Positions 1-64,000 of a stretch of 64,000 bases of DNA are shown piece by piece. The stretch is from NCBI RefSeq assembly GCF_014199615.1, contig NZ_JACHOB010000006.1, positions 62,001 to 126,000 on the forward strand, written 5' to 3'. Positions within the stretch are counted from its first letter, which is position 1; each line of letters opens with the position of its first letter. A program made the position numbers and the translations under genes. The notes under the pieces were generated by a model. It did not search any database. It was given only the letters and a program-made list of their open reading frames with translations, and had not been told where the DNA came from. The stretch comes from Parvularcula dongshanensis (GTDB taxonomy: Bacteria > Pseudomonadota > Alphaproteobacteria > Caulobacterales > Parvularculaceae).

Positions 1-729
1 CGCCACCCGCTACGCCGCATCGAGAGCCACTGTCGCCACGTCCAGAAGACCAAGCGTGAAGTCCTCGGCATTCCGCCGAACCGAGCGGACTACTCGCTGG
101 AGCACGGCGTCCCCGAAAGTGCGATCGAGTTCTCTCGATACGCCCGTCACATCGACGCCTATAAAGAGGCCTTCGGTGACGCCTCGATCAAGGTCCTCTT
201 CTTCGAAGACCTGATCTCGGACCCGCAGGGCGTCCTGAACGACGTGACGGACTTTCTCGGCATCGACGCGCTCGCGTTCGAGAAGCCTGTGCATAGGAAC
301 GAGGGCGCCAGGGCCCGTACGAGCCGACGGTGGGACTCGTTACGGCGACTGCCGGTACTGCGCATGCTCTGGCGCCGGCTGGTCCCTTCGTCGCTTCGAG
401 ACCGCGCTTATCGGACCCTCGGCAAAGAGGCGATGCCCGGGCGTTTCGTAATGACGAAGGGGGAGGAAGCGGCCGTCCTCCGAGAACTCGCACCGGACCT
501 CCAACGGCTGCGCGACGTGCACGGGATCGACTTCGAGCGGCGTTGGAACCTCGATCTCGACGCAATTCTTCAAGAAGCGTCCGGAGCACGTTGCCCTGTC
601 GCGCAGGCCTCTTTAGACCCGGCGCCGTTTGCTCGAACGGACGCCGACCATGCCAAAGCGCACAGACCTGAACACGATCCTGATCATCGGCGCGGGGCCG
701 ATCGTTATCGGACAGGCGTGCGAGTTTGA
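1..729 (+). CDS. Sulfotransferase family protein, C-terminal part (5' truncated)
   Basis: The reading frame is open from the first base, so the N-terminus with the 5'-phosphosulfate loop lies outside the window. The first visible residues, [11 protein letters not shown], match the 3'-phosphate-binding motif of PAPS-dependent sulfotransferases (RxPxxRxxSxY, with Cys in place of the last Tyr). Further on, [10 protein letters not shown] and a following DVTDFLGI segment are typical of the family's C-terminal half. The frame continues about 80 bases past the carB start before a TGA at 727-729. Residues after about base 585 look non-family and are read out of frame through carB, so the natural C-terminus may have been lost. 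Acceptor substrate cannot be inferred. Confidence 0.75.
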
Positions 730-3700
730 CTATTCGGGCGTGCAGGCCTGCAAAGCACTTAAGGAAGAAGGCTACCGCGTCGTCCTGGTGAACTCGAACC
801 CGGCGACGATCATGACCGATCCGGGGATGGCCGACGCGACATACGTCGAGCCCATCACGCCGGAGTTCGTCGAGCGAATCATCGCCAAGGAGAAGCCGGA
901 CGCCCTTCTGCCGACCATGGGCGGCCAGACCGCGCTCAACTGCGCGTTGGAGTTGGAGCGCCGGGGCGTCCTGGAAGAGCACGGCGTCGAGATGATCGGG
1001 GCGCGCGCGGACGCGATCGACAAGGCCGAGGACCGCGAGAAGTTCCGCGCCGCCATGGATACGATCGGTCTCGAGAACCCGCGCGCGACCATCGCCTCCT
1101 CGCCCGCCATTCGCGACGAGAATGGACGCATCACCGGCTACGACCGGCACCAAGGCGTGGCGCGCGCCATGGCCGCGATCGACACGATCGGCCTGCCCGC
1201 GATCATCCGCCCCGCCTTCACCCTCGGCGGCACGGGCGGCGGCGTCGCCTACAACCGCGAGGAGTTCGAGCGGATCGTGCGCGCCGGGATCGAGGCCTCT
1301 CCGGTCGGACAGGTCCTGATCGATGAGTCGCTGCTCGGCTGGAAGGAGTACGAGATGGAGGTGGTCCGCGACCGTGCGGACAACTGCATCATCATCTGCG
1401 CGATCGAGAACGTGGACCCGATGGGCGTGCACACGGGCGATTCGATCACGGTCGCGCCCGCCATGACGCTGACCGACCGAGAGTACCAGGTCATGCGCAA
1501 CGCCTCGATCGCGGTCCTGCGCGAGATCGGGGTCGAGACCGGCGGCTCGAACGTCCAGTTCGCGGTGAACCCCGAGGACGGCCGCCTCGTCGTCATCGAG
1601 ATGAACCCGCGTGTCTCGCGCTCCTCCGCCCTCGCCTCCAAGGCCACGGGCTTCCCGATCGCGCGCGTCGCGGCGAAGCTCGCCGTCGGCTACACGCTCG
1701 ACGAGCTCGGCAACGACATCACGGGCGGCGCGATGCCGGCGAGCTTCGAGCCGTCGATCGACTACGTCGTCACCAAGATCCCCCGCTTCGCCTTCGAGAA
1801 GTTTCCCGGGACGCAGCCGGTCCTGACGACCGCGATGAAGTCCGTCGGCGAAGCGATGGCGATCGGACGGACGTTCCAGGAGTCGCTTCAGAAGGCCCTT
1901 CGGAGCCTCGAGACCGGGCTCTGCGGCCTCGACCCCATCGCGATCGAGGGGATCGGCGGGGACGACGACGTCAACGCCTACAGGCGCGCCCTCGCGGCGC
2001 CTACGCCCGAGCGCCTGCGCGTGACGGCCGAAGCGATGCGTGCAGGCATCCCCGTCGAGCAAGTGCGCACGATCACCGCCTACGACCCGTGGTTCCTCGA
2101 GCAGATCCGCGGCATCGTGGATGCGGAGGAGGACGTGGCGGCGCGCGGGCTTCCGTGCACGGCTGAAGGCTTGCGCCGCCTCAAGGCGATGGGCTTCTCG
2201 GACAAGCGGCTCGCTCAGCTCGTGGACGGGACCGAGGAAGAGGTCCGCGCGCACCGGCGGTCCCTGGGCGTGCGGCCCGTCTTCAAGCGCATCGATACCT
2301 GCGCGGCTGAGTTCCGCGCGGTGACCCCCTACATGTATTCCGCCTACGAGCCCGGCGGGTTCGACGAGGCGGAGCCCTCGGACCGGCAGAAGGTGATCAT
2401 CCTCGGTGGCGGGCCCAACCGGATCGGCCAGGGGATCGAGTTCGACTACTGCTGCTGCCACGCCGCCTTCGCGCTCGCCGATGCGGGCATCGAGAGCGTC
2501 ATGGTCAACTGCAACCCCGAGACCGTCTCGACCGACTACGACACCTCGGACCGGCTCTACTTCGAGCCGCTGACGGCCGAGGACGTGCTCGAGATCGTGG
2601 CGAAGGAGCAGGAGGCGGGTACCCTCCTCGGGGTCATCGTCCAGTATGGCGGCCAGACGCCGCTCAACCTCGCGCGCATCCTCGCGGACGAGGGCGTTCC
2701 GATCCTCGGCACGCCGGTCGAGGCGATCGAGCTGGCCGAGGACCGCGAGCAGTTCCAGAAGCTGGTCGCCCGCCTCGGCCTTCACCAGCCGAACAACGCG
2801 ACGGCGCCGTCCAAGGAGACAGCCGCGCAAGCTGCCGAGAGCGTCGGCTACCCGCTCGTCACGCGCCCCTCCTTCGTCCTCGGCGGCCGCGCGATGGAGA
2901 TCGTCCGTGATGGGCCCTCGCTCGAGCGCTACCTCCAAACCGCGCAGATCGAGGTGACGCCCGCCTCGCCCCTCCTCCTCGACCAGTACCTCGCCGCCGC
3001 CGTCGAGTGCGACGTCGACGCGATCTGCGACGGCGAGGACGTCTGGGTCGCAGGGGTGATGGAGCACATCGAGGAAGCGGGCGTGCACTCCGGCGACAGC
3101 GCCTGCTCCTTGCCGCCCTACACGCTGAGCGACGAGACGATCGAAGAGCTCAAGGCCGAGACCGTGGCGCTGGCCAAGGCGCTCGGCGTGCGCGGCCTGA
3201 TGAACGTTCAGTACGCGATCAAGGACGGGACGATCTACCTCCTCGAAGTGAACCCCCGCGCGTCGCGCACCGTGCCCTTCGTCGCGAAGACGCTCGGCGT
3301 GCCGGTCGCGCGGATCGCGGCCCGGGTGATGGCGGGGGCGAAGCTGTCCGAGTTCGACCTGCCCTCCGAGCCGCCGAAGCACACGGCGGTCAAGGAAGTC
3401 GTCTTCCCGTTCTCGCGGTTCCCCGGCGTCGACACGGTCCTGGGCCCCGAGATGCGCTCGACCGGCGAGGTCATGGGCATCGACCAGGACTTCGACCGCG
3501 CGAGGGCCAAGAGCTTGCTTGCGGCGGGAACCAAGATTCCGCTATCGGGCTGCGTCTTCGTCTCGGTGAAGGACCCGGACAAGGAAGGCATCACTGCGCC
3601 CGCGCGCGCGCTCGTGGAGATGGGCTTCTCTCTGATGGCGACCGGCGGCACCGCCGACTGGCTTCGCAAGGCAGGCCTCGAGGTGAAGCGGGTGAACAAG

Positions 3701-3937
3701 GTTCTCGAGGGCCAGCCGCACATCGTCGACGCGCTCATCAACGGCGACGTGCACATGATCTTCAACACCACGGAGAGCGCCGTCTCGATCGCGGACAGCC
3801 GATCGATCCGAACGACGGCGCTGCAGCGGCGCATTCCCTGTATCACGACCCTCTCCGGCGCGAAGGCGGCGGTGCGCGCGATCAGGGTTCTTCGCCAGGG
3901 CGCCCTTGAAGCGGCCCCTCTCCAGTCCTACAATTAG
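650..3937 (+). CDS. carB: Carbamoyl-phosphate synthase large subunit
   Basis: Makes carbamoyl phosphate from bicarbonate, ammonia delivered by CarA, and two ATP, feeding pyrimidine and arginine synthesis in the cytosol. The 1095-residue product has the full family architecture: N-terminal pre-ATP-grasp [20 protein letters not shown], a first ATP-grasp, an oligomerisation region, a second half opening with [19 protein letters not shown] and a second ATP-grasp, then a C-terminal MGS-type allosteric domain (about 950-1095). I chose the ATG giving MPKRTDLNT, the usual family N-terminus, instead of an in-frame start 21 bases upstream. carA is not adjacent. A terminator follows directly. Confidence 0.98.
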
Positions 3938-3953
3938 GGTTCGGACCTGACGG

Positions 3954-3992
3954 GGCGCCGTACCGGGCTATCTGGCTCGGCGGCGCCTTTTT
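3954..3992 (+). terminator. Rho-independent terminator after carB
   Basis: A 7-bp GC stem, GGCGCCG at 3954-3960 with CGGCGCC at 3981-3987, is followed directly by five T residues. It lies 17 bases after the carB stop and before greA, so the two genes are probably transcribed separately. Confidence 0.8.
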
Positions 3993-4027
3993 CGTCTGTT
4001 CCGCCGCCCGTTCGGAGAGAGAAGACC

Positions 4028-4501
4028 ATGGACAAGTTCCCGATGACGCGCGCCGGCTTCGATAAGCTCGAAGCGGACATCAAACACCTCAAATCCGTCG
4101 AGCGCCCGGCCGTGATCCAGGCGATCTCGGAGGCGCGCGCGCATGGCGATCTGTCCGAGAACGCCGAGTATCACGCAGCCAAAGAACGCCAGGCCTGGAT
4201 CGAAGGCCAGGTCCTCGACCTTGAGGACAAGCATTCCCGTGCGCAGGTCATCGACGTGACGACCCTGTCCGGCCCCGACGTGAAGTTCGGCGCCACCGTG
4301 ACGCTGATCGACGAGGACACCGAGGAAGAGAAGACCTACCAGATCGTCGGCGACCTCGAGGCCGACGCGAAGGCAGGCCGCATCTCCGTCTCCTCGCCGA
4401 TCGCTCGCGCGCTGATCGGCAAGGAAGAAGGCGACTCGGTCGAGGTCGCGGCCCCTGGCGGCGCCCATGTCTACGAGATCGCCAAGGTCGTCTACAGCTG
4501 A
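4028..4501 (+). CDS. greA: Transcription elongation factor GreA
   Basis: GreA rescues backtracked RNA polymerase by stimulating cleavage of the transcript 3' end through the secondary channel. The 157-residue product has the N-terminal antiparallel coiled coil with the family signature [20 protein letters not shown] (about residues 35-55, with the acidic tip) and the C-terminal FKBP-like domain. Length is standard. A GGAGAG Shine-Dalgarno lies just upstream of the ATG. It sits alone after the carB terminator. Confidence 0.97.
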
Positions 4502-4551
4502 CGACTGCAATGGCGGCTTGAGGACGGGGTGGTCGCGGCTACCTCCCGTCC

Positions 4552-5430
4552 ATGACCGATCCTAGCGAGAAGACCTTCATCGTGACCGGCGCCAATACCG
4601 GCGTCGGGCTGGAAACGGCGCGCGGCCTCGCCGCCGCCGGCGCCAGCGTCGTCATGACCGCCCGCGACAGAGCCAAGGGCGACGCTGCCCTCGCCGATGT
4701 GCGGGCGAGCACCGGTAACGGCAAGGTTTCCCTGTACCTCCTCGACTTGGCGAGCCTCGATGACATTGATCGCTTCGCTGAGGAGGTCCTGGCCGACATT
4801 CCGCGCCTGGACGGCCTGATCAACAATGCAGGCCTCGGCACGACGGCGAAGGGCAAGACGAAGGACGACTTCGAACTCGTCGTCGGGACGAACTATGTCG
4901 GTCCCTTCCACCTGACGGAGCGTCTGCTGCCCCGCCTTCTCGACACGGCGGAGCGCCACGGCGAGGCGCGCGTCGTGAACGTCTCTTCGCTCGCCCACGC
5001 CTTCGCCAGGCGCTTCGATCCGGACGACCTCTTCCCCTCGCCTCGCCCCAGATCCCGGGACGCCTACGCCGAGAGCAAGCTTGCCAACCTTCTGCACGCC
5101 CGGGAACTCGCCCGCCGCTACGGGGCGAAGGGCCTGCGCGCCCACGCCGTGCACCCTGGCTTCGTCGCGTCGAGCTTCGGGCGGAAGGAGCATTTTCCCG
5201 GTCCCTGGCAACTCGTCTTCGGACTGACGAAGCCGCTTCAGATTCCGCCCGAGAAGGGCGCACAGCCCTCCTTGCACGCCGCGCTTTCGGACGAGGCCGG
5301 GCGGCTCAACGGCACCTACTTCGTCAAGTCGAAGCCCAAGCAGCCGCACCTGCCGACCGATCCGGACGCGGTACAGACCCGCCTCTGGAACAACACCGAA
5401 GGGCTGATCGAAAGATCACGGCAGGCCTGA
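4552..5430 (+). CDS. Short-chain dehydrogenase/reductase, retinol-dehydrogenase-like
   Basis: Cytosolic NAD(P)(H)-dependent oxidoreductase of the classical SDR fold, 292 residues. Visible motifs are the cofactor loop TGANTGVG (about 12-19), NNAG (about 90), the catalytic Ser in NVSS (about 145) and the YAESK catalytic Tyr-Lys (about 170). The YxxxK followed by LANLLHARELARR and a long C-terminal tail resemble the retinol dehydrogenase/WWOX-like SDR branch. Substrate is unknown. It starts 50 bases after greA; an imperfect hairpin follows its stop. Confidence 0.88.
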   Translation: MTDPSEKTFIVTGANTGVGLETARGLAAAGASVVMTARDRAKGDAALADVRASTGNGKVSLYLLDLASLDDIDRFAEEVLADIPRLDGLINNAGLGTTAKGKTKDDFELVVGTNYVGPFHLTERLLPRLLDTAERHGEARVVNVSSLAHAFARRFDPDDLFPSPRPRSRDAYAESKLANLLHARELARRYGAKGLRAHAVHPGFVASSFGRKEHFPGPWQLVFGLTKPLQIPPEKGAQPSLHAALSDEAGRLNGTYFVKSKPKQPHLPTDPDAVQTRLWNNTEGLIERSRQA

Positions 5431-5452
5431 GCGCCTTACCAGGTGGTAGCGC
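5431..5452 (+). other. Hairpin after the SDR gene, possible weak terminator
   Basis: Immediately after the stop codon GCGC (5431-5434) and GCGC (5449-5452) flank the perfect palindrome TACCAGGTGGTA, giving an extended stem. There is no T run, so termination by this element alone is doubtful. Confidence 0.35.
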
Positions 5453-5566
5453 AGCATGGCCAAACCAAGGTCATTTCGAGCCTGACGCTTCCGTGAATAC
5501 CCGATCGGCAGCGGCGCGCCATCTCCTGTTTCAGCGGTGATCTCACCGCCCTACCGGAGGAACGTC

Positions 5567-5947
5567 ATGACCAAGATCTACCTCGCTACCATCTCCGCGC
5601 TGGCCCTCGGGCTCGGCGGGACCGCGCTCGCGCAGGAGGCCGATTCCGCCTCTCCGACCTCACAGGACGAACGTCAGGTGATGGACGGTCAGACCGGTGC
5701 CGAGGACACCTACGACGCCGACCAATATGACGGCGCCTACTATGACGACGAGTACGAGGACGGCATGGAGGCCCAGGGCGACGCGAACAACGACCCTGGC
5801 GAGCCGCTGACCGAAGGGTCGATGGACGAGTACGATCCCGACGGCACCTACTACGGCACGATGACCGACGACGAGCGTTCGCTCGACGACGAAGCCGAGT
5901 CGGACCTCACGACGACGCCGCAGCCGCCGCAGCCCGAAGCCGAGTAA
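5567..5947 (+). CDS. Secreted, very acidic hypothetical protein
   Basis: The 126-residue product begins with a clear Sec signal peptide (MTKIYLATISALALGLGG then TALAQ), probable cleavage after ALA at about residue 22. The mature part is dominated by Asp, Glu and Tyr (for example DGAYYDDEYEDGM) with a proline-rich tail, and no fold is recognisable. It is probably a periplasmic or extracellular low-complexity protein, perhaps cation binding, but that is only inferred from charge. The ATG at 5567 has GGAGGA just upstream; a longer in-frame start at 5537 lacks this. A small perfect hairpin (GCGGTGA/TCACCGC, 5534-5549) lies in its leader. Confidence 0.75.
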   Translation: MTKIYLATISALALGLGGTALAQEADSASPTSQDERQVMDGQTGAEDTYDADQYDGAYYDDEYEDGMEAQGDANNDPGEPLTEGSMDEYDPDGTYYGTMTDDERSLDDEAESDLTTTPQPPQPEAE

Positions 5948-5960
5948 GCACACCGTAGGA

Positions 5961-5985
5961 AGGGGGCGGGAAACCGCCTCCTTTA
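5961..5985 (+). terminator. Probable terminator after the acidic secreted protein
   Basis: GGGGGCGG (5962-5969) pairs with CCGCCTCC (5974-5981), with one G-U pair, and is followed by TTTA. The T run is short, so this is a moderate call. Confidence 0.45.
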
Positions 5986-6019
5986 GTCCTTCGTGAGAAC
6001 GGGCTAGCCATTCTAACGA

Positions 6020-7495
6020 ATGGCAGAGCTTCGTCCCGTTTTCCTCGTCGTGGGGATCTTCCTCACCGCGCTCGGCGTGGTGATGACGGTGCCGATGCTG
6101 GCTGACCTCGGTTCGGAGGCGCAAGGCGCGTCGGCCGACCGCAAGGCGTTCGGGCTGTCGGCGATGATCTCGGTCGCGACGGGCGTCGCCATGGCGTCTG
6201 CTTGCTGGGGCCGGATCGAGGCCCTGACGACGCGTCAGGGCTTCCTCATCACCACGCTTTCATGGGTCGCCCTCGTCACGGCGGCATCCCTGCCCTTCGC
6301 GTTCGGCCCGCTCAGGCTCGGCCTCACGGATTCCTTCTTCGAGGCGATGTCGGGTTTGACGACGACCGGCGCGACCGTCGTCCTCGGTTTGGACGACGCG
6401 CCGCGCGGTTTCCTGCTGTGGCGTTCGATCCTGCAGTGGATCGGCGGCATCGGCGTCATCATCATGGCGATCGCCGTCCTCCCGTTCCTGTCCGTCGGCG
6501 GCATGCAGCTCTTCCGCATGGAGTCCTCCGACAAGTCCGACAAGATCCTGCCTGGAGCCAGTCAGCTCGCGAGCGCGATCTTCGCCCTCTACCTCGGCCT
6601 GACCGGGCTCTGCTTCACCGCCTATTGGGGCATGGGGATGAGCGCGTTCGACGCGGTCAACCACGCCATGACCACCATCGCGACGGGGGGATACTCCACG
6701 CACGACGCCTCGTTCGGCTACTTCCTGTCTGCAGGCCACGTGCGGGGACCGGTCGACCTGGTCGCGACGCTGTTCATGATCCTCGGCTCGCTTCCGTTCG
6801 GCGCCTACGTGCTGATGTTCAGGGGCCGGGTATCGGCGCCGATCGGCGACTCCCAGGTGCGGTTCTTCCTGGCGGTCGCGATCGTCTTCACCGGCGTGAT
6901 CGCCGCGCGGATCATGACGATCTTCGATTACTCGATCTTCGACGGGTTCCGCTTGTCGGTCTTCAACGTCGTATCGATCATGACGGGGACCGGCTACGCC
7001 AGCACCGATTACGGGCTGTGGGGCCCGTTCGCGATCGGCTTCTTCTTCTGCATCATGTTCGTCGGGGGCTGCGCCGGGTCGACCTCCTGCGGGCTCAAGA
7101 TCTTCCGCCTTCAGGTCGCCCTCGCGGCGCTCGCGATCTACGCTCGGCGCCTCGCCCACCCGCACCGGGTGACCATCGCGCGCTACAACGGACGGCCGCT
7201 GAACGAAGACGTGGTCGTCTCGGTCCTGAGCTTCTTCTTCATCTACTTCGCGACCTTCGCGACCGTGGCCGTGCTCCTGTCGCTGTTCCAGCTCGACGCG
7301 GTGACGGCCCTTTCGGCGGCGGGGTCGGCGGTGGCGAACGTCGGCCCTGGACTCGGCGACATCGTCGGACCCGCCGGGAACTACGGCCCCCTGCCCGCGG
7401 GCGCGAAGTGGCTGCTCAGCATCGCCATGCTGATGGGGCGGCTCGAACTCCTGACGGTGCTCGTCCTCTTCGTGCCGAGCTTCTGGCGGCGTTGA
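6020..7495 (+). CDS. trkH: TrkH-family potassium uptake protein
   Basis: Inner-membrane K+ translocating subunit that works with the NAD-binding regulator TrkA; trkA is not in the window. The 491-residue protein is almost entirely hydrophobic, with repeated membrane-pore-membrane units. Filter-like segments are visible, such as SGLTTTGATV (about 110), MTTIATGGYSTHD (about 220), MTGTGYASTDY (about 320) and AVANVGPGLGDIVGPAGNY (about 440). These match the four pseudo-repeats of TrkH/KtrB transporters. Length is normal. It stands alone, with the ABC-F gene 31 bases downstream. Confidence 0.93.
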   Translation: MAELRPVFLVVGIFLTALGVVMTVPMLADLGSEAQGASADRKAFGLSAMISVATGVAMASACWGRIEALTTRQGFLITTLSWVALVTAASLPFAFGPLRLGLTDSFFEAMSGLTTTGATVVLGLDDAPRGFLLWRSILQWIGGIGVIIMAIAVLPFLSVGGMQLFRMESSDKSDKILPGASQLASAIFALYLGLTGLCFTAYWGMGMSAFDAVNHAMTTIATGGYSTHDASFGYFLSAGHVRGPVDLVATLFMILGSLPFGAYVLMFRGRVSAPIGDSQVRFFLAVAIVFTGVIAARIMTIFDYSIFDGFRLSVFNVVSIMTGTGYASTDYGLWGPFAIGFFFCIMFVGGCAGSTSCGLKIFRLQVALAALAIYARRLAHPHRVTIARYNGRPLNEDVVVSVLSFFFIYFATFATVAVLLSLFQLDAVTALSAAGSAVANVGPGLGDIVGPAGNYGPLPAGAKWLLSIAMLMGRLELLTVLVLFVPSFWRR

Positions 7496-7526
7496 AGCCG
7501 AACGGTTTGCCCTCTACTTCGCGGGC

Positions 7527-9326
7527 ATGGCTCCGCCCCTCCTCACCCTCAAAGACATCCGCCTCACCTTCGGCGGCGATCCGCTCCTCGCCGGCGCCGC
7601 GCTCGACGTTCGCGAAGGGGACCGGGTCGCGCTCGTCGGCCGGAACGGCTCGGGCAAGTCGACCCTCCTCAAGATCGCGGCAGGCCTCGTCGAGCCCGAC
7701 GGAGGCGAGCGGACGCTGCGCGGCGGCGTTTCGATGCGCTACCTGGAGCAGGAGCCGAGCTTCGAGGGCTACCGCACGATCGACGAGGCGGTGCGCTCGG
7801 GCCTGAACGACACGGACGACCACGCCTTCATCGGGCACGTCATGGAAGACCTCGGCCTCGACCCTGCGCGCGCGCCGGTCGGCCTGTCGGGCGGCGAGGG
7901 CCGCCGTGTCGCCCTCGCCCGGGCGCTGGCGCCTCGGCCGGACATCCTTCTCCTCGACGAGCCGACGAACCATCTGGACCTCGGCGTGATCGAGTGGCTC
8001 GAGGATCATCTTCGCAGCGCCCGCGCAGCGCTCGTCCTCATCAGCCACGACCGCATGTTCCTGACGCGGGTCACGACGCGCACGGTCTGGCTCGACCGCG
8101 GCGAGACCCGCAGCTTGGACAAGGGGTTCGGCGCCTTCGAGGACTGGCGCGACGAGACCTACGAGCAGGAGGAGCGCGACGCGCACAAGCTCGACCGGCA
8201 GATCGTGCGGGAGGAGCACTGGCTGACCTACGGCGTCACCGCGCGGCGCAAGCGCAACGTCCGCCGCCTCGGCGAGCTTCAGGGCCTGCGCCAGAAGCGC
8301 GCGACGCTGCGGCGGCCGCAAGGCGCGGTGACGATGGCGGCGGCGGAGGCCGAGGGGTCCGGCAAGCGCGTGATCGAGACGAAGGGGCTGACGTTCTCCT
8401 ACGCCGAGCGGCCGATCGTGGAGGATCTGTCGATCCGCATCGACCGGGGCGACCGCATCGGCATCGCGGGGCCGAACGGCGCGGGCAAGACGACCCTCGT
8501 GAAGCTGATGACGGGGCAGATCGAACCGCAGTCCGGCGAGGTCGTGCACGGCACGCGGCTGGAGTTGACGACGCTGGACCAGCAGCGCGAGGGGCTGACC
8601 GAGGGGGTCCGCCTCGTCGACGCCGTCACCGGCGGGCGCGGCGACATGGTCTCGGTCGGCGGGGAGCAGCGCCACGCGATGAGCTACCTCAAGGACTTCC
8701 TCTTCCGGCCCGAGCAGGCGCGCCAGCCCGTCTCGGCGCTGTCGGGCGGGGAGCGGGGGCGCCTCGCGCTCGCCATCGCCCTGGCAAGGCCCTCCAACGT
8801 CCTGATCCTCGACGAGCCGACCAACGACCTCGACCTCGAGACGCTCGACGTCCTCGAAGAGGCGCTCGACGCCTATCAGGGGACGGTGATCTTGGTCAGC
8901 CACGACCGCGACTTCCTCGACCGGATCGTGACCAGCACGCTCGTTCCCGTGCCGGAGGAAGGCGAAGGACGCTGGCGCGAGTACCCCGGCGGCTACTCCG
9001 ACATGAAGCGGCAGCGAGCCGGGCAGCCCGCCGAGGACGAGGCGGCCCAGAAAACCGCGCCTGCCGCGCCGCGGGTCCAGACCCGCACGGCGAAGCTGTC
9101 CTTCAAGGAGCAGCACGCGCTGGACACCCTGCCGGACACGATCGCTTCCCTGGAAGCGGAGATCGAGGCGCTGCAGGCGGAGCTCGCCGACCCCGCCCTC
9201 TTCACCGCGAAGCCCGACCGCTTCGCCGCGGCGAGCAAGCGTCTGGACGCGGCGCAAGGCGAGCTTTCGGGCGCGGAGGACCAATGGCTCGAGCTCGAAG
9301 AGAAGCGCGAGGCGCTTGCGTCGTGA
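7527..9326 (+). CDS. uup: ABC-F family ATPase, Uup type
   Basis: Soluble tandem ABC ATPase of 599 residues without membrane segments, expected to act on ribosomes or branched DNA like E. coli Uup. First domain: Walker A GRNGSGKST, signature LSGGEGRR, Walker B LLLDEPTNHLD. Second domain: GPNGAGKTT, LSGGERGR, LILDEPTNDLD. The two are joined by a charged linker (about 215-270). The C-terminal 80 residues (from about FKEQHALDTLP) form the coiled coil typical of Uup. Its stop overlaps the GTG of the next gene by four bases, so the pair is translationally coupled. Confidence 0.93.
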   Translation: MAPPLLTLKDIRLTFGGDPLLAGAALDVREGDRVALVGRNGSGKSTLLKIAAGLVEPDGGERTLRGGVSMRYLEQEPSFEGYRTIDEAVRSGLNDTDDHAFIGHVMEDLGLDPARAPVGLSGGEGRRVALARALAPRPDILLLDEPTNHLDLGVIEWLEDHLRSARAALVLISHDRMFLTRVTTRTVWLDRGETRSLDKGFGAFEDWRDETYEQEERDAHKLDRQIVREEHWLTYGVTARRKRNVRRLGELQGLRQKRATLRRPQGAVTMAAAEAEGSGKRVIETKGLTFSYAERPIVEDLSIRIDRGDRIGIAGPNGAGKTTLVKLMTGQIEPQSGEVVHGTRLELTTLDQQREGLTEGVRLVDAVTGGRGDMVSVGGEQRHAMSYLKDFLFRPEQARQPVSALSGGERGRLALAIALARPSNVLILDEPTNDLDLETLDVLEEALDAYQGTVILVSHDRDFLDRIVTSTLVPVPEEGEGRWREYPGGYSDMKRQRAGQPAEDEAAQKTAPAAPRVQTRTAKLSFKEQHALDTLPDTIASLEAEIEALQAELADPALFTAKPDRFAAASKRLDAAQGELSGAEDQWLELEEKREALAS

Positions 9327-9766
9327 CAGTAGGCCCGTCCCTCCTCGTCGTCTTCGACCTCGACGGTACGCTCGCCGACGTCGAGCATCGGCGGCATCAC
9401 GTCACGGGCGGCAACAGGCGGTGGGACGCCTTCTTCGCGGCGGCGAAGGACGACCCGCCGGTCGCGGCCGTCATCGCGGCCTTTCACGCCATGAAGGCGG
9501 CAGGACACGAGGTTCAGGTCTGGTCGGGACGGTCGGACGCGGTGCGTGCGGACACGGAGGCTTGGCTGGAACGCCATGGCCTCCAACCCGACCGGCTGAT
9601 CATGCGCCGGGCGCGGGACAACACGCCCGACGACGTCCTCAAGGAAAGCTGGCTCGACGCGGCGGACCGCAAGCCGGACCTCGTCTTCGACGACCGCGAC
9701 AAGGTCGTCGCCATGTGGCGCCGCCGGGGCGTTCCCTGCTTTCAGGTGGCGCCCGGCGACTTCTGA
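9323..9766 (+). CDS. HAD-superfamily phosphatase, polynucleotide-kinase 3'-phosphatase-like
   Basis: Small cytosolic HAD hydrolase of 147 residues. Motif I is VVFDLDGTLAD (nucleophile Asp plus Asp+2), motif II is the S of VWSGRSD, and motif III/IV is LVFDDRDKVV. The GRSD...TEAWL and FDDRDKV..MW arrangement resembles the phosphatase domain of T4 polynucleotide kinase-like HAD proteins, so a nucleic-acid or nucleotide phosphate is a plausible substrate. It starts at GTG 9323 in a GTGA overlap with uup. The downstream gene is convergent. Confidence 0.8.
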   Translation: MTVGPSLLVVFDLDGTLADVEHRRHHVTGGNRRWDAFFAAAKDDPPVAAVIAAFHAMKAAGHEVQVWSGRSDAVRADTEAWLERHGLQPDRLIMRRARDNTPDDVLKESWLDAADRKPDLVFDDRDKVVAMWRRRGVPCFQVAPGDF

Positions 9767-9773
9767 CGCCGCG

Positions 9774-10274
9774 TTAGTGGGCGGCGTCCTCGTTCACGTC
9801 GGTCTCGGCGAGCATGGAGAGGTAGTCGTCGGCTTCGTAGATGTCGTCGAGCCCCTCATCGAGACGCTTGGCGTCGTCCGACAGGCCGAGTTGCCGCGCC
9901 ATCGCCTTACAGGTGCCGTAGGCGGCAAGGCCGTAATGCGACATGCGCTGCATCTGCGTGATGATCGCCGCGTCCTGGACGGACGGGTCGCCGAACTGGG
10001 CTTCGAGGCCGTGGGCACGGCCCTCCTTCACGAGGCCCTCCATGCCCTTGCAGTGCTCGCCATTGGGGTCGGCGTCGTGAGCCTGGATGATCGACTTCAG
10101 CGTCTCGTTGTGCTCGGCGATCTTGTCCTTGCTCGTGCTCAGCATGGACTTGAGCTTGGGGTTCTTCGCCGCGCCGTGAAACTCGGACACGACCGCGGCC
10201 ATCTGCTTGTTGGCCGAGTAGTTGTCCTGAAGCTGATCGACGTAGAGGTCTTTGAGGCTGTTCATGCTGGCCAT
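9774..10274 (-). CDS. DUF892 (YciE-like) ferritin-like stress protein
   Basis: The 166-residue all-helical protein matches the DUF892/YciE family: it opens with SLKDLYVDQLQD and contains regularly spaced helices with EFHGAAKNPKLK and MSHYGLAAYGT. Members are ferritin-like four-helix proteins often induced in general stress. An EcfG-type promoter (10324-10349) lies about 50 bases upstream of the ATG, which supports stress control. The catalytic or metal-binding role is not established. It converges on the HAD gene with a 7-base gap. Confidence 0.85.
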   Translation of the reverse strand: MASMNSLKDLYVDQLQDNYSANKQMAAVVSEFHGAAKNPKLKSMLSTSKDKIAEHNETLKSIIQAHDADPNGEHCKGMEGLVKEGRAHGLEAQFGDPSVQDAAIITQMQRMSHYGLAAYGTCKAMARQLGLSDDAKRLDEGLDDIYEADDYLSMLAETDVNEDAAH

Positions 10275-10323
10275 GACGGTGTTCCGTTTCCTTGCGGTGG
10301 ACCTCGAAGGTCCGTGCTTTGGA

Positions 10324-10349
10324 AACGGGAAGCACCGACGCCAAGTTCC
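10324..10349 (-). promoter_or_regulatory. EcfG (general stress sigma factor) type promoter
   Basis: On the minus strand GGAAC (10349-10345) is followed by exactly 17 bases and CGTT (10327-10324). This is the alphaproteobacterial EcfG consensus GGAAC-N16-17-CGTT. The predicted start would give a leader of roughly 40 bases before the DUF892 ATG at 10274. Confidence 0.7.
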
Positions 10350-10412
10350 GAACGCCGACGGTGAAAGGCTGTCAACCTTGCGGCGAGGACCGGTCTTTGA
10401 GGCGCGGGGAAG

Positions 10413-10487
10413 TGGTACTCCCTAGGGGAATCGAACCCCTCTTTCCAGGTTGAAAACCTGGCGTCCTAACCGATAGACGAAGGGAGC
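10413..10487 (-). tRNA. tRNA-Glu (anticodon UUC)
   Basis: The minus strand folds into a cloverleaf: acceptor GCTCCCT with AGGGAGT (G1-U72 pair), D arm around TCTATCGGTTAGGA, anticodon stem CCAGG/CCTGG enclosing TTTTCAA, T arm GAGGGGTTCGATTCCCCT and an encoded CCA. The anticodon TTC assigns it to glutamate. Confidence 0.96.
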
Positions 10488-10528
10488 GCCTGGCCGACGA
10501 TGTCGGTGAAGGGGCGTATAGAGGGGCC

Positions 10529-10768
10529 ATGCGAGGGGTTCAAGAGGAGAATGGGCGGCAAGCCCGAGTAAGTGAGTTGGAGCGTACGGCGTATGCGTTC
10601 AGCTTCACCGTACTTTCTTGCCTGCTCGCATGCGCAGGGCTTCTCTTCACACCCTTGCCATGGTGGGCGGGGTTGATGGTGGCGCCGTTCGCCTTTCCGT
10701 TCGGGTACTCGAAGTGGGGTCAGGCAGTCGGCGCAAGCTGGTGGGACGTCGCGACGTTCTTTTCCTGA
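10529..10768 (+). CDS. Hypothetical small membrane protein
   Basis: A 79-residue reading frame fills the gap between tRNA-Glu and the convergent recJ. Residues 23-63 are hydrophobic with two probable transmembrane segments (around AFSFTVLSCLLACAGLLF and WWAGLMVAPFAFPF). The Shine-Dalgarno is weak and the local composition is less GC-rich than the neighbours. I recognise no family. It may be real but rests only on an open frame with membrane character. Confidence 0.4.
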   Translation: MRGVQEENGRQARVSELERTAYAFSFTVLSCLLACAGLLFTPLPWWAGLMVAPFAFPFGYSKWGQAVGASWWDVATFFS

Positions 10769-10771
10769 GTT

Positions 10772-12574
10772 CTAGGCGAACGCCCCGTCCTCGACGTGCA
10801 GCTGCGCGGCGTCGCCGCCGCGCCAGTCGTCGGGTTTGATGCGGCCTGCCAAGTGGACGGGCGTGCCGTCCTGAGCGCCTTGAATCAGCGTACCCAGCGG
10901 CTCGCCGAGCGTGCCGAAGGCGATGGCGCGAGCGGTGCGGCCCATGCGGTCGCTCATGGTGAAGGCGAGGTGGCGCTCGCCGACGACCCTGACATCCTTG
11001 AGCCGGATGTCCTTGAGCGCGAATCGCGGCTCCGGGTTGCCCTGACCGTAGGGGCCCGCTGGCGACAGCGCCTCGCAGAAGGTGCGCGTGACGCTACCGA
11101 CCGAAAGCGTGCCGTCGAGCACCAGGCTGCGTTCGGCCGTCGCGCGGCGCAGGTCGTCCGCGACGTGAGCCGCCAGCCAAGCCTCGAAGGGTTCGACCTG
11201 TTCGGCCCTGAGCGACAGGCCGGCCGCCATCGGGTGGCCGCCCCCGCCCTCGATCACGCCTGCCTCCGCCGCGGCCGAGACCGCCGCCCCGAGGTCGACG
11301 CCGGGAACCGAGCGGGCCGAGCCCTTGCCCTCCCCGCCCTCCGTCGCGATCACGACCGCCGGGCGGTGGAAGCGCTCCTTGAGCCGGCCCGCAACGATGC
11401 CGATGACGCCGGGGTGCCAGCCCTCGCCCGCGACGACGATGGGCGCGTGCTCGGGCTTCTTCGCCGCCTGCCGCCGCGCCTCGTCCAGCACCTCTCGCTC
11501 GACACCCTGCCGCGCGCCGTTGAGGGACTGGAGCTGCCGCGCGAGCGCCTCGGCCTTGGCCGGGTCGTCGGTCGTCAGAAGCTCGTAGGCCGTCCGCGCG
11601 TGGCCGATCCGGCCCGCCGCGTTGATGCGCGGCCCGATCTGGAAGCCGAAATGCGAGGCTACGGGCGGCCCCTTGGCGCCCGCGATCCGCGCCAGCGCCC
11701 GCGCCCCGATATTGCCGCCCGCCGCGTCGTCGAGCGGCCCCATGACCCGCAGGCCCTGCGCCACGAGCGTCCGGGTGAGGCCGGTCAGAGGCATCACGTC
11801 GCAGACGAGGCTGAGCGCGACGAGGTCGAGCCACTGAAGCAGCTTCGGCTCGGGTGCGGCGATGAATCGGCCCCGCCGCCGGAGCTCCCTGTTGAGGCCC
11901 ACCAGCACCATGAAGACGACGCCCGCGGCGGAGAGCCCGCCGAGGCCCGAGCTGTCGTCGGGCCGGTTGGGGTTCACCTGCGCCAATGCGGGCGGCAGCG
12001 GCACGCAAGGGACGTGGTGGTCGATGACGACGACGTCGAAGCCCTCGTCCCTCGCCTCGCCTAAGACGCTGTCGGCGTGCGCACCGCAATCGAGGGTCAC
12101 GATCAGCCGCGCGCCCTTGGCGCCGAGGTCCCGGAAGGCAGGCAGGTTCGGTCCGTACCCTTCGGTCAGCCTGTCCGGCAGGTGGACGACGTGCGGCACG
12201 CCGAGTTCGCGCATGTAGCGCGAGAAGAGCGCGCAGGAGGTCGTCCCGTCGACGTCGTAGTCGCCGAAGACGCCGATGGTCTCGCCGGAAGCGACGGCGT
12301 CCGCGAGCCGTGTCACGGCCGCATCCATATCCTTGAGGACGTTCGGGTCCGGCAGGTTCGCCTTCAGGGACGGGCGGAGGAACGCTTCGGCGGAATCGAG
12401 ACCCACGCCTCGCCCGCTCATCACCTCGGCGAGAACCGGGTGCACGCCGAAACGCTGCGCGATCGCCTCGGCGTCGCGGGCCGAGAACTCGCGGCGGACC
12501 CACGCCCGGCCGGTGACCGATCGCGGCACGCCGAAGGGGTCCGGGGCGGTGGTCTCGCTGAGCGCGTCGAGCAT
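10772..12574 (-). CDS. recJ: Single-stranded-DNA-specific exonuclease RecJ
   Basis: 5'-3' ssDNA exonuclease for RecF-pathway recombination, mismatch repair and base excision. The product of about 600 residues carries the DHH-superfamily motifs: IGVFGDYDVDGTTS (about 100), TLDCG (about 160) and VVVIDHHVP (about 185), then the DHHA1 domain with GGGGHPMAAGLS (about 445) and a C-terminal OB fold. The ATG at 12574 is used here; GTG codons at 12583 and 12589 are in frame and neither has a better ribosome site. It converges on the small membrane ORF. Confidence 0.96.
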   Translation of the reverse strand: MLDALSETTAPDPFGVPRSVTGRAWVRREFSARDAEAIAQRFGVHPVLAEVMSGRGVGLDSAEAFLRPSLKANLPDPNVLKDMDAAVTRLADAVASGETIGVFGDYDVDGTTSCALFSRYMRELGVPHVVHLPDRLTEGYGPNLPAFRDLGAKGARLIVTLDCGAHADSVLGEARDEGFDVVVIDHHVPCVPLPPALAQVNPNRPDDSSGLGGLSAAGVVFMVLVGLNRELRRRGRFIAAPEPKLLQWLDLVALSLVCDVMPLTGLTRTLVAQGLRVMGPLDDAAGGNIGARALARIAGAKGPPVASHFGFQIGPRINAAGRIGHARTAYELLTTDDPAKAEALARQLQSLNGARQGVEREVLDEARRQAAKKPEHAPIVVAGEGWHPGVIGIVAGRLKERFHRPAVVIATEGGEGKGSARSVPGVDLGAAVSAAAEAGVIEGGGGHPMAAGLSLRAEQVEPFEAWLAAHVADDLRRATAERSLVLDGTLSVGSVTRTFCEALSPAGPYGQGNPEPRFALKDIRLKDVRVVGERHLAFTMSDRMGRTARAIAFGTLGEPLGTLIQGAQDGTPVHLAGRIKPDDWRGGDAAQLHVEDGAFA

Positions 12575-12645
12575 TCCCCACACTCGCACGATGCGCGAGT
12601 CGGCGAAAGCTGGCGAAGGCGCGACGAAGCGCTTACATCACGCCC

Positions 12646-12990
12646 ATGGCCGACGGTTCCGACACCCCCACGATCACCCTCACCGACAGCGCCGCGCGGC
12701 GGATCGCGGAGATCCTGTCCGGCGAGGCCGAAGGTTCGATGCTGCGCATCGCGGTCCTGGGCGGCGGCTGTTCGGGGTTCCAGTACGACTACTCGATCAC
12801 GACCGAGCGGGAGGACGGCGACCTCCTCCTCGAGAAGGAAGGCGGGCGGGTGCTGATCGACGAGACGTCGCAGCAATACATGCCCGGCGCGACCATCGAC
12901 TACGCCGAGGAGCTGATCGCGGCGGCGTTCAAGATCGACAACCCGATCGCGACGTCGGGCTGCGGCTGCGGCACGTCGTTCAGCCTTTGA
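12646..12990 (+). CDS. erpA: A-type iron-sulfur cluster carrier (ErpA/IscA family)
   Basis: Delivers Fe-S clusters to apo-proteins. The 114-residue protein shows the HesB/IscA fold signature and the three ligand cysteines: GGGCSGFQY (about residue 43) and the C-terminal SGCGCGTSF. The short N-terminal extension and the location outside an isc/suf cluster favour an ErpA-like role, but IscA or SufA cannot be excluded by sequence reading alone. It is divergent from recJ, 71 bases away. Confidence 0.9.
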   Translation: MADGSDTPTITLTDSAARRIAEILSGEAEGSMLRIAVLGGGCSGFQYDYSITTEREDGDLLLEKEGGRVLIDETSQQYMPGATIDYAEELIAAAFKIDNPIATSGCGCGTSFSL

Positions 12991-13023
12991 GACTTGGGGC
13001 CGCCGCGCTCTAGCTTCCCTTCC

Positions 13024-13179
13024 ATGAAGCGAGACGGACGAACGGTCGCCAAGCGCGACCTGCCCGAGAAGACCTGCGCTGCGTGCGGGCGCCCCTTCGC
13101 GTGGCGCAAGAAGTGGGCGCGGGACTGGGACGCGGTGCGCTACTGCTCGGACCGCTGCCGCAAGGCGGGTGTGTCGTGA
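13024..13179 (+). CDS. DUF2256 zinc-ribbon-like protein
   Basis: A 51-residue basic protein with [16 protein letters not shown] and YCSDRCRK, so two CxxC/CxxxC pairs likely bind zinc. This matches DUF2256, whose function is unknown. The ATG at 13024 was chosen over an in-frame TTG at 12994 that would add ten unrelated residues. Its TGA overlaps the GTG of the following SDR gene by four bases, so the two are translated together. Confidence 0.88.
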
Positions 13180-13910
13180 GCGGGCGGTTCGCGGAAGGCG
13201 CGCGCGCCGCCGTCTTCGGCGCGTCGGGCGGGATCGGCGAGGCCTTCGTGCGGGCCTTGGTGCAGGACGACAGCGTCGCCGAGGTTCATGCCTTCTCCCG
13301 CCGTCCGATCCCGAGTGTCGGCAAGGTCACGGGCCTGGTCTGCGACCCTTTGAACGAGGACGACCTCGCCGGAGCAGCGGGAGGACTGCGCGCGGGCGGA
13401 CCGCTCGACCTCGTCATCTGCGCCGTCGGCACGCTGCACGGCGACGGCTACGCGCCCGAAAAGGCCTTCGGGCAGCTGACGCCTGGGGCCTTCGAAGAGG
13501 TGATGCGGATCAATGCCCTCGCCCCCGCCCTCGTCGCGAAGCACACTTGGCCGCTCCTGACCGAGAAGCGCCCGTCCCGCCTCGCCCTCCTCTCGGCCCG
13601 CGTCGGATCGATCGCCGACAACCGTCTTGGGGGCTGGCACAGCTATCGCGCCTCGAAGGCGGCGCTCAACATGCTGATCAGGGGGCTGAGCATCGAGGTG
13701 GCCCGGAAGAACGAGAACGCCGTCGTCGTCGGCCTGCACCCCGGAACGGTCGACACGCCGCTCTCGCAGCCCTTCCAGCGCGGCGTGCCGGAAGGAAAGC
13801 TCTTCACACCGGACTACGCCGCAGGCGCGATGCTCGACGTACTCGCTGCGCTCGGCCCGGAAGCGAGCGGCGGGGTGTTCGACTATGCGGGCGAATCGGT
13901 GCCAGCCTGA
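13176..13910 (+). CDS. SDR family oxidoreductase, C-factor-like
   Basis: Short-chain dehydrogenase of 244 residues starting at GTG 13176 inside a GTGA overlap with DUF2256. The N-terminus has the cofactor loop [13 protein letters not shown], followed by ICAVG in place of NNAG, catalytic Ser in LLSARVGSI and YRASK as the Tyr-Lys pair. The compact form with [21 protein letters not shown] resembles the CsgA/C-factor-like SDR group. Substrate is unknown. From memory DUF2256 and this SDR type recur near photolyase-like genes; a photolyase lies 31 kb away in this window. Confidence 0.86.
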
Positions 13911-13933
13911 TCGGCAGAGACTGGCAATGAAGG

Positions 13934-14008
13934 TGGTGGGCGTACCAAGGATCGAACTTGGGACCCCTTCCATGTCAAGGAAGTGCTCTACCGCTGAGCT
14001 ATACGCCC
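13934..14008 (-). tRNA. tRNA-Val (anticodon GAC)
   Basis: Minus-strand cloverleaf: acceptor GGGCGTA/TACGCCC, D arm AGCTCAGCGGTAGAGC, anticodon stem CTTCC/GGAAG enclosing TTGACAT, T arm with GTTCGATCC, and encoded CCA. Anticodon GAC reads valine codons. Confidence 0.97.
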
Positions 14009-14068
14009 GTGCCGGTTGCCCGGCAGGGGGACGCAATAGCGGCGCCCCCCGGAAGGTTCAAGCCGAAA

Positions 14069-14878
14069 CTACGCGGTTTTGCGCGGTTGCAGGATTTCGT
14101 CGCCCGTCAGGTTGTAGCGGCGGGCGCGGCGGTCCATCAGCGTGCGCCAGTTCCCCATGCTCATCAGCTGCGCGTAGAGGATCGGCAGGATGTTGCTCTT
14201 GCGCAGCTCGAGGTACTTGTCGTCCGCGAGGTCCTGAAGGCGCTTCTCCTCGACGCCGATGTAGCGGGCGAAGGGCTTGGCCTCACCGCCCTCGGGCGTG
14301 AACTGCGCGACCTGGTCGGCGAGAAGGTCGTAATTGGCGAGGTGCGTCGCGAACTGCTGCGTGATCGCACGGTCGCGCTCGTATTGCTGGCAGTAGTCGA
14401 TCGCCTGCTGCATCTCGGCCGACGGGCCGGCGTCGCCGAAGAAGGGCAGCGTGCCGCCCTGCTGAATGCCTTCATAGGCCTCGTCGACGATGATCGCCAT
14501 GCGCGGGTTGCTCAGATCGGAACCCCTGTCCGCCGCGAGGGCGAAGGGGTAGCGGCGCAGGTAGCCCGGCACGTAGGCGCGTTCGTCCCAATCACCCGTG
14601 TTCTCGACGAACAGGTTGTCGTCGTCGATCAGCCCGACCACGGCGAGGGGCAGCGGGTTCTTCACGTCCGCGAAGATGATGGGGTAGTGCTTCATCGCGG
14701 TCGCGACCTCGGAGACGGTCAGCGGGACCGCGCGCACCGCCTCGGCGAAGCCGAAAGGCCGCTCGGGCCGGGAGATGCCGAGGCCGGCATGCTTCTCGCG
14801 GGTCAGGAGCTCCGGCTTGCGGAACAGGAACATCTGACCTTGGAGGGTCGGCGCGGCGGCCGGGGGCGTTTGGCTCAT
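14069..14878 (-). CDS. SapC family protein
   Basis: The 269-residue protein matches the SapC family found in alphaproteobacteria and named after a Campylobacter surface-array gene cluster. Features include an N-terminal FLFRKPELLTREKHAGLG, HYPIIFADVKNPLPLAVVGL, YVPGYLRRYPFALA and a C-terminal NILPILYAQLMSMGNW. No signal peptide or membrane segment is evident, and the molecular role is not known. It is transcribed alone, ending upstream of tRNA-Val. Confidence 0.85.
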   Translation of the reverse strand: MSQTPPAAAPTLQGQMFLFRKPELLTREKHAGLGISRPERPFGFAEAVRAVPLTVSEVATAMKHYPIIFADVKNPLPLAVVGLIDDDNLFVENTGDWDERAYVPGYLRRYPFALAADRGSDLSNPRMAIIVDEAYEGIQQGGTLPFFGDAGPSAEMQQAIDYCQQYERDRAITQQFATHLANYDLLADQVAQFTPEGGEAKPFARYIGVEEKRLQDLADDKYLELRKSNILPILYAQLMSMGNWRTLMDRRARRYNLTGDEILQPRKTA

Positions 14879-14953
14879 TTCGGCGTGTCCGTAGTGCGTT
14901 TAAAGGTGCGGGGCGTCTAGCACCGCCCCCGGACGGGTCAAACCCTGCCGCCG

Positions 14954-15526
14954 TCAGCCGGTCGCCCCTTCGCCGCGCTCCCGCAGGGCGATCTCGTACA
15001 TCGTCTGGAGGTGACGGACGTCGTCCGCCGCGCGGTGCGTGCGCGGCGCGACGGCGGCCGCACGCCGAACGAGGTCGCGCGGCGCCTGCTGCCAGAGCGG
15101 CCCGAGGAGCTCGCCGAGATCGCGCAGGCGGTAGTTCGGACGGATCCCCGCCGCGTCGTACAGGCGGAAGAGCCAAAAGCTGTCGTAGTCGGGCGCGTCC
15201 GAGTAGACGTCGGACTGACCGAGCGCCGCGTTGAGACCCAACGCGACCTCGCGAGCCGCCCGCCCCTCGGTCAGAAGTAGGCTGGGATCGATGCGGTGAA
15301 GCGACTCCGCAGGCTTCTCCCAGGCCTGCATCGACCAAGCCTCGGCCGGGCGGATCAGAACCGAACGCGGCTCGTGACCATGAAAGGCCCAGCCAACCTC
15401 GATCGGCCAGGAGTAGGGCCCAAGGCCGGTCGCCTCCACGTCGATGAAGGCGACGCCAGGGCCCTCCCCCTTTGCCGGCACCATAGAAGGCGCGGGGGGG
15501 TCGAGGGGGGATTCGGCTCCGTCCAT
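14954..15526 (-). CDS. DnaQ-like 3'-5' exonuclease domain protein
   Basis: The 190-residue protein has the DEDD exonuclease fold: motif I FIDVEATGL (about 27-35), a motif II-like YSDAPDYDSFWL (about 110) and motif III THRAADDVRHL (about 165, H followed by D). It is a stand-alone exonuclease domain and could degrade short RNA or DNA, or proofread. The first 20 residues are proline-rich and poorly conserved, so a later start is possible. No partner polymerase gene is adjacent. Confidence 0.75.
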   Translation of the reverse strand: MDGAESPLDPPAPSMVPAKGEGPGVAFIDVEATGLGPYSWPIEVGWAFHGHEPRSVLIRPAEAWSMQAWEKPAESLHRIDPSLLLTEGRAAREVALGLNAALGQSDVYSDAPDYDSFWLFRLYDAAGIRPNYRLRDLGELLGPLWQQAPRDLVRRAAAVAPRTHRAADDVRHLQTMYEIALRERGEGATG

Positions 15527-15569
15527 GTCGCGGGTCTAAGCGGGATGCTCCATCCGGCCAAGTGGCAGA

Positions 15570-15845
15570 TCAGCCTATCGCGCCGCTTTGGCGCTCCCGC
15601 ATGGCGTAGACGCCCGTCGCTTCGTCGGCTTCGAGGTCGAGAACCTCGGTCTCGCGCCGCTTCGCCTGACGTTCGCGCATGGCGGCCAAGCGGCGTTCCC
15701 CTTCGACGATGCGGCGGCGCACCGCCTTCATCGCGGTGACGGTCCCGACGGCGACGGCGGCGGTGGCGAGGAGCGTAGCGGCGGCGGACATGGCCGGCCC
15801 ACCGTACCCGAAGCCGTGACCTTTGAACAGCGGACCGCGTTCCAT
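15570..15845 (-). CDS. Hypothetical small membrane-anchored protein
   Basis: A 91-residue product with one hydrophobic segment (AAATLLATAAVAVGTVTAM) followed by a basic, probably helical tail rich in Arg and Glu. Its ATG lies one base after the sppA stop, so it is likely co-translated with sppA. A start at ATG 15791, giving 73 residues beginning at the membrane segment, is also plausible. I recognise no domain. Confidence 0.6.
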   Translation of the reverse strand: MERGPLFKGHGFGYGGPAMSAAATLLATAAVAVGTVTAMKAVRRRIVEGERRLAAMRERQAKRRETEVLDLEADEATGVYAMRERQSGAIG

Positions 15846-15846
15846 C

Positions 15847-16686
15847 TCAGAGGCCGAAACGCGCCCAGTCCGCTCTTCGTTCCGCTGCGTCGAGCAGTGC
15901 CGTCAGCGGATCGCTCGAAGACCTGCCGGACAGAAGGCGTGAGACGATTCCCTTCCCTTCGGTCGAGTAGCGCTTCATGCGCACATCGTCGCCGTAGCGG
16001 GCCTTGAGCATGGTGGGCAGGTCCCCGACCTCGTCGATCAGGCCCAACGCCAGCGCGTCCCCCGCCAGCCAGAACCGGCCGTCGAAGACGTCCTCTTCAT
16101 CCGTCAGCCTGCCAGCGCGGCGGTCGCGCACGAGCGCGGCGAAGAGCTTGTGCGACTTGGTGAGCAAGTCCTTGAGCCGGGCGACGTCGTCGGCCTGTTC
16201 GGGCCGGAAGGGATCGAGCTGGGACTTGTTCTCGCCCGCCGTGTGAACGCGCCGTTCGATGCCGAGGCGCGCGATCGCGTCGTGAAAGCCGAAGCCCGCC
16301 GCGATGACGCCGATCGAACCGACGATGGCGAAGGGATCGGCCAGGATGTCCTCGCCCGCGAGCGCGATCATGTAGCCGCCCGACGCTCCGACGTCCTCGA
16401 TGTAGGTCAGAACGGGGACATCGTGCTTCACGGACAGCGCCCGCGCGCGATCATGAATCATGCGCGACTGCGCCGGCGCCCCGCCCGGGCTGTTGATCGT
16501 CAGGACGACGGCCTTCGGCTTCGCCGCGAACGCCTTGCGGAGCGGCTTCTCGACTTGCCCGATGCTGAGGCCCCGGCCCGGCCGCGCGTCCGATGCGATG
16601 ACGCCGGCGAGGTGGACGAGCGCAACGAGCGGCTTCGGCTGCGGCAGGAAGGGAAGACGGCGCCGCAGCGCGGAGAGAAGAGGCAT
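15847..16686 (-). CDS. sppA: S49 family serine peptidase (SppA/SohB-like)
   Basis: Short (279-residue) S49 peptidase with a single peptidase domain. The catalytic Ser is in VGASGGYMIALAGE (about 125) and the general-base Lys in ENKSQLDPF (about 180), the Ser-Lys dyad of the family. It begins with MPLLSALRRRLPFLPQPK and has no convincing transmembrane helix, unlike E. coli SppA, so it may be a cytosolic or peripheral enzyme. It is translationally linked to the small downstream membrane protein. Confidence 0.87.
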   Translation of the reverse strand: MPLLSALRRRLPFLPQPKPLVALVHLAGVIASDARPGRGLSIGQVEKPLRKAFAAKPKAVVLTINSPGGAPAQSRMIHDRARALSVKHDVPVLTYIEDVGASGGYMIALAGEDILADPFAIVGSIGVIAAGFGFHDAIARLGIERRVHTAGENKSQLDPFRPEQADDVARLKDLLTKSHKLFAALVRDRRAGRLTDEEDVFDGRFWLAGDALALGLIDEVGDLPTMLKARYGDDVRMKRYSTEGKGIVSRLLSGRSSSDPLTALLDAAERRADWARFGL

Positions 16687-16815
16687 GGACGCCCGTACCG
16701 CCCGCCCGTGCGAGGTTCAATACAGGCGCGCTCTGTGCCATGAGCCCTTTGACGCACCGCAAAGGGCAGGCCACATCGCTATATGAAAAGCACGATGCGA
16801 CGGAGCGGAGGCGAG

Positions 16816-17850
16816 ATGACGCTTGCGGTGGCGGCAGGACGGCGGAGTGAGCCGGTGGATCAATCCTTCGGTGCGCTCGCCCGGACTCTCAAGGCGCAGC
16901 AGGCCGAAGCGCTCGACGCGGTCGGCGACGTGATCGTCGACCATCTGTCGTCGAGCGTTCCGCTGATTCCCGAGGTCGCGCGCCATTTGATCGGCGCCGG
17001 CGGCAAGCGCCTGCGCCCGCTGATGACGCTCAGCGCCGCCTCCCTTTGCGGTTACGAGGGCGAGGGCCACCTTCAGCTCGCCGCGGCCGTCGAGCTCATC
17101 CACGCCGCGACGCTGCTGCATGACGATGTGGTGGACGATTCGGCCCTGCGCCGGGGTCTTCGGACCGCCAACGTCGTGTTCGGCAACAAGGAGTCGGTCC
17201 TCGTCGGCGACTTCCTGTTCGCGCGCGCCTTCGAGCTGATGGTCAAGACGGGCTCGCTGCGCGTGCTCGACATTCTCAGCCGGGCGAGCTGCACCATCTC
17301 CGAAGGCGAGGTTCTTCAGCTGGAGACGCAGGCGAACCCGGCGACCAGCGAAGAGATGTATGTCGAGGTCGTGCGCGCGAAGACCGCCGCGCTCTTCTCC
17401 GCCGCGACGCAGTCGGGCGCCGTGATCGCCGCTGCGGATCCGGCGCAGGAGCGCGCGCTCGCCGAGTACGGGATGAACTTCGGCATCGCCTATCAGATCG
17501 TCGACGATGCCCTCGACTACGAAGGCACCGAAGACGAGATCGGCAAGTCGGTCGGCGACGACTTCCGCGAGGGCAAGATGACCTTGCCGCTCATCCTCGC
17601 GCTCGCGCAGGCGCGAAACGCCGAGGAGAAACGGTTCTGGCATCGCGTGATCGCCGGTGGCGAGCGGACGCCCGACGACTTCGCCCAGGCGCGGCGGTTG
17701 ATCGCGCGGGACGACTTGGTCGGACAGTCACTCGCTGAGGCGCAACGCTACGCCGAGGCGGCTGCGGATGCCTTGTCGGTTCTGCCGCCCTCTCCGCTCC
17801 GCGATACGCTCGAAGGGTTGGCGCTCTCCTCCTTCGTCCGGTCGGCATAG
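16816..17850 (+). CDS. ispB: Polyprenyl (probably long-chain) diphosphate synthase
   Basis: Trans-prenyltransferase that elongates farnesyl diphosphate to the ubiquinone side chain. The 344-residue product has the first Asp-rich motif LLHDDVVDD (about 110), the GGKRLRPLM substrate loop (about 55), GNKESVLVGDFL, and the second Asp-rich motif DDALDYEG (about 233). The ATG at 16816 has a strong GGAGG five bases upstream; an earlier in-frame ATG at 16783 does not. Its 3' end overlaps the convergent glycosyltransferase gene by 103 bases. Confidence 0.93.
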   Translation: MTLAVAAGRRSEPVDQSFGALARTLKAQQAEALDAVGDVIVDHLSSSVPLIPEVARHLIGAGGKRLRPLMTLSAASLCGYEGEGHLQLAAAVELIHAATLLHDDVVDDSALRRGLRTANVVFGNKESVLVGDFLFARAFELMVKTGSLRVLDILSRASCTISEGEVLQLETQANPATSEEMYVEVVRAKTAALFSAATQSGAVIAAADPAQERALAEYGMNFGIAYQIVDDALDYEGTEDEIGKSVGDDFREGKMTLPLILALAQARNAEEKRFWHRVIAGGERTPDDFAQARRLIARDDLVGQSLAEAQRYAEAAADALSVLPPSPLRDTLEGLALSSFVRSA

Positions 17851-18848
17851 GCCGCAGATCTGAAAAGGCGCCGCACCGCGACCGTCCAGAGGACGAGAGA
17901 CAGCAGCGCGAGCGGGATCGGCAGCCAAGCGTCCAAGCCTCGAAGGGCGAGGCCGAGCGCCAGGACGATCGCCGCGAGCGCGGTGTAGGTGAGGCTGACG
18001 ACGTCGTGGGAGTGTCCGGCTCGGCGGAGACGCTGGTAGGCATGCTCGCTGTGAGCGGTCATCAGTGCAGCGCCCGCCCGGAAACGCTGCGCCATCGTCA
18101 CCGCCGCGTCCGCGACGAAGGGCAACGCCGCGGCGGCGATCAGGAACAGCGGTAGGGGGTCTCGAGGCCCTGCGGATTGAAGCGCGCCGGCAGCGATCAG
18201 CGTTCCAAGACCGAGGCTGCCCGCGTCGCCGAGGAACGGTGCGCCCTGGCCGATATTCCGCCACGCGAAGCCGAGCAAAGCGGACGCTCCGGCAAGAAAG
18301 AGAAGCCCTTGTTCGTCGCTCACCAGACCCAGGCCGACGAGGAGAACGATTCCCGTTCCCGCTGCCATGCCGTTGAGCCCGTCGAGGAAGTTGAAGACGT
18401 TGGCGAAGCCGAAGATCCATAGAACGGCGATCGGCAGGCCGAGGAAGGCGGGAAGCGGTAGCCAGGCGATGCCGAGCGGCAAGCCGGGCACGCCGCCTAC
18501 GGCCAGGGCGGCGCCGATCGACACGGACAGGAGAACGACGAGCTTGGGTACCGGCGGCAGCGCATGGGCATCGTCTAGCAAGCCGAGAAGAGCCGCGGCG
18601 CCCGAGAAGCCTAGGAGGACGAGGGTCGCCCGCTGTCCCGGAAGGAGGAAGACCACCGCCGCGCCGGAAAGCGACAGCACCGCCATCACCACCGCGCCCC
18701 CGGCCCTGGAGGTCGGCGCGACGTGGTTCGAACGTTCGCTGACCGGGTCGCTGAGCACGTGCCAGCGCGCCACCAGACCGCAAAACGCGTAGGCCAGCGC
18801 CCCAGGCAGGACCGCCAGCGCGGCGATGAGGATGGAGAAGCGGTCCAT
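17748..18848 (-). CDS. MraY/WecA-type polyprenyl-phosphate sugar-1-phosphate transferase
   Basis: Integral membrane enzyme of 366 residues that attaches a UDP-sugar phosphate to undecaprenyl phosphate, starting O-antigen or other envelope glycans. About ten hydrophobic segments are visible. Family motifs: HVAPTSRAGG (about 42), LLGLLDDAHAL (about 90), FANVFNFLDGLNGM (about 148, Mg/catalytic region), FLGDAGSLGLG (about 205) and the late HSEHAYQRL loop (about 265). It lacks MraY-specific context and looks like a WecA/WbpL branch member. The C-terminal tail is polar and lies in the overlap with the prenyl synthase gene. Confidence 0.87.
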   Translation of the reverse strand: MDRFSILIAALAVLPGALAYAFCGLVARWHVLSDPVSERSNHVAPTSRAGGAVVMAVLSLSGAAVVFLLPGQRATLVLLGFSGAAALLGLLDDAHALPPVPKLVVLLSVSIGAALAVGGVPGLPLGIAWLPLPAFLGLPIAVLWIFGFANVFNFLDGLNGMAAGTGIVLLVGLGLVSDEQGLLFLAGASALLGFAWRNIGQGAPFLGDAGSLGLGTLIAAGALQSAGPRDPLPLFLIAAAALPFVADAAVTMAQRFRAGAALMTAHSEHAYQRLRRAGHSHDVVSLTYTALAAIVLALGLALRGLDAWLPIPLALLSLVLWTVAVRRLFRSAAYADRTKEESANPSSVSRSGEGGRTDKASAAASA

Positions 18849-18876
18849 CGGCCCCCCTAGAATCGCTTCTTTATGG

Positions 18877-19776
18877 TCAAGCGCCTCCAGCGATACCGCG
18901 CAAGAGCGGCGCTGCCTCGGCCCACCGGCCTCGCGCCCGCTCCGCCCGCGCGCAACGGGCCGCGTCGAGCGGCGATGCGAAGAGCGCGAAGACGCTCGCG
19001 CCGCTGCCCGACATGCGGGCGAAGAGCGATCCTGGCGCTCTGCTCAGGTCCCGCTCGACCCGGCCGATGATCGGGGCGATCGTGCGGGCAGGCAGGCGCA
19101 GGTCGTTCCGTCCCCTCGCCGCCGCGGCGACGAGAGCGGCCGCACCCATGCCCGGCAGGCGCTGACGCAAGCCAGCGGCCGGCATGGCCGCGTCGAACCG
19201 CTTGAATACCGCTCCGGTGGGAACCGGCACCAAGGGGTTCGAGACGACGGTGAAAAGGGGCGGGGCGGACCCCAGCGGACTGACGCGATCGCCATCGCCC
19301 TCTGCGAGGAGGATGCCCCCGCCCCGCAGCGCCGCGGCGGTGCAGACGGGACCGTCCGCCCCGAGTTCGCGCGACAGGGCGATCAGCTCGCTTCTCGGCA
19401 GGGGTGCCTCCGATGCCTCGTTGAGGAGGCATAGAGCCGCGGCGGCGTCGGCCGTGCCGCCGCCGAGGCCGGAGGCAGCAGGCACGCGCTTGGCGAGGCG
19501 AAAGCGGCACGGCGGCACCGAAACTTCCCCCGCGAGGAGACGCGCGGCGCGCAGGACCAAGTTCTCTTCTGAGGGAACGTCTTTCAGGTCGTCCGCAAAC
19601 GGCCCGGTGACCTCCAGGGCGAAGTCGTCCGACGCCGGCCCCAACGCGACCTCGTCGCCGATGGCCGGAAAGACGCAAAGGGAGCTCACGGGGTGATAAC
19701 CGTCGCTTCGAACGGCCCCTACGTGAAGCGTCAGGTTGAGCTTGATCGGAGCGAGCCGCCGACCCTCAAACGTCAC
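18877..19776 (-). CDS. ispE: 4-diphosphocytidyl-2-C-methyl-D-erythritol kinase
   Basis: GHMP kinase of the MEP pathway that phosphorylates CDP-methylerythritol, supplying isoprenoid precursors used by the nearby prenyl diphosphate synthase. The 299-residue product shows APIKLNLTLHVG at the N-terminus (substrate Lys), the ATP loop RVPAASGLGGGTADAAA (about 98) and the C-terminal MSGSGASVFALF (about 258). It starts with GTG and overlaps the end of the upstream TPR lipoprotein gene by 11 bases. Confidence 0.94.
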   Translation of the reverse strand: MTFEGRRLAPIKLNLTLHVGAVRSDGYHPVSSLCVFPAIGDEVALGPASDDFALEVTGPFADDLKDVPSEENLVLRAARLLAGEVSVPPCRFRLAKRVPAASGLGGGTADAAAALCLLNEASEAPLPRSELIALSRELGADGPVCTAAALRGGGILLAEGDGDRVSPLGSAPPLFTVVSNPLVPVPTGAVFKRFDAAMPAAGLRQRLPGMGAAALVAAAARGRNDLRLPARTIAPIIGRVERDLSRAPGSLFARMSGSGASVFALFASPLDAARCARAERARGRWAEAAPLLRGIAGGA

Positions 19777-21619
19777 GGTCGAGGTGGGCGAGCGCCCCCG
19801 GGGCCGGCGCGTCGCCGGTCAGCTTGCCCCGCACGGTGTTGCGCAGCTCAGGCGTCAACTCCTCGATCTCCAGCACGCGGCGCCATTCGAACGACGCTTC
19901 CTTGTGCCGGCCGAGTTGCCAATAGGCGTCGCCGAGGTGATCGGTGATGACGTCGTCACCGGGTTCGAGCTCCACCGCCCGCTCCAGGTACTCGACGGCC
20001 TGCTCGTAGTTGCCGAGCTGGTAGTGCGCCCAGCCGAGGCTATCCGTGATCGCACCGGAGTTCGGCTCGAGCTCGAGCGCGCGCTCGATCATGCTGAGAG
20101 CCTCTTCGAGGCGTTCGCCGCGCTCGACGTAGGAGTAGCCCAGGTAGTTGAGGACGAGCGGCTCGTCGGGCGCGAGGGTCAGCGCCGCTTGAAGGTCTTC
20201 CTCGCCCTTCGGCCAGTCACCGGCGTCGACGTAGCCGACGCCGCGCGCGAAGCGGTAGCGCCACAGGTTCTGCGCGCGGGTATCGTCCGAACTCAACGTT
20301 TCGACGATACGGATCGCCTCAGTGGCGGCGCGCGCGGACTGATCCCAGCGGTCGTCCGACGCGTAGAGATCGGCGAGCCGCAGGTAGACGTCCGGGGCCA
20401 GCGCGTCCTGCTTCGCGTAGTCCGTCAGGAGGCTGATCGCTTCGTCCTCGCGCCCCAGATCCAGGAGCGCGTCGGCGCGGTCGATGACGGCGTAGTTGTA
20501 GAGCCAGGAGGTCTCCTCGACCTGGTCGAGCGCCGCGGCGGACAGTGCCGGCTGATCGTAGGCCGCCGTGATGGCGCCGACGATGTAGTGCGCGGCGTTG
20601 CGTTCGTCGTCGAGGAGCAAGGAGAGCTGAGCGAAGGAAAGCGGCACGTTGAGGTAGAGCGCCATGTCGCCGAAGCCCGCACGGGCTGCCGCCTCCTGCT
20701 CCGCGATCGCCTGCTCGTAAGCGCCCCAGGCGAAGTTGAGGAAGACGATCGCCGCGCCCTCGTTCGGCTCGGTCGCGAGCCGCTTCGGCGCCTGCTTGGC
20801 GAGCCGGATGAAGTCGCTCGACTCGCCCTTGATCGGCTCGCCGAGACGGGCGAGCCCCATGCGGCCGACGCGGCGCAGGTAGCCGCGGTCCTCGGACATG
20901 CGGTGGTAGAGACGCGCGGCTTCGTCCGTCTTGCCCTCACGCTCCAGAAGGCCGGCGAAACCGATCAGCGCGGTGTCGGCGGCCGGGGTCTGGATCGCCG
21001 CGGCGAAGGCGGTCTCCGCGTTCTCGGGATCGCCCGACATGTCGAACATCAGCGCCAGGTGCAGCGGCACGAAGCCGATGAAGGTGTCCTCGGGACGCGA
21101 CTGAAGGTGGGTGGTCGCAGCCTCGAGCCCGTTGCGGGCGTAGAGTGTCCACCCTTCGAGGAGGAAGCCGAGGGCCCGACCGACGCCGGTCGCGAAGGGT
21201 TCCTCGAGGAGGCGCATCGCCTCGTCTTCGTCACCGTCCTCGAGCGCGCCCGCCGCGAGGGTCAGGCGCGGCAGATCGGCCTCGGTGAAGTCGTAGGCGC
21301 CGAGCTCTTCTGGCACGCCCTGCCTCAACACCTCGTCGGCGTAGCGCAGCGCGTCGTCCTTTCGTCCCGTCGCCAGGGCGTACTGGAAGGCCTGACTCGT
21401 CAGGCGCTCCTGACCGCTCGCCTCGGCCGCGTCGGAAAACGCCGTCGCCGCGTCGCCGAGGGCGCGTTGCCGCGCCGCGAAGCGCCCCTTCAGGTAGTCA
21501 CCGACGACGGTCTCGCTGTCCGCCGTCGCCGCGGGTGCGCCAGCGGACAGGGTCGCGCAGGCGGTCAGGGCGAAGAGACCGGCGCCGATAAGGCCGGATC
21601 GAAGGACGAAGTCGGACAC
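19766..21619 (-). CDS. TPR-repeat lipoprotein
   Basis: About 617 residues, with a lipoprotein signal (LIGAGLFALTAC, Cys as lipobox residue) when translated from GTG 21619, which has GAGG four bases upstream; a start at 21655 adds residues that would disrupt the signal. The rest is helical TPR repeats. The clearest are the C-terminal units with LNYLGYSYVERGERLEEAL, DSLGWAHYQLGNYEQAVEYL and DHLGDAYWQLGRHKEA, a pattern common in alphaproteobacteria next to ispE. Probably an outer- or inner-membrane-attached periplasmic scaffold; partner unknown. Confidence 0.85.
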   Translation of the reverse strand: MSDFVLRSGLIGAGLFALTACATLSAGAPAATADSETVVGDYLKGRFAARQRALGDAATAFSDAAEASGQERLTSQAFQYALATGRKDDALRYADEVLRQGVPEELGAYDFTEADLPRLTLAAGALEDGDEDEAMRLLEEPFATGVGRALGFLLEGWTLYARNGLEAATTHLQSRPEDTFIGFVPLHLALMFDMSGDPENAETAFAAAIQTPAADTALIGFAGLLEREGKTDEAARLYHRMSEDRGYLRRVGRMGLARLGEPIKGESSDFIRLAKQAPKRLATEPNEGAAIVFLNFAWGAYEQAIAEQEAAARAGFGDMALYLNVPLSFAQLSLLLDDERNAAHYIVGAITAAYDQPALSAAALDQVEETSWLYNYAVIDRADALLDLGREDEAISLLTDYAKQDALAPDVYLRLADLYASDDRWDQSARAATEAIRIVETLSSDDTRAQNLWRYRFARGVGYVDAGDWPKGEEDLQAALTLAPDEPLVLNYLGYSYVERGERLEEALSMIERALELEPNSGAITDSLGWAHYQLGNYEQAVEYLERAVELEPGDDVITDHLGDAYWQLGRHKEASFEWRRVLEIEELTPELRNTVRGKLTGDAPAPGALAHLDRDV

Positions 21620-21692
21620 GAAGCCTCGGGAGTGGCGTGGCCCGCAGTGAACCACCGGGGCGGAGAGCGTGCAAGCAACGCTTCGGATAGCG

Positions 21693-22529
21693 TTACCGCC
21701 CTGTCCGAACGGCGATCATCCGGTCCAGACCTGCGAGGTCGGGGAGGACCGAAACGTCGCAGGGGGCGCCGAACCCGCGCCGCATCAACGCCGCCACCGC
21801 TTCGCCCTGCCCCGCGCCGATCTCGAAGAAGGCTGCGCCGCCGGGGCTCAGCCAGCCGGGCGCCTTCGATGCGAGCACACGGTAGGCGTCCAAGCCATCC
21901 GTCCCGGCGAAGAGCGCGCCGGCGGGCTCGAAGTGCCGCACGTCAGCCGGCAGGTCGGCCGCCTCTGCGATGTAAGGCGGATTGCAGACGAGGACGTCGA
22001 AGCCGGTTTCGGAGAAGGTCTCGAACCGATCCTGGCTGAGCGCCGCGCGGGCGGTCACGCCGACCCCCGCCGCGTTGACCGCCGCAACCGCGAGCGCCGC
22101 CTCGCTGACGTCGAAGCCCCTTCCCGTGGCATCCGGCCGCTCCGCGAGGACGCTGAGGAGGAGGCAGCCCGAGCCCGTTCCCGCGTCGAGCACGCGCCCC
22201 CCGGGGGGCAGTGCCTCGAGCGCGGCCTCGACGAGCATCTCGGTCTCCGGTCTCGGCGTCAGGACGTCGCTCGTGACGCGGAACGTTCGCCCGTAGAACT
22301 CGCGCCGCCCCAGGATCTGCGACACGGGCTCGCCGGTCGCCCGGCGGGCAAGGAGCGCCTCGAACCGCCTGTCCGCGCCGTCGTCCAAGACGTCGCGCTC
22401 GCAGGCGATCATCGCCGCACGGTCGAGGCCCGTCACCTCTTCTAGAAGCAAGCGGGCGTCGAGGCGTCCGCTGGGCCCGCCGAGCCGCCTCGCCCCCTCG
22501 CGAAGCGCGTCTGCGAGGGTCCGGGTCAG
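21693..22529 (-). CDS. prmC: Release-factor glutamine methyltransferase, probable CTG start
   Basis: SAM-dependent methyltransferase that N5-methylates the Gln of the GGQ motif in RF1/RF2. Motifs: SAM loop DAGTGSGC (about 122) and the catalytic NPPY (about 190). The first standard start codon is a TTG at 22451, giving 252 residues and cutting into the N-terminal domain. Upstream in the same frame the family's N-terminus continues ([13 protein letters not shown] then [10 protein letters not shown]) back to a CTG at 22529, which lies in a CTGA overlap with the prfA stop. No ATG, GTG or TTG exists in that extension. With CTG the protein is 278 residues, the normal length. Confidence 0.85.
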
Positions 22530-23596
22530 ACCTCCTCCATCGCCGCCAGACGTTCGGTCTGGTCCGCGACGAGGAGCGCGTCGATGACCTCGTCCAGCGC
22601 CTCACCCGCGAGGACCTTGTCGAGCTTGTGGACCGTGAGGCCGATGCGGTGGTCGGTCACCCGGCCCTGGGGGAAGTTGTAGGTCCGGATGCGCTCGGAC
22701 CTATCGCCCGAGCCCACCTGGCTCTGCCGTTCGGCGGAACGCTCGGCATCGAGCCTCGCGCGCTCCGCTTCGTAAAGGCGGGCGCGGAGGACCTTCATCG
22801 CCTTGGCGCGGTTCTTGTGCTGGGACTTCTCGTCCTGCTGGCTGACGACGACACCGGTCGGGATGTGCGTGATGCGCACGGCGCTATCGGTCGTGTTGAC
22901 CGACTGCCCGCCCGGCCCCGACGCCCGGAAGACGTCGATGCGCAGGTCGGCCTCGTTGATCTCGACGTCGACGTCCTCGGGTTCGGGCAGCACGGCGACG
23001 GTCGCGGCGGAGGTGTGGATGCGCCCTTGCGTCTCCGTCTCCGGCACGCGCTGCACGCGGTGGACGCCGCTTTCGAACTTGAGCCGTCCGAAGACGCCGT
23101 CGCCGGAGACGTTCGCCTGGATCTCCTTGTAACCGCCGACATCGCTCTCGGATGCGGACAGCACCTCGACCCGCCAGCCGCGCGAGGCGGCGTAGCGCTG
23201 GTACATCGAGAAGAGGTCGCCGGCGAAGAGCGAGGCTTCGTCTCCACCGGTGCCCGCACGAACTTCGAGGATGACCGGCGCCGAGTCGGCCTTGTCCTTG
23301 GGCAGCAGCATGAGTTCGAGGGCCTTCTCGAGGCCGGGCATCCGCTCGCGCAACGCTTCGGCCTCCTCCTTGGCCATCGCCGCCATGTCCGGATCGCCGC
23401 CGTGGGCGAGCTCCTCCGCCTCTTCGAGCTCCCGGCGCGCGGCGGTCAGCTCGCGCGCGCTCTCGGCCACGGGGCGCAGCTCGGCGTGTTCCTTGGAGAG
23501 GCGCACGATGTCCTCGGCGCCGCCCGCGGTCTGCATCTGCGCCTCGACCGACTCGAAGCGTTCGATGACTGCGTCGAGCTTTTCCTGAGGGATCAA
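22526..23596 (-). CDS. prfA: Peptide chain release factor 1
   Basis: Recognises UAA and UAG stop codons and triggers peptidyl-tRNA hydrolysis. The 356-residue product has the GGQ motif in [15 protein letters not shown] (about 225) and the conserved [18 protein letters not shown]. The TTG at 23596 (TTG ATC CCT CAG) has GGAG nine bases upstream and gives the standard length; an earlier TTG at 23626 would add ten unlikely residues. It is followed by prmC, which modifies it. Confidence 0.96.
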
Positions 23597-23676
23597 CTGC
23601 GGAGACTCCTGTCGCTGACCTTGCAAGGTGAAGCGGCTGTCTCTCTCCTGCGGGCACGCTTGTCGAGACCACGCTT

Positions 23677-24387
23677 ATGCTGACCATGCTGCTCGTCGTC
23701 GTCATCGTGTCGGCCGCGCTCCTCCTCGGCGCGGCGTGGGGCCTGTTCGGGAAGCTCCCGAAAGGCTTGGAGGGGTTCCTCATCGCCCTGGCCGGCGGCG
23801 CGCTGATCGTCTCGGCGATGGAGGAACTGATCCGGCCCTCGATCGAGACGTCCGGCTTGTTGCCCGCGCTCGGACTGGTGTCGGCGGGGGCCGTGGTCTT
23901 CACGATCGCGGACACGCTGGTCGACGAAGTCTGGGGGTCGGACAGCGGCGGCGGCCTCCTCGCGGCGATCACGCTCGACGGCGTGCCCGAGAACCTGGCC
24001 CTGGGCGTCGCCCTGATCGGCGCGGGTCCGATGGCCGTCGCGGCCCTCGCGGGTTCGATCTTCCTGTCGAACCTTCCCGAGGCGGCCGGCGGCGCGAAGT
24101 CGATGACGGATAACGGGCGCTCGAAAGGGCAGGCCTTCGCGCTCTGGGCCGGAACGGCCGCCTTGCTGGCGGGGGCGGCGGTGGCGGGCAACCTGCTCCT
24201 CGCGGGCGCCAGCGACGCCGCGCTCGGTCTCATCCGGTGCTTCGCCGCGGGAGCGGTCGTCGCCTCCCTCGCGACCGAGGTGTTCCCCAAAGCCTATCGT
24301 GAGGACTCGTACCTCGCCGGGATCGCCACGGCCTTCGGCCTCGTGGTCGCGGCGGCGCTCTCGCACCTCGGCGGGGGCGGCGGGTGA
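23677..24387 (+). CDS. Divergent ZIP-family-like membrane protein lacking the metal-site histidines
   Basis: A 236-residue integral membrane protein with about eight hydrophobic segments and the topology of ZIP divalent-metal transporters. The helices that normally carry HNxPEG and HExPHE-like metal ligands read TLDGVPENLALG (about 105) and LSNLPEAAGG (about 130): the Pro-Glu pairs remain but the histidines are replaced. It may transport another ion, use different ligands or have lost transport. Its TGA overlaps the GTG of the DUF817 gene by four bases, so they form an operon. It is divergent from prfA. Confidence 0.75.
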   Translation: MLTMLLVVVIVSAALLLGAAWGLFGKLPKGLEGFLIALAGGALIVSAMEELIRPSIETSGLLPALGLVSAGAVVFTIADTLVDEVWGSDSGGGLLAAITLDGVPENLALGVALIGAGPMAVAALAGSIFLSNLPEAAGGAKSMTDNGRSKGQAFALWAGTAALLAGAAVAGNLLLAGASDAALGLIRCFAAGAVVASLATEVFPKAYREDSYLAGIATAFGLVVAAALSHLGGGGG

Positions 24388-25334
24388 CGTCCGCGGCCTC
24401 ATCGGTGCCGACCCGGGACGGAGCGGCGCCCCTGCCCGAAGAGAGCCGGGTCGACCTCGCCCTGCGCTGGGCCGCGGCACGGACGGAGCCGATGGCCGAG
24501 CGTTGGCTCACCGCCCGAGGCCTATCGTCACGAACGAGCACGCATCTCGTTCACGGACTGACGGAGTTCGTTGCCTTCGGCGTCAAGGCGGCCTGGGCAT
24601 GCTTGTTCGCGGCGCTCCTGCTTCTCGGCATCGTCGTCACGTCGCTTTGGTGGCCGGACGCGCTGCCGCTCGCGCGCTACGACTTCCTCGTCTTCTACGC
24701 GGTGGCGATCCAGCTGGCCTTCCTCGCAACGCGGCTCGAGCGGCCCCGGGAGGCGATCGTCATCCTCGTCTTCCATCTTACGGGCACGGCGATGGAGGTT
24801 TTCAAGACCGCACAGGGGTCGTGGACCTACCCCGGCGAGGGCGTTCTGTTCATCGGCGGCGTGCCCCTCTTCTCGGGCTTCATGTACGCCGCCGTCGGCT
24901 CCTACCTCGCCCGCGCCTGGCGGACCTTCGAGTTCCGGTTCGACCGCCACCCGCCGCTCTGGGCCGTCATGACGCTGGCAGCGGCGGTCTACGGGAACTT
25001 CTTCTGGCACCACCACGGACCCGACCTGCGCTGGCTCCTCTTCGCGGCCTCCATCCTCCTGTTCGGGCCGACCATGCTGCGGTTCAGGGTGCTGCGGTTC
25101 GAGGTGCCGATGCCGCTGCTCCTCGGCTTCGTCCTCACTTCGGGCTTCATCTACCTCGCCGAGAACATCGGCACGTTGAGCGCGACTTGGACCTATCCAG
25201 ACCAGATCGGCCTGTGGCGGCCCGTCTCCCTTACGAAGTGGGGTTCCTGGTACCTCCTCATGCTCTTGTCCTACGGCCTCGTCGCGATGCTGCACGGCGG
25301 CGGCCGCACGAAGCAGGGGGCGCCCGCGAGCTGA
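24384..25334 (+). CDS. DUF817 family membrane protein
   Basis: A 316-residue protein with about eight hydrophobic segments matching DUF817 (motifs EVFKTAQGSWTYPGEG, LFSGFMYAAVGSYLARAW, YGNFFWHHHGPDLRW, TWTYPDQIGLWRPVSL). Function is unknown. It begins at GTG 24384 in a GTGA overlap with the ZIP-like gene, which suggests a shared process. The FMN riboswitch begins 86 bases after its stop. Confidence 0.85.
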   Translation: MTSAASSVPTRDGAAPLPEESRVDLALRWAAARTEPMAERWLTARGLSSRTSTHLVHGLTEFVAFGVKAAWACLFAALLLLGIVVTSLWWPDALPLARYDFLVFYAVAIQLAFLATRLERPREAIVILVFHLTGTAMEVFKTAQGSWTYPGEGVLFIGGVPLFSGFMYAAVGSYLARAWRTFEFRFDRHPPLWAVMTLAAAVYGNFFWHHHGPDLRWLLFAASILLFGPTMLRFRVLRFEVPMPLLLGFVLTSGFIYLAENIGTLSATWTYPDQIGLWRPVSLTKWGSWYLLMLLSYGLVAMLHGGGRTKQGAPAS

Positions 25335-25373
25335 GACGCAGGGCTGCCGCCGTTCGCGGGTGCACGGCAACGC

Positions 25374-25402
25374 TTGCCCCGCCCCGCGGTGCCCCTTAAG
25401 TC
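25374..25402 (+). promoter_or_regulatory. Possible sigma-70 promoter for the riboflavin operon
   Basis: TTGCCC (25374-25379), 17 bases, then TAAGTC (25397-25402) lies just upstream of the riboswitch. Spacing is ideal but both boxes are imperfect. Confidence 0.35.
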
Positions 25403-25420
25403 TCGGGAACGAAACCGAAG

Positions 25421-25566
25421 AGCTTTCGGGGCGGGGTGGAAGTCCCCACCGGCGGTGATCGGGGCGAAGGCCCCGTCAGCCCGCGAGCCGAAGGGCCTTA
25501 CGGCCCGGACGCAGGAACCGGTGCGAATCCGGTGCCGACGGTCAAAGTCCGGATGGTAGAAGGCTT
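25421..25566 (+). promoter_or_regulatory. FMN riboswitch (RFN element)
   Basis: The conserved blocks of the RFN element appear in order: CTTTCGGGGCGGGGTGGA, ACCGGCGGTGATC, CAGCCCGCGAGC, GAATCCGGTGCCGAC and GGTCAAAGTCCGGATG followed by the closing GAAGG. It lies directly upstream of ribD. FMN binding should lower expression of the operon. Just downstream GGGCGC-GTT-GCGCC (about 25579-25594) could be part of the switching hairpin, but it has no T run and the mechanism is unclear. Confidence 0.95.
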
Positions 25567-25679
25567 ACGGTGTGACAGGACGGGCGCGTTGCGCCTGCCC
25601 TCGCGTGCGTTCGGCGCATCCATGCGTCCGCTCGCCGCCGCCGTTCGTCTCGTTCCGAAGGCTCGCGAGCTTGGAGTCC

Positions 25680-26795
25680 GTGTTGGACGAGACAGAACTG
25701 ATGTGCCGCGCGATCGCGCTGGCCGAACGGGCGGCGGGGCGGACCAGCCCCAACCCGCTGGTCGGCTGCGTGCTGGCGAAGGGCGGCCGCATCGTCGGCG
25801 AGGGCTGGCACGAAGGGCCCGGCCTGCCTCATGCGGAGGTCATGGCGCTGCGTGCCGCCGGCGAAGCCGCGCGCGGGGCGACCGCCTACGTCACGCTCGA
25901 GCCCTGCGACCACACCGGCCGGACGGGTCCTTGCTCCCTCGCGTTGATCGAGGCGGGGGTCGCCGAGGTCGTCTACGCCGTCGCCGATCCGAACCCGCTC
26001 GCCGCGGGCGGCGCGATGCGGCTTCGCGCGGCGGGCATCCCTGCCCGGCAGGGGCCGTGCGAGGCGCAGGCACGCGCGCTCGTCCGCCCCTGGCTGCACT
26101 CCCTCTCTTCTCCCCTCCCCTACGTGACGGCGAAGTTCGCCGGCACGCTGGATGGACGGATCGCGACGCGGACCGGCGAGTCGAAGTGGATCACCGGTCC
26201 GGCAGCCCGTGCCCGCGCTCATACGCTCAGGCAGCGCTCCGACGCTGTGATCGTCGGCGTCGGCACGGTCCTCGCGGACGATCCGGGTCTCGATCCACGG
26301 CCGGAGGGAGTCGATCCCGCCCCGTGTCTGAAGGTCGTGCTGGATACACCGCTGCGAACCCCGCCTACGGCGCGCCTGCTGAAGACGCCGGGAGCCGCGC
26401 TGATCGCCTGCGGTCCGGAACCGGACCCCTCCCGCCGCGCGGCGCTCGAAGCGGCGGGCGCGGAGATCCTTCCCCTACCCCTCGAAGCCGGGCGGCCTTC
26501 CCTTCCGGCGCTGCTCAAAGCGTTGCGCGCGCGCGACTGCTTGTCCGTCATGGTCGAAGGCGGTGCCGGCGTTCTCGGCACCTTCTTCGACCGAGGCCTC
26601 GTGGACGAGGTCTGGGCCTTCATCGCGCCCGTCATCCTGACCGGCGGCCGGCCGGCGATCGACGGGCACGGACCGAGTTCGATGGACGACGTCCTGCGCC
26701 TGGATGCCGTCGAGACCGAAGCGCTCGGCCCCGACGTCCTCATCCGCGGTCTCGTCCCCAAGGCACAGGAGGTCGCATGTTCACAGGCCTCGTAG
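25680..26795 (+). CDS. ribD: Bifunctional diaminohydroxyphosphoribosylaminopyrimidine deaminase / reductase
   Basis: Carries out the deamination and side-chain reduction steps of riboflavin synthesis. The N-terminal deaminase domain has the zinc motif HAEVMAL (about 50) and TLEPCDHTGRTGPC (about 75). The C-terminal reductase begins about residue 150 with TAKFAGTLDGRIATRTGESKWITG and has VEGGAGVLGTFFDRGLVDE. I use GTG 25680 (371 residues); TTG 25683 has a slightly better distance to GGAG. An open frame back to 25572 runs into the riboswitch and is not used. It overlaps ribE by 19 bases. Confidence 0.94.
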   Translation: MLDETELMCRAIALAERAAGRTSPNPLVGCVLAKGGRIVGEGWHEGPGLPHAEVMALRAAGEAARGATAYVTLEPCDHTGRTGPCSLALIEAGVAEVVYAVADPNPLAAGGAMRLRAAGIPARQGPCEAQARALVRPWLHSLSSPLPYVTAKFAGTLDGRIATRTGESKWITGPAARARAHTLRQRSDAVIVGVGTVLADDPGLDPRPEGVDPAPCLKVVLDTPLRTPPTARLLKTPGAALIACGPEPDPSRRAALEAAGAEILPLPLEAGRPSLPALLKALRARDCLSVMVEGGAGVLGTFFDRGLVDEVWAFIAPVILTGGRPAIDGHGPSSMDDVLRLDAVETEALGPDVLIRGLVPKAQEVACSQAS

Positions 26796-27370
26796 AGGAG
26801 ATGGGCACGGTCCGCGGCGTGACGCGCGGCGAGGACAGCTTCACGTTGGAAATCGGCGCGGGCGTGGTCCTCGACGATGTGAAGCTCGGAGACTCGATCG
26901 CGGTCAACGGGGTCTGCCTTTCCGTCACCGAGTTCGGCGCGGACTGGTTCCGCGTCGGTCTGGCGCCTGAGACCCTCCGCCGGACGGACCTCGGCGACCT
27001 GACCGAAGGCATGCGCGTGAACCTCGAACGGTCCGTGCTGCCGACGACCCGGATGGGCGGACACTACGTCCAGGGACATGTCGACGGCACGGGGCGCATC
27101 GCCTCGTTCGAGCGCGAGGCGGATGCGCTCTGGGTGCGGATCGAGACCGATCCCGCGTTGATGAAGTACGTCGTCGAGAAGGGGTACGTCGCCGTGGACG
27201 GCACCTCCCTCACCGTGGTCGAGACCGGCGCCGACTGGTTCACCCTGACACTCGTCGCGCACACCCAACCGCTCATCGTCCTGCCGACGAAGGCGCCGGG
27301 CGACCGCGTGAACATCGAGGCCGACATCATGGCCAAGTACGCAGAGAAGATCCTGGAGGCTCGCCGATGA
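26777..27370 (+). CDS. ribE: Riboflavin synthase, alpha subunit
   Basis: Dismutates two 6,7-dimethyl-8-ribityllumazine molecules into riboflavin. The 197-residue protein has the two homologous barrel repeats: MFTGLVEEMGTV with SIAVNGVCLSV, and HYVQGHVDGTGRI with VAVDGTSLTVV, ending with NIEADIMAKYAEK. A near-perfect AGGAGG precedes the ATG, which lies inside the end of ribD. Its stop overlaps ribB in ATGA. Confidence 0.97.
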   Translation: MFTGLVEEMGTVRGVTRGEDSFTLEIGAGVVLDDVKLGDSIAVNGVCLSVTEFGADWFRVGLAPETLRRTDLGDLTEGMRVNLERSVLPTTRMGGHYVQGHVDGTGRIASFEREADALWVRIETDPALMKYVVEKGYVAVDGTSLTVVETGADWFTLTLVAHTQPLIVLPTKAPGDRVNIEADIMAKYAEKILEARR

Positions 27371-28008
27371 GCTTTTCGACCGTACCCGAAGCCCTCGAAG
27401 CGATGCGTCAGGGACGCTTCGTCATCGTCGCCGACGACGAGGGCCGCGAGAACGAGGGCGACGTCGTGATCGCGGCCGAGTTCGCGGACGCAGCCGCCAT
27501 CAACTTCTGCGCCCGCTTCGCGCGGGGGCTCGTTTGCTGCGCGCTCGCGCCGTCCATCCTCGACCGCTTCGGCTTGCCTTTGATGGTGCCGCAAGCGCTC
27601 AACGGTTCAGGCTTCGGCACCGCGTTCACTCTGTCGGTAGAGGCGCGAAAGGGCGTCACGACCGGGATCAGTGCGGCCGACCGCGCGCGGACCGTCGCTG
27701 TGCTGATCGACGAGGACGCAGGTCCCGAGGACATCGTCGCGCCGGGGCACATGTTCCCCCTCCGCGCACGTGAGGAAGGCGTGCTGGAGCGCGGCGGCCA
27801 GACCGAGGCCTCGGTCGACCTCTGCCGCCTCGCAGGCCTCCGGCCCGGGGCGGTCATCTGCGAGGTGATGAACGAGGACGGCACGATGGCGCGAAGGGAC
27901 GACCTCTTCGCCTTCGCCGCCGAGCATGGCGGGCTACCCGTCATCACCGTCGAGCAGATCCGCCGGTACAGACTAGCCAACGAGGGCGCCGCGATCGCGG
28001 CGGAGTGA
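27367..28008 (+). CDS. ribB: 3,4-dihydroxy-2-butanone 4-phosphate synthase (monofunctional)
   Basis: Converts ribulose 5-phosphate into the four-carbon unit for lumazine. The 213-residue product has the acidic loop VADDEGRENEGDVVIAAE (about 22), GVTTGISAADRA (about 98), APGHMFPLRA (about 122) and GQTEASVDLCRLAG (about 140). It is a stand-alone RibB: the GTP cyclohydrolase II (RibA) domain often fused in alphaproteobacteria is absent. The start overlaps ribE by ATGA. Confidence 0.95.
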   Translation: MSFSTVPEALEAMRQGRFVIVADDEGRENEGDVVIAAEFADAAAINFCARFARGLVCCALAPSILDRFGLPLMVPQALNGSGFGTAFTLSVEARKGVTTGISAADRARTVAVLIDEDAGPEDIVAPGHMFPLRAREEGVLERGGQTEASVDLCRLAGLRPGAVICEVMNEDGTMARRDDLFAFAAEHGGLPVITVEQIRRYRLANEGAAIAAE

Positions 28009-28009
28009 G

Positions 28010-28345
28010 ATGGCGACGCAAGTCAGCACGGCCGAGTACCTGACCGACCAGCTTTCGGGCGCGGGCGACGTCGCCGTGCGGAAGATGTTCGGCGAGTACG
28101 GCGTCTACTGCGACGGCAAGATGTTCGCGCTGATCTGCGACGACCGTCTGTACCTCAAACCGACCGAAGCCGGACGCGCCTTCGCGCCGGACCTGACCGA
28201 AGAACCACCTTATCCCAATGCCAAGCCCCACCTCCTCGTACCCGAGGAGCGTTGGGACGACGCCGACTGGATGGCGGAGGCCGCGAGGCGAACCCTCGGC
28301 GACCTTCCCCTGCCCAAGCCGCGCAAGAAGAAAGCGAAGACATGA
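28010..28345 (+). CDS. TfoX N-terminal-domain protein within the riboflavin operon
   Basis: A 111-residue protein with only the TfoX/Sxy N-terminal domain: VRKMFGEYGVYCDGKMFALI followed by LYLKP and a basic tail. Full-length TfoX controls competence, but single-domain relatives are common and uncharacterised. Its ATG lies one base after the ribB stop and its TGA overlaps the ribH ATG (ATGA), so it is embedded in the operon. A link to flavin metabolism is possible only by context. Confidence 0.85.
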   Translation: MATQVSTAEYLTDQLSGAGDVAVRKMFGEYGVYCDGKMFALICDDRLYLKPTEAGRAFAPDLTEEPPYPNAKPHLLVPEERWDDADWMAEAARRTLGDLPLPKPRKKKAKT

Positions 28346-28812
28346 AACGGATCGAAGCGTCCGCGGACGGACGGGGCCTCAGGGTCTGCGTCGTCGACAC
28401 GGGTTGGAACGAGTTCATCGTGGAACGCCTGACGAAAGGCGCGCTCGGCACGCTGCGCAAGCTCGGCGTGGCCGAAGACGACGTGACGCACGTCACCGTC
28501 GCCGGAGCCTTCGAGCTGCCCATCGCGGCGAAGACGGCGGCGGAGACGGGCCGGTTCGACGCCGTCGTCGCGCTCGGCTGCGTCATCCGGGGCTCGACGC
28601 CGCACTTCGACTACGTCGCGGGCGAGGCGGCCAAGGGCATCGCCAAGGTCGGGCTCGACACGGGCGTGCCCGTCATCTTCGGCGTCCTGACGACCGACAC
28701 GGTCGAGCAAGCGATGGACCGGGCGGGCATCAAGCTCGGCAACAAGGGCGCGGAGGCCGCCGCCGTGGCCGTCGAGACGGCCCGCACCCTAGCCGCGATC
28801 AAGGAGGGCTGA
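28342..28812 (+). CDS. ribH: 6,7-dimethyl-8-ribityllumazine synthase
   Basis: Condenses the pyrimidine from RibD with the RibB product. The 156-residue protein shows VVDTGWNEFIVERLTKGA, VTVAGAFELPIAAKTAA (about 50), ALGCVIRGSTPHFDYVAGE (about 80, with the catalytic His) and PVIFGVLTTDTVEQAMDR. The ATG at 28342 is in an ATGA overlap with the TfoX-like gene; an earlier in-frame start at 28252 lies inside that gene and is not used. Confidence 0.97.
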   Translation: MKRIEASADGRGLRVCVVDTGWNEFIVERLTKGALGTLRKLGVAEDDVTHVTVAGAFELPIAAKTAAETGRFDAVVALGCVIRGSTPHFDYVAGEAAKGIAKVGLDTGVPVIFGVLTTDTVEQAMDRAGIKLGNKGAEAAAVAVETARTLAAIKEG

Positions 28813-28815
28813 GGC

Positions 28816-29382
28816 ATGGACCGCCCGACGAGAGAACAGGCCGAAGCGGCCGTGCGCACCCTCCTCGCCTATGTCGGCGACGATCCCGACCGGGAGGGGC
28901 TGATCGACACGCCGAAGCGCTTCGTGAAGGCCTATGACGATTGGTTCGCGGGCTACGGCCAGGACCCCGACGAGGTGCTGTCCACGACCTTCGAGGAGGT
29001 CGAGGGTTACGACGACCTCGTGCTCCTGAAAGACATCCGGATCGAGAGCCACTGCGAGCACCACGTCGCGCCGATCCTCGGCGTGGCGCATGTCGCCTAC
29101 CTGCCCGATCATCGCGTCGTCGGCCTGTCCAAGCTGGCCCGCCTGGTCGACGTCTACGCCAAGCGCCTTCAGAGCCAGGAGATCCTCAACGAGCAGATCG
29201 CACGGACGCTGGACCGCGTGTTGAAGCCGCGCGGCGTCGCCGTCGTCATCGATGCACAGCACCAGTGCATATCGACGCGCGGCACGCATAAGGACCAGGT
29301 CTCTTGCGTGACTCGAACGTTCCTCGGAGAGTTCAAGACGAACGCTCGGTTGGAGGAGCGATTCTTCAGGCTTATCTCTTGA
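28816..29382 (+). CDS. folE: GTP cyclohydrolase I
   Basis: Zinc enzyme making 7,8-dihydroneopterin triphosphate from GTP, the first step to folate and biopterin-type cofactors. The 188-residue product has [21 protein letters not shown] (about 74; Cys and His ligands), [20 protein letters not shown] and the third ligand in QHQCISTRG (about 152). It begins three bases after ribH, so it is probably in the riboflavin operon and under the FMN riboswitch. It does not supply the riboflavin precursor; that needs GTP cyclohydrolase II, which is not here. Confidence 0.95.
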
Positions 29383-29494
29383 ACTATGCCCGAACGTATC
29401 GAAGTGTATCTCTTCGATAACGGAAACATCACTTCGTTCGCCTGGACGTCGCCGTAATTCTACGTCACCCTATCCTCATAAAGGGAGGACGGTG

Positions 29495-30301
29495 ATGAGA
29501 ACGTTGTTTCTAGGACTTGCGACCGCCCTGCCGCTGCTCTTCGCGCCGGTCTCGGCGCAGGTCGTCGGCAAGCCGGCGCAAAGCGCGCCGAGGGACCTGC
29601 AGGAGAGCGGCAAGGTCGCGCCCCCGGCGATCCAGCAGCGCTGGGACGATGACCGCAGTGGTCGCGACGACGATCGGGACGGATACGACCGTCGCGGGCG
29701 CGACGACCGCTACGGGCGGAACGATCACGACGATTGGGACCGCGGCGGCTACGGCCGCGGGTGGAACGACGGCCGGGACGAGTGGGCGACGATACGCTGC
29801 TCGTCGAAGGACCACCGCTACGAGCTCTGCCGCGTCGGTGCCTACGTCCGCGACGTTCGCCTGGTCGACGTCCGCTCCGACAGCGGGTGCCGCAGGGGAC
29901 GCGACTGGGGTACGCGGGCGGACGGCGTCTGGGTCGACATTGGCTGCCGGGCGGAGTTCGCGGTCAACCTCGGCTCCCAGCGCGGGCGGGGGCATGGGCG
30001 CGACTATGACGACCATCGCCCCTACGCGGCCACCGGCGGCTACGGCTACGGCAACCAGCGCGCCGCCGTGAGCCAGTGCCTGGCGCAGCTGCAACACCGC
30101 TACGCCCCGCGCGACGTGCGGCTGCAGAACGTCCTGTCCTTCGATGCAGGCCGGAACGGCTTCTTCGACCTCGTGCTGACCGCCAGCGTCCAGGACCGGT
30201 GGGACAATCGCCGCTACGGCTACGGCACGGGCGGGCGGGCCTCGATCGACCGCTATGCCTGCCGCGGGGGCCGGGGCAGCGTGCAGATCGCGCGCCGCTA
30301 G
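29495..30301 (+). CDS. Secreted DUF3011 domain protein
   Basis: A 268-residue secreted protein: signal peptide MRTLFLGLATALPLLFAPVSA then a long Arg/Asp/Gly-rich low-complexity region (about 45-95) and a DUF3011 domain (about 98-160) with IRCSSKDHRYELCRV and GVWVDIGCRAEF, whose paired cysteines suggest disulfides. A Gly/Tyr-rich region and a second Cys-containing segment follow. Function is unknown. GGGAGG lies upstream; the ATG at 29495 is preferred to the adjacent GTG at 29492. It overlaps the convergent ybgC by four bases. Confidence 0.85.
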   Translation: MRTLFLGLATALPLLFAPVSAQVVGKPAQSAPRDLQESGKVAPPAIQQRWDDDRSGRDDDRDGYDRRGRDDRYGRNDHDDWDRGGYGRGWNDGRDEWATIRCSSKDHRYELCRVGAYVRDVRLVDVRSDSGCRRGRDWGTRADGVWVDIGCRAEFAVNLGSQRGRGHGRDYDDHRPYAATGGYGYGNQRAAVSQCLAQLQHRYAPRDVRLQNVLSFDAGRNGFFDLVLTASVQDRWDNRRYGYGTGGRASIDRYACRGGRGSVQIARR

Positions 30302-30690
30302 CGGACCAGGCGCCGCATCTCTTGCGGGATGCGGCGCGGCTTCCCGCCTAAGGTCATGCAGGCGACGGTGACCCGCCCCGTCGCCAGGACCTCGCCGTCG
30401 CGAAGCACCGCCTGGTCGAAGATCATCCGCGCGCCGCGCATCTCGGCCAAAGTCGTCTCGATCGTCAGCAGGTCGTCGACCCGCGCCGGGCGCAGGTACC
30501 GGACCTCGATGTCGCGCACGGTGAAGGCCAGCGGCTCCGCCGCCTCGAGCATCGCCGCGTGGCTGCCCCCCGCCGCCCGCATCGCCTCGGTCCGCCCCCG
30601 CTCGAAGTAGCGAAGGTAGTTCGCGTGGTAGACGACGCCGGAGAAGTCGGTGTCTTCGTAGTAGACGCGGGCGTCCATGCGGTGGGTCAC
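30298..30690 (-). CDS. ybgC: Acyl-CoA thioesterase, YbgC type
   Basis: Hotdog-fold thioesterase of 130 residues with the family motif [30 protein letters not shown] (Asp in the active site), and a short C-terminus. In many proteobacteria it is the first gene of the tol-pal cluster. Here it follows ruvB, starting at GTG 30690 in a GTGA overlap, and the tol genes do not follow; a convergent DUF3011 gene ends there instead. Confidence 0.92.
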
Positions 30691-31703
30691 TTGAAGAGGT
30701 CCCCCGCCCGGCTCGGCACGGCGAGCCCGATGTGGCGGTACGCCTTGTCCGTCAGCATGCGCCCCCTCGGCGTGCGCTGTATCAGACCCTGTTGCAGGAG
30801 GAACGGCTCGATCACGTCCTCGACCGCGTCGCGCGCCTCGGCGAGGCTGGCCGCGATGGTCTCGACGCCGACGGGGCCGCCGCCGAAGTCCTCGGCGATG
30901 CGGGTGAGGTAGCGCCGGTCGAGGGTCTCGAGGCCGAGCTCGTCCACGTCGAGGCGGCGCAGCGCGCGGTCCGCGACCTCCGCCGTGATCGTGCCGTCGC
31001 CTTCGACCGCCGCCACGTCGCGCACGCGGCGCAGGAGGCGACCCGCGACGCGGGGGGTCCCGCGCGAGCGCCGGGCGATCTCCCGCGCGCCGTCCTCGCT
31101 GATCGGGGCGCCCAACTTCCCGGCCCCGCGCGTGACGATCCGCATGAGGTCTTCTTCGGTGTAGAAGTCTAGCCGGAGCGGGATGCCGAAGCGGTCGAGG
31201 AGCGGCTTGGTCAGAAGGCCCGAGCGCGTCGTCGCCCCGATCAGGGTGAAGCGCGGCAGGTCGATCTTCACCGAGCGCGCCGACGGCCCCTCACCGATCA
31301 GGATGTCGAGGGCGTAGTCCTCCATCGCGGGGTAGAGGATCTCCTCGACCGCCGGGGTCAGGCGGTGAATCTCGTCGATGAAGAGGACGTCGTGTCGCTC
31401 TAGGTTCGTCAGCAGCGCCGCGAGGTCGCCTGCCTTGGAGATGACGGGACCCGAAGTCTGGCGAAAGCCGACGCCGAGCTCGTTCGCGACGATCTGCGCG
31501 AGCGTCGTCTTGCCGAGGCCGGGGGGGCCATGGAAGAGGACGTGGTCCATCGCCTCGCCGCGCTGCTTCGCGGCCTGCACGAAGACGGAGAGATTGTCCT
31601 TGGCCTTCGCCTGGCCGGTGAAGTCCGAGAGCGTCCGGGGACGCAGCGCGGCGTCCGGATCCTCCGCCTGCGGCGCGCCGTGGGTCACCCTCGTATCGCT
31701 CAT
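30687..31703 (-). CDS. ruvB: Holliday junction branch-migration ATPase RuvB
   Basis: AAA+ motor that drives branch migration with RuvA. The 338-residue product has Walker [14 protein letters not shown] (about 60), Walker [10 protein letters not shown] (about 110), sensor 1 [14 protein letters not shown] (about 154) and the arginine-finger/sensor 2 region [17 protein letters not shown] (about 212). The ATG overlaps the ruvA stop (ATGA) and its stop overlaps ybgC (GTGA). Confidence 0.98.
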
Positions 31704-32317
31704 CGGCTCAGCCTCTTCAGCGCGGCAGTGATGAGGGCCTCGAGGCCACTATCGGCCGCGTCGCCAGCGTCGATCACGGCTTGCCGCGCACTGCCCTCGT
31801 CGAAGCCGAGGCCGAGGAGAGCGGTGACGGCATCGGCCTTGATCCCCGCCGGGGCGGCACGCTCCTCTTCGCCTTCAAGGCGGTCGGCGAGCGCGCCGTG
31901 CGGCACGCCCGCGCCGAGGCCCGCCGTCTTGCCCTTGAGCTCGGTGACGACGCGTTGCGCCAGCTTCGGCCCGACGCCTTGCGCCCGCGCCACCGCGCTC
32001 TTGTCCTGCACGGCGATCGCATCGAGGAGTGCTGCCGGCGTCAGCACTTGGAGGATGGACAGCGCCGCCTTCGCGCCGACGCCCTGCACGGACTGCAGGA
32101 GGCGGAAGCACTTGCGTTCCGTCTCGCTCTCGAAGGCGACGAGGCGAATGTAGGTCTCGGCGACCAGCGTCTCGATCGACAGCGAAGCGGGCTCGCCCGG
32201 CGTCAGCCGCATGAGGAGGCGCGGCGTGCCCTGCACTTCGTAGCCGACGCCCCCGGCCTCAACGATGGCCGTGTCCTCGCCGACCGTCAGCACGCGTCCC
32301 GACAAGTGGCCGATCAC
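31700..32317 (-). CDS. ruvA: Holliday junction DNA helicase subunit RuvA
   Basis: Binds four-way junctions and loads RuvB. The 205-residue protein has the N-terminal OB fold ([19 protein letters not shown]), tandem helix-hairpin-helix motifs ([17 protein letters not shown] and [20 protein letters not shown]) and the C-terminal RuvB-binding domain (from about 150). It starts with GTG in a GTGA overlap with ruvC. Confidence 0.97.
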
Positions 32318-32811
32318 GCTTGAACCCTCGCGCCGGTCTGCGCGTGGCTGGCATGGCAGATCGCGACGGCCAGCGCGTCGGCGGCGTCCGCGCTGTCGGG
32401 CGCGGCTTGCGGCAGCAGGTGGCGGATCATCGCTTGCACCTGCCGCTTGTCCGCGCGCCCGGTCCCGACGACGGACTTCTTCACCACGGTCGCCGCGTAC
32501 TCGCCGATGACGAGGCCGGACGAAGCAAGCACCATCAGGCAGACGCCGCGCGCCTGGCCGAGCTGCAGCGCCGATCGCGCGCCTTCGTTCACGAAGGTCT
32601 CTTCGACGCCTGCGGATGACGGCCCGTACCGTCCGATGACGTCCTCAAGCCCGCCTGCAAGCGCCAGGAGACGCTGTGCCATCGCCCCCTTTTGCGGAGG
32701 ATCGACCGTGCCGGAGGCGACGTAGCGAAGGCGCGAACCCTCCGCGTCGATGACGCCCCACCCCATGTGACGGAGGCCAGGATCGATGCCGAGGATGCGA
32801 AGCGTGCCCAT
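32314..32811 (-). CDS. ruvC: Holliday junction resolvase RuvC
   Basis: Endonuclease that resolves junctions processed by RuvAB. The 165-residue product shows the RNase H-like acidic residues: RILGIDPGLRHMGWGV (Asp8), VEETFVNEGARSALQLGQARG (Glu about 70) and DSADAADALAVAICHA (Asp about 143-146). It leads the ruvC-ruvA-ruvB-ybgC operon. I see no GTTC-N7-GTTC box in its short upstream region, so LexA control is not evident here. Confidence 0.97.
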   Translation of the reverse strand: MGTLRILGIDPGLRHMGWGVIDAEGSRLRYVASGTVDPPQKGAMAQRLLALAGGLEDVIGRYGPSSAGVEETFVNEGARSALQLGQARGVCLMVLASSGLVIGEYAATVVKKSVVGTGRADKRQVQAMIRHLLPQAAPDSADAADALAVAICHASHAQTGARVQA

Positions 32812-32850
32812 GGATGCGCTTATGGCAGAGCCGTCCGAGCGTTTACAGCC

Positions 32851-34029
32851 TTAACGGCGAAGACCCCGCGGCCGGTCGCGCACCACGATCTCGGGTTCTT
32901 CTTCGTCGGTCTCGGCTTCGTCGGGCAGGGAGGGTGCCTGATCCTCTTCCTCGATGAAGTCGTTCAACGCCTCCGGTGCGGCGGTCGCAACCCGGTCGGG
33001 GAGCGGCGCAATCTCTATCGTCCGCTCTTCCGGCCGATCTTCGAGCGCGACGCGGATCTCGTCGCGAAGCCCCGTCCGCTCTTCGATCACGGCGGGCGGC
33101 TCTCCTTGCGAAGCGGTGACCGAAGCCTCGGCCCAGTCGAGCGCGCCTTGAAGGTTGGTCAGGCCACCGAGGCCTTCGGCGAGGCTCGCGGCGTAGAGGT
33201 ACATGCCCTCCGGGCTGCCCGCCTTCGCCGCCCGTTCGAACCAGGCTCGCGCCTGCTCGTCCGATGCGGGCATGCCCCGCCCGTTGAGCGCCATGTAGCC
33301 GAGGGCGACCGAAGCCTGCGTCAGGCCCGCCTCGGCGGCGTTCCGCATCAGGCGCGCCGCTTCCTCGAGCTTCGGCTCCCCGGCCAGCCGTTCGGTCTCG
33401 TAGAGGACGGCGAGGTTGTACGCAGCCTCGGTATGCCCCTGCTCGGCGGCGAGGCCGAACCAGTGCGCGGCTTGTTCGTCGTCCTGGGGCCGCCCCTTCC
33501 CTTCGAGGTAGAGGACGCCGAGCTGGAACTGCGCCTCCGGCACGCCGGTCTCCGCCGCCTGTTCGTAGAGCGCCGCGGCGCGTCCCATGTCCTGCGGCAC
33601 GTACTGTCCCTCGGCGTGCATGAGGCCGAGCATGTAGGTGGCGCGGGCGTGCCCCTGGGTCGCAGCCAGGTTGAACCAGGCATAGGCGCGGTCGAGGTCC
33701 TGCTGAACGCCCTCGCCGGTGTAGGCGAGTTCGCCCAGCTCGTACTGAGCGTCCGGCTGTCCCGCCATGGCGGCGCTGACGTAGAGGCGGCGAGCTTCGT
33801 CCCGATCGGCTGGTGCGCCCAAGCCGTGCTCCTCCATGTAGGCGAGCACGTAGGCGGCGTCCGAGTCCTGCCCGTCCGCGATCGGGGCGAGGAGCGCGCG
33901 GGCCTCTTCATACGCACCGTCGCCGAGAAGTTCGATGGCGCGCTCGACGGGATCGTCGGCCTGCGGCGCGGCGGGCTGGGCGGAGGCCGCCGCCAGCAGC
34001 GCGAGGATGCTCAATAGTGCGGTCTGCAC
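32851..34029 (-). CDS. Sel1-like repeat protein, probably periplasmic
   Basis: The 392-residue protein starts with a signal-like segment (MQTALLSILALLAAASAQP) and contains about six Sel1-type helical repeats (for example AQYELGELAYTGEGVQQDLDRA, ATYMLGLMHAEGQYVPQDMGRA, AQFQLGVLYLEGKGRPQDDEQA). The last 80 residues are acidic and low complexity. Such proteins act as protein-interaction scaffolds; the partner is unknown. It starts at GTG and is followed downstream by ruvC in the same direction, 39 bases on. Confidence 0.82.
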   Translation of the reverse strand: MQTALLSILALLAAASAQPAAPQADDPVERAIELLGDGAYEEARALLAPIADGQDSDAAYVLAYMEEHGLGAPADRDEARRLYVSAAMAGQPDAQYELGELAYTGEGVQQDLDRAYAWFNLAATQGHARATYMLGLMHAEGQYVPQDMGRAAALYEQAAETGVPEAQFQLGVLYLEGKGRPQDDEQAAHWFGLAAEQGHTEAAYNLAVLYETERLAGEPKLEEAARLMRNAAEAGLTQASVALGYMALNGRGMPASDEQARAWFERAAKAGSPEGMYLYAASLAEGLGGLTNLQGALDWAEASVTASQGEPPAVIEERTGLRDEIRVALEDRPEERTIEIAPLPDRVATAAPEALNDFIEEEDQAPSLPDEAETDEEEPEIVVRDRPRGLRR

Positions 34030-34062
34030 GGCGAAGGGTTCCCGGCGGCGACTCGCGCAACC

Positions 34063-34710
34063 TTAGGCGGCGTCGGAGGGCTCCCGCAAGGCGGCGGCGA
34101 AGGCCGCGACCGCCGCTCCGGGTCCCGCCGCGTGGTTCCACACGGCGCCCGAGACAGCGAGGTAGTCGGCGCCAGCACGTGCGAGCGAGCGGCAATTCTC
34201 CGGCGTGATTCCGCCTATCGCGACGCAGGGCAGCACGGTCATCATCGACCAGCTCGTCAGGATGTCGGGGTCGGGCCGATGCACGGTCTCCTTCGTCGCC
34301 GTCGGGAAGAAGGCCCCGAAGGCGACGTAGTCGGCGCCCTCTTCGCCGGCCTTCATCGCGAGGTCGTAGCTGTCGTGGCAGGTGACGCCGATATCGGCAT
34401 CCGGCCCCAAGAGCCCCCTCGCCTCCCGCACGCTGCCGTCGGTCTGGCCGAGATGGACGCCGTCGGCGCCGAGGCGCTTCGCCAGGTCCGCGCGGTCGTT
34501 GACGAGGAAGGCGACGCCCCGGGCGCGGCAGATCGGCAGAAGCGCCTCTCCTGCCCGCAATACCTCGTCGTCGGCGACGTCCTTCAGACGCAGCTGGAGG
34601 CAGGCGACCTCCGCCGCGGTGCCGAGCCCAGCGTCGAGCGCCTCGGTTAGGGCGTCTTCGAACGCGGCGTCGATCTTGGGCGGAGTGATGAGGTAGAGGG
34701 CGGCTGTCAC
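34063..34710 (-). CDS. thiE: Thiamine phosphate synthase family protein
   Basis: TIM-barrel enzyme of 215 residues joining the thiazole and pyrimidine halves of thiamine. Motifs: LQLRLKDV (about 39), [23 protein letters not shown] (about 68), [34 protein letters not shown] (about 107) and [27 protein letters not shown] (about 168). The IGVTCHDS in place of IGxSxH is slightly divergent. It starts at GTG in a GTGA overlap with coq4; no other thi gene is nearby. Confidence 0.87.
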
Positions 34711-35489
34711 GCGGTCTGGGGCTTCGTCGTCGGCTTAGGGTTTCCGATTCCGTCTAGCACGTGTTTTGGAACCGCAAGGTAGGTCTCGGGCGGCGTCAGC
34801 CGAAGCTGCGCGCGAACGTCCTCGAGCGGCAGGGACAGAAGCGCCGTCCAATCGATCGCCATGAAGTCGGCCGCCCGCCGCCCAATCTTGTGGGCTTCGC
34901 GCAGGATGCGTCCGACCGGCACGCGGGGGGCGTCGACGCGCGCCTTGAGCCCCCCCATGTGTGCGATGAAGTTCGCGCCCGCCGACCCCGTATGCTCATG
35001 GGTGAAGGCGAGCAGCGCCGCCTCGCCCAAGCCGTCCCGGCCGTAGCCCGTGACGATGTGGTGCAGGTCGTGCGCGAGGTTGTTGAACCAAGAGAAGACG
35101 TAGAGGTCGGGATGGTCCCGCTCCATCGCGTCGTAGTCGTAACCGGACCCCCGCGCCGCGTCCTGAACGCCGTTGGTGCTGAGCCCTTCGCGGTCCATGA
35201 AGTCGACGTAGATGCGGCCGAGCGTGCCCGGCGGCAGCCGACGCAAGGTGTCCCTGTCCGACATCGCGCGAAGCAGATGCTCACGGTCCTCGCGCCAGCG
35301 CCTGCCCGCCGCGCTCGCGTGGAAGCGATCGAAGGCCGGACGCATCGAGTCGCCGTTCATCGCGCGAACGATGGTGAAGACGTGGCGTGTCTCCTCCTTG
35401 TCGCGAATGAGGTCGAACATGCCCTTGAAGGCGCGCGGCAGGTTGCGCGGGGGGGTCGGGGGCATGACGGGGCGCACGGCGTCGCTCAT
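34707..35489 (-). CDS. Coq4 family ubiquinone biosynthesis protein
   Basis: The 260-residue protein carries the Coq4 zinc motif HDxxH-x11-E as [17 protein letters not shown] (about 140). The flanking sequence [16 protein letters not shown] and the N-terminal [12 protein letters not shown] are typical of the family. In eukaryotes Coq4 organises the coenzyme Q complex and takes part in C1 decarboxylation/hydroxylation; bacterial homologues are less studied. AAGGAG precedes the ATG. It overlaps thiE by four bases. Confidence 0.88.
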
Positions 35490-35566
35490 CGTCTCTCCTT
35501 GTCGGCGCTAGGACGATGAACCCGCCGCCTGCACCGGTCCAGCCGCGCCGAGCCTAGAGCCGTTAT

Positions 35567-36382
35567 TCAGGCCGTCGATAGCTCGGGTTTCGGCGCAGGT
35601 GCCGCCATCGGGTCGCCGCTCATGTCGTCGGTGCCGAACCAACGGTCCCACCAGCGGAAGTAGAGGCCGTAGTTCCGTGCGAACCGCGTGTGGTGAAGGT
35701 TGTGATGCCGCGCCGTGATCAAGTGCCGCCCGATAGGCCCGTCGAGGAAGGCCCGCGGATAGACCTCCCAGCCTGAGTGGTTGCAGACCGCCTGCACCGT
35801 CATCACCGTCAGGAGGACCAGGAACGCCCCCATGTGGATCGGGATGACGAAGGCGAGCGCGGGCACGAACCAAGCCGAGATCAGCGCCTCCCATGGGCTG
35901 AAGGCGAAGCTCGCCCAGGGGGTCGGCTGCTTCGAGACGTGATGGGTCCGGTGCGTCGGCGCGTAGAGCTTCGGATGGTGCATCATCCGGTGCGTCCAGT
36001 AGAAGTAGGCGTCGTGCAGCACGAGGTAGAGCGCCAGGCTGACCGGCACCCAGGCCCACTCGAGGACGCCCTGGGGCACGCCGCCATAGATCGCCGTGCC
36101 GCCCCGCTTCCACCCCTCGATCAGTACCGCCGCGGGCAGCGCGTAGATGAAGCTGACGAGGAACGAGGTCCGCGCCTCGCGCCAGATCGCCTTGCCGGTG
36201 GGGCGCTGCTTGGCGAGGCGGAAGGCCCGCACGCGATGCTCCGGCATCTGCCAGAGGAGGCCGTGGAACAGCCCCGCCACCAGGCCGTAGCGGACCCAGA
36301 TGATGGCGAGAATGCCGAGATAGGTGAGGAGGAAGGCTGTCACGAGCTGTCCGGGTGGTCGTCGGCGGAGTCTAGCGCTCAT
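35567..36382 (-). CDS. Fatty acid hydroxylase / sterol desaturase superfamily membrane protein
   Basis: A 271-residue di-iron membrane oxygenase-like protein with several hydrophobic segments. The histidine clusters are intact: HDAYFYWTHRMMHHPKLY (about 123), HRTHHVSKQPTPW (about 144), NHSGWE (about 202) and HHNLHHTRFARNYG (about 227). Close relatives hydroxylate lipids or carotenoids, but the substrate cannot be read from this. It is transcribed divergently from the GH39 gene. Confidence 0.88.
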   Translation of the reverse strand: MSARLRRRPPGQLVTAFLLTYLGILAIIWVRYGLVAGLFHGLLWQMPEHRVRAFRLAKQRPTGKAIWREARTSFLVSFIYALPAAVLIEGWKRGGTAIYGGVPQGVLEWAWVPVSLALYLVLHDAYFYWTHRMMHHPKLYAPTHRTHHVSKQPTPWASFAFSPWEALISAWFVPALAFVIPIHMGAFLVLLTVMTVQAVCNHSGWEVYPRAFLDGPIGRHLITARHHNLHHTRFARNYGLYFRWWDRWFGTDDMSGDPMAAPAPKPELSTA

Positions 36383-36430
36383 TCACGGTCCTGACGACCC
36401 GGCTAGCCGACAGGTGCCTACCTTCTTCCG

Positions 36431-36470
36431 CAAAGGTTTGCAGGCCGCCGCCCTACGCACCCCAAAGGTT
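36431..36470. promoter_or_regulatory. Direct repeats CAAAGGTT in a divergent intergenic region, possible operator
   Basis: CAAAGGTT occurs at 36431-36438 and again at 36463-36470, 32 bases apart start to start (about three helical turns), between the divergent hydroxylase and GH39 genes. This could be a regulator site or chance. Confidence 0.25.
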
Positions 36471-36519
36471 GTGATCGGCGTCTAGGCTGTCATGGTCTTT
36501 CAAAACAGGAGGATGGCGC

Positions 36520-38211
36520 GTGAAGATCGGGCTAGGATCACCGGCTTTGCTGATGTTTGGGCTGACCACGACGTTCGCGACCTGGAGTGCCGCCAACGCT
36601 GTGCAGGACCCGCCCTTCCCGGTCGAGATCGAGGTCGACGCGAGCACCTCGATCGCGCCCGTCGATCCGATCTGGCGCTTCTTCGGGGCGGACGAGCCGA
36701 ACTACGTCTACCGCGAGAACGGCGAGGAGCTGATCGGCGAGCTCGGAGAGCTGCGCCCCGGCGAGGTCTACTTCCGCGCGCACAACCTCCTGACGACGGG
36801 CGACGGGACGGGCAGCCTGAAGTGGGGCTCGACGAACGCCTATACGGAGGATGAGGACGGCAATCCCGTCTACGACTGGACGATCGCGGACCGCATCTTC
36901 GACACCTACCTCGAGCGCGGCGTGAAACCCTACGTCGAGATCGGCTTCATGCCCGAGGCGCTGTCCTCGAAGCCCGAGCCCTACAGGCACAGCTGGGGCG
37001 AGGAGGACGGCACCTTCGAGACCGGCTGGGCCTACCCGCCGACCGACTACGAGAAGTGGGAAGAACTCGTCTATCAGTGGGCGAAGCACTGCGTGGAGCG
37101 GTACGGCCGCGAAGAGGTCGAGAGCTGGTACTGGCAGACCTGGAACGAGCCGAACATCGTCTACTGGCAGGGCACGGACGAAGAGTTCCTGAAGCTCAAC
37201 GACTACGCCGTGGCGGGCCTCCTGCGGGCGCTCCCGACCGCAAGGGTCGCGGGCCCGCACACGGCCGGTGACGGCGGCGACGTGGCGCGGGGCTTCTACG
37301 AGCACGCCTTGCGCGGCGAGAACTACGCGACGGGCGAGACCGGCACGAAGCTCGACGTCCTTGCCTTTCACGCCAAGGGCTCGCCCGAGACCGTGGACGG
37401 CGTCCTGCGTATGGGCATCGGGCACCAGCTCAAGACGATCGACACGGCGTTCAGCCTGATCGAGGAGTTCCCCGAGATCTCGGACAAGCCGATCGTGATC
37501 GGCGAGTCCGACCCCGAAGGCTGCGCGGCCTGTCAGGGCGAAGACGTCCAGTACCGCAACGGCACCATGTACTCGTCCTACACCGCCGCCGTCTTCGCGC
37601 GGAAGCACGAACTGGCGCGGCGGCACGATGTGGACCTCGAAGGCGCCCTCACCTGGGCCTTCACCTTCGAAGACCAGCCGATCTTCGCTGGCTTCCGCAG
37701 CCTTGCCACCCACGGGATCGACAAGCCGGTCCTGAACGTCTTCCGCATGTTCTCGATGATGTCCGGGGACGAAGTTCAGACCCAGTCGAGCGGCGCGGTT
37801 CCGCTCGACGCGATCATGGCGGACGGGGTGCGCGAAGAGCCCGACGTCGCCGCCTACGCCGCGCGCGACGGGAACACCGTGACCGCCATGGTCTGGCACT
37901 ATCACGACGACATGGTGGACGGTCCAGACGCTGCGGTGACCCTCACCTTCGAAGGGCTACCGGCAAAAGCCGAGGGCGCGACGCTCAAGCACTACCGGAT
38001 CGACGAGGAGCACAGCAACGCTTTCGCCGCGTGGCAGCGAATGGGCTCTCCGGCCGAGCCGACGGCAGCGCAGACGGGCGCCCTCGAAGAAGCTTCCGGC
38101 CTGAGCGCGCTCGGTGAACCTGAGCAGGTCGCGGTCGAGAACGGTAAGGCGGTGGTCGACTTCACCCTGCCGAGGCGCGGCGTATCGCTTCTGGTGCTGG
38201 AGGCGGACTGA
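36520..38211 (+). CDS. Secreted glycoside hydrolase family 39-like protein
   Basis: A 563-residue exported enzyme: signal peptide ending about SAANA (residue 27), then a TIM barrel of the GH39 (beta-xylosidase / iduronidase) type. The acid/base Glu is in WYWQTWNEPNIVYWQGT (about 205) and the nucleophile is probably the Glu of VIGESDPEG (about 330). A C-terminal beta domain follows. It begins at GTG 36520 with AGGAGG seven bases upstream. No transporter or regulator for sugar uptake is adjacent, so the substrate, perhaps a plant or algal glycan, is unknown. Confidence 0.85.
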   Translation: MKIGLGSPALLMFGLTTTFATWSAANAVQDPPFPVEIEVDASTSIAPVDPIWRFFGADEPNYVYRENGEELIGELGELRPGEVYFRAHNLLTTGDGTGSLKWGSTNAYTEDEDGNPVYDWTIADRIFDTYLERGVKPYVEIGFMPEALSSKPEPYRHSWGEEDGTFETGWAYPPTDYEKWEELVYQWAKHCVERYGREEVESWYWQTWNEPNIVYWQGTDEEFLKLNDYAVAGLLRALPTARVAGPHTAGDGGDVARGFYEHALRGENYATGETGTKLDVLAFHAKGSPETVDGVLRMGIGHQLKTIDTAFSLIEEFPEISDKPIVIGESDPEGCAACQGEDVQYRNGTMYSSYTAAVFARKHELARRHDVDLEGALTWAFTFEDQPIFAGFRSLATHGIDKPVLNVFRMFSMMSGDEVQTQSSGAVPLDAIMADGVREEPDVAAYAARDGNTVTAMVWHYHDDMVDGPDAAVTLTFEGLPAKAEGATLKHYRIDEEHSNAFAAWQRMGSPAEPTAAQTGALEEASGLSALGEPEQVAVENGKAVVDFTLPRRGVSLLVLEAD

Positions 38212-38230
38212 CCGGTACCGCCCCCGCGCC

Positions 38231-39997
38231 TTATCGGTTCCGCCGTTCTTCCCCCACCGCCGCGAAGGGCGCCAGCATCTCGTCCTTCTTGGCGAAGATG
38301 TCGCCGTCCTTCTGCGCGAAGAGGCGGGCCCGGTCGCGTTCGCGGAACTCGTCGATCACGTCGTCGATGAGGCGTTCCGTGTGCCCGGTAAGGTCGAGTG
38401 TGATCCGCGCCGTCTTTAGCGCCGATTCAAGCGTGTCGCGAATGACCGCGTCCGCCCCGGTCCGCAGGAGCTCGAGCGCGGCCATCCGGTCGTAGGCGCG
38501 AAGGACGATGCGAAGATCGGGCGCCTCCTCCTTCAGCGCCTCGACGGCGCGGCTCACCCGCTTGGTGTCCTTCACCGCGAAGATGATCGCGTCCGCTCGC
38601 AACGCGCCCGCCTGGCGAAGCAGCGAGAGGTCCGTGCCGTCCCCGTAGTAGACTTCGTGTCCGTAGGCCCGTGCCGCTTCGATCCGCCTCGGGTCGGTGT
38701 CCACCGCCGTCAGGCTGACGCGGCTGCCGATCAGGACCTGCGCGATGATCTGTCCGAACCGGCCGAAGCCGACGAGGACGACCCGGCGGCTCTCCTCGGG
38801 CAGGCTCGGGAAGCCGTCCGTATCGACCGGCGCTTCGCGATGAGTGCGGGCGATCACGAGGAGGAGGAGCGGCGTCGCCACCATGGACAACGTGACGACG
38901 GCCGCAGCCAGAGTCGCGAACTCGGAGCTGAAGAGGCCCCTTCCCGCTCCGAGGCTGAAGACGACGAAGGCGAACTCGCCGCCCTGACTGAGGATCGCGG
39001 CGACGCGAAGCCGGTCGAACGGTTCGAGCGCCGTCAACCGGCAGACGAGCCAGAGGACACCGCCCTTGAGCGCGACGAGGCCGATCGTCGCCACCAAGAT
39101 GACCAACCACTCCCGCGCCAGGATTTCGAGATCCAGCTGCATGCCGACGCCGATGAAGAAGAGCCCGAGCAGCAGCTCCCGGAAAGGTTCGATGTCGGCC
39201 TCGATGCGGTGGCGGTAGCTCGACTCCGCGAGCAGCACGCCCGCCAGGAAGGCGCCGAGCGCCATGGACAGGCCGGCCGCCGACACGAGCAACGCCACGC
39301 CCGCCACCGCGAACAGCGCGGCAGCGGCGAAGGCCTCCCGACTGCCCGCACTGGCGATCAGGCGAAAGAACGGGTCGAGCACGAACCGGCCGATGAGGAT
39401 CACGCCGACGACGGTGACTGCAGCCAACAGGATCGCGCTCGGCGAGAACGCGACCTCCCCGCCCTGCGCACCGGCGAAGATCGGAATCGCCGCGAGCAGG
39501 GGGATGACAGCGAGGTCCTGGAAGAGAAGGACGGAGAAGGCGCGCCTGCCGTAGGGGGTGGCCAGTTCACGCCGCTCTTCGAGAAGGCTGAGCACGAACG
39601 CGGTCGAGGAACAGGCGAAGGCGAAGCCTGCGATCAACCCAGGGGCAAGGTCGAGGCCGAACACGAGCGTCAACGCCGCCGCGACGAGCGCGCCCGTAAC
39701 CCCCATCTGCAAGACGCCGAGCCCGAAGATCGTCCTGCGCATCTCCCACAGACGCGGCAGGCTGAGCTCCAGTCCGATGACGAAGAGGAAGAGGACGACC
39801 CCGAACTCCGCGACGCCGAACACGTCCTCCTCGTGCCGGAGGAGACCGAGCCCGTCCGGGCCGAGGACGAGCCCCGCCGCAAGGAAACCGATGACGGTGC
39901 CGAGCTTCAGCCGCTTGAACAGCGGCACGGCGACGGCCGTCGCGCCGAGATAGGTCGCCGCTTGGACGAGGAAGTCTGTGTTCGCGGGACCGGCCAT
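38231..39997 (-). CDS. CPA2 family monovalent cation:proton antiporter (KefB/KefC-like)
   Basis: A 588-residue inner-membrane protein with about 12 hydrophobic segments (residues 1-385) followed by a cytoplasmic TrkA-N Rossmann domain with VVLVGFGRFGQIIAQVL (about 408). Transport motifs include GFLAAGLVLGPDGLGLL, FLFVIGLELSLPRLW and LLFQDLAVIPLLA. It should exchange K+ or Na+ for protons. No ancillary KefF/KefG gene is next to it, so glutathione-gated behaviour is not implied. Confidence 0.92.
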   Translation of the reverse strand: MAGPANTDFLVQAATYLGATAVAVPLFKRLKLGTVIGFLAAGLVLGPDGLGLLRHEEDVFGVAEFGVVLFLFVIGLELSLPRLWEMRRTIFGLGVLQMGVTGALVAAALTLVFGLDLAPGLIAGFAFACSSTAFVLSLLEERRELATPYGRRAFSVLLFQDLAVIPLLAAIPIFAGAQGGEVAFSPSAILLAAVTVVGVILIGRFVLDPFFRLIASAGSREAFAAAALFAVAGVALLVSAAGLSMALGAFLAGVLLAESSYRHRIEADIEPFRELLLGLFFIGVGMQLDLEILAREWLVILVATIGLVALKGGVLWLVCRLTALEPFDRLRVAAILSQGGEFAFVVFSLGAGRGLFSSEFATLAAAVVTLSMVATPLLLLVIARTHREAPVDTDGFPSLPEESRRVVLVGFGRFGQIIAQVLIGSRVSLTAVDTDPRRIEAARAYGHEVYYGDGTDLSLLRQAGALRADAIIFAVKDTKRVSRAVEALKEEAPDLRIVLRAYDRMAALELLRTGADAVIRDTLESALKTARITLDLTGHTERLIDDVIDEFRERDRARLFAQKDGDIFAKKDEMLAPFAAVGEERRNR

Positions 39998-40042
39998 GAC
40001 GATTGTCTTAAAAGACCGACGCGGCCCTGTCGCGGCGGGTAC

Positions 40043-41335
40043 TCAGCCCTCGAAGCGAACGCCGAGCCCCTCCATCAGAGACCGGAAGCTCGGAAAGGAC
40101 GTGTCGATCGGGGCGGGATCGTCGATCGCGACGGGGCTGTGCGCAGCCGAGCCGAGCACGAGCGCGGCCATCGCGATCCGGTGGTCATGCAGCGTCGCGA
40201 CCGTACCGCCGCCGGGCACGGTGCCGCCCTCGATCTTCAGCCAGTCCTCTCCCGCCTCGCAGGGTACGCCGTTCGCCTGCAGAAGGGCGAGCGTCGCCGC
40301 GAGCCGATCGGACTCCTTCACGCGGAGCTCTTCTAGGCCCTCGATACGCGTGATTCCCTCCGCGAAGGCAGCGGCAACGGCGAGGATCGGGATCTCGTCC
40401 ACCATGTCCGGCACCTGCTCGGGCATGACGTGCACCGCCCGCAGCGGGCTCGATCGGACCGCGAGGTCGCAGACGGTCTCGCCGCCGACGTCACGCTCGT
40501 TTCGGCGTTCGAACCGGGCACCCATCGAGACGAGGACGTCGAGAAGGCCGGTCCGGCGCGGGTTGGTCATGACCCCCGGGATCGTCACCTCCGCCCCCTC
40601 GCCGATCAGCGCCGCGACGATGGGGAAGGCCGCGGAGGAAGGGTCGGCCGGCACGGTCACGGGACAGGCCCGCAGGCGCTGACCACCCTCGACGCTGACG
40701 CGCAGTCCTGCCTCCATCGGCTCGATACCGATGTGAACGCCGAAGGCGCGCAGCATCCGCTCGGTGTGGTCGCGGGTCGGCACGGGCTCTTCGACCGTGG
40801 TGACGCCCTCGGCGCCGAGACCTGCGAGGAGGACGGCGGACTTCACCTGCGCCGAGGGCTTCGGCAGTCGGTAGGTGATGCCGGAAAGCCTTCCGCCCGC
40901 GAGGGAGACCGGCAGCTGCCCGCCCCGCGTCACGGCCTGCGCGCCCATGCGGACCAGCGGATCGGTGATCCGCGCCATCGGACGTCCGCGAAGCGAGGCG
41001 TCGCCCGTGAAGGTGCAGGGCAGCTGCCGTCCGGCGGCGAGCCCCATCAGGAGGCGCGCGCCAGTCCCGGCATTGCCCATGTAGAGCGCCCGGCTCGGCG
41101 CCGCCCAATCGCCTCCGCGAACGCGCCAGGTGCGTTCGTCGCGCTCGATCTCGGCCCCGAAGGCTCGGAGCGCCGCGGCGGTGCGCAAGACGTCGTCGGC
41201 CTCGAGCAGCCCCTCGACGATGGTCTCGCCCTCGGCCACCGCGCCGAGCATCAAAGCCCTGTGCGAGATCGACTTGTCGCCGGGAACGCGCGCGATCCCC
41301 CGCAGCGGTCCCGACGGGTGTGCGGTCAGCGTCAT
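40043..41335 (-). CDS. aroA: 3-phosphoshikimate 1-carboxyvinyltransferase (EPSP synthase, class II-like)
   Basis: Adds enolpyruvate from PEP to shikimate 3-phosphate in aromatic amino acid synthesis. The 430-residue product has RVPGDKSISHRALMLGA (about 15), GNAGTGARLLMGLAAG (about 87), GRPMARITDPL, SAQVKSAVLLAGL, RDHTERML, GLEELRVKESDRL (about 335) and DHRIAMAALV (about 385). These resemble the alphaproteobacterial class II (Agrobacterium CP4-like) branch, but the PEP-site loop reads GNAGTG where CP4 has GNAATG. No other shikimate genes are adjacent. Confidence 0.96.
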   Translation of the reverse strand: MTLTAHPSGPLRGIARVPGDKSISHRALMLGAVAEGETIVEGLLEADDVLRTAAALRAFGAEIERDERTWRVRGGDWAAPSRALYMGNAGTGARLLMGLAAGRQLPCTFTGDASLRGRPMARITDPLVRMGAQAVTRGGQLPVSLAGGRLSGITYRLPKPSAQVKSAVLLAGLGAEGVTTVEEPVPTRDHTERMLRAFGVHIGIEPMEAGLRVSVEGGQRLRACPVTVPADPSSAAFPIVAALIGEGAEVTIPGVMTNPRRTGLLDVLVSMGARFERRNERDVGGETVCDLAVRSSPLRAVHVMPEQVPDMVDEIPILAVAAAFAEGITRIEGLEELRVKESDRLAATLALLQANGVPCEAGEDWLKIEGGTVPGGGTVATLHDHRIAMAALVLGSAAHSPVAIDDPAPIDTSFPSFRSLMEGLGVRFEG

Positions 41336-41460
41336 CTTTTGCGTCCCCTCGCCTGCCCGGCCTTACGTTCTGTGGCAGGCGTCCCGCCCTCTTGCAACCG
41401 CCGCCCGCGCGCGGCAGACCCGCCTGAACCCTGCACCAGCAAGAACATTCAAGGACCCCC

Positions 41461-41949
41461 GTGGCAAACGAAGAGCTTGGCACCAAACGCGACTGCCCCA
41501 ACTGCGGGGCGCGCTTCTACGACCTCAACAAGGACCCTGCCCACTGTCCCAAGTGCGGCGAGGAGTTCACGCCCGAAGCCCTGTTGAAGCCGCGCCGGAT
41601 GCGGCCGCAGGAAGAAACGGCCCGGGCCAAGGCGTCGAAGGACACCGAGGCCGACGAGGACGAGGATGAAGACGACGAGGACGAGGACGACATCCCGGCG
41701 GACGAGCGGGAGACGAGCCTCGACGAGGTCGATGAGGACGAAGAACCCGCCCAGTCCAAGCGGAAGAAGAGCCTCGACGAGGACGACGAGGAAGAAGACG
41801 ACGAGGACAATGAGAACCTCGGCGATGACGACATCGGCGACGACGACATCGACATCGAAGAAGACGACGACGTCACCGTCCTCAGCGACGACGACGACGA
41901 GGACTTCAGCGGCGTCGTGACCGGCAGCGACGAAGAGGAGGAGCGCTGA
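41461..41949 (+). CDS. TIGR02300 family (FYDLNK) zinc-ribbon protein with acidic tail
   Basis: A 162-residue alphaproteobacterial protein of unknown function. The N-terminus LGTKRDCPNCGARFYDLNK with HCPKCGEEF gives two CxxC pairs of a zinc ribbon. The remaining 110 residues are almost entirely Asp and Glu with short basic KRKKS inserts, repeated twice (around 70 and 100). It starts with GTG 41461. It is divergent from aroA, 125 bases away, as the only gene on its side until the MAPEG gene. Confidence 0.88.
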   Translation: MANEELGTKRDCPNCGARFYDLNKDPAHCPKCGEEFTPEALLKPRRMRPQEETARAKASKDTEADEDEDEDDEDEDDIPADERETSLDEVDEDEEPAQSKRKKSLDEDDEEEDDEDNENLGDDDIGDDDIDIEEDDDVTVLSDDDDEDFSGVVTGSDEEEER

Positions 41950-42041
41950 GCGCTTCGCTTCCCCGCATGCGGCGGTTCCCGCCGCGCGCCGCGCTTGGGC
42001 CTTCGGGCGAACCCCGTTAGGGGATCGCTCCGGAGGCGCCC

Positions 42042-42533
42042 ATGTACTCGATCTTTCTGCCCGTCCTCATTCAGGTCGGCCTGTCCCTCACCCTCCTCTT
42101 CGTCCTGCCGACGAAGAGGATGCGAGACCTCAAGTCGGACCCGGCCCTCGCGGAGCGCGCGCGGACCGACACGGGCGTCTATGCCGAGGACGCGAAGCGG
42201 TTGGCTTCGAGCTACTCGAACCAGTTCGAGTTGCCGGTCCTCTTCTACGTCGGCGCGGTCTTCGCGATCCTGTTCGGCCTGACCAACTGGTGGACCGGGC
42301 TCCTCGCCTGGCTCTTCGTCGCCTCGCGGATCGGTCACGCCGTCATTCACAACACGAACAACAACCTGCGTCACCGCTTCTACGCCTTCGCGGTCGGCCC
42401 CTTCGTCCTCGCGATCTTCTGGCTCACCATCGCCTTCGAGGCGCGCGGCAGCCTGATCTTCGACATGAAGGCGAACGAACTCGCGCGCGAAGCGCAGCAA
42501 GACTTCTCCGAAGAGATCGGCCTCGTCCCATGA
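42042..42533 (+). CDS. MAPEG family membrane protein
   Basis: A 163-residue protein with four probable membrane helices and family features: a charged loop after helix 1, FELPVLFYVGAVFAILFGL in helix 2, and SRIGHAVIHNTNNNLRHRFYAF. The last resembles the glutathione-site region of MAPEG enzymes. Catalytic activity is unknown. A GGAGG precedes the ATG. Its TGA overlaps the xthA ATG (ATGA), so they are co-translated. Confidence 0.85.
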   Translation: MYSIFLPVLIQVGLSLTLLFVLPTKRMRDLKSDPALAERARTDTGVYAEDAKRLASSYSNQFELPVLFYVGAVFAILFGLTNWWTGLLAWLFVASRIGHAVIHNTNNNLRHRFYAFAVGPFVLAIFWLTIAFEARGSLIFDMKANELAREAQQDFSEEIGLVP

Positions 42534-43324
42534 AGATCGCGAGTTGGAACGTGAACTCCGTCGGCGCGCGCCTGCCGCGCGTCCTCGACTGGTTCTCCGA
42601 GGCGCGGCCCGACGTCTGCGTCCTGCAGGAGATCAAGTGCGTAGACGAGAAGTTCCCGGCCGAAGCCTTCGAAGACCTAGGCTACGACGTGCACGTCCAC
42701 GGCCAGAAGACCTATAACGGCGTCGCCCTCCTCTCGCGCCACCCGGTCGAGGACGTGCGTCGCGGCCTGCCGGAGTACGAGGACGAGCACTCGCGCTACA
42801 TCGAGGCGCTGATCGTGCCGGAGGATGCCGCGCCCTTGCGTGTCGGCGGCCTCTACCTGCCGAACGGCAACCCTGCGCCCGGGCCGAAATACGACTACAA
42901 GCTCGCCTGGATGGAAGCGCTCGAGGCGCATGCGAAGCGCCTGCTGGCGACCGAAGAGGCCTTCGCCCTCGGCGGCGACTACAACGTCATTCCGAACGAG
43001 AGCGGCGTCTACGACCCCTCTCGGTGGTTGGGCGACGCCCTCTTCCGGATCGAGTCGCGCCAGGCCTACCGCCGTATTCTCAACCTCGGCCTGACCGATG
43101 CGCTGCCGCAGTTGATGGGCGAGCCCTACTACACCTTCTGGGACTATCAGCGCGGCGCCTGGGACAAGAACAACGGCCTCAGGATCGACCACTGGCTTCT
43201 CAGTCCGCAGGCGGCGGACAGGCTCGAAGCGGGCGGCGTCGACGCGGGCGTGCGCGACCCGAACACGGGCAGTCCCGAGGCCAAGCCGTCAGATCACGTG
43301 CCGGTCTGGGTGGAGATCGCCTAG
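42530..43324 (+). CDS. xthA: Exodeoxyribonuclease III
   Basis: AP endonuclease and 3'-5' exonuclease of base-excision repair. The 264-residue product has KIASWNVNSVGARLPRVLDW, the catalytic Glu in VLQEIKC (about 33), GLYLPNG, GGDYNVIPNE (Asp-Asn pair about 150), RIDHWLLS and the terminal KPSDHVPVWVEI (catalytic His). It starts in an ATGA overlap with the MAPEG gene; the longer in-frame opening at 42290 lies inside that gene and is not used. Confidence 0.96.
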   Translation: MKIASWNVNSVGARLPRVLDWFSEARPDVCVLQEIKCVDEKFPAEAFEDLGYDVHVHGQKTYNGVALLSRHPVEDVRRGLPEYEDEHSRYIEALIVPEDAAPLRVGGLYLPNGNPAPGPKYDYKLAWMEALEAHAKRLLATEEAFALGGDYNVIPNESGVYDPSRWLGDALFRIESRQAYRRILNLGLTDALPQLMGEPYYTFWDYQRGAWDKNNGLRIDHWLLSPQAADRLEAGGVDAGVRDPNTGSPEAKPSDHVPVWVEIA

Positions 43325-43362
43325 GACTGGTCAGGTCCGCTCCTCCTGCTACACCCGTGTTC

Positions 43363-44463
43363 ATGAAATGGTCCCCCCAACAGGACGAGGCGCTGAAGGC
43401 CGCCTCGCGCTGGCTCTCCAACCGCGACAGCCAGGTCTTCCGCCTGTTCGGCTTCGCAGGCACCGGTAAGACGACGCTGGCGCAGCACCTGGCCGAAGGC
43501 GTCGACGGCGAGGTGCGCTACGCCGCCTTCACCGGCAAGGCCGCCCACGTCATGCGGCAGCGCGGCTGTCAGGGCGCGCAGACGATCCACTCCCTCATCT
43601 ACCGCCCCGCCAAGACCGAGGAGGACGAGGAGGGGGACGAACAGCCCATGTTCACGATCCGCCGCGACGCACCGGCGGGCGAGGCGGCGCTCATCATCAT
43701 CGACGAGTGCTCCATGGTTGACGAGGAGCTGGGGCGCGACCTCCTTTCCTTCGGCGCGCCGGTCCTCGTGCTCGGCGACCCCGCCCAGTTGCCCCCCGTG
43801 AAGGGCGGCGGCTACTTCACCGAGGCCGAGCCCGACGTGATGCTGACCGAGGTCCACCGGCAGGCCGCGGACAACCCCATCGTCCGCCTCTCCATGCAGA
43901 TCCGCGAGGGCGAGGTGCCGGACTACGGCGACTGGGGCGAGGCGAAGGTCATCCGCAAGGCGGACCTCGACCCGCAGGCGGTGATGGACGCCGACCAGGT
44001 GCTCGTAGGGACGAACCGCAACCGCAAGCGCTACAACGACCGGATGCGCGAGCGGCTGAACTTCGACGGCGACAGCCCGTGGGTCGGCGAACGCCTCGTC
44101 TGCCTGCGGAACAACAAGCAGAAGGGCCTCCTCAACGGCTCCATGTGGACGGTGAAACAGCGGCACGGAAAGAAGAAGGGCATGCTGAGCCTGACCCTCC
44201 TGCCCGAGGACGAGGGCCGCTCGGTCAAGGTCTCGGTACTGCCGGAGTTCTTCACCGGCGAGGCGGAGAACCTTCCTTGGCCCAAACGCCGCCGCTCGGA
44301 CGAGTTCGACTACGGCTACGCGCTTACGGTGCACAAGGCGCAGGGCTCGCAGTGGGACGAGGTCGTGCTCTTCGACGAGAGCTTCGCGTTCCGCGAGCAC
44401 AAGATGGCGTGGCTCTATACGGGCGTGACGCGTGCGGCGGAGCGCCTGACGGTGGTGAGGTAG
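43363..44463 (+). CDS. Dda/RecD-like ATP-dependent DNA helicase (SF1)
   Basis: A 366-residue single-motor SF1 helicase. Motif I FGFAGTGKTTLAQ (about 28), motif II IIIDECSMVDEE (about 106), motif III LVLGDPAQLPPVKGGGYF (about 130), then an insertion with SH3-like character (around SMWTVKQRHGKKKG) and the C-terminal UvrD_C_2 motif DYGYALTVHKAQGSQWDEV (about 308) and YTGVTRAAERL. The compact size resembles phage Dda or RecD2 cores without extra domains. It probably unwinds DNA at replication or repair intermediates. It lies 39 bases after xthA. Confidence 0.88.
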   Translation: MKWSPQQDEALKAASRWLSNRDSQVFRLFGFAGTGKTTLAQHLAEGVDGEVRYAAFTGKAAHVMRQRGCQGAQTIHSLIYRPAKTEEDEEGDEQPMFTIRRDAPAGEAALIIIDECSMVDEELGRDLLSFGAPVLVLGDPAQLPPVKGGGYFTEAEPDVMLTEVHRQAADNPIVRLSMQIREGEVPDYGDWGEAKVIRKADLDPQAVMDADQVLVGTNRNRKRYNDRMRERLNFDGDSPWVGERLVCLRNNKQKGLLNGSMWTVKQRHGKKKGMLSLTLLPEDEGRSVKVSVLPEFFTGEAENLPWPKRRRSDEFDYGYALTVHKAQGSQWDEVVLFDESFAFREHKMAWLYTGVTRAAERLTVVR

Positions 44464-44467
44464 CACC

Positions 44468-44520
44468 GTACCCCACCTCTCCCTATGGGAGAGGTCCAAA
44501 TCAACGATTTGGGGTGAGGG
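44468..44520 (+). repeat. REP-like palindromic repeat, left copy
   Basis: This 53-base unit contains two hairpins: CCTCTCCC-TA-TGGGAGAGG (near 44475-44494) and CCAAATC-AAC-GATTTGG (44495-44511), ending in GGGTGAGGG. The same layout occurs inverted 32 bases away. It lies between two convergent genes. Confidence 0.75.
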
Positions 44521-44551
44521 CCAACAGCGCTCGCGATTAGCCGAACCGCCG

Positions 44552-44604
44552 TCCCCTCACCCGGCATTGAAGATGCCGATCTCTTCCGAGGGAGAGGTGA
44601 TACC
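44552..44604 (-). repeat. REP-like palindromic repeat, right (inverted) copy
   Basis: Inverted relative of the left copy. On the minus strand it reads CACCTCTCCC with a CTCCCTCGGAAGAG hairpin, then the hairpin GGCAT-CTTCA-ATGCC, then GGGTGAGGGG. The inner stem differs in sequence from the left copy (CCAAATC/GATTTGG) but still pairs, which points to conserved structure. Confidence 0.75.
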
Positions 44605-44610
44605 CACGGC

Positions 44611-46152
44611 TCAGTCCGCTCCCCAATCGTAAGTTAGTGTCTCGCGAAACCGCTCCGCATCCGCGCGTATGACCTTCCGCTCCCCCTCGTCCTTCCGGTC
44701 CAGGTTCCGATAAGGCATCTTCATCCGCGCGTTCTGCCGCAGTTGCCCCTCGTTCCGCATCAGGAAGTCCCAGTCGAGATAGTTGAACGGGCACGCCCCC
44801 TTCCCGGTTTTCTTGCCGACGTCGTAGGCACAGTGCCCGCAGTAGTCGGACATCCGGTTGATGTAGGCGCCTGACGCCGCGTAGGGCTTCGACCCCATCA
44901 CCCCGCCATCGGCGAAGATCGCCATGCCGTGCGTGTTGGGCAGCTGCACCCACTCATAGGCGTCTGCGTAGACGACGAGGTACCATTCGTTGATGTGGTC
45001 GGGGTGCACGCCCAGCAGCATGGCGAGCTGGCCCGTGATCATCAGGCGCTGGATGTGGTGCGCGTAAGCGTTGTCGCGCGTGTTCCGCACGGCCTCCGCC
45101 ACGCAGTGCATGTCCGTCTCGGCTGTCCAGTAGAAGTCCGGCAGCGGGGCCTCGGCGCCGAGGGCATTGCGCTTCTTGTACTCCGGCATCTTCAGCCAGT
45201 AGATGCCGCGCACGTACTCGCGCCAGCCGATGATCTGGCGGATGAAGCCCTCCGCGCAGTTGAGCGGCGCGTGGCCCTCGCGGTACGCCTCTTCGGCCGC
45301 CTCGCACACCTCCATGGGCGTCAAGAGGCCTGCGTTCATGTACACGGACAGAAGCGAGTGGTTCAGGAAGTCCTGCCCCGTCGCCATCGCGTCCTGATAG
45401 TGCCCGAAGCGCGGCAGGCTCTCCTCGACGAAGCGGCCGAGCTGCAACAGCGCGTCGTCGCGCATGTGGCCGAAGGCGTAGTGATCGAGCGTCCCGAAGT
45501 GGCCGCCGAACCGGTCCTCGACCAGCGCCATTACCTCGCGCGTCAGCGGGTCGTCCCGCTTTAGCGGCCGCTCGGGCGGCTCATAGCCGTCGGGAAGGCG
45601 CTTTCTATTGTCCTGATCGAAGTTCCACTGCCCGCCCTCGGGCTTCCCGTCGCGCATCAGGAGGCCCGTCTTCTTTCGCATCTCGCGATAGAAGAACTCC
45701 ATCCGCAGCGCCTTGCGCCCTTCGGCCCAGGCGCGGAACTCCGGCAGGGAACAGACGAAGCGGTCGTCGTCGCGGATCGTCACCGGCCGGTTCAGCCGGC
45801 GCTGCCACCCCTCCATGTCGTCGGCGAGCCGCACCTCGCCGCAAGCGGTCGTGACCAGCTCGTCGACGCTCTCGTCTTCGAACGCCCGGCGGACCTCGCC
45901 GAACAGGCTGCCGGTGTTCGCGGGGTCGTCCAGCGTCACGTAGCGGACGGTGAAGCCCTCGGCCCGAAGGCTCTCCGCGAAGCTGCGCATGGCACAGAAC
46001 AAGAAGACGATCTTCTGCTTGTGGTGGCGAACATAGGTCGCCTCGTCCCAGACCTCCGCCATCAGGACGACGTCCCGCGCGGGGTCGGCGCCGCGCAAGG
46101 CGGGGATGTCGCGGGTCAGCTGGTCACCGAGGACGAGGCGGAGCGCGGGCAT
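44611..46152 (-). CDS. phrB: Fe-S bacterial photolyase/cryptochrome, PhrB-like (6-4) photolyase
   Basis: A 513-residue protein of the iron-sulfur bacterial cryptochrome/photolyase group. It has the photolyase-like N-terminal domain (LRLVLGDQLT..MAEVWDEATYVRHHKQKIVFLF), a helical FAD domain, and four cysteines at 350, 438, 441 and 454 (DMHC, YCGHC, GACPF), the positions that hold the [4Fe-4S] cluster in Agrobacterium PhrB. PhrB repairs (6-4) pyrimidine photoproducts in light using FAD and a lumazine antenna, which links conceptually to the ribH product. AAAGGGAGG precedes the ATG. It is not in an operon. Confidence 0.92.
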   Translation of the reverse strand: MPALRLVLGDQLTRDIPALRGADPARDVVLMAEVWDEATYVRHHKQKIVFLFCAMRSFAESLRAEGFTVRYVTLDDPANTGSLFGEVRRAFEDESVDELVTTACGEVRLADDMEGWQRRLNRPVTIRDDDRFVCSLPEFRAWAEGRKALRMEFFYREMRKKTGLLMRDGKPEGGQWNFDQDNRKRLPDGYEPPERPLKRDDPLTREVMALVEDRFGGHFGTLDHYAFGHMRDDALLQLGRFVEESLPRFGHYQDAMATGQDFLNHSLLSVYMNAGLLTPMEVCEAAEEAYREGHAPLNCAEGFIRQIIGWREYVRGIYWLKMPEYKKRNALGAEAPLPDFYWTAETDMHCVAEAVRNTRDNAYAHHIQRLMITGQLAMLLGVHPDHINEWYLVVYADAYEWVQLPNTHGMAIFADGGVMGSKPYAASGAYINRMSDYCGHCAYDVGKKTGKGACPFNYLDWDFLMRNEGQLRQNARMKMPYRNLDRKDEGERKVIRADAERFRETLTYDWGAD

Positions 46153-46198
46153 GAAACCTCCCTTTCCTTCGTTACCTAGAGCGGGCTAGCAACGAGGC

Positions 46199-46537
46199 AT
46201 GACGGGCGGGCCGGACACACTCCTCATTCTTGGCGCGGTGGTGCTCGGCCTCTTCGTGCTGGCCGTCGTTCTGAAGACGGTGATCGGCCTTGCCTTCCGC
46301 TACCTGCTCTTCGTCGGGGTCGCGCTCTTCATCTACCAAGGCCGCTACGGCACAGAGGTCATGGCTTGGATGACCCGGGACCTCGCCGTCGAGATCGCGA
46401 GCATCGCGGGGGCGGCGTTCGTATCGACCTGGGTCATCGGCGCGCTGTTCCTGAGGCGGACGCGGAAGCGGGTGTTCCTGCTCGCCGCGATCGGCATCCT
46501 GATGACGCTGCTCTTCGCAGAGGGGATGCGCGGCTGA
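46199..46537 (+). CDS. Small membrane protein of unknown function
   Basis: A 112-residue protein with three hydrophobic segments (LILGAVVLGLFVLAVVLKTV, FRYLLFVGVALFIY, and SIAGAAFVSTWVIGALFL) and a fourth near the C-terminus (VFLLAAIGILMTLLFAEG). It is divergent from the photolyase (46 bases apart) and ends five bases before the convergent dnaE stop. I recognise no family. Confidence 0.6.
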   Translation: MTGGPDTLLILGAVVLGLFVLAVVLKTVIGLAFRYLLFVGVALFIYQGRYGTEVMAWMTRDLAVEIASIAGAAFVSTWVIGALFLRRTRKRVFLLAAIGILMTLLFAEGMRG

Positions 46538-46542
46538 GCTGG

Positions 46543-49500
46543 TCAGTGAACCAGCTCGACCCCGCAGACGCCGTCGATCGTCTTGATCGCGCCCTTCACC
46601 GCCACCGTCGCAGGCACGGTGTCGGGCAGCGCTAGCTCCACCTCGCAGCCCGCGTCGCGCAGCGACAGGAGAAGCCGCGCGGCGCCGCGCCCGCCCTGCT
46701 GACTGACGACCGCGAGGCGGCGTTTCAGCGCCGGAAGCGCGAGGGGCGAGTCGAGCGTGATGCGGAGCGCCGCCGTGCTCGACGCCGTCTCGCCGTCGAG
46801 GCGCCGCGCCCCCTCCCCCGTCAGGCGGACCGTGCCGTCGCGGTCCTCCGCCGTCACGGAGAAGCAGAGGAGCGCGCCCGGGACGAGAAGGTCGCGCTGG
46901 GCGTCCAGCACCTCTGAGAACACCGTCAGCTCGAAGTCGCCGGAGCGGTCCGAGCAGGTGATCCAGGCGAACGGCTTGCCCGACTTCGACCGGCGCGGCG
47001 TGACCTCGCGGACGATGCCCGCCATCTGGCAGGAGATCTTGGTGCCCTGCGCCGCCTGCATCACTTCCGCCTGCGGACGGACGCCTTTGCTGCCCAGGAC
47101 CTCGTCGTAGTCGTCGAGCGGGTGGCCGGAGAAGTAGAACCCGATCGAGCCGAGCTCATGATCGAGCTTCTCGAGCGGCACCCAAGGCTCAGCCCTCGGC
47201 AGCGGCGGCCGCGCCAGCGCGGGGCCGGCGTCGCCGAATAGGCCGCCCTGCGCGGACGCCTTCTCCTCGGCGTGGCTTGCGGAGTAGCGGCACAGGAACT
47301 CCGCCGCGGCGAAGGCGACGGCGCGGTCCGGGCAGAGCGCGTCGAACGCGCCTGCGCGCGCCAACTGCTCGAAGCCGCGCTTGCCGATTCGGCGGCCGTC
47401 GATGCGCTCGGCGAAGTCGTGGAGGTCGCGGAAAGGCCCGCCCCGGCGCCGCTCCTCCTCGACGTGCCGCATCGCCTCGGTCCCGACGTTCTTCAGCGCG
47501 CCGAGGGCGTAGTGGATCGCGCCTTCCTTCACGGTGAAGTCCATGCCCGAGGCATTGACGCAAGGCGGATGCACCGTCACGCCGCACCGCTTGGCCTCAG
47601 ACAGAAAACCGCCGAGCTTGTCCGTGAGCCCCATGTCGAGCGACATGGACGCGGCCAGGAACTCGGCCGTGTGGTTCGCCTTGAGCCAGGCGGTCTGATA
47701 GCTGATCCAGGCGTAGGCGGCGGCGTGCGACTTGTTGAAGCCGTAGCCTGCGAACTTCGCCACCAGCTCGAAGATCGAGCGCGCCTTGTCGGGGTCGACG
47801 CCGTTGTCCTTCGCGCCATTGACGAAGCGGACCCGTTGCAGGTCCATCTCCTCCTTCTTCTTCTTACCCATGGCGCGGCGAAGAAGGTCGGCCTCACCGA
47901 GGGAGTAGCCGGACAGGACCTGGGCGATCTGCATCACCTGTTCCTGGTAGATGATGACGCCGTGCGTCTCTTTCAGGATCGGCTCGAGCGTCGGGTACAG
48001 ATAGTCCGGCGCCTCGCGCCCCGCCTTGCGCTCGATATAGGTCGGGATGTTGTCCATCGGACCCGGCCGGTAGAGCGAGACGAGGGCGATGATGTCTTCG
48101 AGGCAGTCGGCGTTCAGGCCCTTGAGCGCCGCGCGCATGCCCGAACTTTCGAGCTGGAACACCCCGACCGCGTCGCCCTTGCCGAGCATGTCGTAGGTCG
48201 CCTCGCACCCCATCGGGATCGCCGCCGGGTCGAAGTCACCGCCGATAAGGTCGGCCGCCCGGCGGATGACCGTGAGCGTCTTGAGGCCGAGGAAGTCGAA
48301 CTTCACGAGGCCCGCAGGCTCGACCCACTTCATGTTGAACTGGGTCGCCGGCATGTCCGAACGCGGATCGAGGTAGAGCGGCACTAGCTCTTTGAGCGGA
48401 CGGTCGCCGATCACGACGCCCGCCGCGTGGGTCGAGGCGTGGCGGTAGAGCCCTTCGAGCTTCAGCGCGGTGGAGAGGAGGTGCGCGACCTGCTCGTCTC
48501 CATCCCGCTCCTGCCGCAGGCGCGGTTCGCCCGCGATGGCTTGGGCGAGCGTCACCGGGTTCGCGGGGTTGTTCGGCACCATCTTGCACAGACGGTCGAC
48601 CTGGCCGAACGGCATCTGAAGGACGCGCCCTACGTCGCGCAGGACGGCGCGTGCCTGCAGCTTACCGAAGGTGATGATCTGCGCGACGCGGTCGTGGCCG
48701 TACTTGCGCTGGACGTAGGCGATGACCTCGTCGCGCCGGTCCTGGCAGAAGTCGACGTCGAAGTCCGGCATCGAGATCCGCTCGGGGTTCAAGAACCGCT
48801 CGAAGAGGAGCCCGAAGCGCAAGGGGTCGAGGTCCGTGATCGTCAGCGCGTAGGCGACGAGGCTGCCCGCGCCCGAGCCCCTGCCGGGTCCTACGGGAAT
48901 GCTCTGCGACTTCGCCCATTGGATGAAGTCCGCGACGATGAGGAAGTAGCCGGGGAAGCCCATCTTCGCGATGATGGACAGCTCCAGCTCGAGGCGCTTC
49001 CAGTAGTCCTCTTCGGGCCCTGCGAGTTCGATCGCGGCGAGGCGCTTCTTGAGACCTTCCTTGGCCTGACGTTCGAGCTCCTTCGTCTCCCCCTCGAGGT
49101 CGCCGGCGAAGCTGGGCAGGATCGGCGGATGCGTGCGCGGCCGCATGGCGCAACGCTGCGCGACCTCGAGCGTCGCCTCGCACGCCTCGGGCAGGTCCGC
49201 GAAGAGCGCCAACATCTCGGCTTCGGACTTGAAGTAGTGGTCCGCGCTGACCCGGCGCCGGTCGTCCTGGCTGATGTAGGCGCCGTTCGCGATGCAGAGG
49301 AGCGCGTCGTGCGCTTCGTGGTCGGAGGGCTTCGCGTAGTAGACGTTGTTCGTCGCGACGATCGGAAGGTCGCGGCCGTAGGCAAGGTGCAGGAGGCGCT
49401 GCTCGCACGGATACCGCCCTGCCCTGTCCGTCGTCTCTGCGGAGGGGTGCCGCTGCACCTCGACGTAGAGCCGGCGCGGGAACGCCTCTTCTAGGCGGCT

Positions 49501-50025
49501 CGCCAACGCCTCGGCCTCGGCGTCGCGACCCACGCAGTAGAGCCGGTCGAGCGGTCCGTTGGGCCCGCCGGTCAGGCACAGGAGTCCCGCCGTCTCGTCC
49601 AAGAGGTCGGCGAGGTGAATGCAGGTCTGCCCCTCGACCGCCGGGTTCAGATAGCCCTGAGAGCCGAGCGCCATAAGTCGGCGGTACCCCGCCTCGTCCT
49701 GCGCGAGGAGCACCACGCGCGGCAGGCCGTCATGCCCGCCCGCGTCGAGCCCCAGATCCTCGGGGCAGACCGCGACCTCCATGCCGGTGATCGGCTGGAC
49801 GCCCGCCCCCGACAGCACCTCCGACGCTTCGAGCGCGCCGAACAGGTTGTTGGTGTCCGTGACCGCCAGCGCAGGCATCTTCGCCTGGACGCAAACGTCG
49901 CGCAGCGCCCCGATGGGCATGGCCCCCTCGGCCAAGGAGAAGGCCGAGTGGCAGTGGAGGTGGATGAAGCTGGCGGGCATGACCCAAGGGGAGAGCGATT
50001 CGGCCCGCCCGGCTTGGGTGAACAT
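46543..50025 (-). CDS. dnaE: DNA polymerase III alpha subunit
   Basis: Replicative polymerase subunit of 1160 residues. N-terminal PHP domain opens FIHLHCHSAFSLAEGAMPIG (about 20), the catalytic aspartates lie in SMPDFDVDFCQDRR (about 420) and a further Asp in the palm, with GPGRGSGAGSLVAYAL (about 395), then helix-hairpin-helix and an OB domain with MAGIVREVTPRR (about 1000). I use ATG 50025, which has GAGG 11 bases upstream; ATG 49980 would give the more usual family N-terminus. The SOS-linked peptide gene lies directly upstream on the same strand. Confidence 0.96.
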   Translation of the reverse strand: MFTQAGRAESLSPWVMPASFIHLHCHSAFSLAEGAMPIGALRDVCVQAKMPALAVTDTNNLFGALEASEVLSGAGVQPITGMEVAVCPEDLGLDAGGHDGLPRVVLLAQDEAGYRRLMALGSQGYLNPAVEGQTCIHLADLLDETAGLLCLTGGPNGPLDRLYCVGRDAEAEALASRLEEAFPRRLYVEVQRHPSAETTDRAGRYPCEQRLLHLAYGRDLPIVATNNVYYAKPSDHEAHDALLCIANGAYISQDDRRRVSADHYFKSEAEMLALFADLPEACEATLEVAQRCAMRPRTHPPILPSFAGDLEGETKELERQAKEGLKKRLAAIELAGPEEDYWKRLELELSIIAKMGFPGYFLIVADFIQWAKSQSIPVGPGRGSGAGSLVAYALTITDLDPLRFGLLFERFLNPERISMPDFDVDFCQDRRDEVIAYVQRKYGHDRVAQIITFGKLQARAVLRDVGRVLQMPFGQVDRLCKMVPNNPANPVTLAQAIAGEPRLRQERDGDEQVAHLLSTALKLEGLYRHASTHAAGVVIGDRPLKELVPLYLDPRSDMPATQFNMKWVEPAGLVKFDFLGLKTLTVIRRAADLIGGDFDPAAIPMGCEATYDMLGKGDAVGVFQLESSGMRAALKGLNADCLEDIIALVSLYRPGPMDNIPTYIERKAGREAPDYLYPTLEPILKETHGVIIYQEQVMQIAQVLSGYSLGEADLLRRAMGKKKKEEMDLQRVRFVNGAKDNGVDPDKARSIFELVAKFAGYGFNKSHAAAYAWISYQTAWLKANHTAEFLAASMSLDMGLTDKLGGFLSEAKRCGVTVHPPCVNASGMDFTVKEGAIHYALGALKNVGTEAMRHVEEERRRGGPFRDLHDFAERIDGRRIGKRGFEQLARAGAFDALCPDRAVAFAAAEFLCRYSASHAEEKASAQGGLFGDAGPALARPPLPRAEPWVPLEKLDHELGSIGFYFSGHPLDDYDEVLGSKGVRPQAEVMQAAQGTKISCQMAGIVREVTPRRSKSGKPFAWITCSDRSGDFELTVFSEVLDAQRDLLVPGALLCFSVTAEDRDGTVRLTGEGARRLDGETASSTAALRITLDSPLALPALKRRLAVVSQQGGRGAARLLLSLRDAGCEVELALPDTVPATVAVKGAIKTIDGVCGVELVH

Positions 50026-50052
50026 GGTTAACGCCGCCTCAAGATATCCACA

Positions 50053-50074
50053 GGGACGGCCCGTAGGGCCGCCC
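50053..50074 (-). other. Strong hairpin between the SOS peptide gene and dnaE
   Basis: GGG-A-CGGCCC (50053-50062) pairs with GGGCCG-CCC (50066-50074) with one bulged A and a 3-base loop. It lies 10 bases after the small ORF stop. There is no T run, so it may attenuate, stabilise mRNA or allow partial read-through into dnaE. Confidence 0.5.
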
Positions 50075-50083
50075 GGTTCGCCC

Positions 50084-50173
50084 TCAGCCGAACGGTCCGC
50101 CCAGCACCGTCGCCGCCGCCACGAGGCCGATCTGCACCATCATGCCCAGGCCGTCCTTGATCGTGTTCGCCAT
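50084..50173 (-). CDS. SOS-controlled 29-residue hydrophobic membrane peptide (SidA-like candidate)
   Basis: A 29-residue ORF too short for usual gene calling. It begins MANTIKDGLGMM and its remaining 20 residues are mainly Val, Ala, Leu, Gly and Ile, ending VLGGPFG, so a single membrane-inserting or amphipathic helix is likely. GAGGG lies nine bases before this ATG; a second in-frame ATG at 50182 (32 residues) abuts that site and is less likely. A LexA-type box (50192-50206) overlaps the predicted promoter. Caulobacter SidA, an SOS-induced 29-residue cell-division inhibitor in the inner membrane, is the closest known type by size and control; homology cannot be judged here. Confidence 0.65.
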   Translation of the reverse strand: MANTIKDGLGMMVQIGLVAAATVLGGPFG

Positions 50174-50191
50174 GGTCGTCATCCCTCACTT

Positions 50192-50206
50192 GTTCCGCGA
50201 ATGTTC
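50192..50206 (-). promoter_or_regulatory. LexA (SOS) box before the 29-residue peptide gene
   Basis: Plus strand GTTC-CGCGAAT-GTTC, which is GAAC-ATTCGCG-GAAC on the gene's strand: an exact match to the alphaproteobacterial direct-repeat LexA site GTTC-N7-GTTC. It covers the region between the predicted -10 and the transcription start. Confidence 0.82.
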
Positions 50207-50232
50207 GTATTCGTGGTTTGTTCTAGCCGCAA
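50204..50232 (-). promoter_or_regulatory. Predicted promoter of the SOS peptide gene
   Basis: Minus strand TTGCGG (50232-50227), 17 bases, TACGAA (50209-50204). The -10 shares bases with the LexA box, so LexA would block RNA polymerase. The predicted start near 50197 gives a leader of about 24 bases. Confidence 0.5.
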
Positions 50233-50237
50233 GGAAT

Positions 50238-50252
50238 GTTTGCCTGATGTTC
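50238..50252 (-). promoter_or_regulatory. Second, near-consensus LexA-like box upstream
   Basis: Plus strand GTTT-GCCTGAT-GTTC differs from GTTC-N7-GTTC at one base. It lies just upstream of the predicted -35 of the peptide gene, 46 bases from the consensus box. It could be an auxiliary LexA site or chance. Confidence 0.4.
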
Positions 50253-50500
50253 TCTCCAATCCGGTTAGGCGCCTTCCTGTCCGGGGCGGCGGAGAGGGGC
50301 CGAAAGCTAGGAAACTAGGGGGTTTATGCGCGTTCCTGTTTCGTCCCAGTTCCGAGTCGGACTTTTCCACAAGTGGTGCAAGGTCACGAAGGCGGGACAG
50401 CACGGCGTTGCGTTCTGAGCCGGGTCGAAGCCTTCTGCGAACCTCGGGTCAGAACCCGCTGTTCGGTGTCGGTATCGCCGTCAGCGAAAGGCAGAAATCC
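50253..50500. other. Non-coding stretch between the SOS promoter and the GNAT gene
   Basis: I see no convincing gene here. It contains a small palindrome CGGGT-CAGA-ACCCG (50446-50459). An antisense 74-codon frame overlaps the SOS promoter and is not credible. Composition is somewhat less GC-rich than the flanking genes. Confidence 0.5.
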
Positions 50501-50830
50501 GTGAGCGACAACAGAAACAGCGAGGGCGAGCCGGATGCGCCGAGCGGCCTTCGCATAGATCGCGAAGAGACCGAATCGAAGGGCCGCTACGACGCGACGC
50601 TGGACGGTTCGGGCGGGGAGATGACCTACTCCCGGGCCGGCGAGAAGACGATCATCATCGATCATACGCGGGTCGACGAGGCCCTACGAGGACGAGGCGT
50701 CGGCCAGGCGCTCGTCCGGCGCGGCGTCGAGGATGCGCGCGCGGAGGGACGCAGCATCATCCCCCTCTGCCCCTACGCGAAGGCGCAGATCGAACGCCAT
50801 GAGGCGTGGCGGGACGTTCTGAAGAAGTAG
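50501..50830 (+). CDS. Small GNAT-family N-acetyltransferase (YjdJ-like)
   Basis: A 109-residue minimal GNAT domain with the acetyl-CoA loop RGRGVGQALVRRGVEDAR (about 65) and IIPLCPYAKAQIERH near the end, typical of the COG2388 group. Substrate is unknown. GTG 50501 begins VSDNRNSEGE; the open frame continues upstream to 49781 but that part crosses dnaE's 5' end and the SOS region and is not used. The aldo-keto reductase follows 68 bases downstream. Confidence 0.83.
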   Translation: MSDNRNSEGEPDAPSGLRIDREETESKGRYDATLDGSGGEMTYSRAGEKTIIIDHTRVDEALRGRGVGQALVRRGVEDARAEGRSIIPLCPYAKAQIERHEAWRDVLKK

Positions 50831-50898
50831 GCGACCGGGACGACGGGACGGTCGGCGTGTTTCGCTCTACCTCGTTGGCAGACCGAACGGAGACGACC

Positions 50899-51762
50899 AT
50901 GCCACAGCGCCTCGGCGGCACCTTCACCTTCCCCGGCACCGACCTCACGGTGCATCGCCTCGGCTACGGCGCGATGCAGCTTGCGGGCCCTCACGTCTTC
51001 GGCCCGCCCAAGGACCGCGACGCTGCGCTCGACGTCCTGCGCGAAGCCGTCAGCCTCGGCATCGATCACATCGATACCAGCGACTACTACGGCCCGCACG
51101 TCACGAACGAGATCCTCCACGAGGCGCTGCACCCCTATCCGCGCGGCCTGGTCATCGTCACGAAGGTCGGCGCCTATCGCGACGAAGAGGGCGCTTGGCT
51201 TCCCGACATGTCGCAGGCGGGCCTGACCAAAGCGGTAGAGGACAACCTCGGCCGCCTCGGATTGCGGGCGATGGACATCGTGAACTTGCGCTTAATGGAG
51301 AAGGACGGCGACCTCGAAGGGCCGCTGAGGACCCTCGTCCGGCTCAAGGAACAGGGCCTCATCCGTCACATCGGGATCAGCAATGTGAGCCCCGCCCAGG
51401 TCCGGGCGGCAAGGCAGATCGCGCCCATCGTCTGCGTGCAGAACGAGTACAACATCGCGAACCGTGGCGATGACGCGCTGATCGACGAACTGGCGGAAGC
51501 CGGCATCGCCTACGTGCCCTTCTTCCCGCTCGGCGGCTTCTCGCCGCTGCAGTCGGAGACGCTGGACGCGGTGGCGAGGGATCTAGAGGCGCCCCCCCGC
51601 TCCGTCGCGATCGCCTGGCTGCTGCAACGCGCGCCCAACGTGCTCCTCATCCCGGGCACGTCGTCCGTCGATCACCTGCGCGAGAACGTCCGGGCGGCGG
51701 AACTGACCCTGCCGCCGGACGCCCTCGAGCGGCTGGACGGCATCGCCGCCCAGCGGGGCTGA
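50899..51762 (+). CDS. Aldo/keto reductase
   Basis: NADPH-dependent (beta/alpha)8 oxidoreductase of 287 residues. Catalytic residues visible: Asp and Tyr in HIDTSDYYGPHVTNE (about 52-57), Lys in LVIVTKVGAY (about 83) and a later IRHIGISNVSPAQVRAA (about 155) with VQNEYNIANR. It resembles the YdbC/pyridoxal-reductase-like branch. ATG 50899 has CGGAG seven bases upstream; an in-frame start at 50806 overlaps the GNAT gene and is not used. Confidence 0.92.
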   Translation: MPQRLGGTFTFPGTDLTVHRLGYGAMQLAGPHVFGPPKDRDAALDVLREAVSLGIDHIDTSDYYGPHVTNEILHEALHPYPRGLVIVTKVGAYRDEEGAWLPDMSQAGLTKAVEDNLGRLGLRAMDIVNLRLMEKDGDLEGPLRTLVRLKEQGLIRHIGISNVSPAQVRAARQIAPIVCVQNEYNIANRGDDALIDELAEAGIAYVPFFPLGGFSPLQSETLDAVARDLEAPPRSVAIAWLLQRAPNVLLIPGTSSVDHLRENVRAAELTLPPDALERLDGIAAQRG

Positions 51763-51765
51763 CCG

Positions 51766-52773
51766 TCAGAACGAGGTGCAGATCTTGCCGAAGTGCTGGC
51801 CGGACTTCTCGTACTCGAAGGCGGCCTTCAGGTCGGCGAGGTCGAAGGTCCGGTCCACGATCGGCTTGATGCCGGTCGCCTCCAGGCCCTCGATCATTTC
51901 GATCTGATGCTGGCGGCTGCCGACGGTGACACCGTGAACGGTCGCCTGCTTGCCGCTGAGCGCCGCGGTCGGCACCTCGCCGGACGCGCCGGTCAGGACG
52001 CCGATCATCACGATGCGCCCGCCGATCGCGACCGCGTTAATGGAGTTCGGCAGCGTCCCCGCCCCGCCGATCTCGACCACGACGTCCGCGCCGCGCCCGC
52101 CGGTCAGCTTCGTGACCGTGTGGCCCCAGTCCTCGTCCTCCTTGTAGTTGATGAGCTCGGAGGCACCCATCTCGCGCAGGCGGTCCAGCTTCTCCTTCGA
52201 AGAGGACGTCGCGACGACCGTCGCGCCCATCGCCTTCGCCATCTGGAGCGCGAAGATCGACACCCCGCCCGTGCCCATGGTCAGGACCGTGTCGCCAGGC
52301 TTCAAACCGCCTTCGACTACGAGCGCGCGCCATGCCGTCAGCGCCGCCGTCGGCAGGGTCGCGGACTCCTCGTGGCTCCAGCCCTTCGGCTGGCGGGTGA
52401 AGTGCGTGGCGGGCGCGACGACGACCTCGCGGGCGAAGCCGTCGATCCCGTCGCCAGGTGTACGGCCGAATCCCGTCGCGGTCGCGCGGTCCTTTTGCCA
52501 ATCGGGGAAGAAGACCGAGAGCACGGCGTCGCCCTTGGCGAACTCCGAGACGCCCTCACCGACGGCCTCGACGATCCCCGCCCCGTCCGACATGGGGATG
52601 CGGCCATCATCGGCCTGCATCCGCCCCGAGCAGACGGCGAAGTCGTGGAAGTTGAGCGAGTTCGCGTGAATGCGGACGCGGATCTCGCCCGCGCCCGGTT
52701 GGCCGGGATCATCGCAGGTCTCGACGGAAAGCTTCTCTAGGCCTTCGCCTTCGCGGACTCGGACACAGCGCAT
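51766..52773 (-). CDS. Zinc-independent MDR-superfamily NAD(P)H oxidoreductase
   Basis: Medium-chain reductase of 335 residues without the catalytic-zinc cysteine/histidine set. The cofactor domain begins GDTVLTMGTGGVSIFALQMAKAMGATVVATSSS (about 165-198), and NSLNFHDFAVCSGRM with PMSDGAGIVEAVGEGV match the alcohol dehydrogenase/quinone reductase N-terminal domain. It may reduce quinones or enals. ATG 52773 has GAGG just upstream; a start at 52833 adds an unrelated leader. It is divergent from uvrD. Confidence 0.88.
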   Translation of the reverse strand: MRCVRVREGEGLEKLSVETCDDPGQPGAGEIRVRIHANSLNFHDFAVCSGRMQADDGRIPMSDGAGIVEAVGEGVSEFAKGDAVLSVFFPDWQKDRATATGFGRTPGDGIDGFAREVVVAPATHFTRQPKGWSHEESATLPTAALTAWRALVVEGGLKPGDTVLTMGTGGVSIFALQMAKAMGATVVATSSSKEKLDRLREMGASELINYKEDEDWGHTVTKLTGGRGADVVVEIGGAGTLPNSINAVAIGGRIVMIGVLTGASGEVPTAALSGKQATVHGVTVGSRQHQIEMIEGLEATGIKPIVDRTFDLADLKAAFEYEKSGQHFGKICTSF

Positions 52774-52865
52774 GGGAACCTCGAAATGGTTGCTTAGGTC
52801 CGCCGAACACGCACCGGCGGGGTGAAGGTTCACCGTGCTGTTGCCGCAGCCCGATCCGCGACGAT

Positions 52866-52880
52866 GTTCCCACGACGTTC
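52866..52880 (+). promoter_or_regulatory. uvrD: LexA (SOS) box before uvrD
   Basis: GTTC-CCACGAC-GTTC is an exact GTTC-N7-GTTC alphaproteobacterial LexA site, 21 bases before the uvrD ATG. uvrD is a standard SOS regulon member, which also supports reading the same motif upstream of dnaE as functional. Confidence 0.82.
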
Positions 52881-52901
52881 CCTTTAGGTTATCCCGTCCC
52901 C

Positions 52902-55226
52902 ATGCCGTCCCTCTCCGAACGCGCCGCCGCCCGTCCGTCCCCCGCCCTCGTCGGGGGCGAGCCCCACTATCTTGAGGGGCTGAACCCGCCCCAGCGAGAG
53001 GCCGTGCTGACGACGGAAGGGCCCGTCCTGATGCTTGCCGGCGCAGGCACGGGGAAGACGCGAGCGCTCACGACGCGCCTCGCGCACATCCTGTCGACCG
53101 GCCTCGCCCGCCCCTGGGAGGTCCTCTGCGTCACCTTCACCAACAAGGCCGCGCGCGAGATGCGCGAGCGGATCGGCGCGCTGGTCGGTGATTCGGTCGA
53201 GGGAATGCGCTGGCTCGGCACCTTCCACTCGATCGGTGCGCAGATCCTGCGTCGCCACGCCGAGGTCGTGGACCTGAAGTCGAGCTTCACGATCATCGAT
53301 ACCGACGATCAGGTCCGTCTCTGCAAGCAGGTGATCGAGGCGGCGGGCCTCGACGAGAAGCGCTGGACGGGGCGCGGGCTCGCGGGGCTGATCGACGACT
53401 GGAAGAACCGCGGCCTGACGCCCGACGAGGTGCCGGGTCGCGAGGCGCACGAGTTCGGCGAGGGCAAGGCCATCGCGCTCTACCGCGCCTACCAGGCCCG
53501 CCTCGTCGCCCTGAATGCCGCCGACTTCGGCGACCTCCTCGTGCACAACCTGACGATCTTCCGCACGAAGCCCGACATCCTCGCCGAGTACCACCGCCGA
53601 TTCCGCTACCTGATGGTCGACGAGTATCAGGATACCAACGTCGCCCAGTACCTCTGGCTGCGCCTCCTCGCGCGGGACGACGAGGGCAAGACGGGCGGCA
53701 ACGTCTGCGTGGTCGGCGACGACGATCAGTCGATCTATGGCTGGCGCGGCGCGGAGGTCGAGAACATCCTTCGGTTCGAGAAGGACTTCCCCGGCGCCAA
53801 GGTCATCCGTCTGGAGCAGAACTACCGCTCGACGCCATCGATCCTCGCTGCCGCCTCCGCCGTCATCGCCAACAACGAGGACCGGCTCGGCAAGACGCTG
53901 TTCACGGACGTTCCCGAAGGCTCGAAGGTAATCCTGCGCGGTGTATGGGACGGCGACGAGGAAGCGCGCGTCATCTGCGACGACATCGAGTCCGAGCAGA
54001 TCAAGGGACGCTCGCTCTCCGACATGGCCGTCCTCGTCCGCGCGTCCTTCCAGATGCGCAGCTTCGAGGAGCGCTTCAACACGGCCGGCATACCGTACCA
54101 AGTCGTCGGCGGCCCCCGCTTCTACGAGCGCGAGGAGACCCGCGACGCCCTCGCCTACCTCCGCCTCGTGCGGAACCCCGACGACGACCTCAGCTTCGCG
54201 CGCATCGTCAACAAGCCGCGCCGCGGCTTCGGCGACAAGGCGATCCAGATGCTGAACGTCGCATCGCGGATGAACGGCACGAGCCTGACGGGCGCTGCCC
54301 GCTTCCTGCTCGAGACGTCCGAGCTCAAGGGCAAGGCGAAGTCCGCCATGCGCGAGTTCCTGGACAGCCTCGACCGATGGGCCGACGCGGCCAAGGACAA
54401 GCGCCCCGGCGACCTCGCCGAACTCGTCCTCGAAGAGTCGGGCTATACGGACTTCTGGAAGGCGTCGAAGAACGCGCAGGCCCCCGGCAAGCTCGAGAAC
54501 CTGAAAGAGCTCGTCAACGCCGCCTCCGAGTTCGACACGCTCGAAGGCTACCTCGACCACGTCGCCCTCGTCTCCGAGCGCACCTCCGACGAGGAGAGCG
54601 GTCAGGTCTGGCTGATGACGCTCCACGCCGCGAAGGGGCTCGAGTTCCCGGTCGTCTTCCTGCCCGGTTGGGAGGAGGAGCTGTTCCCGTCGGGACGAAG
54701 CCTCGACGAGAAGGGCAAGGACGGCCTCGAAGAGGAGCGCCGCCTCGCTTACGTCGGCATCACGCGCGCGCGGGAGAGCTGCCGCATCAGCTTCGCGGCG
54801 AACCGCCAGGTCTACGGCCGCTGGCAGTCCGCCCTCCCCTCCCGCTTCGTCGACGAGCTGCCAGAGGAACACGTCGACGTCGCCTCCGAGCCCGGCCTCT
54901 ACGGCGTCGCGGCCAAAAGCCTGCCCTCGCACAGCCAGTTCCACGACCTCGTGGTCGAGCGGACCGAGAGCGGCGGCGGCTACGACACGCCGGGCTGGCG
55001 CCGGGCGCAGCGCGCGGGCCGCAGCGGGAAGGCACCGATCGAAGGATCGGCGACCCTCATCGCATCCTCCGCCCCCGGCCAGTCGGACTTCGAGAGGGAC
55101 CAACGCGTCTTCCACCAGAAGTTCGGCACTGGTACCGTTCGCCGCGTCGACGGCAACAAGCTCGAGGTCGAGTTCGATCACGCAGGCCTCAAGAAGGTGA
55201 TCGGAAGCTTCCTGAGCGCCGCTTGA
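52902..55226 (+). CDS. uvrD: DNA helicase II (UvrD/PcrA)
   Basis: 3'-5' SF1 helicase for nucleotide-excision and mismatch repair. The 774-residue product carries motif I LAGAGTGKTRAL (about 45), motif Ia VTFTNKAAREMRER, motif II VDEYQDTN (about 240), motif III VGDDDQSIYGWRGAEV (about 270), motif IV LEQNYRS, motif V TLHAAKGLEFPVVFLPGWEE (about 570) and motif VI VGITRARESC, then a C-terminal Tudor-like domain (FHQKFGTGTVRRVDGNKLEVEF). A LexA box lies just upstream. Confidence 0.97.
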   Translation: MPSLSERAAARPSPALVGGEPHYLEGLNPPQREAVLTTEGPVLMLAGAGTGKTRALTTRLAHILSTGLARPWEVLCVTFTNKAAREMRERIGALVGDSVEGMRWLGTFHSIGAQILRRHAEVVDLKSSFTIIDTDDQVRLCKQVIEAAGLDEKRWTGRGLAGLIDDWKNRGLTPDEVPGREAHEFGEGKAIALYRAYQARLVALNAADFGDLLVHNLTIFRTKPDILAEYHRRFRYLMVDEYQDTNVAQYLWLRLLARDDEGKTGGNVCVVGDDDQSIYGWRGAEVENILRFEKDFPGAKVIRLEQNYRSTPSILAAASAVIANNEDRLGKTLFTDVPEGSKVILRGVWDGDEEARVICDDIESEQIKGRSLSDMAVLVRASFQMRSFEERFNTAGIPYQVVGGPRFYEREETRDALAYLRLVRNPDDDLSFARIVNKPRRGFGDKAIQMLNVASRMNGTSLTGAARFLLETSELKGKAKSAMREFLDSLDRWADAAKDKRPGDLAELVLEESGYTDFWKASKNAQAPGKLENLKELVNAASEFDTLEGYLDHVALVSERTSDEESGQVWLMTLHAAKGLEFPVVFLPGWEEELFPSGRSLDEKGKDGLEEERRLAYVGITRARESCRISFAANRQVYGRWQSALPSRFVDELPEEHVDVASEPGLYGVAAKSLPSHSQFHDLVVERTESGGGYDTPGWRRAQRAGRSGKAPIEGSATLIASSAPGQSDFERDQRVFHQKFGTGTVRRVDGNKLEVEFDHAGLKKVIGSFLSAA

Positions 55227-55389
55227 GGACCATGCCACTCGGCGCGTTAAGGCGAAGCCCCCGTCCTGCCTGACGTTGCGTCCCGGGCGTTAACCGCGTC
55301 TCGGCACGTGGCGTTATCCCTCACCCCTCCATCATGCCGGATTATCGGCCGGAGACGCGCGTCTCGCGTTTGGCGAGGGGAGTCGGGCA

Positions 55390-57720
55390 ATGACGAACAC
55401 GAAGGTGAGCCTGAAAACGAAGCTCGAAAGCTCGGTCTTCGGAAAGATCGCGGCGTTTGCGAAGGGCGAGCGCGGCGCGGTCACGACGTGGTACGCCATC
55501 CTCCTCGTGCCGATGCTCGGCTTCACCTTCGGAGCGATCAAGTTCAGCCAGCTCGCCGAGCAGCGCTCTGGCATGATCGACGCCATGGACGCCGCCGCCC
55601 TCGGCATAGCCCGTCAGTACAAGCTGGAGGACATCGAGCCCTGCTCCATGGCGTCCCCTAAGACCGACGAGGCGCGGGAGCAGAAAGAGGCGCTGATCCG
55701 CTACGGCCGTGAGTTCTTCCGTAAGAACTATCCGGGCTACTCGCAGCTCTACTCGAACGGCAATCTCAACGCGAAGTTCGACGTCGACAACCATCTGACC
55801 TTCGAGATGGACTGCGCGAAGATCACTGCCCGTGCCGATGCGTTCTCGGACATGGGCGGGATCCTTTCGACCTATTTCGGCGTCGGGGCCATTCCGCTGA
55901 ACCTGACGAGCGAAATCTCGTTGCCCGGTGCCGGCCGGGTCGAGATCGCCCTCGTGCTCGACGTCACCGGGTCGATGTCGAACAGGGTCGACGGCGAGCG
56001 AAAGATCCAAACGCTCAAGGACGCGGTCAAGCGCATGCTCGACCACGACCAGTTCTACGGGCCCGACGACGACGCCACGAACGAGTTCCTGAAGATCAGC
56101 GTCGTACCGTTCAACACCATGGTGAACGTCGATGCCGATTACGTCGGCAAGGACGAAGACGGCATCGTCCGGGACCGGGCGACCAACTGGATGGACGGTT
56201 ACGGCGGCAAGACACCAGAGTCCTACTGGCACGGCAGCAACTTCTTCTTCGCCCGCGAGAACGGCTCGGTCTTCGGTCAAACTCCAGGGCCGAACCGCCA
56301 GACGATCCAGTCCTCGCACGTCGAAGTAAAAGACACGAAGGTCAATCACTTCGACTTGTTGAAGAGCGTCGCCTCGAACGGCGCGACGTGGAAAGGCTGC
56401 GTCGAGGCGCGCCCCTTCCCTCTCGACGAGGTTCCGGTCTCGCCCGGCACCGAGCTGACGGATCAGGCCTACAACCAGATCTTCCAACAGCCTTCGTTCG
56501 TCAGCGGAATGAACTGGAACGCGCGCAAGCCGTGGAACAACTTCGCGGCGCGAAAGCCTTGGCTTTGGGACCCGAAGAACGCCAAGGAAACCTACTTCGT
56601 ACCGACCTTCGCGCCGGACGACGTCGATTGCTACTATGCGTGCAGCTACGACTTCAACTACGAGTCCAACAAAGATCACTTCATGCGGGCGTTCACGCCC
56701 GTCGACCCTCAGGGATACCGGCTTAGGGATCCATACGGCAACTACCGCGTCGATTTCCCCGGTGATCTATTCGATACGGTCGGGCCTTGGACCGAAAGCC
56801 ACTACGTTAATCAGTACGTGTACGATTACCAGTTCACCTCGCCCTGGACGAGCGATCGCGAAGACGCGGAGCGCTACCGCAACCTCGTTCTGCACGCCCG
56901 TGGTCAACTCGGCTGCTCCGACCAGGGCTACAACATGGGCAACTCGCCCGAACTTCAACGCGCACTAGATCGGATGGGTTATACCAATTCGGGCTGCCGC
57001 AGCGACGAGTACAAGTTCCGCGAAGGCTATGTCGGGGTCTGGAACGGCAGCAAGTTCGTGGGACGTTACGAACATGCGAGCGACAGCTTCCGCACGGGGC
57101 AGAACAGCCCCTCGTCGCACGGCCTTCCGTCGACCGGGCCGAACGCAGGCTGCGGTGGCCCCGTCTTGCCGCTGACGACGAAGAAGAAGGCCATCTGGAA
57201 CCACGTCCAAAAGCTCAACGCTAGCGGCAGCACGAACACGGCGGTCGGGTTGATCTGGGGATGGCGGACGCTGACGCCGAGCGCGCCTTACATCGAGGCG
57301 GTCGATCCGAACACGCCCGAAGGGCAGCTCTGGCGTAAGTTCGTCGTGCTGATGACCGACGGGAACAACGATTCGCCCGATGCGAATTCGCACATGCTCA
57401 GCCTGTACACGACCTACGGCTTCGCGAACGAGAACCGGCTCGACCTGAACTTCACGGCGGGCAGCAGATCGTCTTCCAGGGCGGCCTTCGACGACGAGAT
57501 GGACGCGAAGACGATCCGCATCTGCCACCGAATGCGGGAATCCGGGATCAAGGTCTTCACGGTCGGCTTCGACATCAACTCGGGCAGCCGAGCGGACAAG
57601 ATGCTGCAAGCCTGCGCAGTCGACGAGGACGCGTATTACTTCGCCGAGTCCGAGGATGACCTCGCCGATGCGTTCGAGTCGATCACCTCGAAGATCGTCG
57701 AACTCCACATCTCGGGGTAA
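55390..57720 (+). CDS. TadG-like protein with von Willebrand A domain
   Basis: A 776-residue membrane-anchored protein: a cytoplasmic N-terminus, one transmembrane helix (about 33-52, after GERGAVTTWY, the TadE/G start), then an extracytoplasmic VWA domain whose metal-site loop is VLDVTGSMSNRV (about 189-200). A later LMTDGNNDSPDANS (about 655) is typical of TadG. A long Tyr/Asn-rich insertion with several cysteines (about 380-590) separates the VWA halves. It is the first of three Tad-like genes, 10 bases from the next. No tadA-D, flp or rcp gene is in the window. Confidence 0.85.
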   Translation: MTNTKVSLKTKLESSVFGKIAAFAKGERGAVTTWYAILLVPMLGFTFGAIKFSQLAEQRSGMIDAMDAAALGIARQYKLEDIEPCSMASPKTDEAREQKEALIRYGREFFRKNYPGYSQLYSNGNLNAKFDVDNHLTFEMDCAKITARADAFSDMGGILSTYFGVGAIPLNLTSEISLPGAGRVEIALVLDVTGSMSNRVDGERKIQTLKDAVKRMLDHDQFYGPDDDATNEFLKISVVPFNTMVNVDADYVGKDEDGIVRDRATNWMDGYGGKTPESYWHGSNFFFARENGSVFGQTPGPNRQTIQSSHVEVKDTKVNHFDLLKSVASNGATWKGCVEARPFPLDEVPVSPGTELTDQAYNQIFQQPSFVSGMNWNARKPWNNFAARKPWLWDPKNAKETYFVPTFAPDDVDCYYACSYDFNYESNKDHFMRAFTPVDPQGYRLRDPYGNYRVDFPGDLFDTVGPWTESHYVNQYVYDYQFTSPWTSDREDAERYRNLVLHARGQLGCSDQGYNMGNSPELQRALDRMGYTNSGCRSDEYKFREGYVGVWNGSKFVGRYEHASDSFRTGQNSPSSHGLPSTGPNAGCGGPVLPLTTKKKAIWNHVQKLNASGSTNTAVGLIWGWRTLTPSAPYIEAVDPNTPEGQLWRKFVVLMTDGNNDSPDANSHMLSLYTTYGFANENRLDLNFTAGSRSSSRAAFDDEMDAKTIRICHRMRESGIKVFTVGFDINSGSRADKMLQACAVDEDAYYFAESEDDLADAFESITSKIVELHISG

Positions 57721-57730
57721 GGAGGACGAC

Positions 57731-58324
57731 ATGCGCGTACTGAAGAACTTCGCGAGGAAGACGGACGGTGTGACCGCCATCGAGTCGGTCTTCATCATTC
57801 CTGTCTTCTTCGCCCTCGTCTTCTCGACGTTCGAAGTCGGGTACGTGTTCTTCACGACCGCGATGGTCGAGCAATCGACCAGCATCAACGCTCGCCGCGT
57901 CAAGGTCGGACGGGCGTTCAAACCCGGCCTCCAGTACAACGCTGAGCCGGGCGAGTGCCAGACCGGCATGGAATGCTTCTTCGATTCGATCTGTAGCGGG
58001 CTCATCATCACGTCGAACTGTGACAACCTTGCGGTCGAGGTGCGCCGCTTCGACAGCTTCGCGGACATCCCGAACGACGAGATGAACTGCCGCGACGATG
58101 AAGGGTTCAAGTTCGACGAGCAGCTCTACGAACCTGGCGACAAGAACGATATCATCCGTGTGCGGGTCTGTTACAACCTGCAAACGGTCAATCCGACGGT
58201 CGGGCTGAACCTGGCACAGAACGACGATGGCACGCGCTCCATCATCGCCGTGCAGATCATGCGCAACGAACCCTTCCTCAGCGCGAAGGAACTGAACCCG
58301 AACCTCGTCGACGAGGAGAACTGA
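57731..58324 (+). CDS. TadE/TadG-like pseudopilin-type protein 1
   Basis: A 197-residue protein with the TadE-like start: basic N-terminus, TDGVTAIESVFIIPVFFALVFSTFEVGYVFF (hydrophobic helix with Glu near its start, about 18), then a soluble domain with eight cysteines, presumably periplasmic. It sits on the start GGAGGACGAC after the TadG-like gene and is followed by the second TadE-like gene two bases later. It would act as a minor pilin-like component of a Tad system encoded elsewhere. Confidence 0.82.
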   Translation: MRVLKNFARKTDGVTAIESVFIIPVFFALVFSTFEVGYVFFTTAMVEQSTSINARRVKVGRAFKPGLQYNAEPGECQTGMECFFDSICSGLIITSNCDNLAVEVRRFDSFADIPNDEMNCRDDEGFKFDEQLYEPGDKNDIIRVRVCYNLQTVNPTVGLNLAQNDDGTRSIIAVQIMRNEPFLSAKELNPNLVDEEN

Positions 58325-58326
58325 TC

Positions 58327-59004
58327 ATGGGGTTCCTGTCCAAACTCCGACGCTTCCATGCCGAAGAAGGCGTCATGGCGATCGAGTTCGCCTTCATCGC
58401 GCCGGTCATGTTGTTCACCATGTTCGGCCTGATCGAGGTGACCGACGCCATCATGGCGCGACGCCGCGTGGACATGGCTGCCAGCATGATGGGTGACCTG
58501 ACGACCAACATCATGGACGACTGGATCCACGAGGACGATGTCCAGGCTATCTTCGACGTCGGCGAGAACGTCCTGCATCCTTACGGCATGCGAGACATCT
58601 ACGCGCGAATGACAGCCATCACCTACGATCCCGACAAGGAGGAGATGGTCGTCGTCTGGGCGCGGTGCGAGTTCAACGGTTTGGCGGTATCACCCGAGAC
58701 CGACGACCAGGACGAACAACAGAATCACAGCTGTCAGAACGAGGGAGAGATCTTCGACCGGCTGAAAGCGAACCAATCGATGCTCGACGACGAACTGGTC
58801 GTGCAGGAGAACTATCACCTCGTGGTCACCGAGATGACCTACAGTTTCCAATCGAGCCTTTCGAACATCATCTTCGAGCCGTTCCAGATCAACGTGCAGG
58901 AACTGAGGCTGCCGCGTCGCACGGCGAAGCTGGACCTCTGTACAGACCAAGGATGCAGCAGCGGCCGTGCCTGGGACGCGAACGCGAAGAGGCCGACCAG
59001 CTGA
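58327..59004 (+). CDS. TadE/TadG-like pseudopilin-type protein 2
   Basis: A 225-residue paralogue of the preceding gene: EEGVMAIEFAFIAPVMLFTMFGLIEVTDAI at the N-terminus (about 13-42) gives the Glu-containing TadE helix, then a soluble domain with four cysteines near residues 115-135 and 205-215. It ends the three-gene operon; glk lies seven bases downstream, convergent. Function as above. Confidence 0.82.
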   Translation: MGFLSKLRRFHAEEGVMAIEFAFIAPVMLFTMFGLIEVTDAIMARRRVDMAASMMGDLTTNIMDDWIHEDDVQAIFDVGENVLHPYGMRDIYARMTAITYDPDKEEMVVVWARCEFNGLAVSPETDDQDEQQNHSCQNEGEIFDRLKANQSMLDDELVVQENYHLVVTEMTYSFQSSLSNIIFEPFQINVQELRLPRRTAKLDLCTDQGCSSGRAWDANAKRPTS

Positions 59005-59010
59005 GTTCCT

Positions 59011-59970
59011 CTAGGCGCGCTCGGTCCGCAGCGAATCCAAGAGCAAGGCCGCAGCTCCGCGTAGAGCTGCGCCCTTCGTCGTCAGAAGGCTGACGGGCGC
59101 CGCCTTCGTGTAGCTGCGCATCTTGCTGTCGCCTTCGAAACGCTCCGCGAAGCCCGATCCCAGAAGGAGGTCGGGAATGCGCGGCAGGATGCCCCCGGCG
59201 AGCATGACCCCGCCCCGCGCGCCCGTCCCGAGGCACGCGTCGGAAGCGACCGTGCCCAAGAACAAGCAGAACGCCCGCACGGTCCGCACGGCTTGGCTGT
59301 CGCCCTCGGCTGCCGCCGCCGTGACGTCCGCGGCGGTCATGGGCGGGGTCACCAGGCCCGCCATCTCTCCGAGCGTCTCGTGGAGCATGACGAGGCCGGA
59401 CCCGGACAGAACGTCCTCCGCCGTCGTCACCCGCCCGATCCGCCGCGCGATGCGGTGCGCGATCTCGGCCTCCTCCTCGGTACGGGTTGCGAGGACGACG
59501 TGACCGCCTTCGGTCGGGACGGTGAGCGGTCCGTGCCCGGTGAGGATCAGCATGCCTTGCCCAAGCCCCGTTCCCGGACCGATCGTTAGGATGGGCGCGC
59601 CTGCGATGGCGTCCCCCTTCTTGACGACGAGAACGTCCTCGGGACGCGCGAGCGCCGCGAACCGGCTGATCGCCTGGAAGTCGTTGACCAGGAGGCAGCG
59701 CTGGAAGCCGAACTGCCCCGCCGTGCGGTCGGCGTGAACCACCCACGGGCTGTTGGTGAACGAGACCTCCCCCCCGGCCGCCGGGCCGGCCACGGCGAAG
59801 CAGGCCATGTCCGGCGCCCCCGCGACTCCCGCGAGGTAGTTCGCGACGGCGTCCTCGAAGCGGGGGTAGTCCGCGACCGCCAGCGTTCGCGCATCGGTGA
59901 CCGATCCGCCCGCCTCCGCGATGGCGAAGCGGGCGTTCGTCCCGCCGATGTCCGCGACCAATATCGACAT
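59011..59970 (-). CDS. glk: Glucokinase
   Basis: Phosphorylates glucose to glucose 6-phosphate. The 319-residue protein of the bacterial Glk family has VADIGGTNARFAIAEA (ATP phosphate loop, about 5), LLVNDFQAIS (about 97), TIGPGTGLGQGML (about 130) and VPTEGGHVVLATR (about 152). ATG 59970 has GAGGGAAGAGCG just upstream; an in-frame start at 59985 is less likely. Its start lies a few bases after the ROK kinase stop, so pepA, ROK and glk form an operon. Confidence 0.93.
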   Translation of the reverse strand: MSILVADIGGTNARFAIAEAGGSVTDARTLAVADYPRFEDAVANYLAGVAGAPDMACFAVAGPAAGGEVSFTNSPWVVHADRTAGQFGFQRCLLVNDFQAISRFAALARPEDVLVVKKGDAIAGAPILTIGPGTGLGQGMLILTGHGPLTVPTEGGHVVLATRTEEEAEIAHRIARRIGRVTTAEDVLSGSGLVMLHETLGEMAGLVTPPMTAADVTAAAAEGDSQAVRTVRAFCLFLGTVASDACLGTGARGGVMLAGGILPRIPDLLLGSGFAERFEGDSKMRSYTKAAPVSLLTTKGAALRGAAALLLDSLRTERA

Positions 59971-59981
59971 TCGCTCTTCCC

Positions 59982-60899
59982 TCACCCCGCTTCGCCCAGC
60001 GCGCCGAGCCCGACCAGCGCCGCGCCGACGACACCGGCATCGTCACCCAATTCGGGCGGAACAAGCGCATCGGCTACGCCTTCGCAACCCTCCGGCGGGG
60101 GAAGGTAGCCGGCGAGGCGCGCTTCGGTCTCCGCCGCCACCGTGCCTAGCAGCCCGTCCGTCTTCATGACGCCGCCGCCGAGCACGATTCGGCCTGGCCT
60201 GTGCGCCAGGAACAGGATGCGGCAGAGCTCGGCCAAGTAGCCTGCCACCAGGCGATGGGCCTCGTGGTCGCGCGGCAGTGCGGAAAGCGGCGCCCCCCAG
60301 CGCTTCGCGATGCTCGGCCCCGCGGCCAACCCCTCGAGGCAGTCGCCGTGGAACGGACAGGCGCCGCCCGCGCGGTCATGGCTGCCGCGCGGCACGCCGA
60401 CATGTCCCATCTCGAAGTGGCCCTCACCGGTGACGATCGACGATCCGCGCGCGACGCCCACTCCTATGCCCGTGCCGACCGTCACGTAGGCCAGCGTTCC
60501 ACTGTCCGGGTCGAGGCCGCGCCCGGCGCCCCGCCTGCCCTCGGCCAGGGCCGCCGCGTCGACGTCGCTCGCGAAGCCAGTCCTGGGCGCGAGGCCGGAC
60601 AAGGCGCCGAGCACGTCCGCCCCCGCCCAGCCCGGCTTTGGCGTCGCGAGCAGGCGTCCGTAGTCTGGGCGACCGGCTCGCGTCTCGGCCGGACCGAAGC
60701 AGCCGACGCCCAGCGCTCGGAACGGTCCGCGGTCCAGAAGCCAAGCCCGAACGGCGCCGAGCGTGGCTTCGGGTTCCCTCGTCGGGATCACCGCGCGTTC
60801 GGCGACCCGAAGGTCGCCGTCCAGCACGGCGCAGACGAACTTCGTCCCTCCGCCCTCGACCGCAGCGACGCGGTCGTCAGGGCCGAGAGAGCGGTTCAT
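59982..60899 (-). CDS. ROK-family sugar kinase, fructokinase-like
   Basis: A 305-residue ROK kinase: AAVEGGGTKFVCAV phosphate loop (about 12), TVGTGIGVGVARG (about 140) and the zinc motif GHVGVPRGSHDRAGGACPFHGDCLEGLAAGP (about 160-190). The CPFHGDCLEG spacing matches Bacillus YdhR-type fructokinases more than NagC-type regulators, and there is no N-terminal helix-turn-helix. It begins at ATG 60899, one base after the pepA stop (TAG-G-ATG). Confidence 0.9.
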   Translation of the reverse strand: MNRSLGPDDRVAAVEGGGTKFVCAVLDGDLRVAERAVIPTREPEATLGAVRAWLLDRGPFRALGVGCFGPAETRAGRPDYGRLLATPKPGWAGADVLGALSGLAPRTGFASDVDAAALAEGRRGAGRGLDPDSGTLAYVTVGTGIGVGVARGSSIVTGEGHFEMGHVGVPRGSHDRAGGACPFHGDCLEGLAAGPSIAKRWGAPLSALPRDHEAHRLVAGYLAELCRILFLAHRPGRIVLGGGVMKTDGLLGTVAAETEARLAGYLPPPEGCEGVADALVPPELGDDAGVVGAALVGLGALGEAG

Positions 60900-60900
60900 C

Positions 60901-62382
60901 CTACTCTGCCCGCGCCCGGACGAACGCGTCGAGGAGGCGCACGCCGAACCCGGTCGCGCCCTTCGGGCAGAGGTCCTTGTCCTTCGCACTCCACGCCATG
61001 CCCGCGATGTCGAGGTGGGCCCACGGCGTGCCCTTCTGGACGAACTTCGACAGGAACGCCGCCGCCGAGGAGCTGCCGCCGTCGCGCCCGCCGATGTTCT
61101 TCATGTCGGCGACGTCGGACTTGATCATGTCGCGGTGCGCATCGCCCAGCGGCATCCGCCACAGCCGCTCGCCGGAGGCTTCACCCGCCGCCATGAGCGC
61201 AGCGGCCAAGTCGTCGTCCTCGGTGAACATGCCGCCATACTGGTCGGCGAGGCTGATGATGATCGCGCCCGTCAGCGTCGCGAGGTCGACGATCGCGGAC
61301 GGCTTGTAGCGGTCCTGCGCGTAGTGAAGCACGTCGGCGAGGACGAGGCGTCCTTCCGCGTCCGTGTTCAACACTTCGATCGTCTGTCCCGACATGGAGG
61401 TAACGATGTCCGACGGCCGCTGCGCGTTGCCGTCGGGCATGTTCTCGACGAGGCCGATCAGGCCGACCACGTTCGCAGGCGCCTTGCGCGCGGCGAGGGC
61501 GTGGAGGGCGCCCGTCACGGCCGCCGCCCCGCCCATGTCCATCTTCATGGCTTCCATGCCGGCGCCCGGCTTGAGGCTGATGCCGCCGGTGTCGAACGTC
61601 ACGCCCTTGCCGACGAAGGCGATGGGTCGCTCGTCCTTCGCCCCGCCGTTCCAGCGCATCACGGCGAGGAAGCTCTCGCGCGTCGAGCCCTGCCCGACGC
61701 CCAGAAGGCTGCCCATGCCGAGCTTCATCATCTGCGCCTCGTCGAGGATCTCGACCTCGATGCCGACGGATTCGAGTTCGCGGCAGCGCTCGGCGAAGCT
61801 CGCCGGGTAGAGCATGTTGGGCGGCTCCGAGACGAGGTCGCGCGCGGTCCGCACGCCCGCCGCCACGGCGGCATCGTCCGCGTAGGCGGCTTCCGCGTCC
61901 GCCGCGTCCGTGACGGCGACGATCTTGCGAAGCTTGGGCAGGTCGTCGGGCTCCGCGGACTTCTTGTACTTGGTGAACGAGTACGCGCGCATCTCGGCGC
62001 CGAGCGCGGCCTGCGCCGCGAGTTGCGCCGGGGTCAGCGCACCGAGCGCGACGTCGCTGAGCACCAGCGCGCAGCTCGCATGGCGCGCCTGCGCAGCCGC
62101 TGCCGCCTTGCCGCCGAAAGCGTTGGCATCGGCCGGACCGAAGCTGTCCGCCTTGCCTACGCCGACGAGCAGGACGACCGCCTCATCAAGGCCCTCGGGG
62201 CCTGCCACGCTCAGCGTCTGGCCTTTCTTGCCATTGAAGTCCGAAGCCCGCGCCGCGCGCGACAAGGCGCCCGAGCTGCGCGCGTCTATCGTCTTGAAGG
62301 CGTCCGAGCCGAGGCCGTCCTCGGCGACGGGGACGGCCAGAAGGCCGGTGGTGGGCAGGTCCGGTGCGAATACGACGTCCAT
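60901..62382 (-). CDS. pepA: Leucyl aminopeptidase (cytosol aminopeptidase)
   Basis: M17 di-zinc aminopeptidase of 493 residues. The C-terminal catalytic domain has GKGVTFDTGGISLKPG (about 255; metal and active-site Lys), MDMGGAAAVTGALHA, and the signature NTDAEGRLVLADVLHYA (about 340). The N-terminal domain (1-160) is divergent as usual. It is the first gene of the pepA-ROK-glk operon and is divergent from lptF. Confidence 0.95.
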   Translation of the reverse strand: MDVVFAPDLPTTGLLAVPVAEDGLGSDAFKTIDARSSGALSRAARASDFNGKKGQTLSVAGPEGLDEAVVLLVGVGKADSFGPADANAFGGKAAAAAQARHASCALVLSDVALGALTPAQLAAQAALGAEMRAYSFTKYKKSAEPDDLPKLRKIVAVTDAADAEAAYADDAAVAAGVRTARDLVSEPPNMLYPASFAERCRELESVGIEVEILDEAQMMKLGMGSLLGVGQGSTRESFLAVMRWNGGAKDERPIAFVGKGVTFDTGGISLKPGAGMEAMKMDMGGAAAVTGALHALAARKAPANVVGLIGLVENMPDGNAQRPSDIVTSMSGQTIEVLNTDAEGRLVLADVLHYAQDRYKPSAIVDLATLTGAIIISLADQYGGMFTEDDDLAAALMAAGEASGERLWRMPLGDAHRDMIKSDVADMKNIGGRDGGSSSAAAFLSKFVQKGTPWAHLDIAGMAWSAKDKDLCPKGATGFGVRLLDAFVRARAE

Positions 62383-62416
62383 AGAAATTCCCGTAGCTCA
62401 GAGCGCCGCTGCGCCC

Positions 62417-62445
62417 TTGACGATTGGCAACGGGCGGCTTCTAGG
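62417..62445 (+). promoter_or_regulatory. Possible sigma-70 promoter of lptFG
   Basis: TTGACG (62417-62422), 17 bases, TCTAGG (62440-62445), about 90 bases before lptF in the pepA-lptF divergent region. The -35 is good, the -10 weak. Confidence 0.4.
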
Positions 62446-62537
62446 CGCAGTTAAGCGCGCGTGCTAACCGCCTGTCACCCGCTCGTGAAGCCGCGGCGGC
62501 CGCACCGCACCCCGCCCCGTCAGCGAGGCTCATCGTC

Positions 62538-63686
62538 TTGACCCGGCTCGACCTCTACCTCTTCCGCGCCGCCGGGCTGCCGCTCGTATGGACGCTCATC
62601 TGCACGACGGCGGTGGTCTGGCTGACCCAGGTGCTGCAGCGGGTCGACCTCATGGTCGAGGACGGCGGCTCCCTCGTCGCCTTCCTGCGCGTGACGATCC
62701 TCCTCCTGCCGAGCCTCGTGGGCGTGGTGACGCCCTTCGCCTTGCTGGCGGCCATCCTCTACGCGCTGAACATGCTCGCGACGGACAACGAGTTGCCGGT
62801 GATCGGCGCGGCGGGCGGCAGCCGCCTTCGCATCGCCCGGCCGCTGATCCTGCTCTCCGTCCTCGCGAGCGTCCTCGTCCTCTGGGTCAACCTCGACCTC
62901 CAGCCGCGAAGCTACCGTGCGATGAAGGACACGGTGCAGGAGGTGCGCTCGGACCTCGCCCGCGCCTTCATCCGCTCCGGCGTCTTCACCGAGGTCATGG
63001 ACGGGGTGACGATCTACGCCGACGAGGTTCGGCCCGGCGACCAGTATGTGGGCCTCCTGATCCACGACGCCCGCACCCCGGGCGCCGCCCGCACCTACAC
63101 GGCGGAGAGCGGCCTCTTCAAAGTGACCGAGTTCGGGCCCCGCCTGCTCCTCGCCCGCGGGACGGCCCAGCGGGTCGATCCCGATGACGGCCGCGTCGAG
63201 GTGGTCCGCTTCATGGAGACGGCTGTGGACCTTGCGAGCCTCGAAAGCTCGCCGGGGGAGCGGACGATCGAGGGGACCGAGCGCTACCTCGGCGAGCTTC
63301 TGCACCCCGACCCGACGAACGCTTACGACCGCGAGCAAGCGGGCGAACTCATCGCGGAGGGGCACGCGCGCCTCGCGACGCCGCTCTACGCCCTCGCCTT
63401 CGGCCTTCTCGCGTCCGCCGTGCTCCTGACCGCGCCCGTCAACAGGCGGGGGCACGCCCGTCGCCTGATGCTGGCGATCGCCTTCGCCATCATCCTTCGC
63501 ACGCTCGGCTTCGCGGCGCAGACGGCTGCCGTCGACACTCCGGCGCTCAACGTCATTCAGTACCTCGTGCCGGTGGCCGGTGCGGTTTGGGGCGCCGGCG
63601 TTCTGACCGGTCGGTTCTGGGCCGTCCGGCGGCGGCATGTTCCCAACACGGGTCTCTTCCCCGGCATGAGCGGTGCGGCGGCATGA
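62538..63686 (+). CDS. lptF: LPS export permease LptF
   Basis: Inner-membrane component of the LptB2FG transporter that lifts lipopolysaccharide to the periplasmic bridge. The 382-residue product has the YjgP/YjgQ layout: three N-terminal transmembrane helices (from LFRAAGLPLVWTLICTTAVVW), a large periplasmic beta-jellyroll domain (about 125-265), and three C-terminal helices. It starts with TTG 62538 with GAGG nine bases upstream. Its stop overlaps the ATG of lptG (ATGA). Confidence 0.94.
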   Translation: MTRLDLYLFRAAGLPLVWTLICTTAVVWLTQVLQRVDLMVEDGGSLVAFLRVTILLLPSLVGVVTPFALLAAILYALNMLATDNELPVIGAAGGSRLRIARPLILLSVLASVLVLWVNLDLQPRSYRAMKDTVQEVRSDLARAFIRSGVFTEVMDGVTIYADEVRPGDQYVGLLIHDARTPGAARTYTAESGLFKVTEFGPRLLLARGTAQRVDPDDGRVEVVRFMETAVDLASLESSPGERTIEGTERYLGELLHPDPTNAYDREQAGELIAEGHARLATPLYALAFGLLASAVLLTAPVNRRGHARRLMLAIAFAIILRTLGFAAQTAAVDTPALNVIQYLVPVAGAVWGAGVLTGRFWAVRRRHVPNTGLFPGMSGAAA

Positions 63687-64000
63687 GGCTGCGCCTTTAC
63701 GTCCGCTACCTCATGCGCCGCACCCTCGTCGGGATCGCCGGCCTCTTCCTCGTGATCGGCGCGCTCATCGTCACCGTCGACCTGATCGAGGCGCTTCGCG
63801 AGGTCGGCAAGATCGAGGGCGCCGGCTTCCTGACCGCCCTCCGCCTCACCCTCCTGCGCGCCCCTCAGGTGCTGCTCACGCTCAGCCCCTTCGTCTTCCT
63901 CTTCGGCACGCTCTTCGCCTTCGGCCAGATGGCGAAGTCGTCCGAGATCGCGGTCATGCGGGCGGCGGGGGTCTCGGTCTGGCGGCTCGTCGTCCCGGGC
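63683..64000 (+). CDS. lptG: LPS export permease LptG, N-terminal part (truncated by window end)
   Basis: The first 106 residues show the same YjgP/YjgQ fold as LptF: MRLRLYVRYLMRRTLVGIAG, a first helix VIGALIVTVDLIEALRE, and a conserved QMAKSSEIAVMRAAGVSVWRL segment (about 82-103). It begins in an ATGA overlap with lptF. The rest lies outside the window. Confidence 0.93.
   Translation, partial: MRLRLYVRYLMRRTLVGIAGLFLVIGALIVTVDLIEALREVGKIEGAGFLTALRLTLLRAPQVLLTLSPFVFLFGTLFAFGQMAKSSEIAVMRAAGVSVWRLVVPG

Follow-up and report, generated by a model that had tools for sequence, protein, structure and literature searches.

The gene for the replicative DNA polymerase III alpha subunit, dnaE1 (46543..50025, minus strand; NF004226, 1378 bits against a cut-off of 1002), is the syntenic anchor of the locus described here, which lies in a 64,000-nucleotide stretch of the Parvularcula dongshanensis genome ("the window" in what follows). 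On its 5' side, 58 nt away and on the same strand, is an open reading frame of 29 codons (50084..50173), running from an ATG at 50173-50171 to a TGA at 50086-50084 and specifying a predicted SidA-like membrane peptide, MANTIKDGLGMMVQIGLVAAATVLGGPFG, with 29 residues and a single hydrophobic helix (top 15-residue hydropathy 1.93). The sequence GAGGG (50183..50187, minus strand), 9 nt 5' of the ATG at 50173, is its likely ribosome-binding site. Another in-frame ATG is located three codons further 5', at 50182, but GAGGG nearly abuts it, and 50173 is therefore the likelier start. Both the ORF and its ribosome site had been picked out in the first-pass annotation, and both are borne out; its further proposal, that routine gene calling would overlook such a gene, is plausible. 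Pfam and PHROGs searches gave no convincing match. The divergent neighbour on the opposite flank is a gene for a GNAT acetyltransferase, at 50501 (PF14542). (Two further remarks on this neighbourhood: the start of DnaE itself could be either MFTQAGRA... at 50025 or MPASFIHLH... at 49980; and the 513-aa ORF 3' of dnaE, 44611-46152 on the minus strand, looks photolyase/cryptochrome-like by eye, with no NCBIfam match at 1e-3.)

Three LexA-type boxes are arrayed upstream of the ORF, all on the minus strand: an exact box, GAACATTCGCGGAAC (50192..50206), with an exact equivalent at nearly all loci of the window's family; a box with one mismatch, GAACAAACCACGAAT (50209..50223), an addition to the first-pass annotation and the one that most relatives match, with a GAAC-N7-GAAT at comparable spacing; and a further one-mismatch box, GAACATCAGGCAAAC (50238..50252), whose counterpart in G002, the nearest relative (locus L040), is exact. 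The exact box and the outermost one had been noted before, and both are indeed present. The motif, GTTC-N7-GTTC, is the LexA motif published for Caulobacter (PMC12700426). A single LexA is encoded in the genome, and exact boxes are found 5' of its own lexA (GAACAACCCTAGAAC) and recA (GAACAGCCGGAGAAC), as well as 5' of radA-like and imuB-type polymerase ORFs (both named by eye). The window holds 4 exact boxes where 2.1 are expected, and the exact box alone is compatible with chance; the case therefore rests on conservation: that box and ORF occur together at the orthologous position in almost the whole family is beyond chance. With the same exact box at lexA and recA, and with the box kept alongside the ORF in relatives, the LexA control that had been proposed for the peptide gene is, as judged from sequence, well supported. 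The accompanying proposal, that the exact box covers a predicted -10/+1 region, fares less evenly: a promoter scan with an E. coli-type model found no promoter at the peptide gene and gives it no support, while the layout common to the relatives, read by eye, does favor it (TTGnCA, approximately 16 nt containing the near-box, and an AATAg or TATAga -10 element, with the exact box at the -10).

Other exact boxes point to other genes. One in the window, GTTCCCACGACGTTC (52866-52880, plus strand), lies 22 nt before a UvrD/PcrA-type helicase ORF (52902-55226, plus strand), which may belong to the SOS regulon here. Another, in the same genome (L225; G000:C1:518562), lies 22 nt before a 76-codon ORF that begins MELPMTTTEHPKTEAPSNAQKDPDNWTTG and is possibly a further SOS gene.

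With the DnaE N-terminus as anchor, the sequence 5' of dnaE was read across the window's family, in 35 genomes. An equivalent one-helix peptide is present at all 35 loci (25-33 aa by the likeliest starts), made up of a short polar start, a basic-acidic pair (e.g., KD or RD) and about 20 mostly hydrophobic residues. The exact box lies 28-50 nt before the start at nearly all of these loci, and in most cases a second near-box lies beyond it. Four loci depart from this: L064 and L065 have one-mismatch boxes only, none was found at L151, and at L068 the contig ends too early. Direct protein searches of relatives with MANTIKDGLGMMVQIGLVAAATVLGGPFG return mostly noise beyond G002; a profile made from the other family members puts the window ORF at the head (E 2e-5) of the 1254 segments that six-frame translation of the window yields. 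Position, frame and box are conserved together, rather than the frame being lost while the box varies, and that conservation rejects a chance ORF. Codon statistics speak for purifying selection in three groups (pN/pS 0.28, 0.31 and 0.18) and not clearly so in a fourth (0.76), nor between the window and G002, where pN is 0.26 and pS 0.32, on only about 23 changes. (A separate observation on the anchor: the DnaE N-terminus is 52-58% identical to that of most members of its own genus, which does not exceed its identity to the family's other genera, and only G002 is close, at 79%.)

The same kind of peptide occupies the same slot 5' of dnaE in three other families of the order: at 26 of 26 loci in f3, 20 of 20 in f5 and 4 loci in f4. 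It is absent at dnaE in the f2 loci and in most f4 loci that could be read, and a profile search elsewhere in the f2 and f4/g22 genomes yielded no convincing relocated copy. (One f2 genome, G113, does have a very hydrophobic 38-aa ORF, MLKLRLRDLLSLNALAGLSAVILCVVLVTDPAVMALLG, away from dnaE at L342, with a weak SidA-like profile match, E 0.022, and no nearby LexA box.) In a Caulobacter-like f3 genus with genomes of 4-5 Mb, the peptide is 29 aa long and matches, at 2.2e-20, the NCBI SidA model NF033228, a model that also marks the named control, Caulobacter vibrioides. The gene for this peptide has dnaE on one side and, on the other, a divergent gene for an inosine-uridine nucleoside hydrolase. 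The position of sidA in Caulobacter was reconstructed from three papers together with sequence: sidA is CCNA_02004 (PMC11034885), CCNA_02005 is an IU nucleoside hydrolase (PMC3667746) and dnaE is CC1926 (PMC1839093), locus tags that fit the dnaE-sidA-nucleoside hydrolase order seen in f3. Because the NF033228 match and the dnaE/nucleoside hydrolase arrangement both agree with sidA, f3 is probably the Caulobacter family. The first-pass annotation had brought up SidA as a known parallel; with sidA itself lying 5' of dnaE, the relation probably goes beyond analogy to orthology by position.

Against the curated SidA model, NF033228, the window peptide gives no match, and a profile built on f3 alone does not find the window ORF. 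A profile built on f5, however, looks in both directions: of the roughly 22 segments at each locus, it places the correct ORF at the top for 8 of 8 loci of the window's genus, 24 of 27 other loci of the family and 24 of 26 f3 loci, with best E values of 0.013, 6e-4 and 0.0016, respectively, and no decoy better than 0.6. This supports f5 as a bridging family, through whose profile the window peptide would be tied transitively to SidA; the comparison with SidA proteins that had been suggested earlier fails against the curated model and finds support through the intermediate. The case for orthology is accordingly built from four things: position, LexA control, size and profile similarity of a transitive kind. 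Three observations count against it: the missing NF033228 match, the failure of the f3 profile, and a pN close to pS in the comparison with G002.

We put at roughly 0.75 the probability that the 29-codon ORF is orthologous to Caulobacter sidA, though divergent from it, with a product that stalls division at the FtsW/FtsI/FtsN complex. The mechanism comes from Caulobacter SidA, a demonstrated division inhibitor (PMC4211646), and its role is assigned to the window peptide on the strength of the proposed orthology. Loss of lexA leads to filamentation that is sidA-dependent (PMC12700426), and in a 2026 paper SidA is placed by co-folding models, with low confidence, on TM7 of FtsW (PMC13396833); the window's genome has two FtsW/RodA-type genes. 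LexA seated on the box array over the promoter would keep the peptide gene off; DNA damage would activate RecA, LexA would cleave itself and the peptide would be made; it would insert as one inner-membrane helix, N-terminus probably inside, and act on FtsW/FtsI/FtsN, stabilizing an inactive state and holding off septal wall synthesis until repair is done.

The size, hydrophobicity and LexA boxes that suit a division inhibitor would suit equally well an SOS-induced membrane peptide with another action, e.g., a TisB-like one that takes the lipid bilayer as its target and, by depolarization, brings on dormancy. The first-pass annotation had offered this as an alternative; it is without specific support, and since the dnaE-adjacent position and the profile bridge tie the peptide to SidA, a division inhibitor, we regard it as unlikely. 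Proximity to dnaE might be read quite differently, with the ORF as a leader whose translation regulates dnaE, or simply as the opening gene of a dnaE transcript under LexA control, the peptide itself being of minor account. The gene is well placed for that, on the same strand and, counting from stop codon to dnaE, at a distance whose median in relatives (58 nt) equals the window's own, but the spacing is variable (25-254 nt). A terminator, an attenuator or unusual RNA structure was sought in the peptide-dnaE interval and found no support there; purifying selection acts on the amino-acid sequence in three of the four groups; and the Caulobacter counterpart has been demonstrated to inhibit division (PMC4211646). 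A regulatory leader is in our estimation decidedly improbable.

Might the ORF be a decayed sidA, orthologous by descent, its function lost in the window's lineage? A pN close to pS relative to G002 would be in keeping with decay, but the ORF retains its start, stop, ribosome site and exact box, all of them intact, and it matches the family profile; we give such decay very little credence.

Survey beyond the order enlarges the picture. When a profile of 44 peptides was run through 387 alphaproteobacterial genomes, the best further peptides again had dnaE downstream and an exact LexA box in front of them (families f7, f13, f62, f150 and f154); a match in f20 also has the exact box, on the margin of a contig that leaves the downstream gene out of view. 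With its own cut-off applied, the SidA model picks out one of the same 387 genomes. In a separate reading of 68 loci 5' of dnaE, from 56 families, the exact box is present at 14 loci (10 families), and a membrane micro-ORF comes just after it in all 14; among loci without the box, any such micro-ORF is found in 4 of 54 (Fisher p 2e-11, a value that is indicative only, the loci not being fully independent and the hydrophobicity cut-off having been set after seeing examples). The LexA-boxed one-helix ORFs 5' of dnaE in f38 (L279, L292, L296) and f109 (L331) have near-zero SidA-like profile scores and would be either very diverged homologues or unrelated peptides in the same slot; slot and regulation are alike. 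The exact box 5' of dnaE is found at none of 79 usable named loci, which are mostly Rhodobacteraceae. On balance we lean toward regarding the combination of LexA box, one-helix micro-peptide and dnaE as an SOS checkpoint locus that is ancestral in the Alphaproteobacteria. Many families remote from Caulobacter would have retained it and others lost it, and drift in the peptides would have gone so far that, outside the Caulobacter family, little is left for the curated SidA model to recognize.

The open papers that were found describe SidA only in Caulobacter, and no report of it elsewhere was found in the open-access literature. A fixed site, 5' of dnaE and behind a LexA box, now provides candidates for damage-induced inhibitors of division in about a dozen additional families of this survey, and with them a natural sequence series for working out which SidA residues meet FtsW. 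Position and regulation here reveal genes that a curated sequence model misses. Why has a checkpoint gene stayed beside the gene for the replicative polymerase?

TisB is a short, hydrophobic, membrane-active peptide, SOS-controlled and also controlled by antisense RNA, and DinQ is likewise membrane-active and antisense-RNA-controlled. The likeness of TisB and of DinQ (also a short hydrophobic peptide under SOS control; PMC3567139) to the window peptide is one of size class and SOS control, without a shown relation in position or sequence. YneA, SosA and ChiZ are SOS-linked small membrane division inhibitors that act at a late step, with FtsW as a shown or modelled target (PMC13396833), but they are larger, come from other phyla and in some cases have a LysM domain: the parallel is functional only. 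DidA of Caulobacter crescentus is a small, damage-induced, one-helix division inhibitor that acts on the same complex (PMC4211646); unlike the window peptide it has 71 residues, and it is SOS-independent, being induced by DriD. SidA of the same species (CCNA_02004; NF033228) is the closest counterpart. Both peptides are 29 residues long and have a single hydrophobic helix, with a basic-acidic pair close to the N-terminus; both genes lie directly 5' of dnaE, on its strand, and have a promoter (predicted, in the present case) covered by LexA boxes. The differences are that the window peptide is too diverged for the curated model and that its divergent neighbour is a GNAT acetyltransferase instead of a nucleoside hydrolase. 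SidA, then, is already known; what is new is the breadth of LexA-boxed, dnaE-adjacent peptides that the curated SidA model misses.
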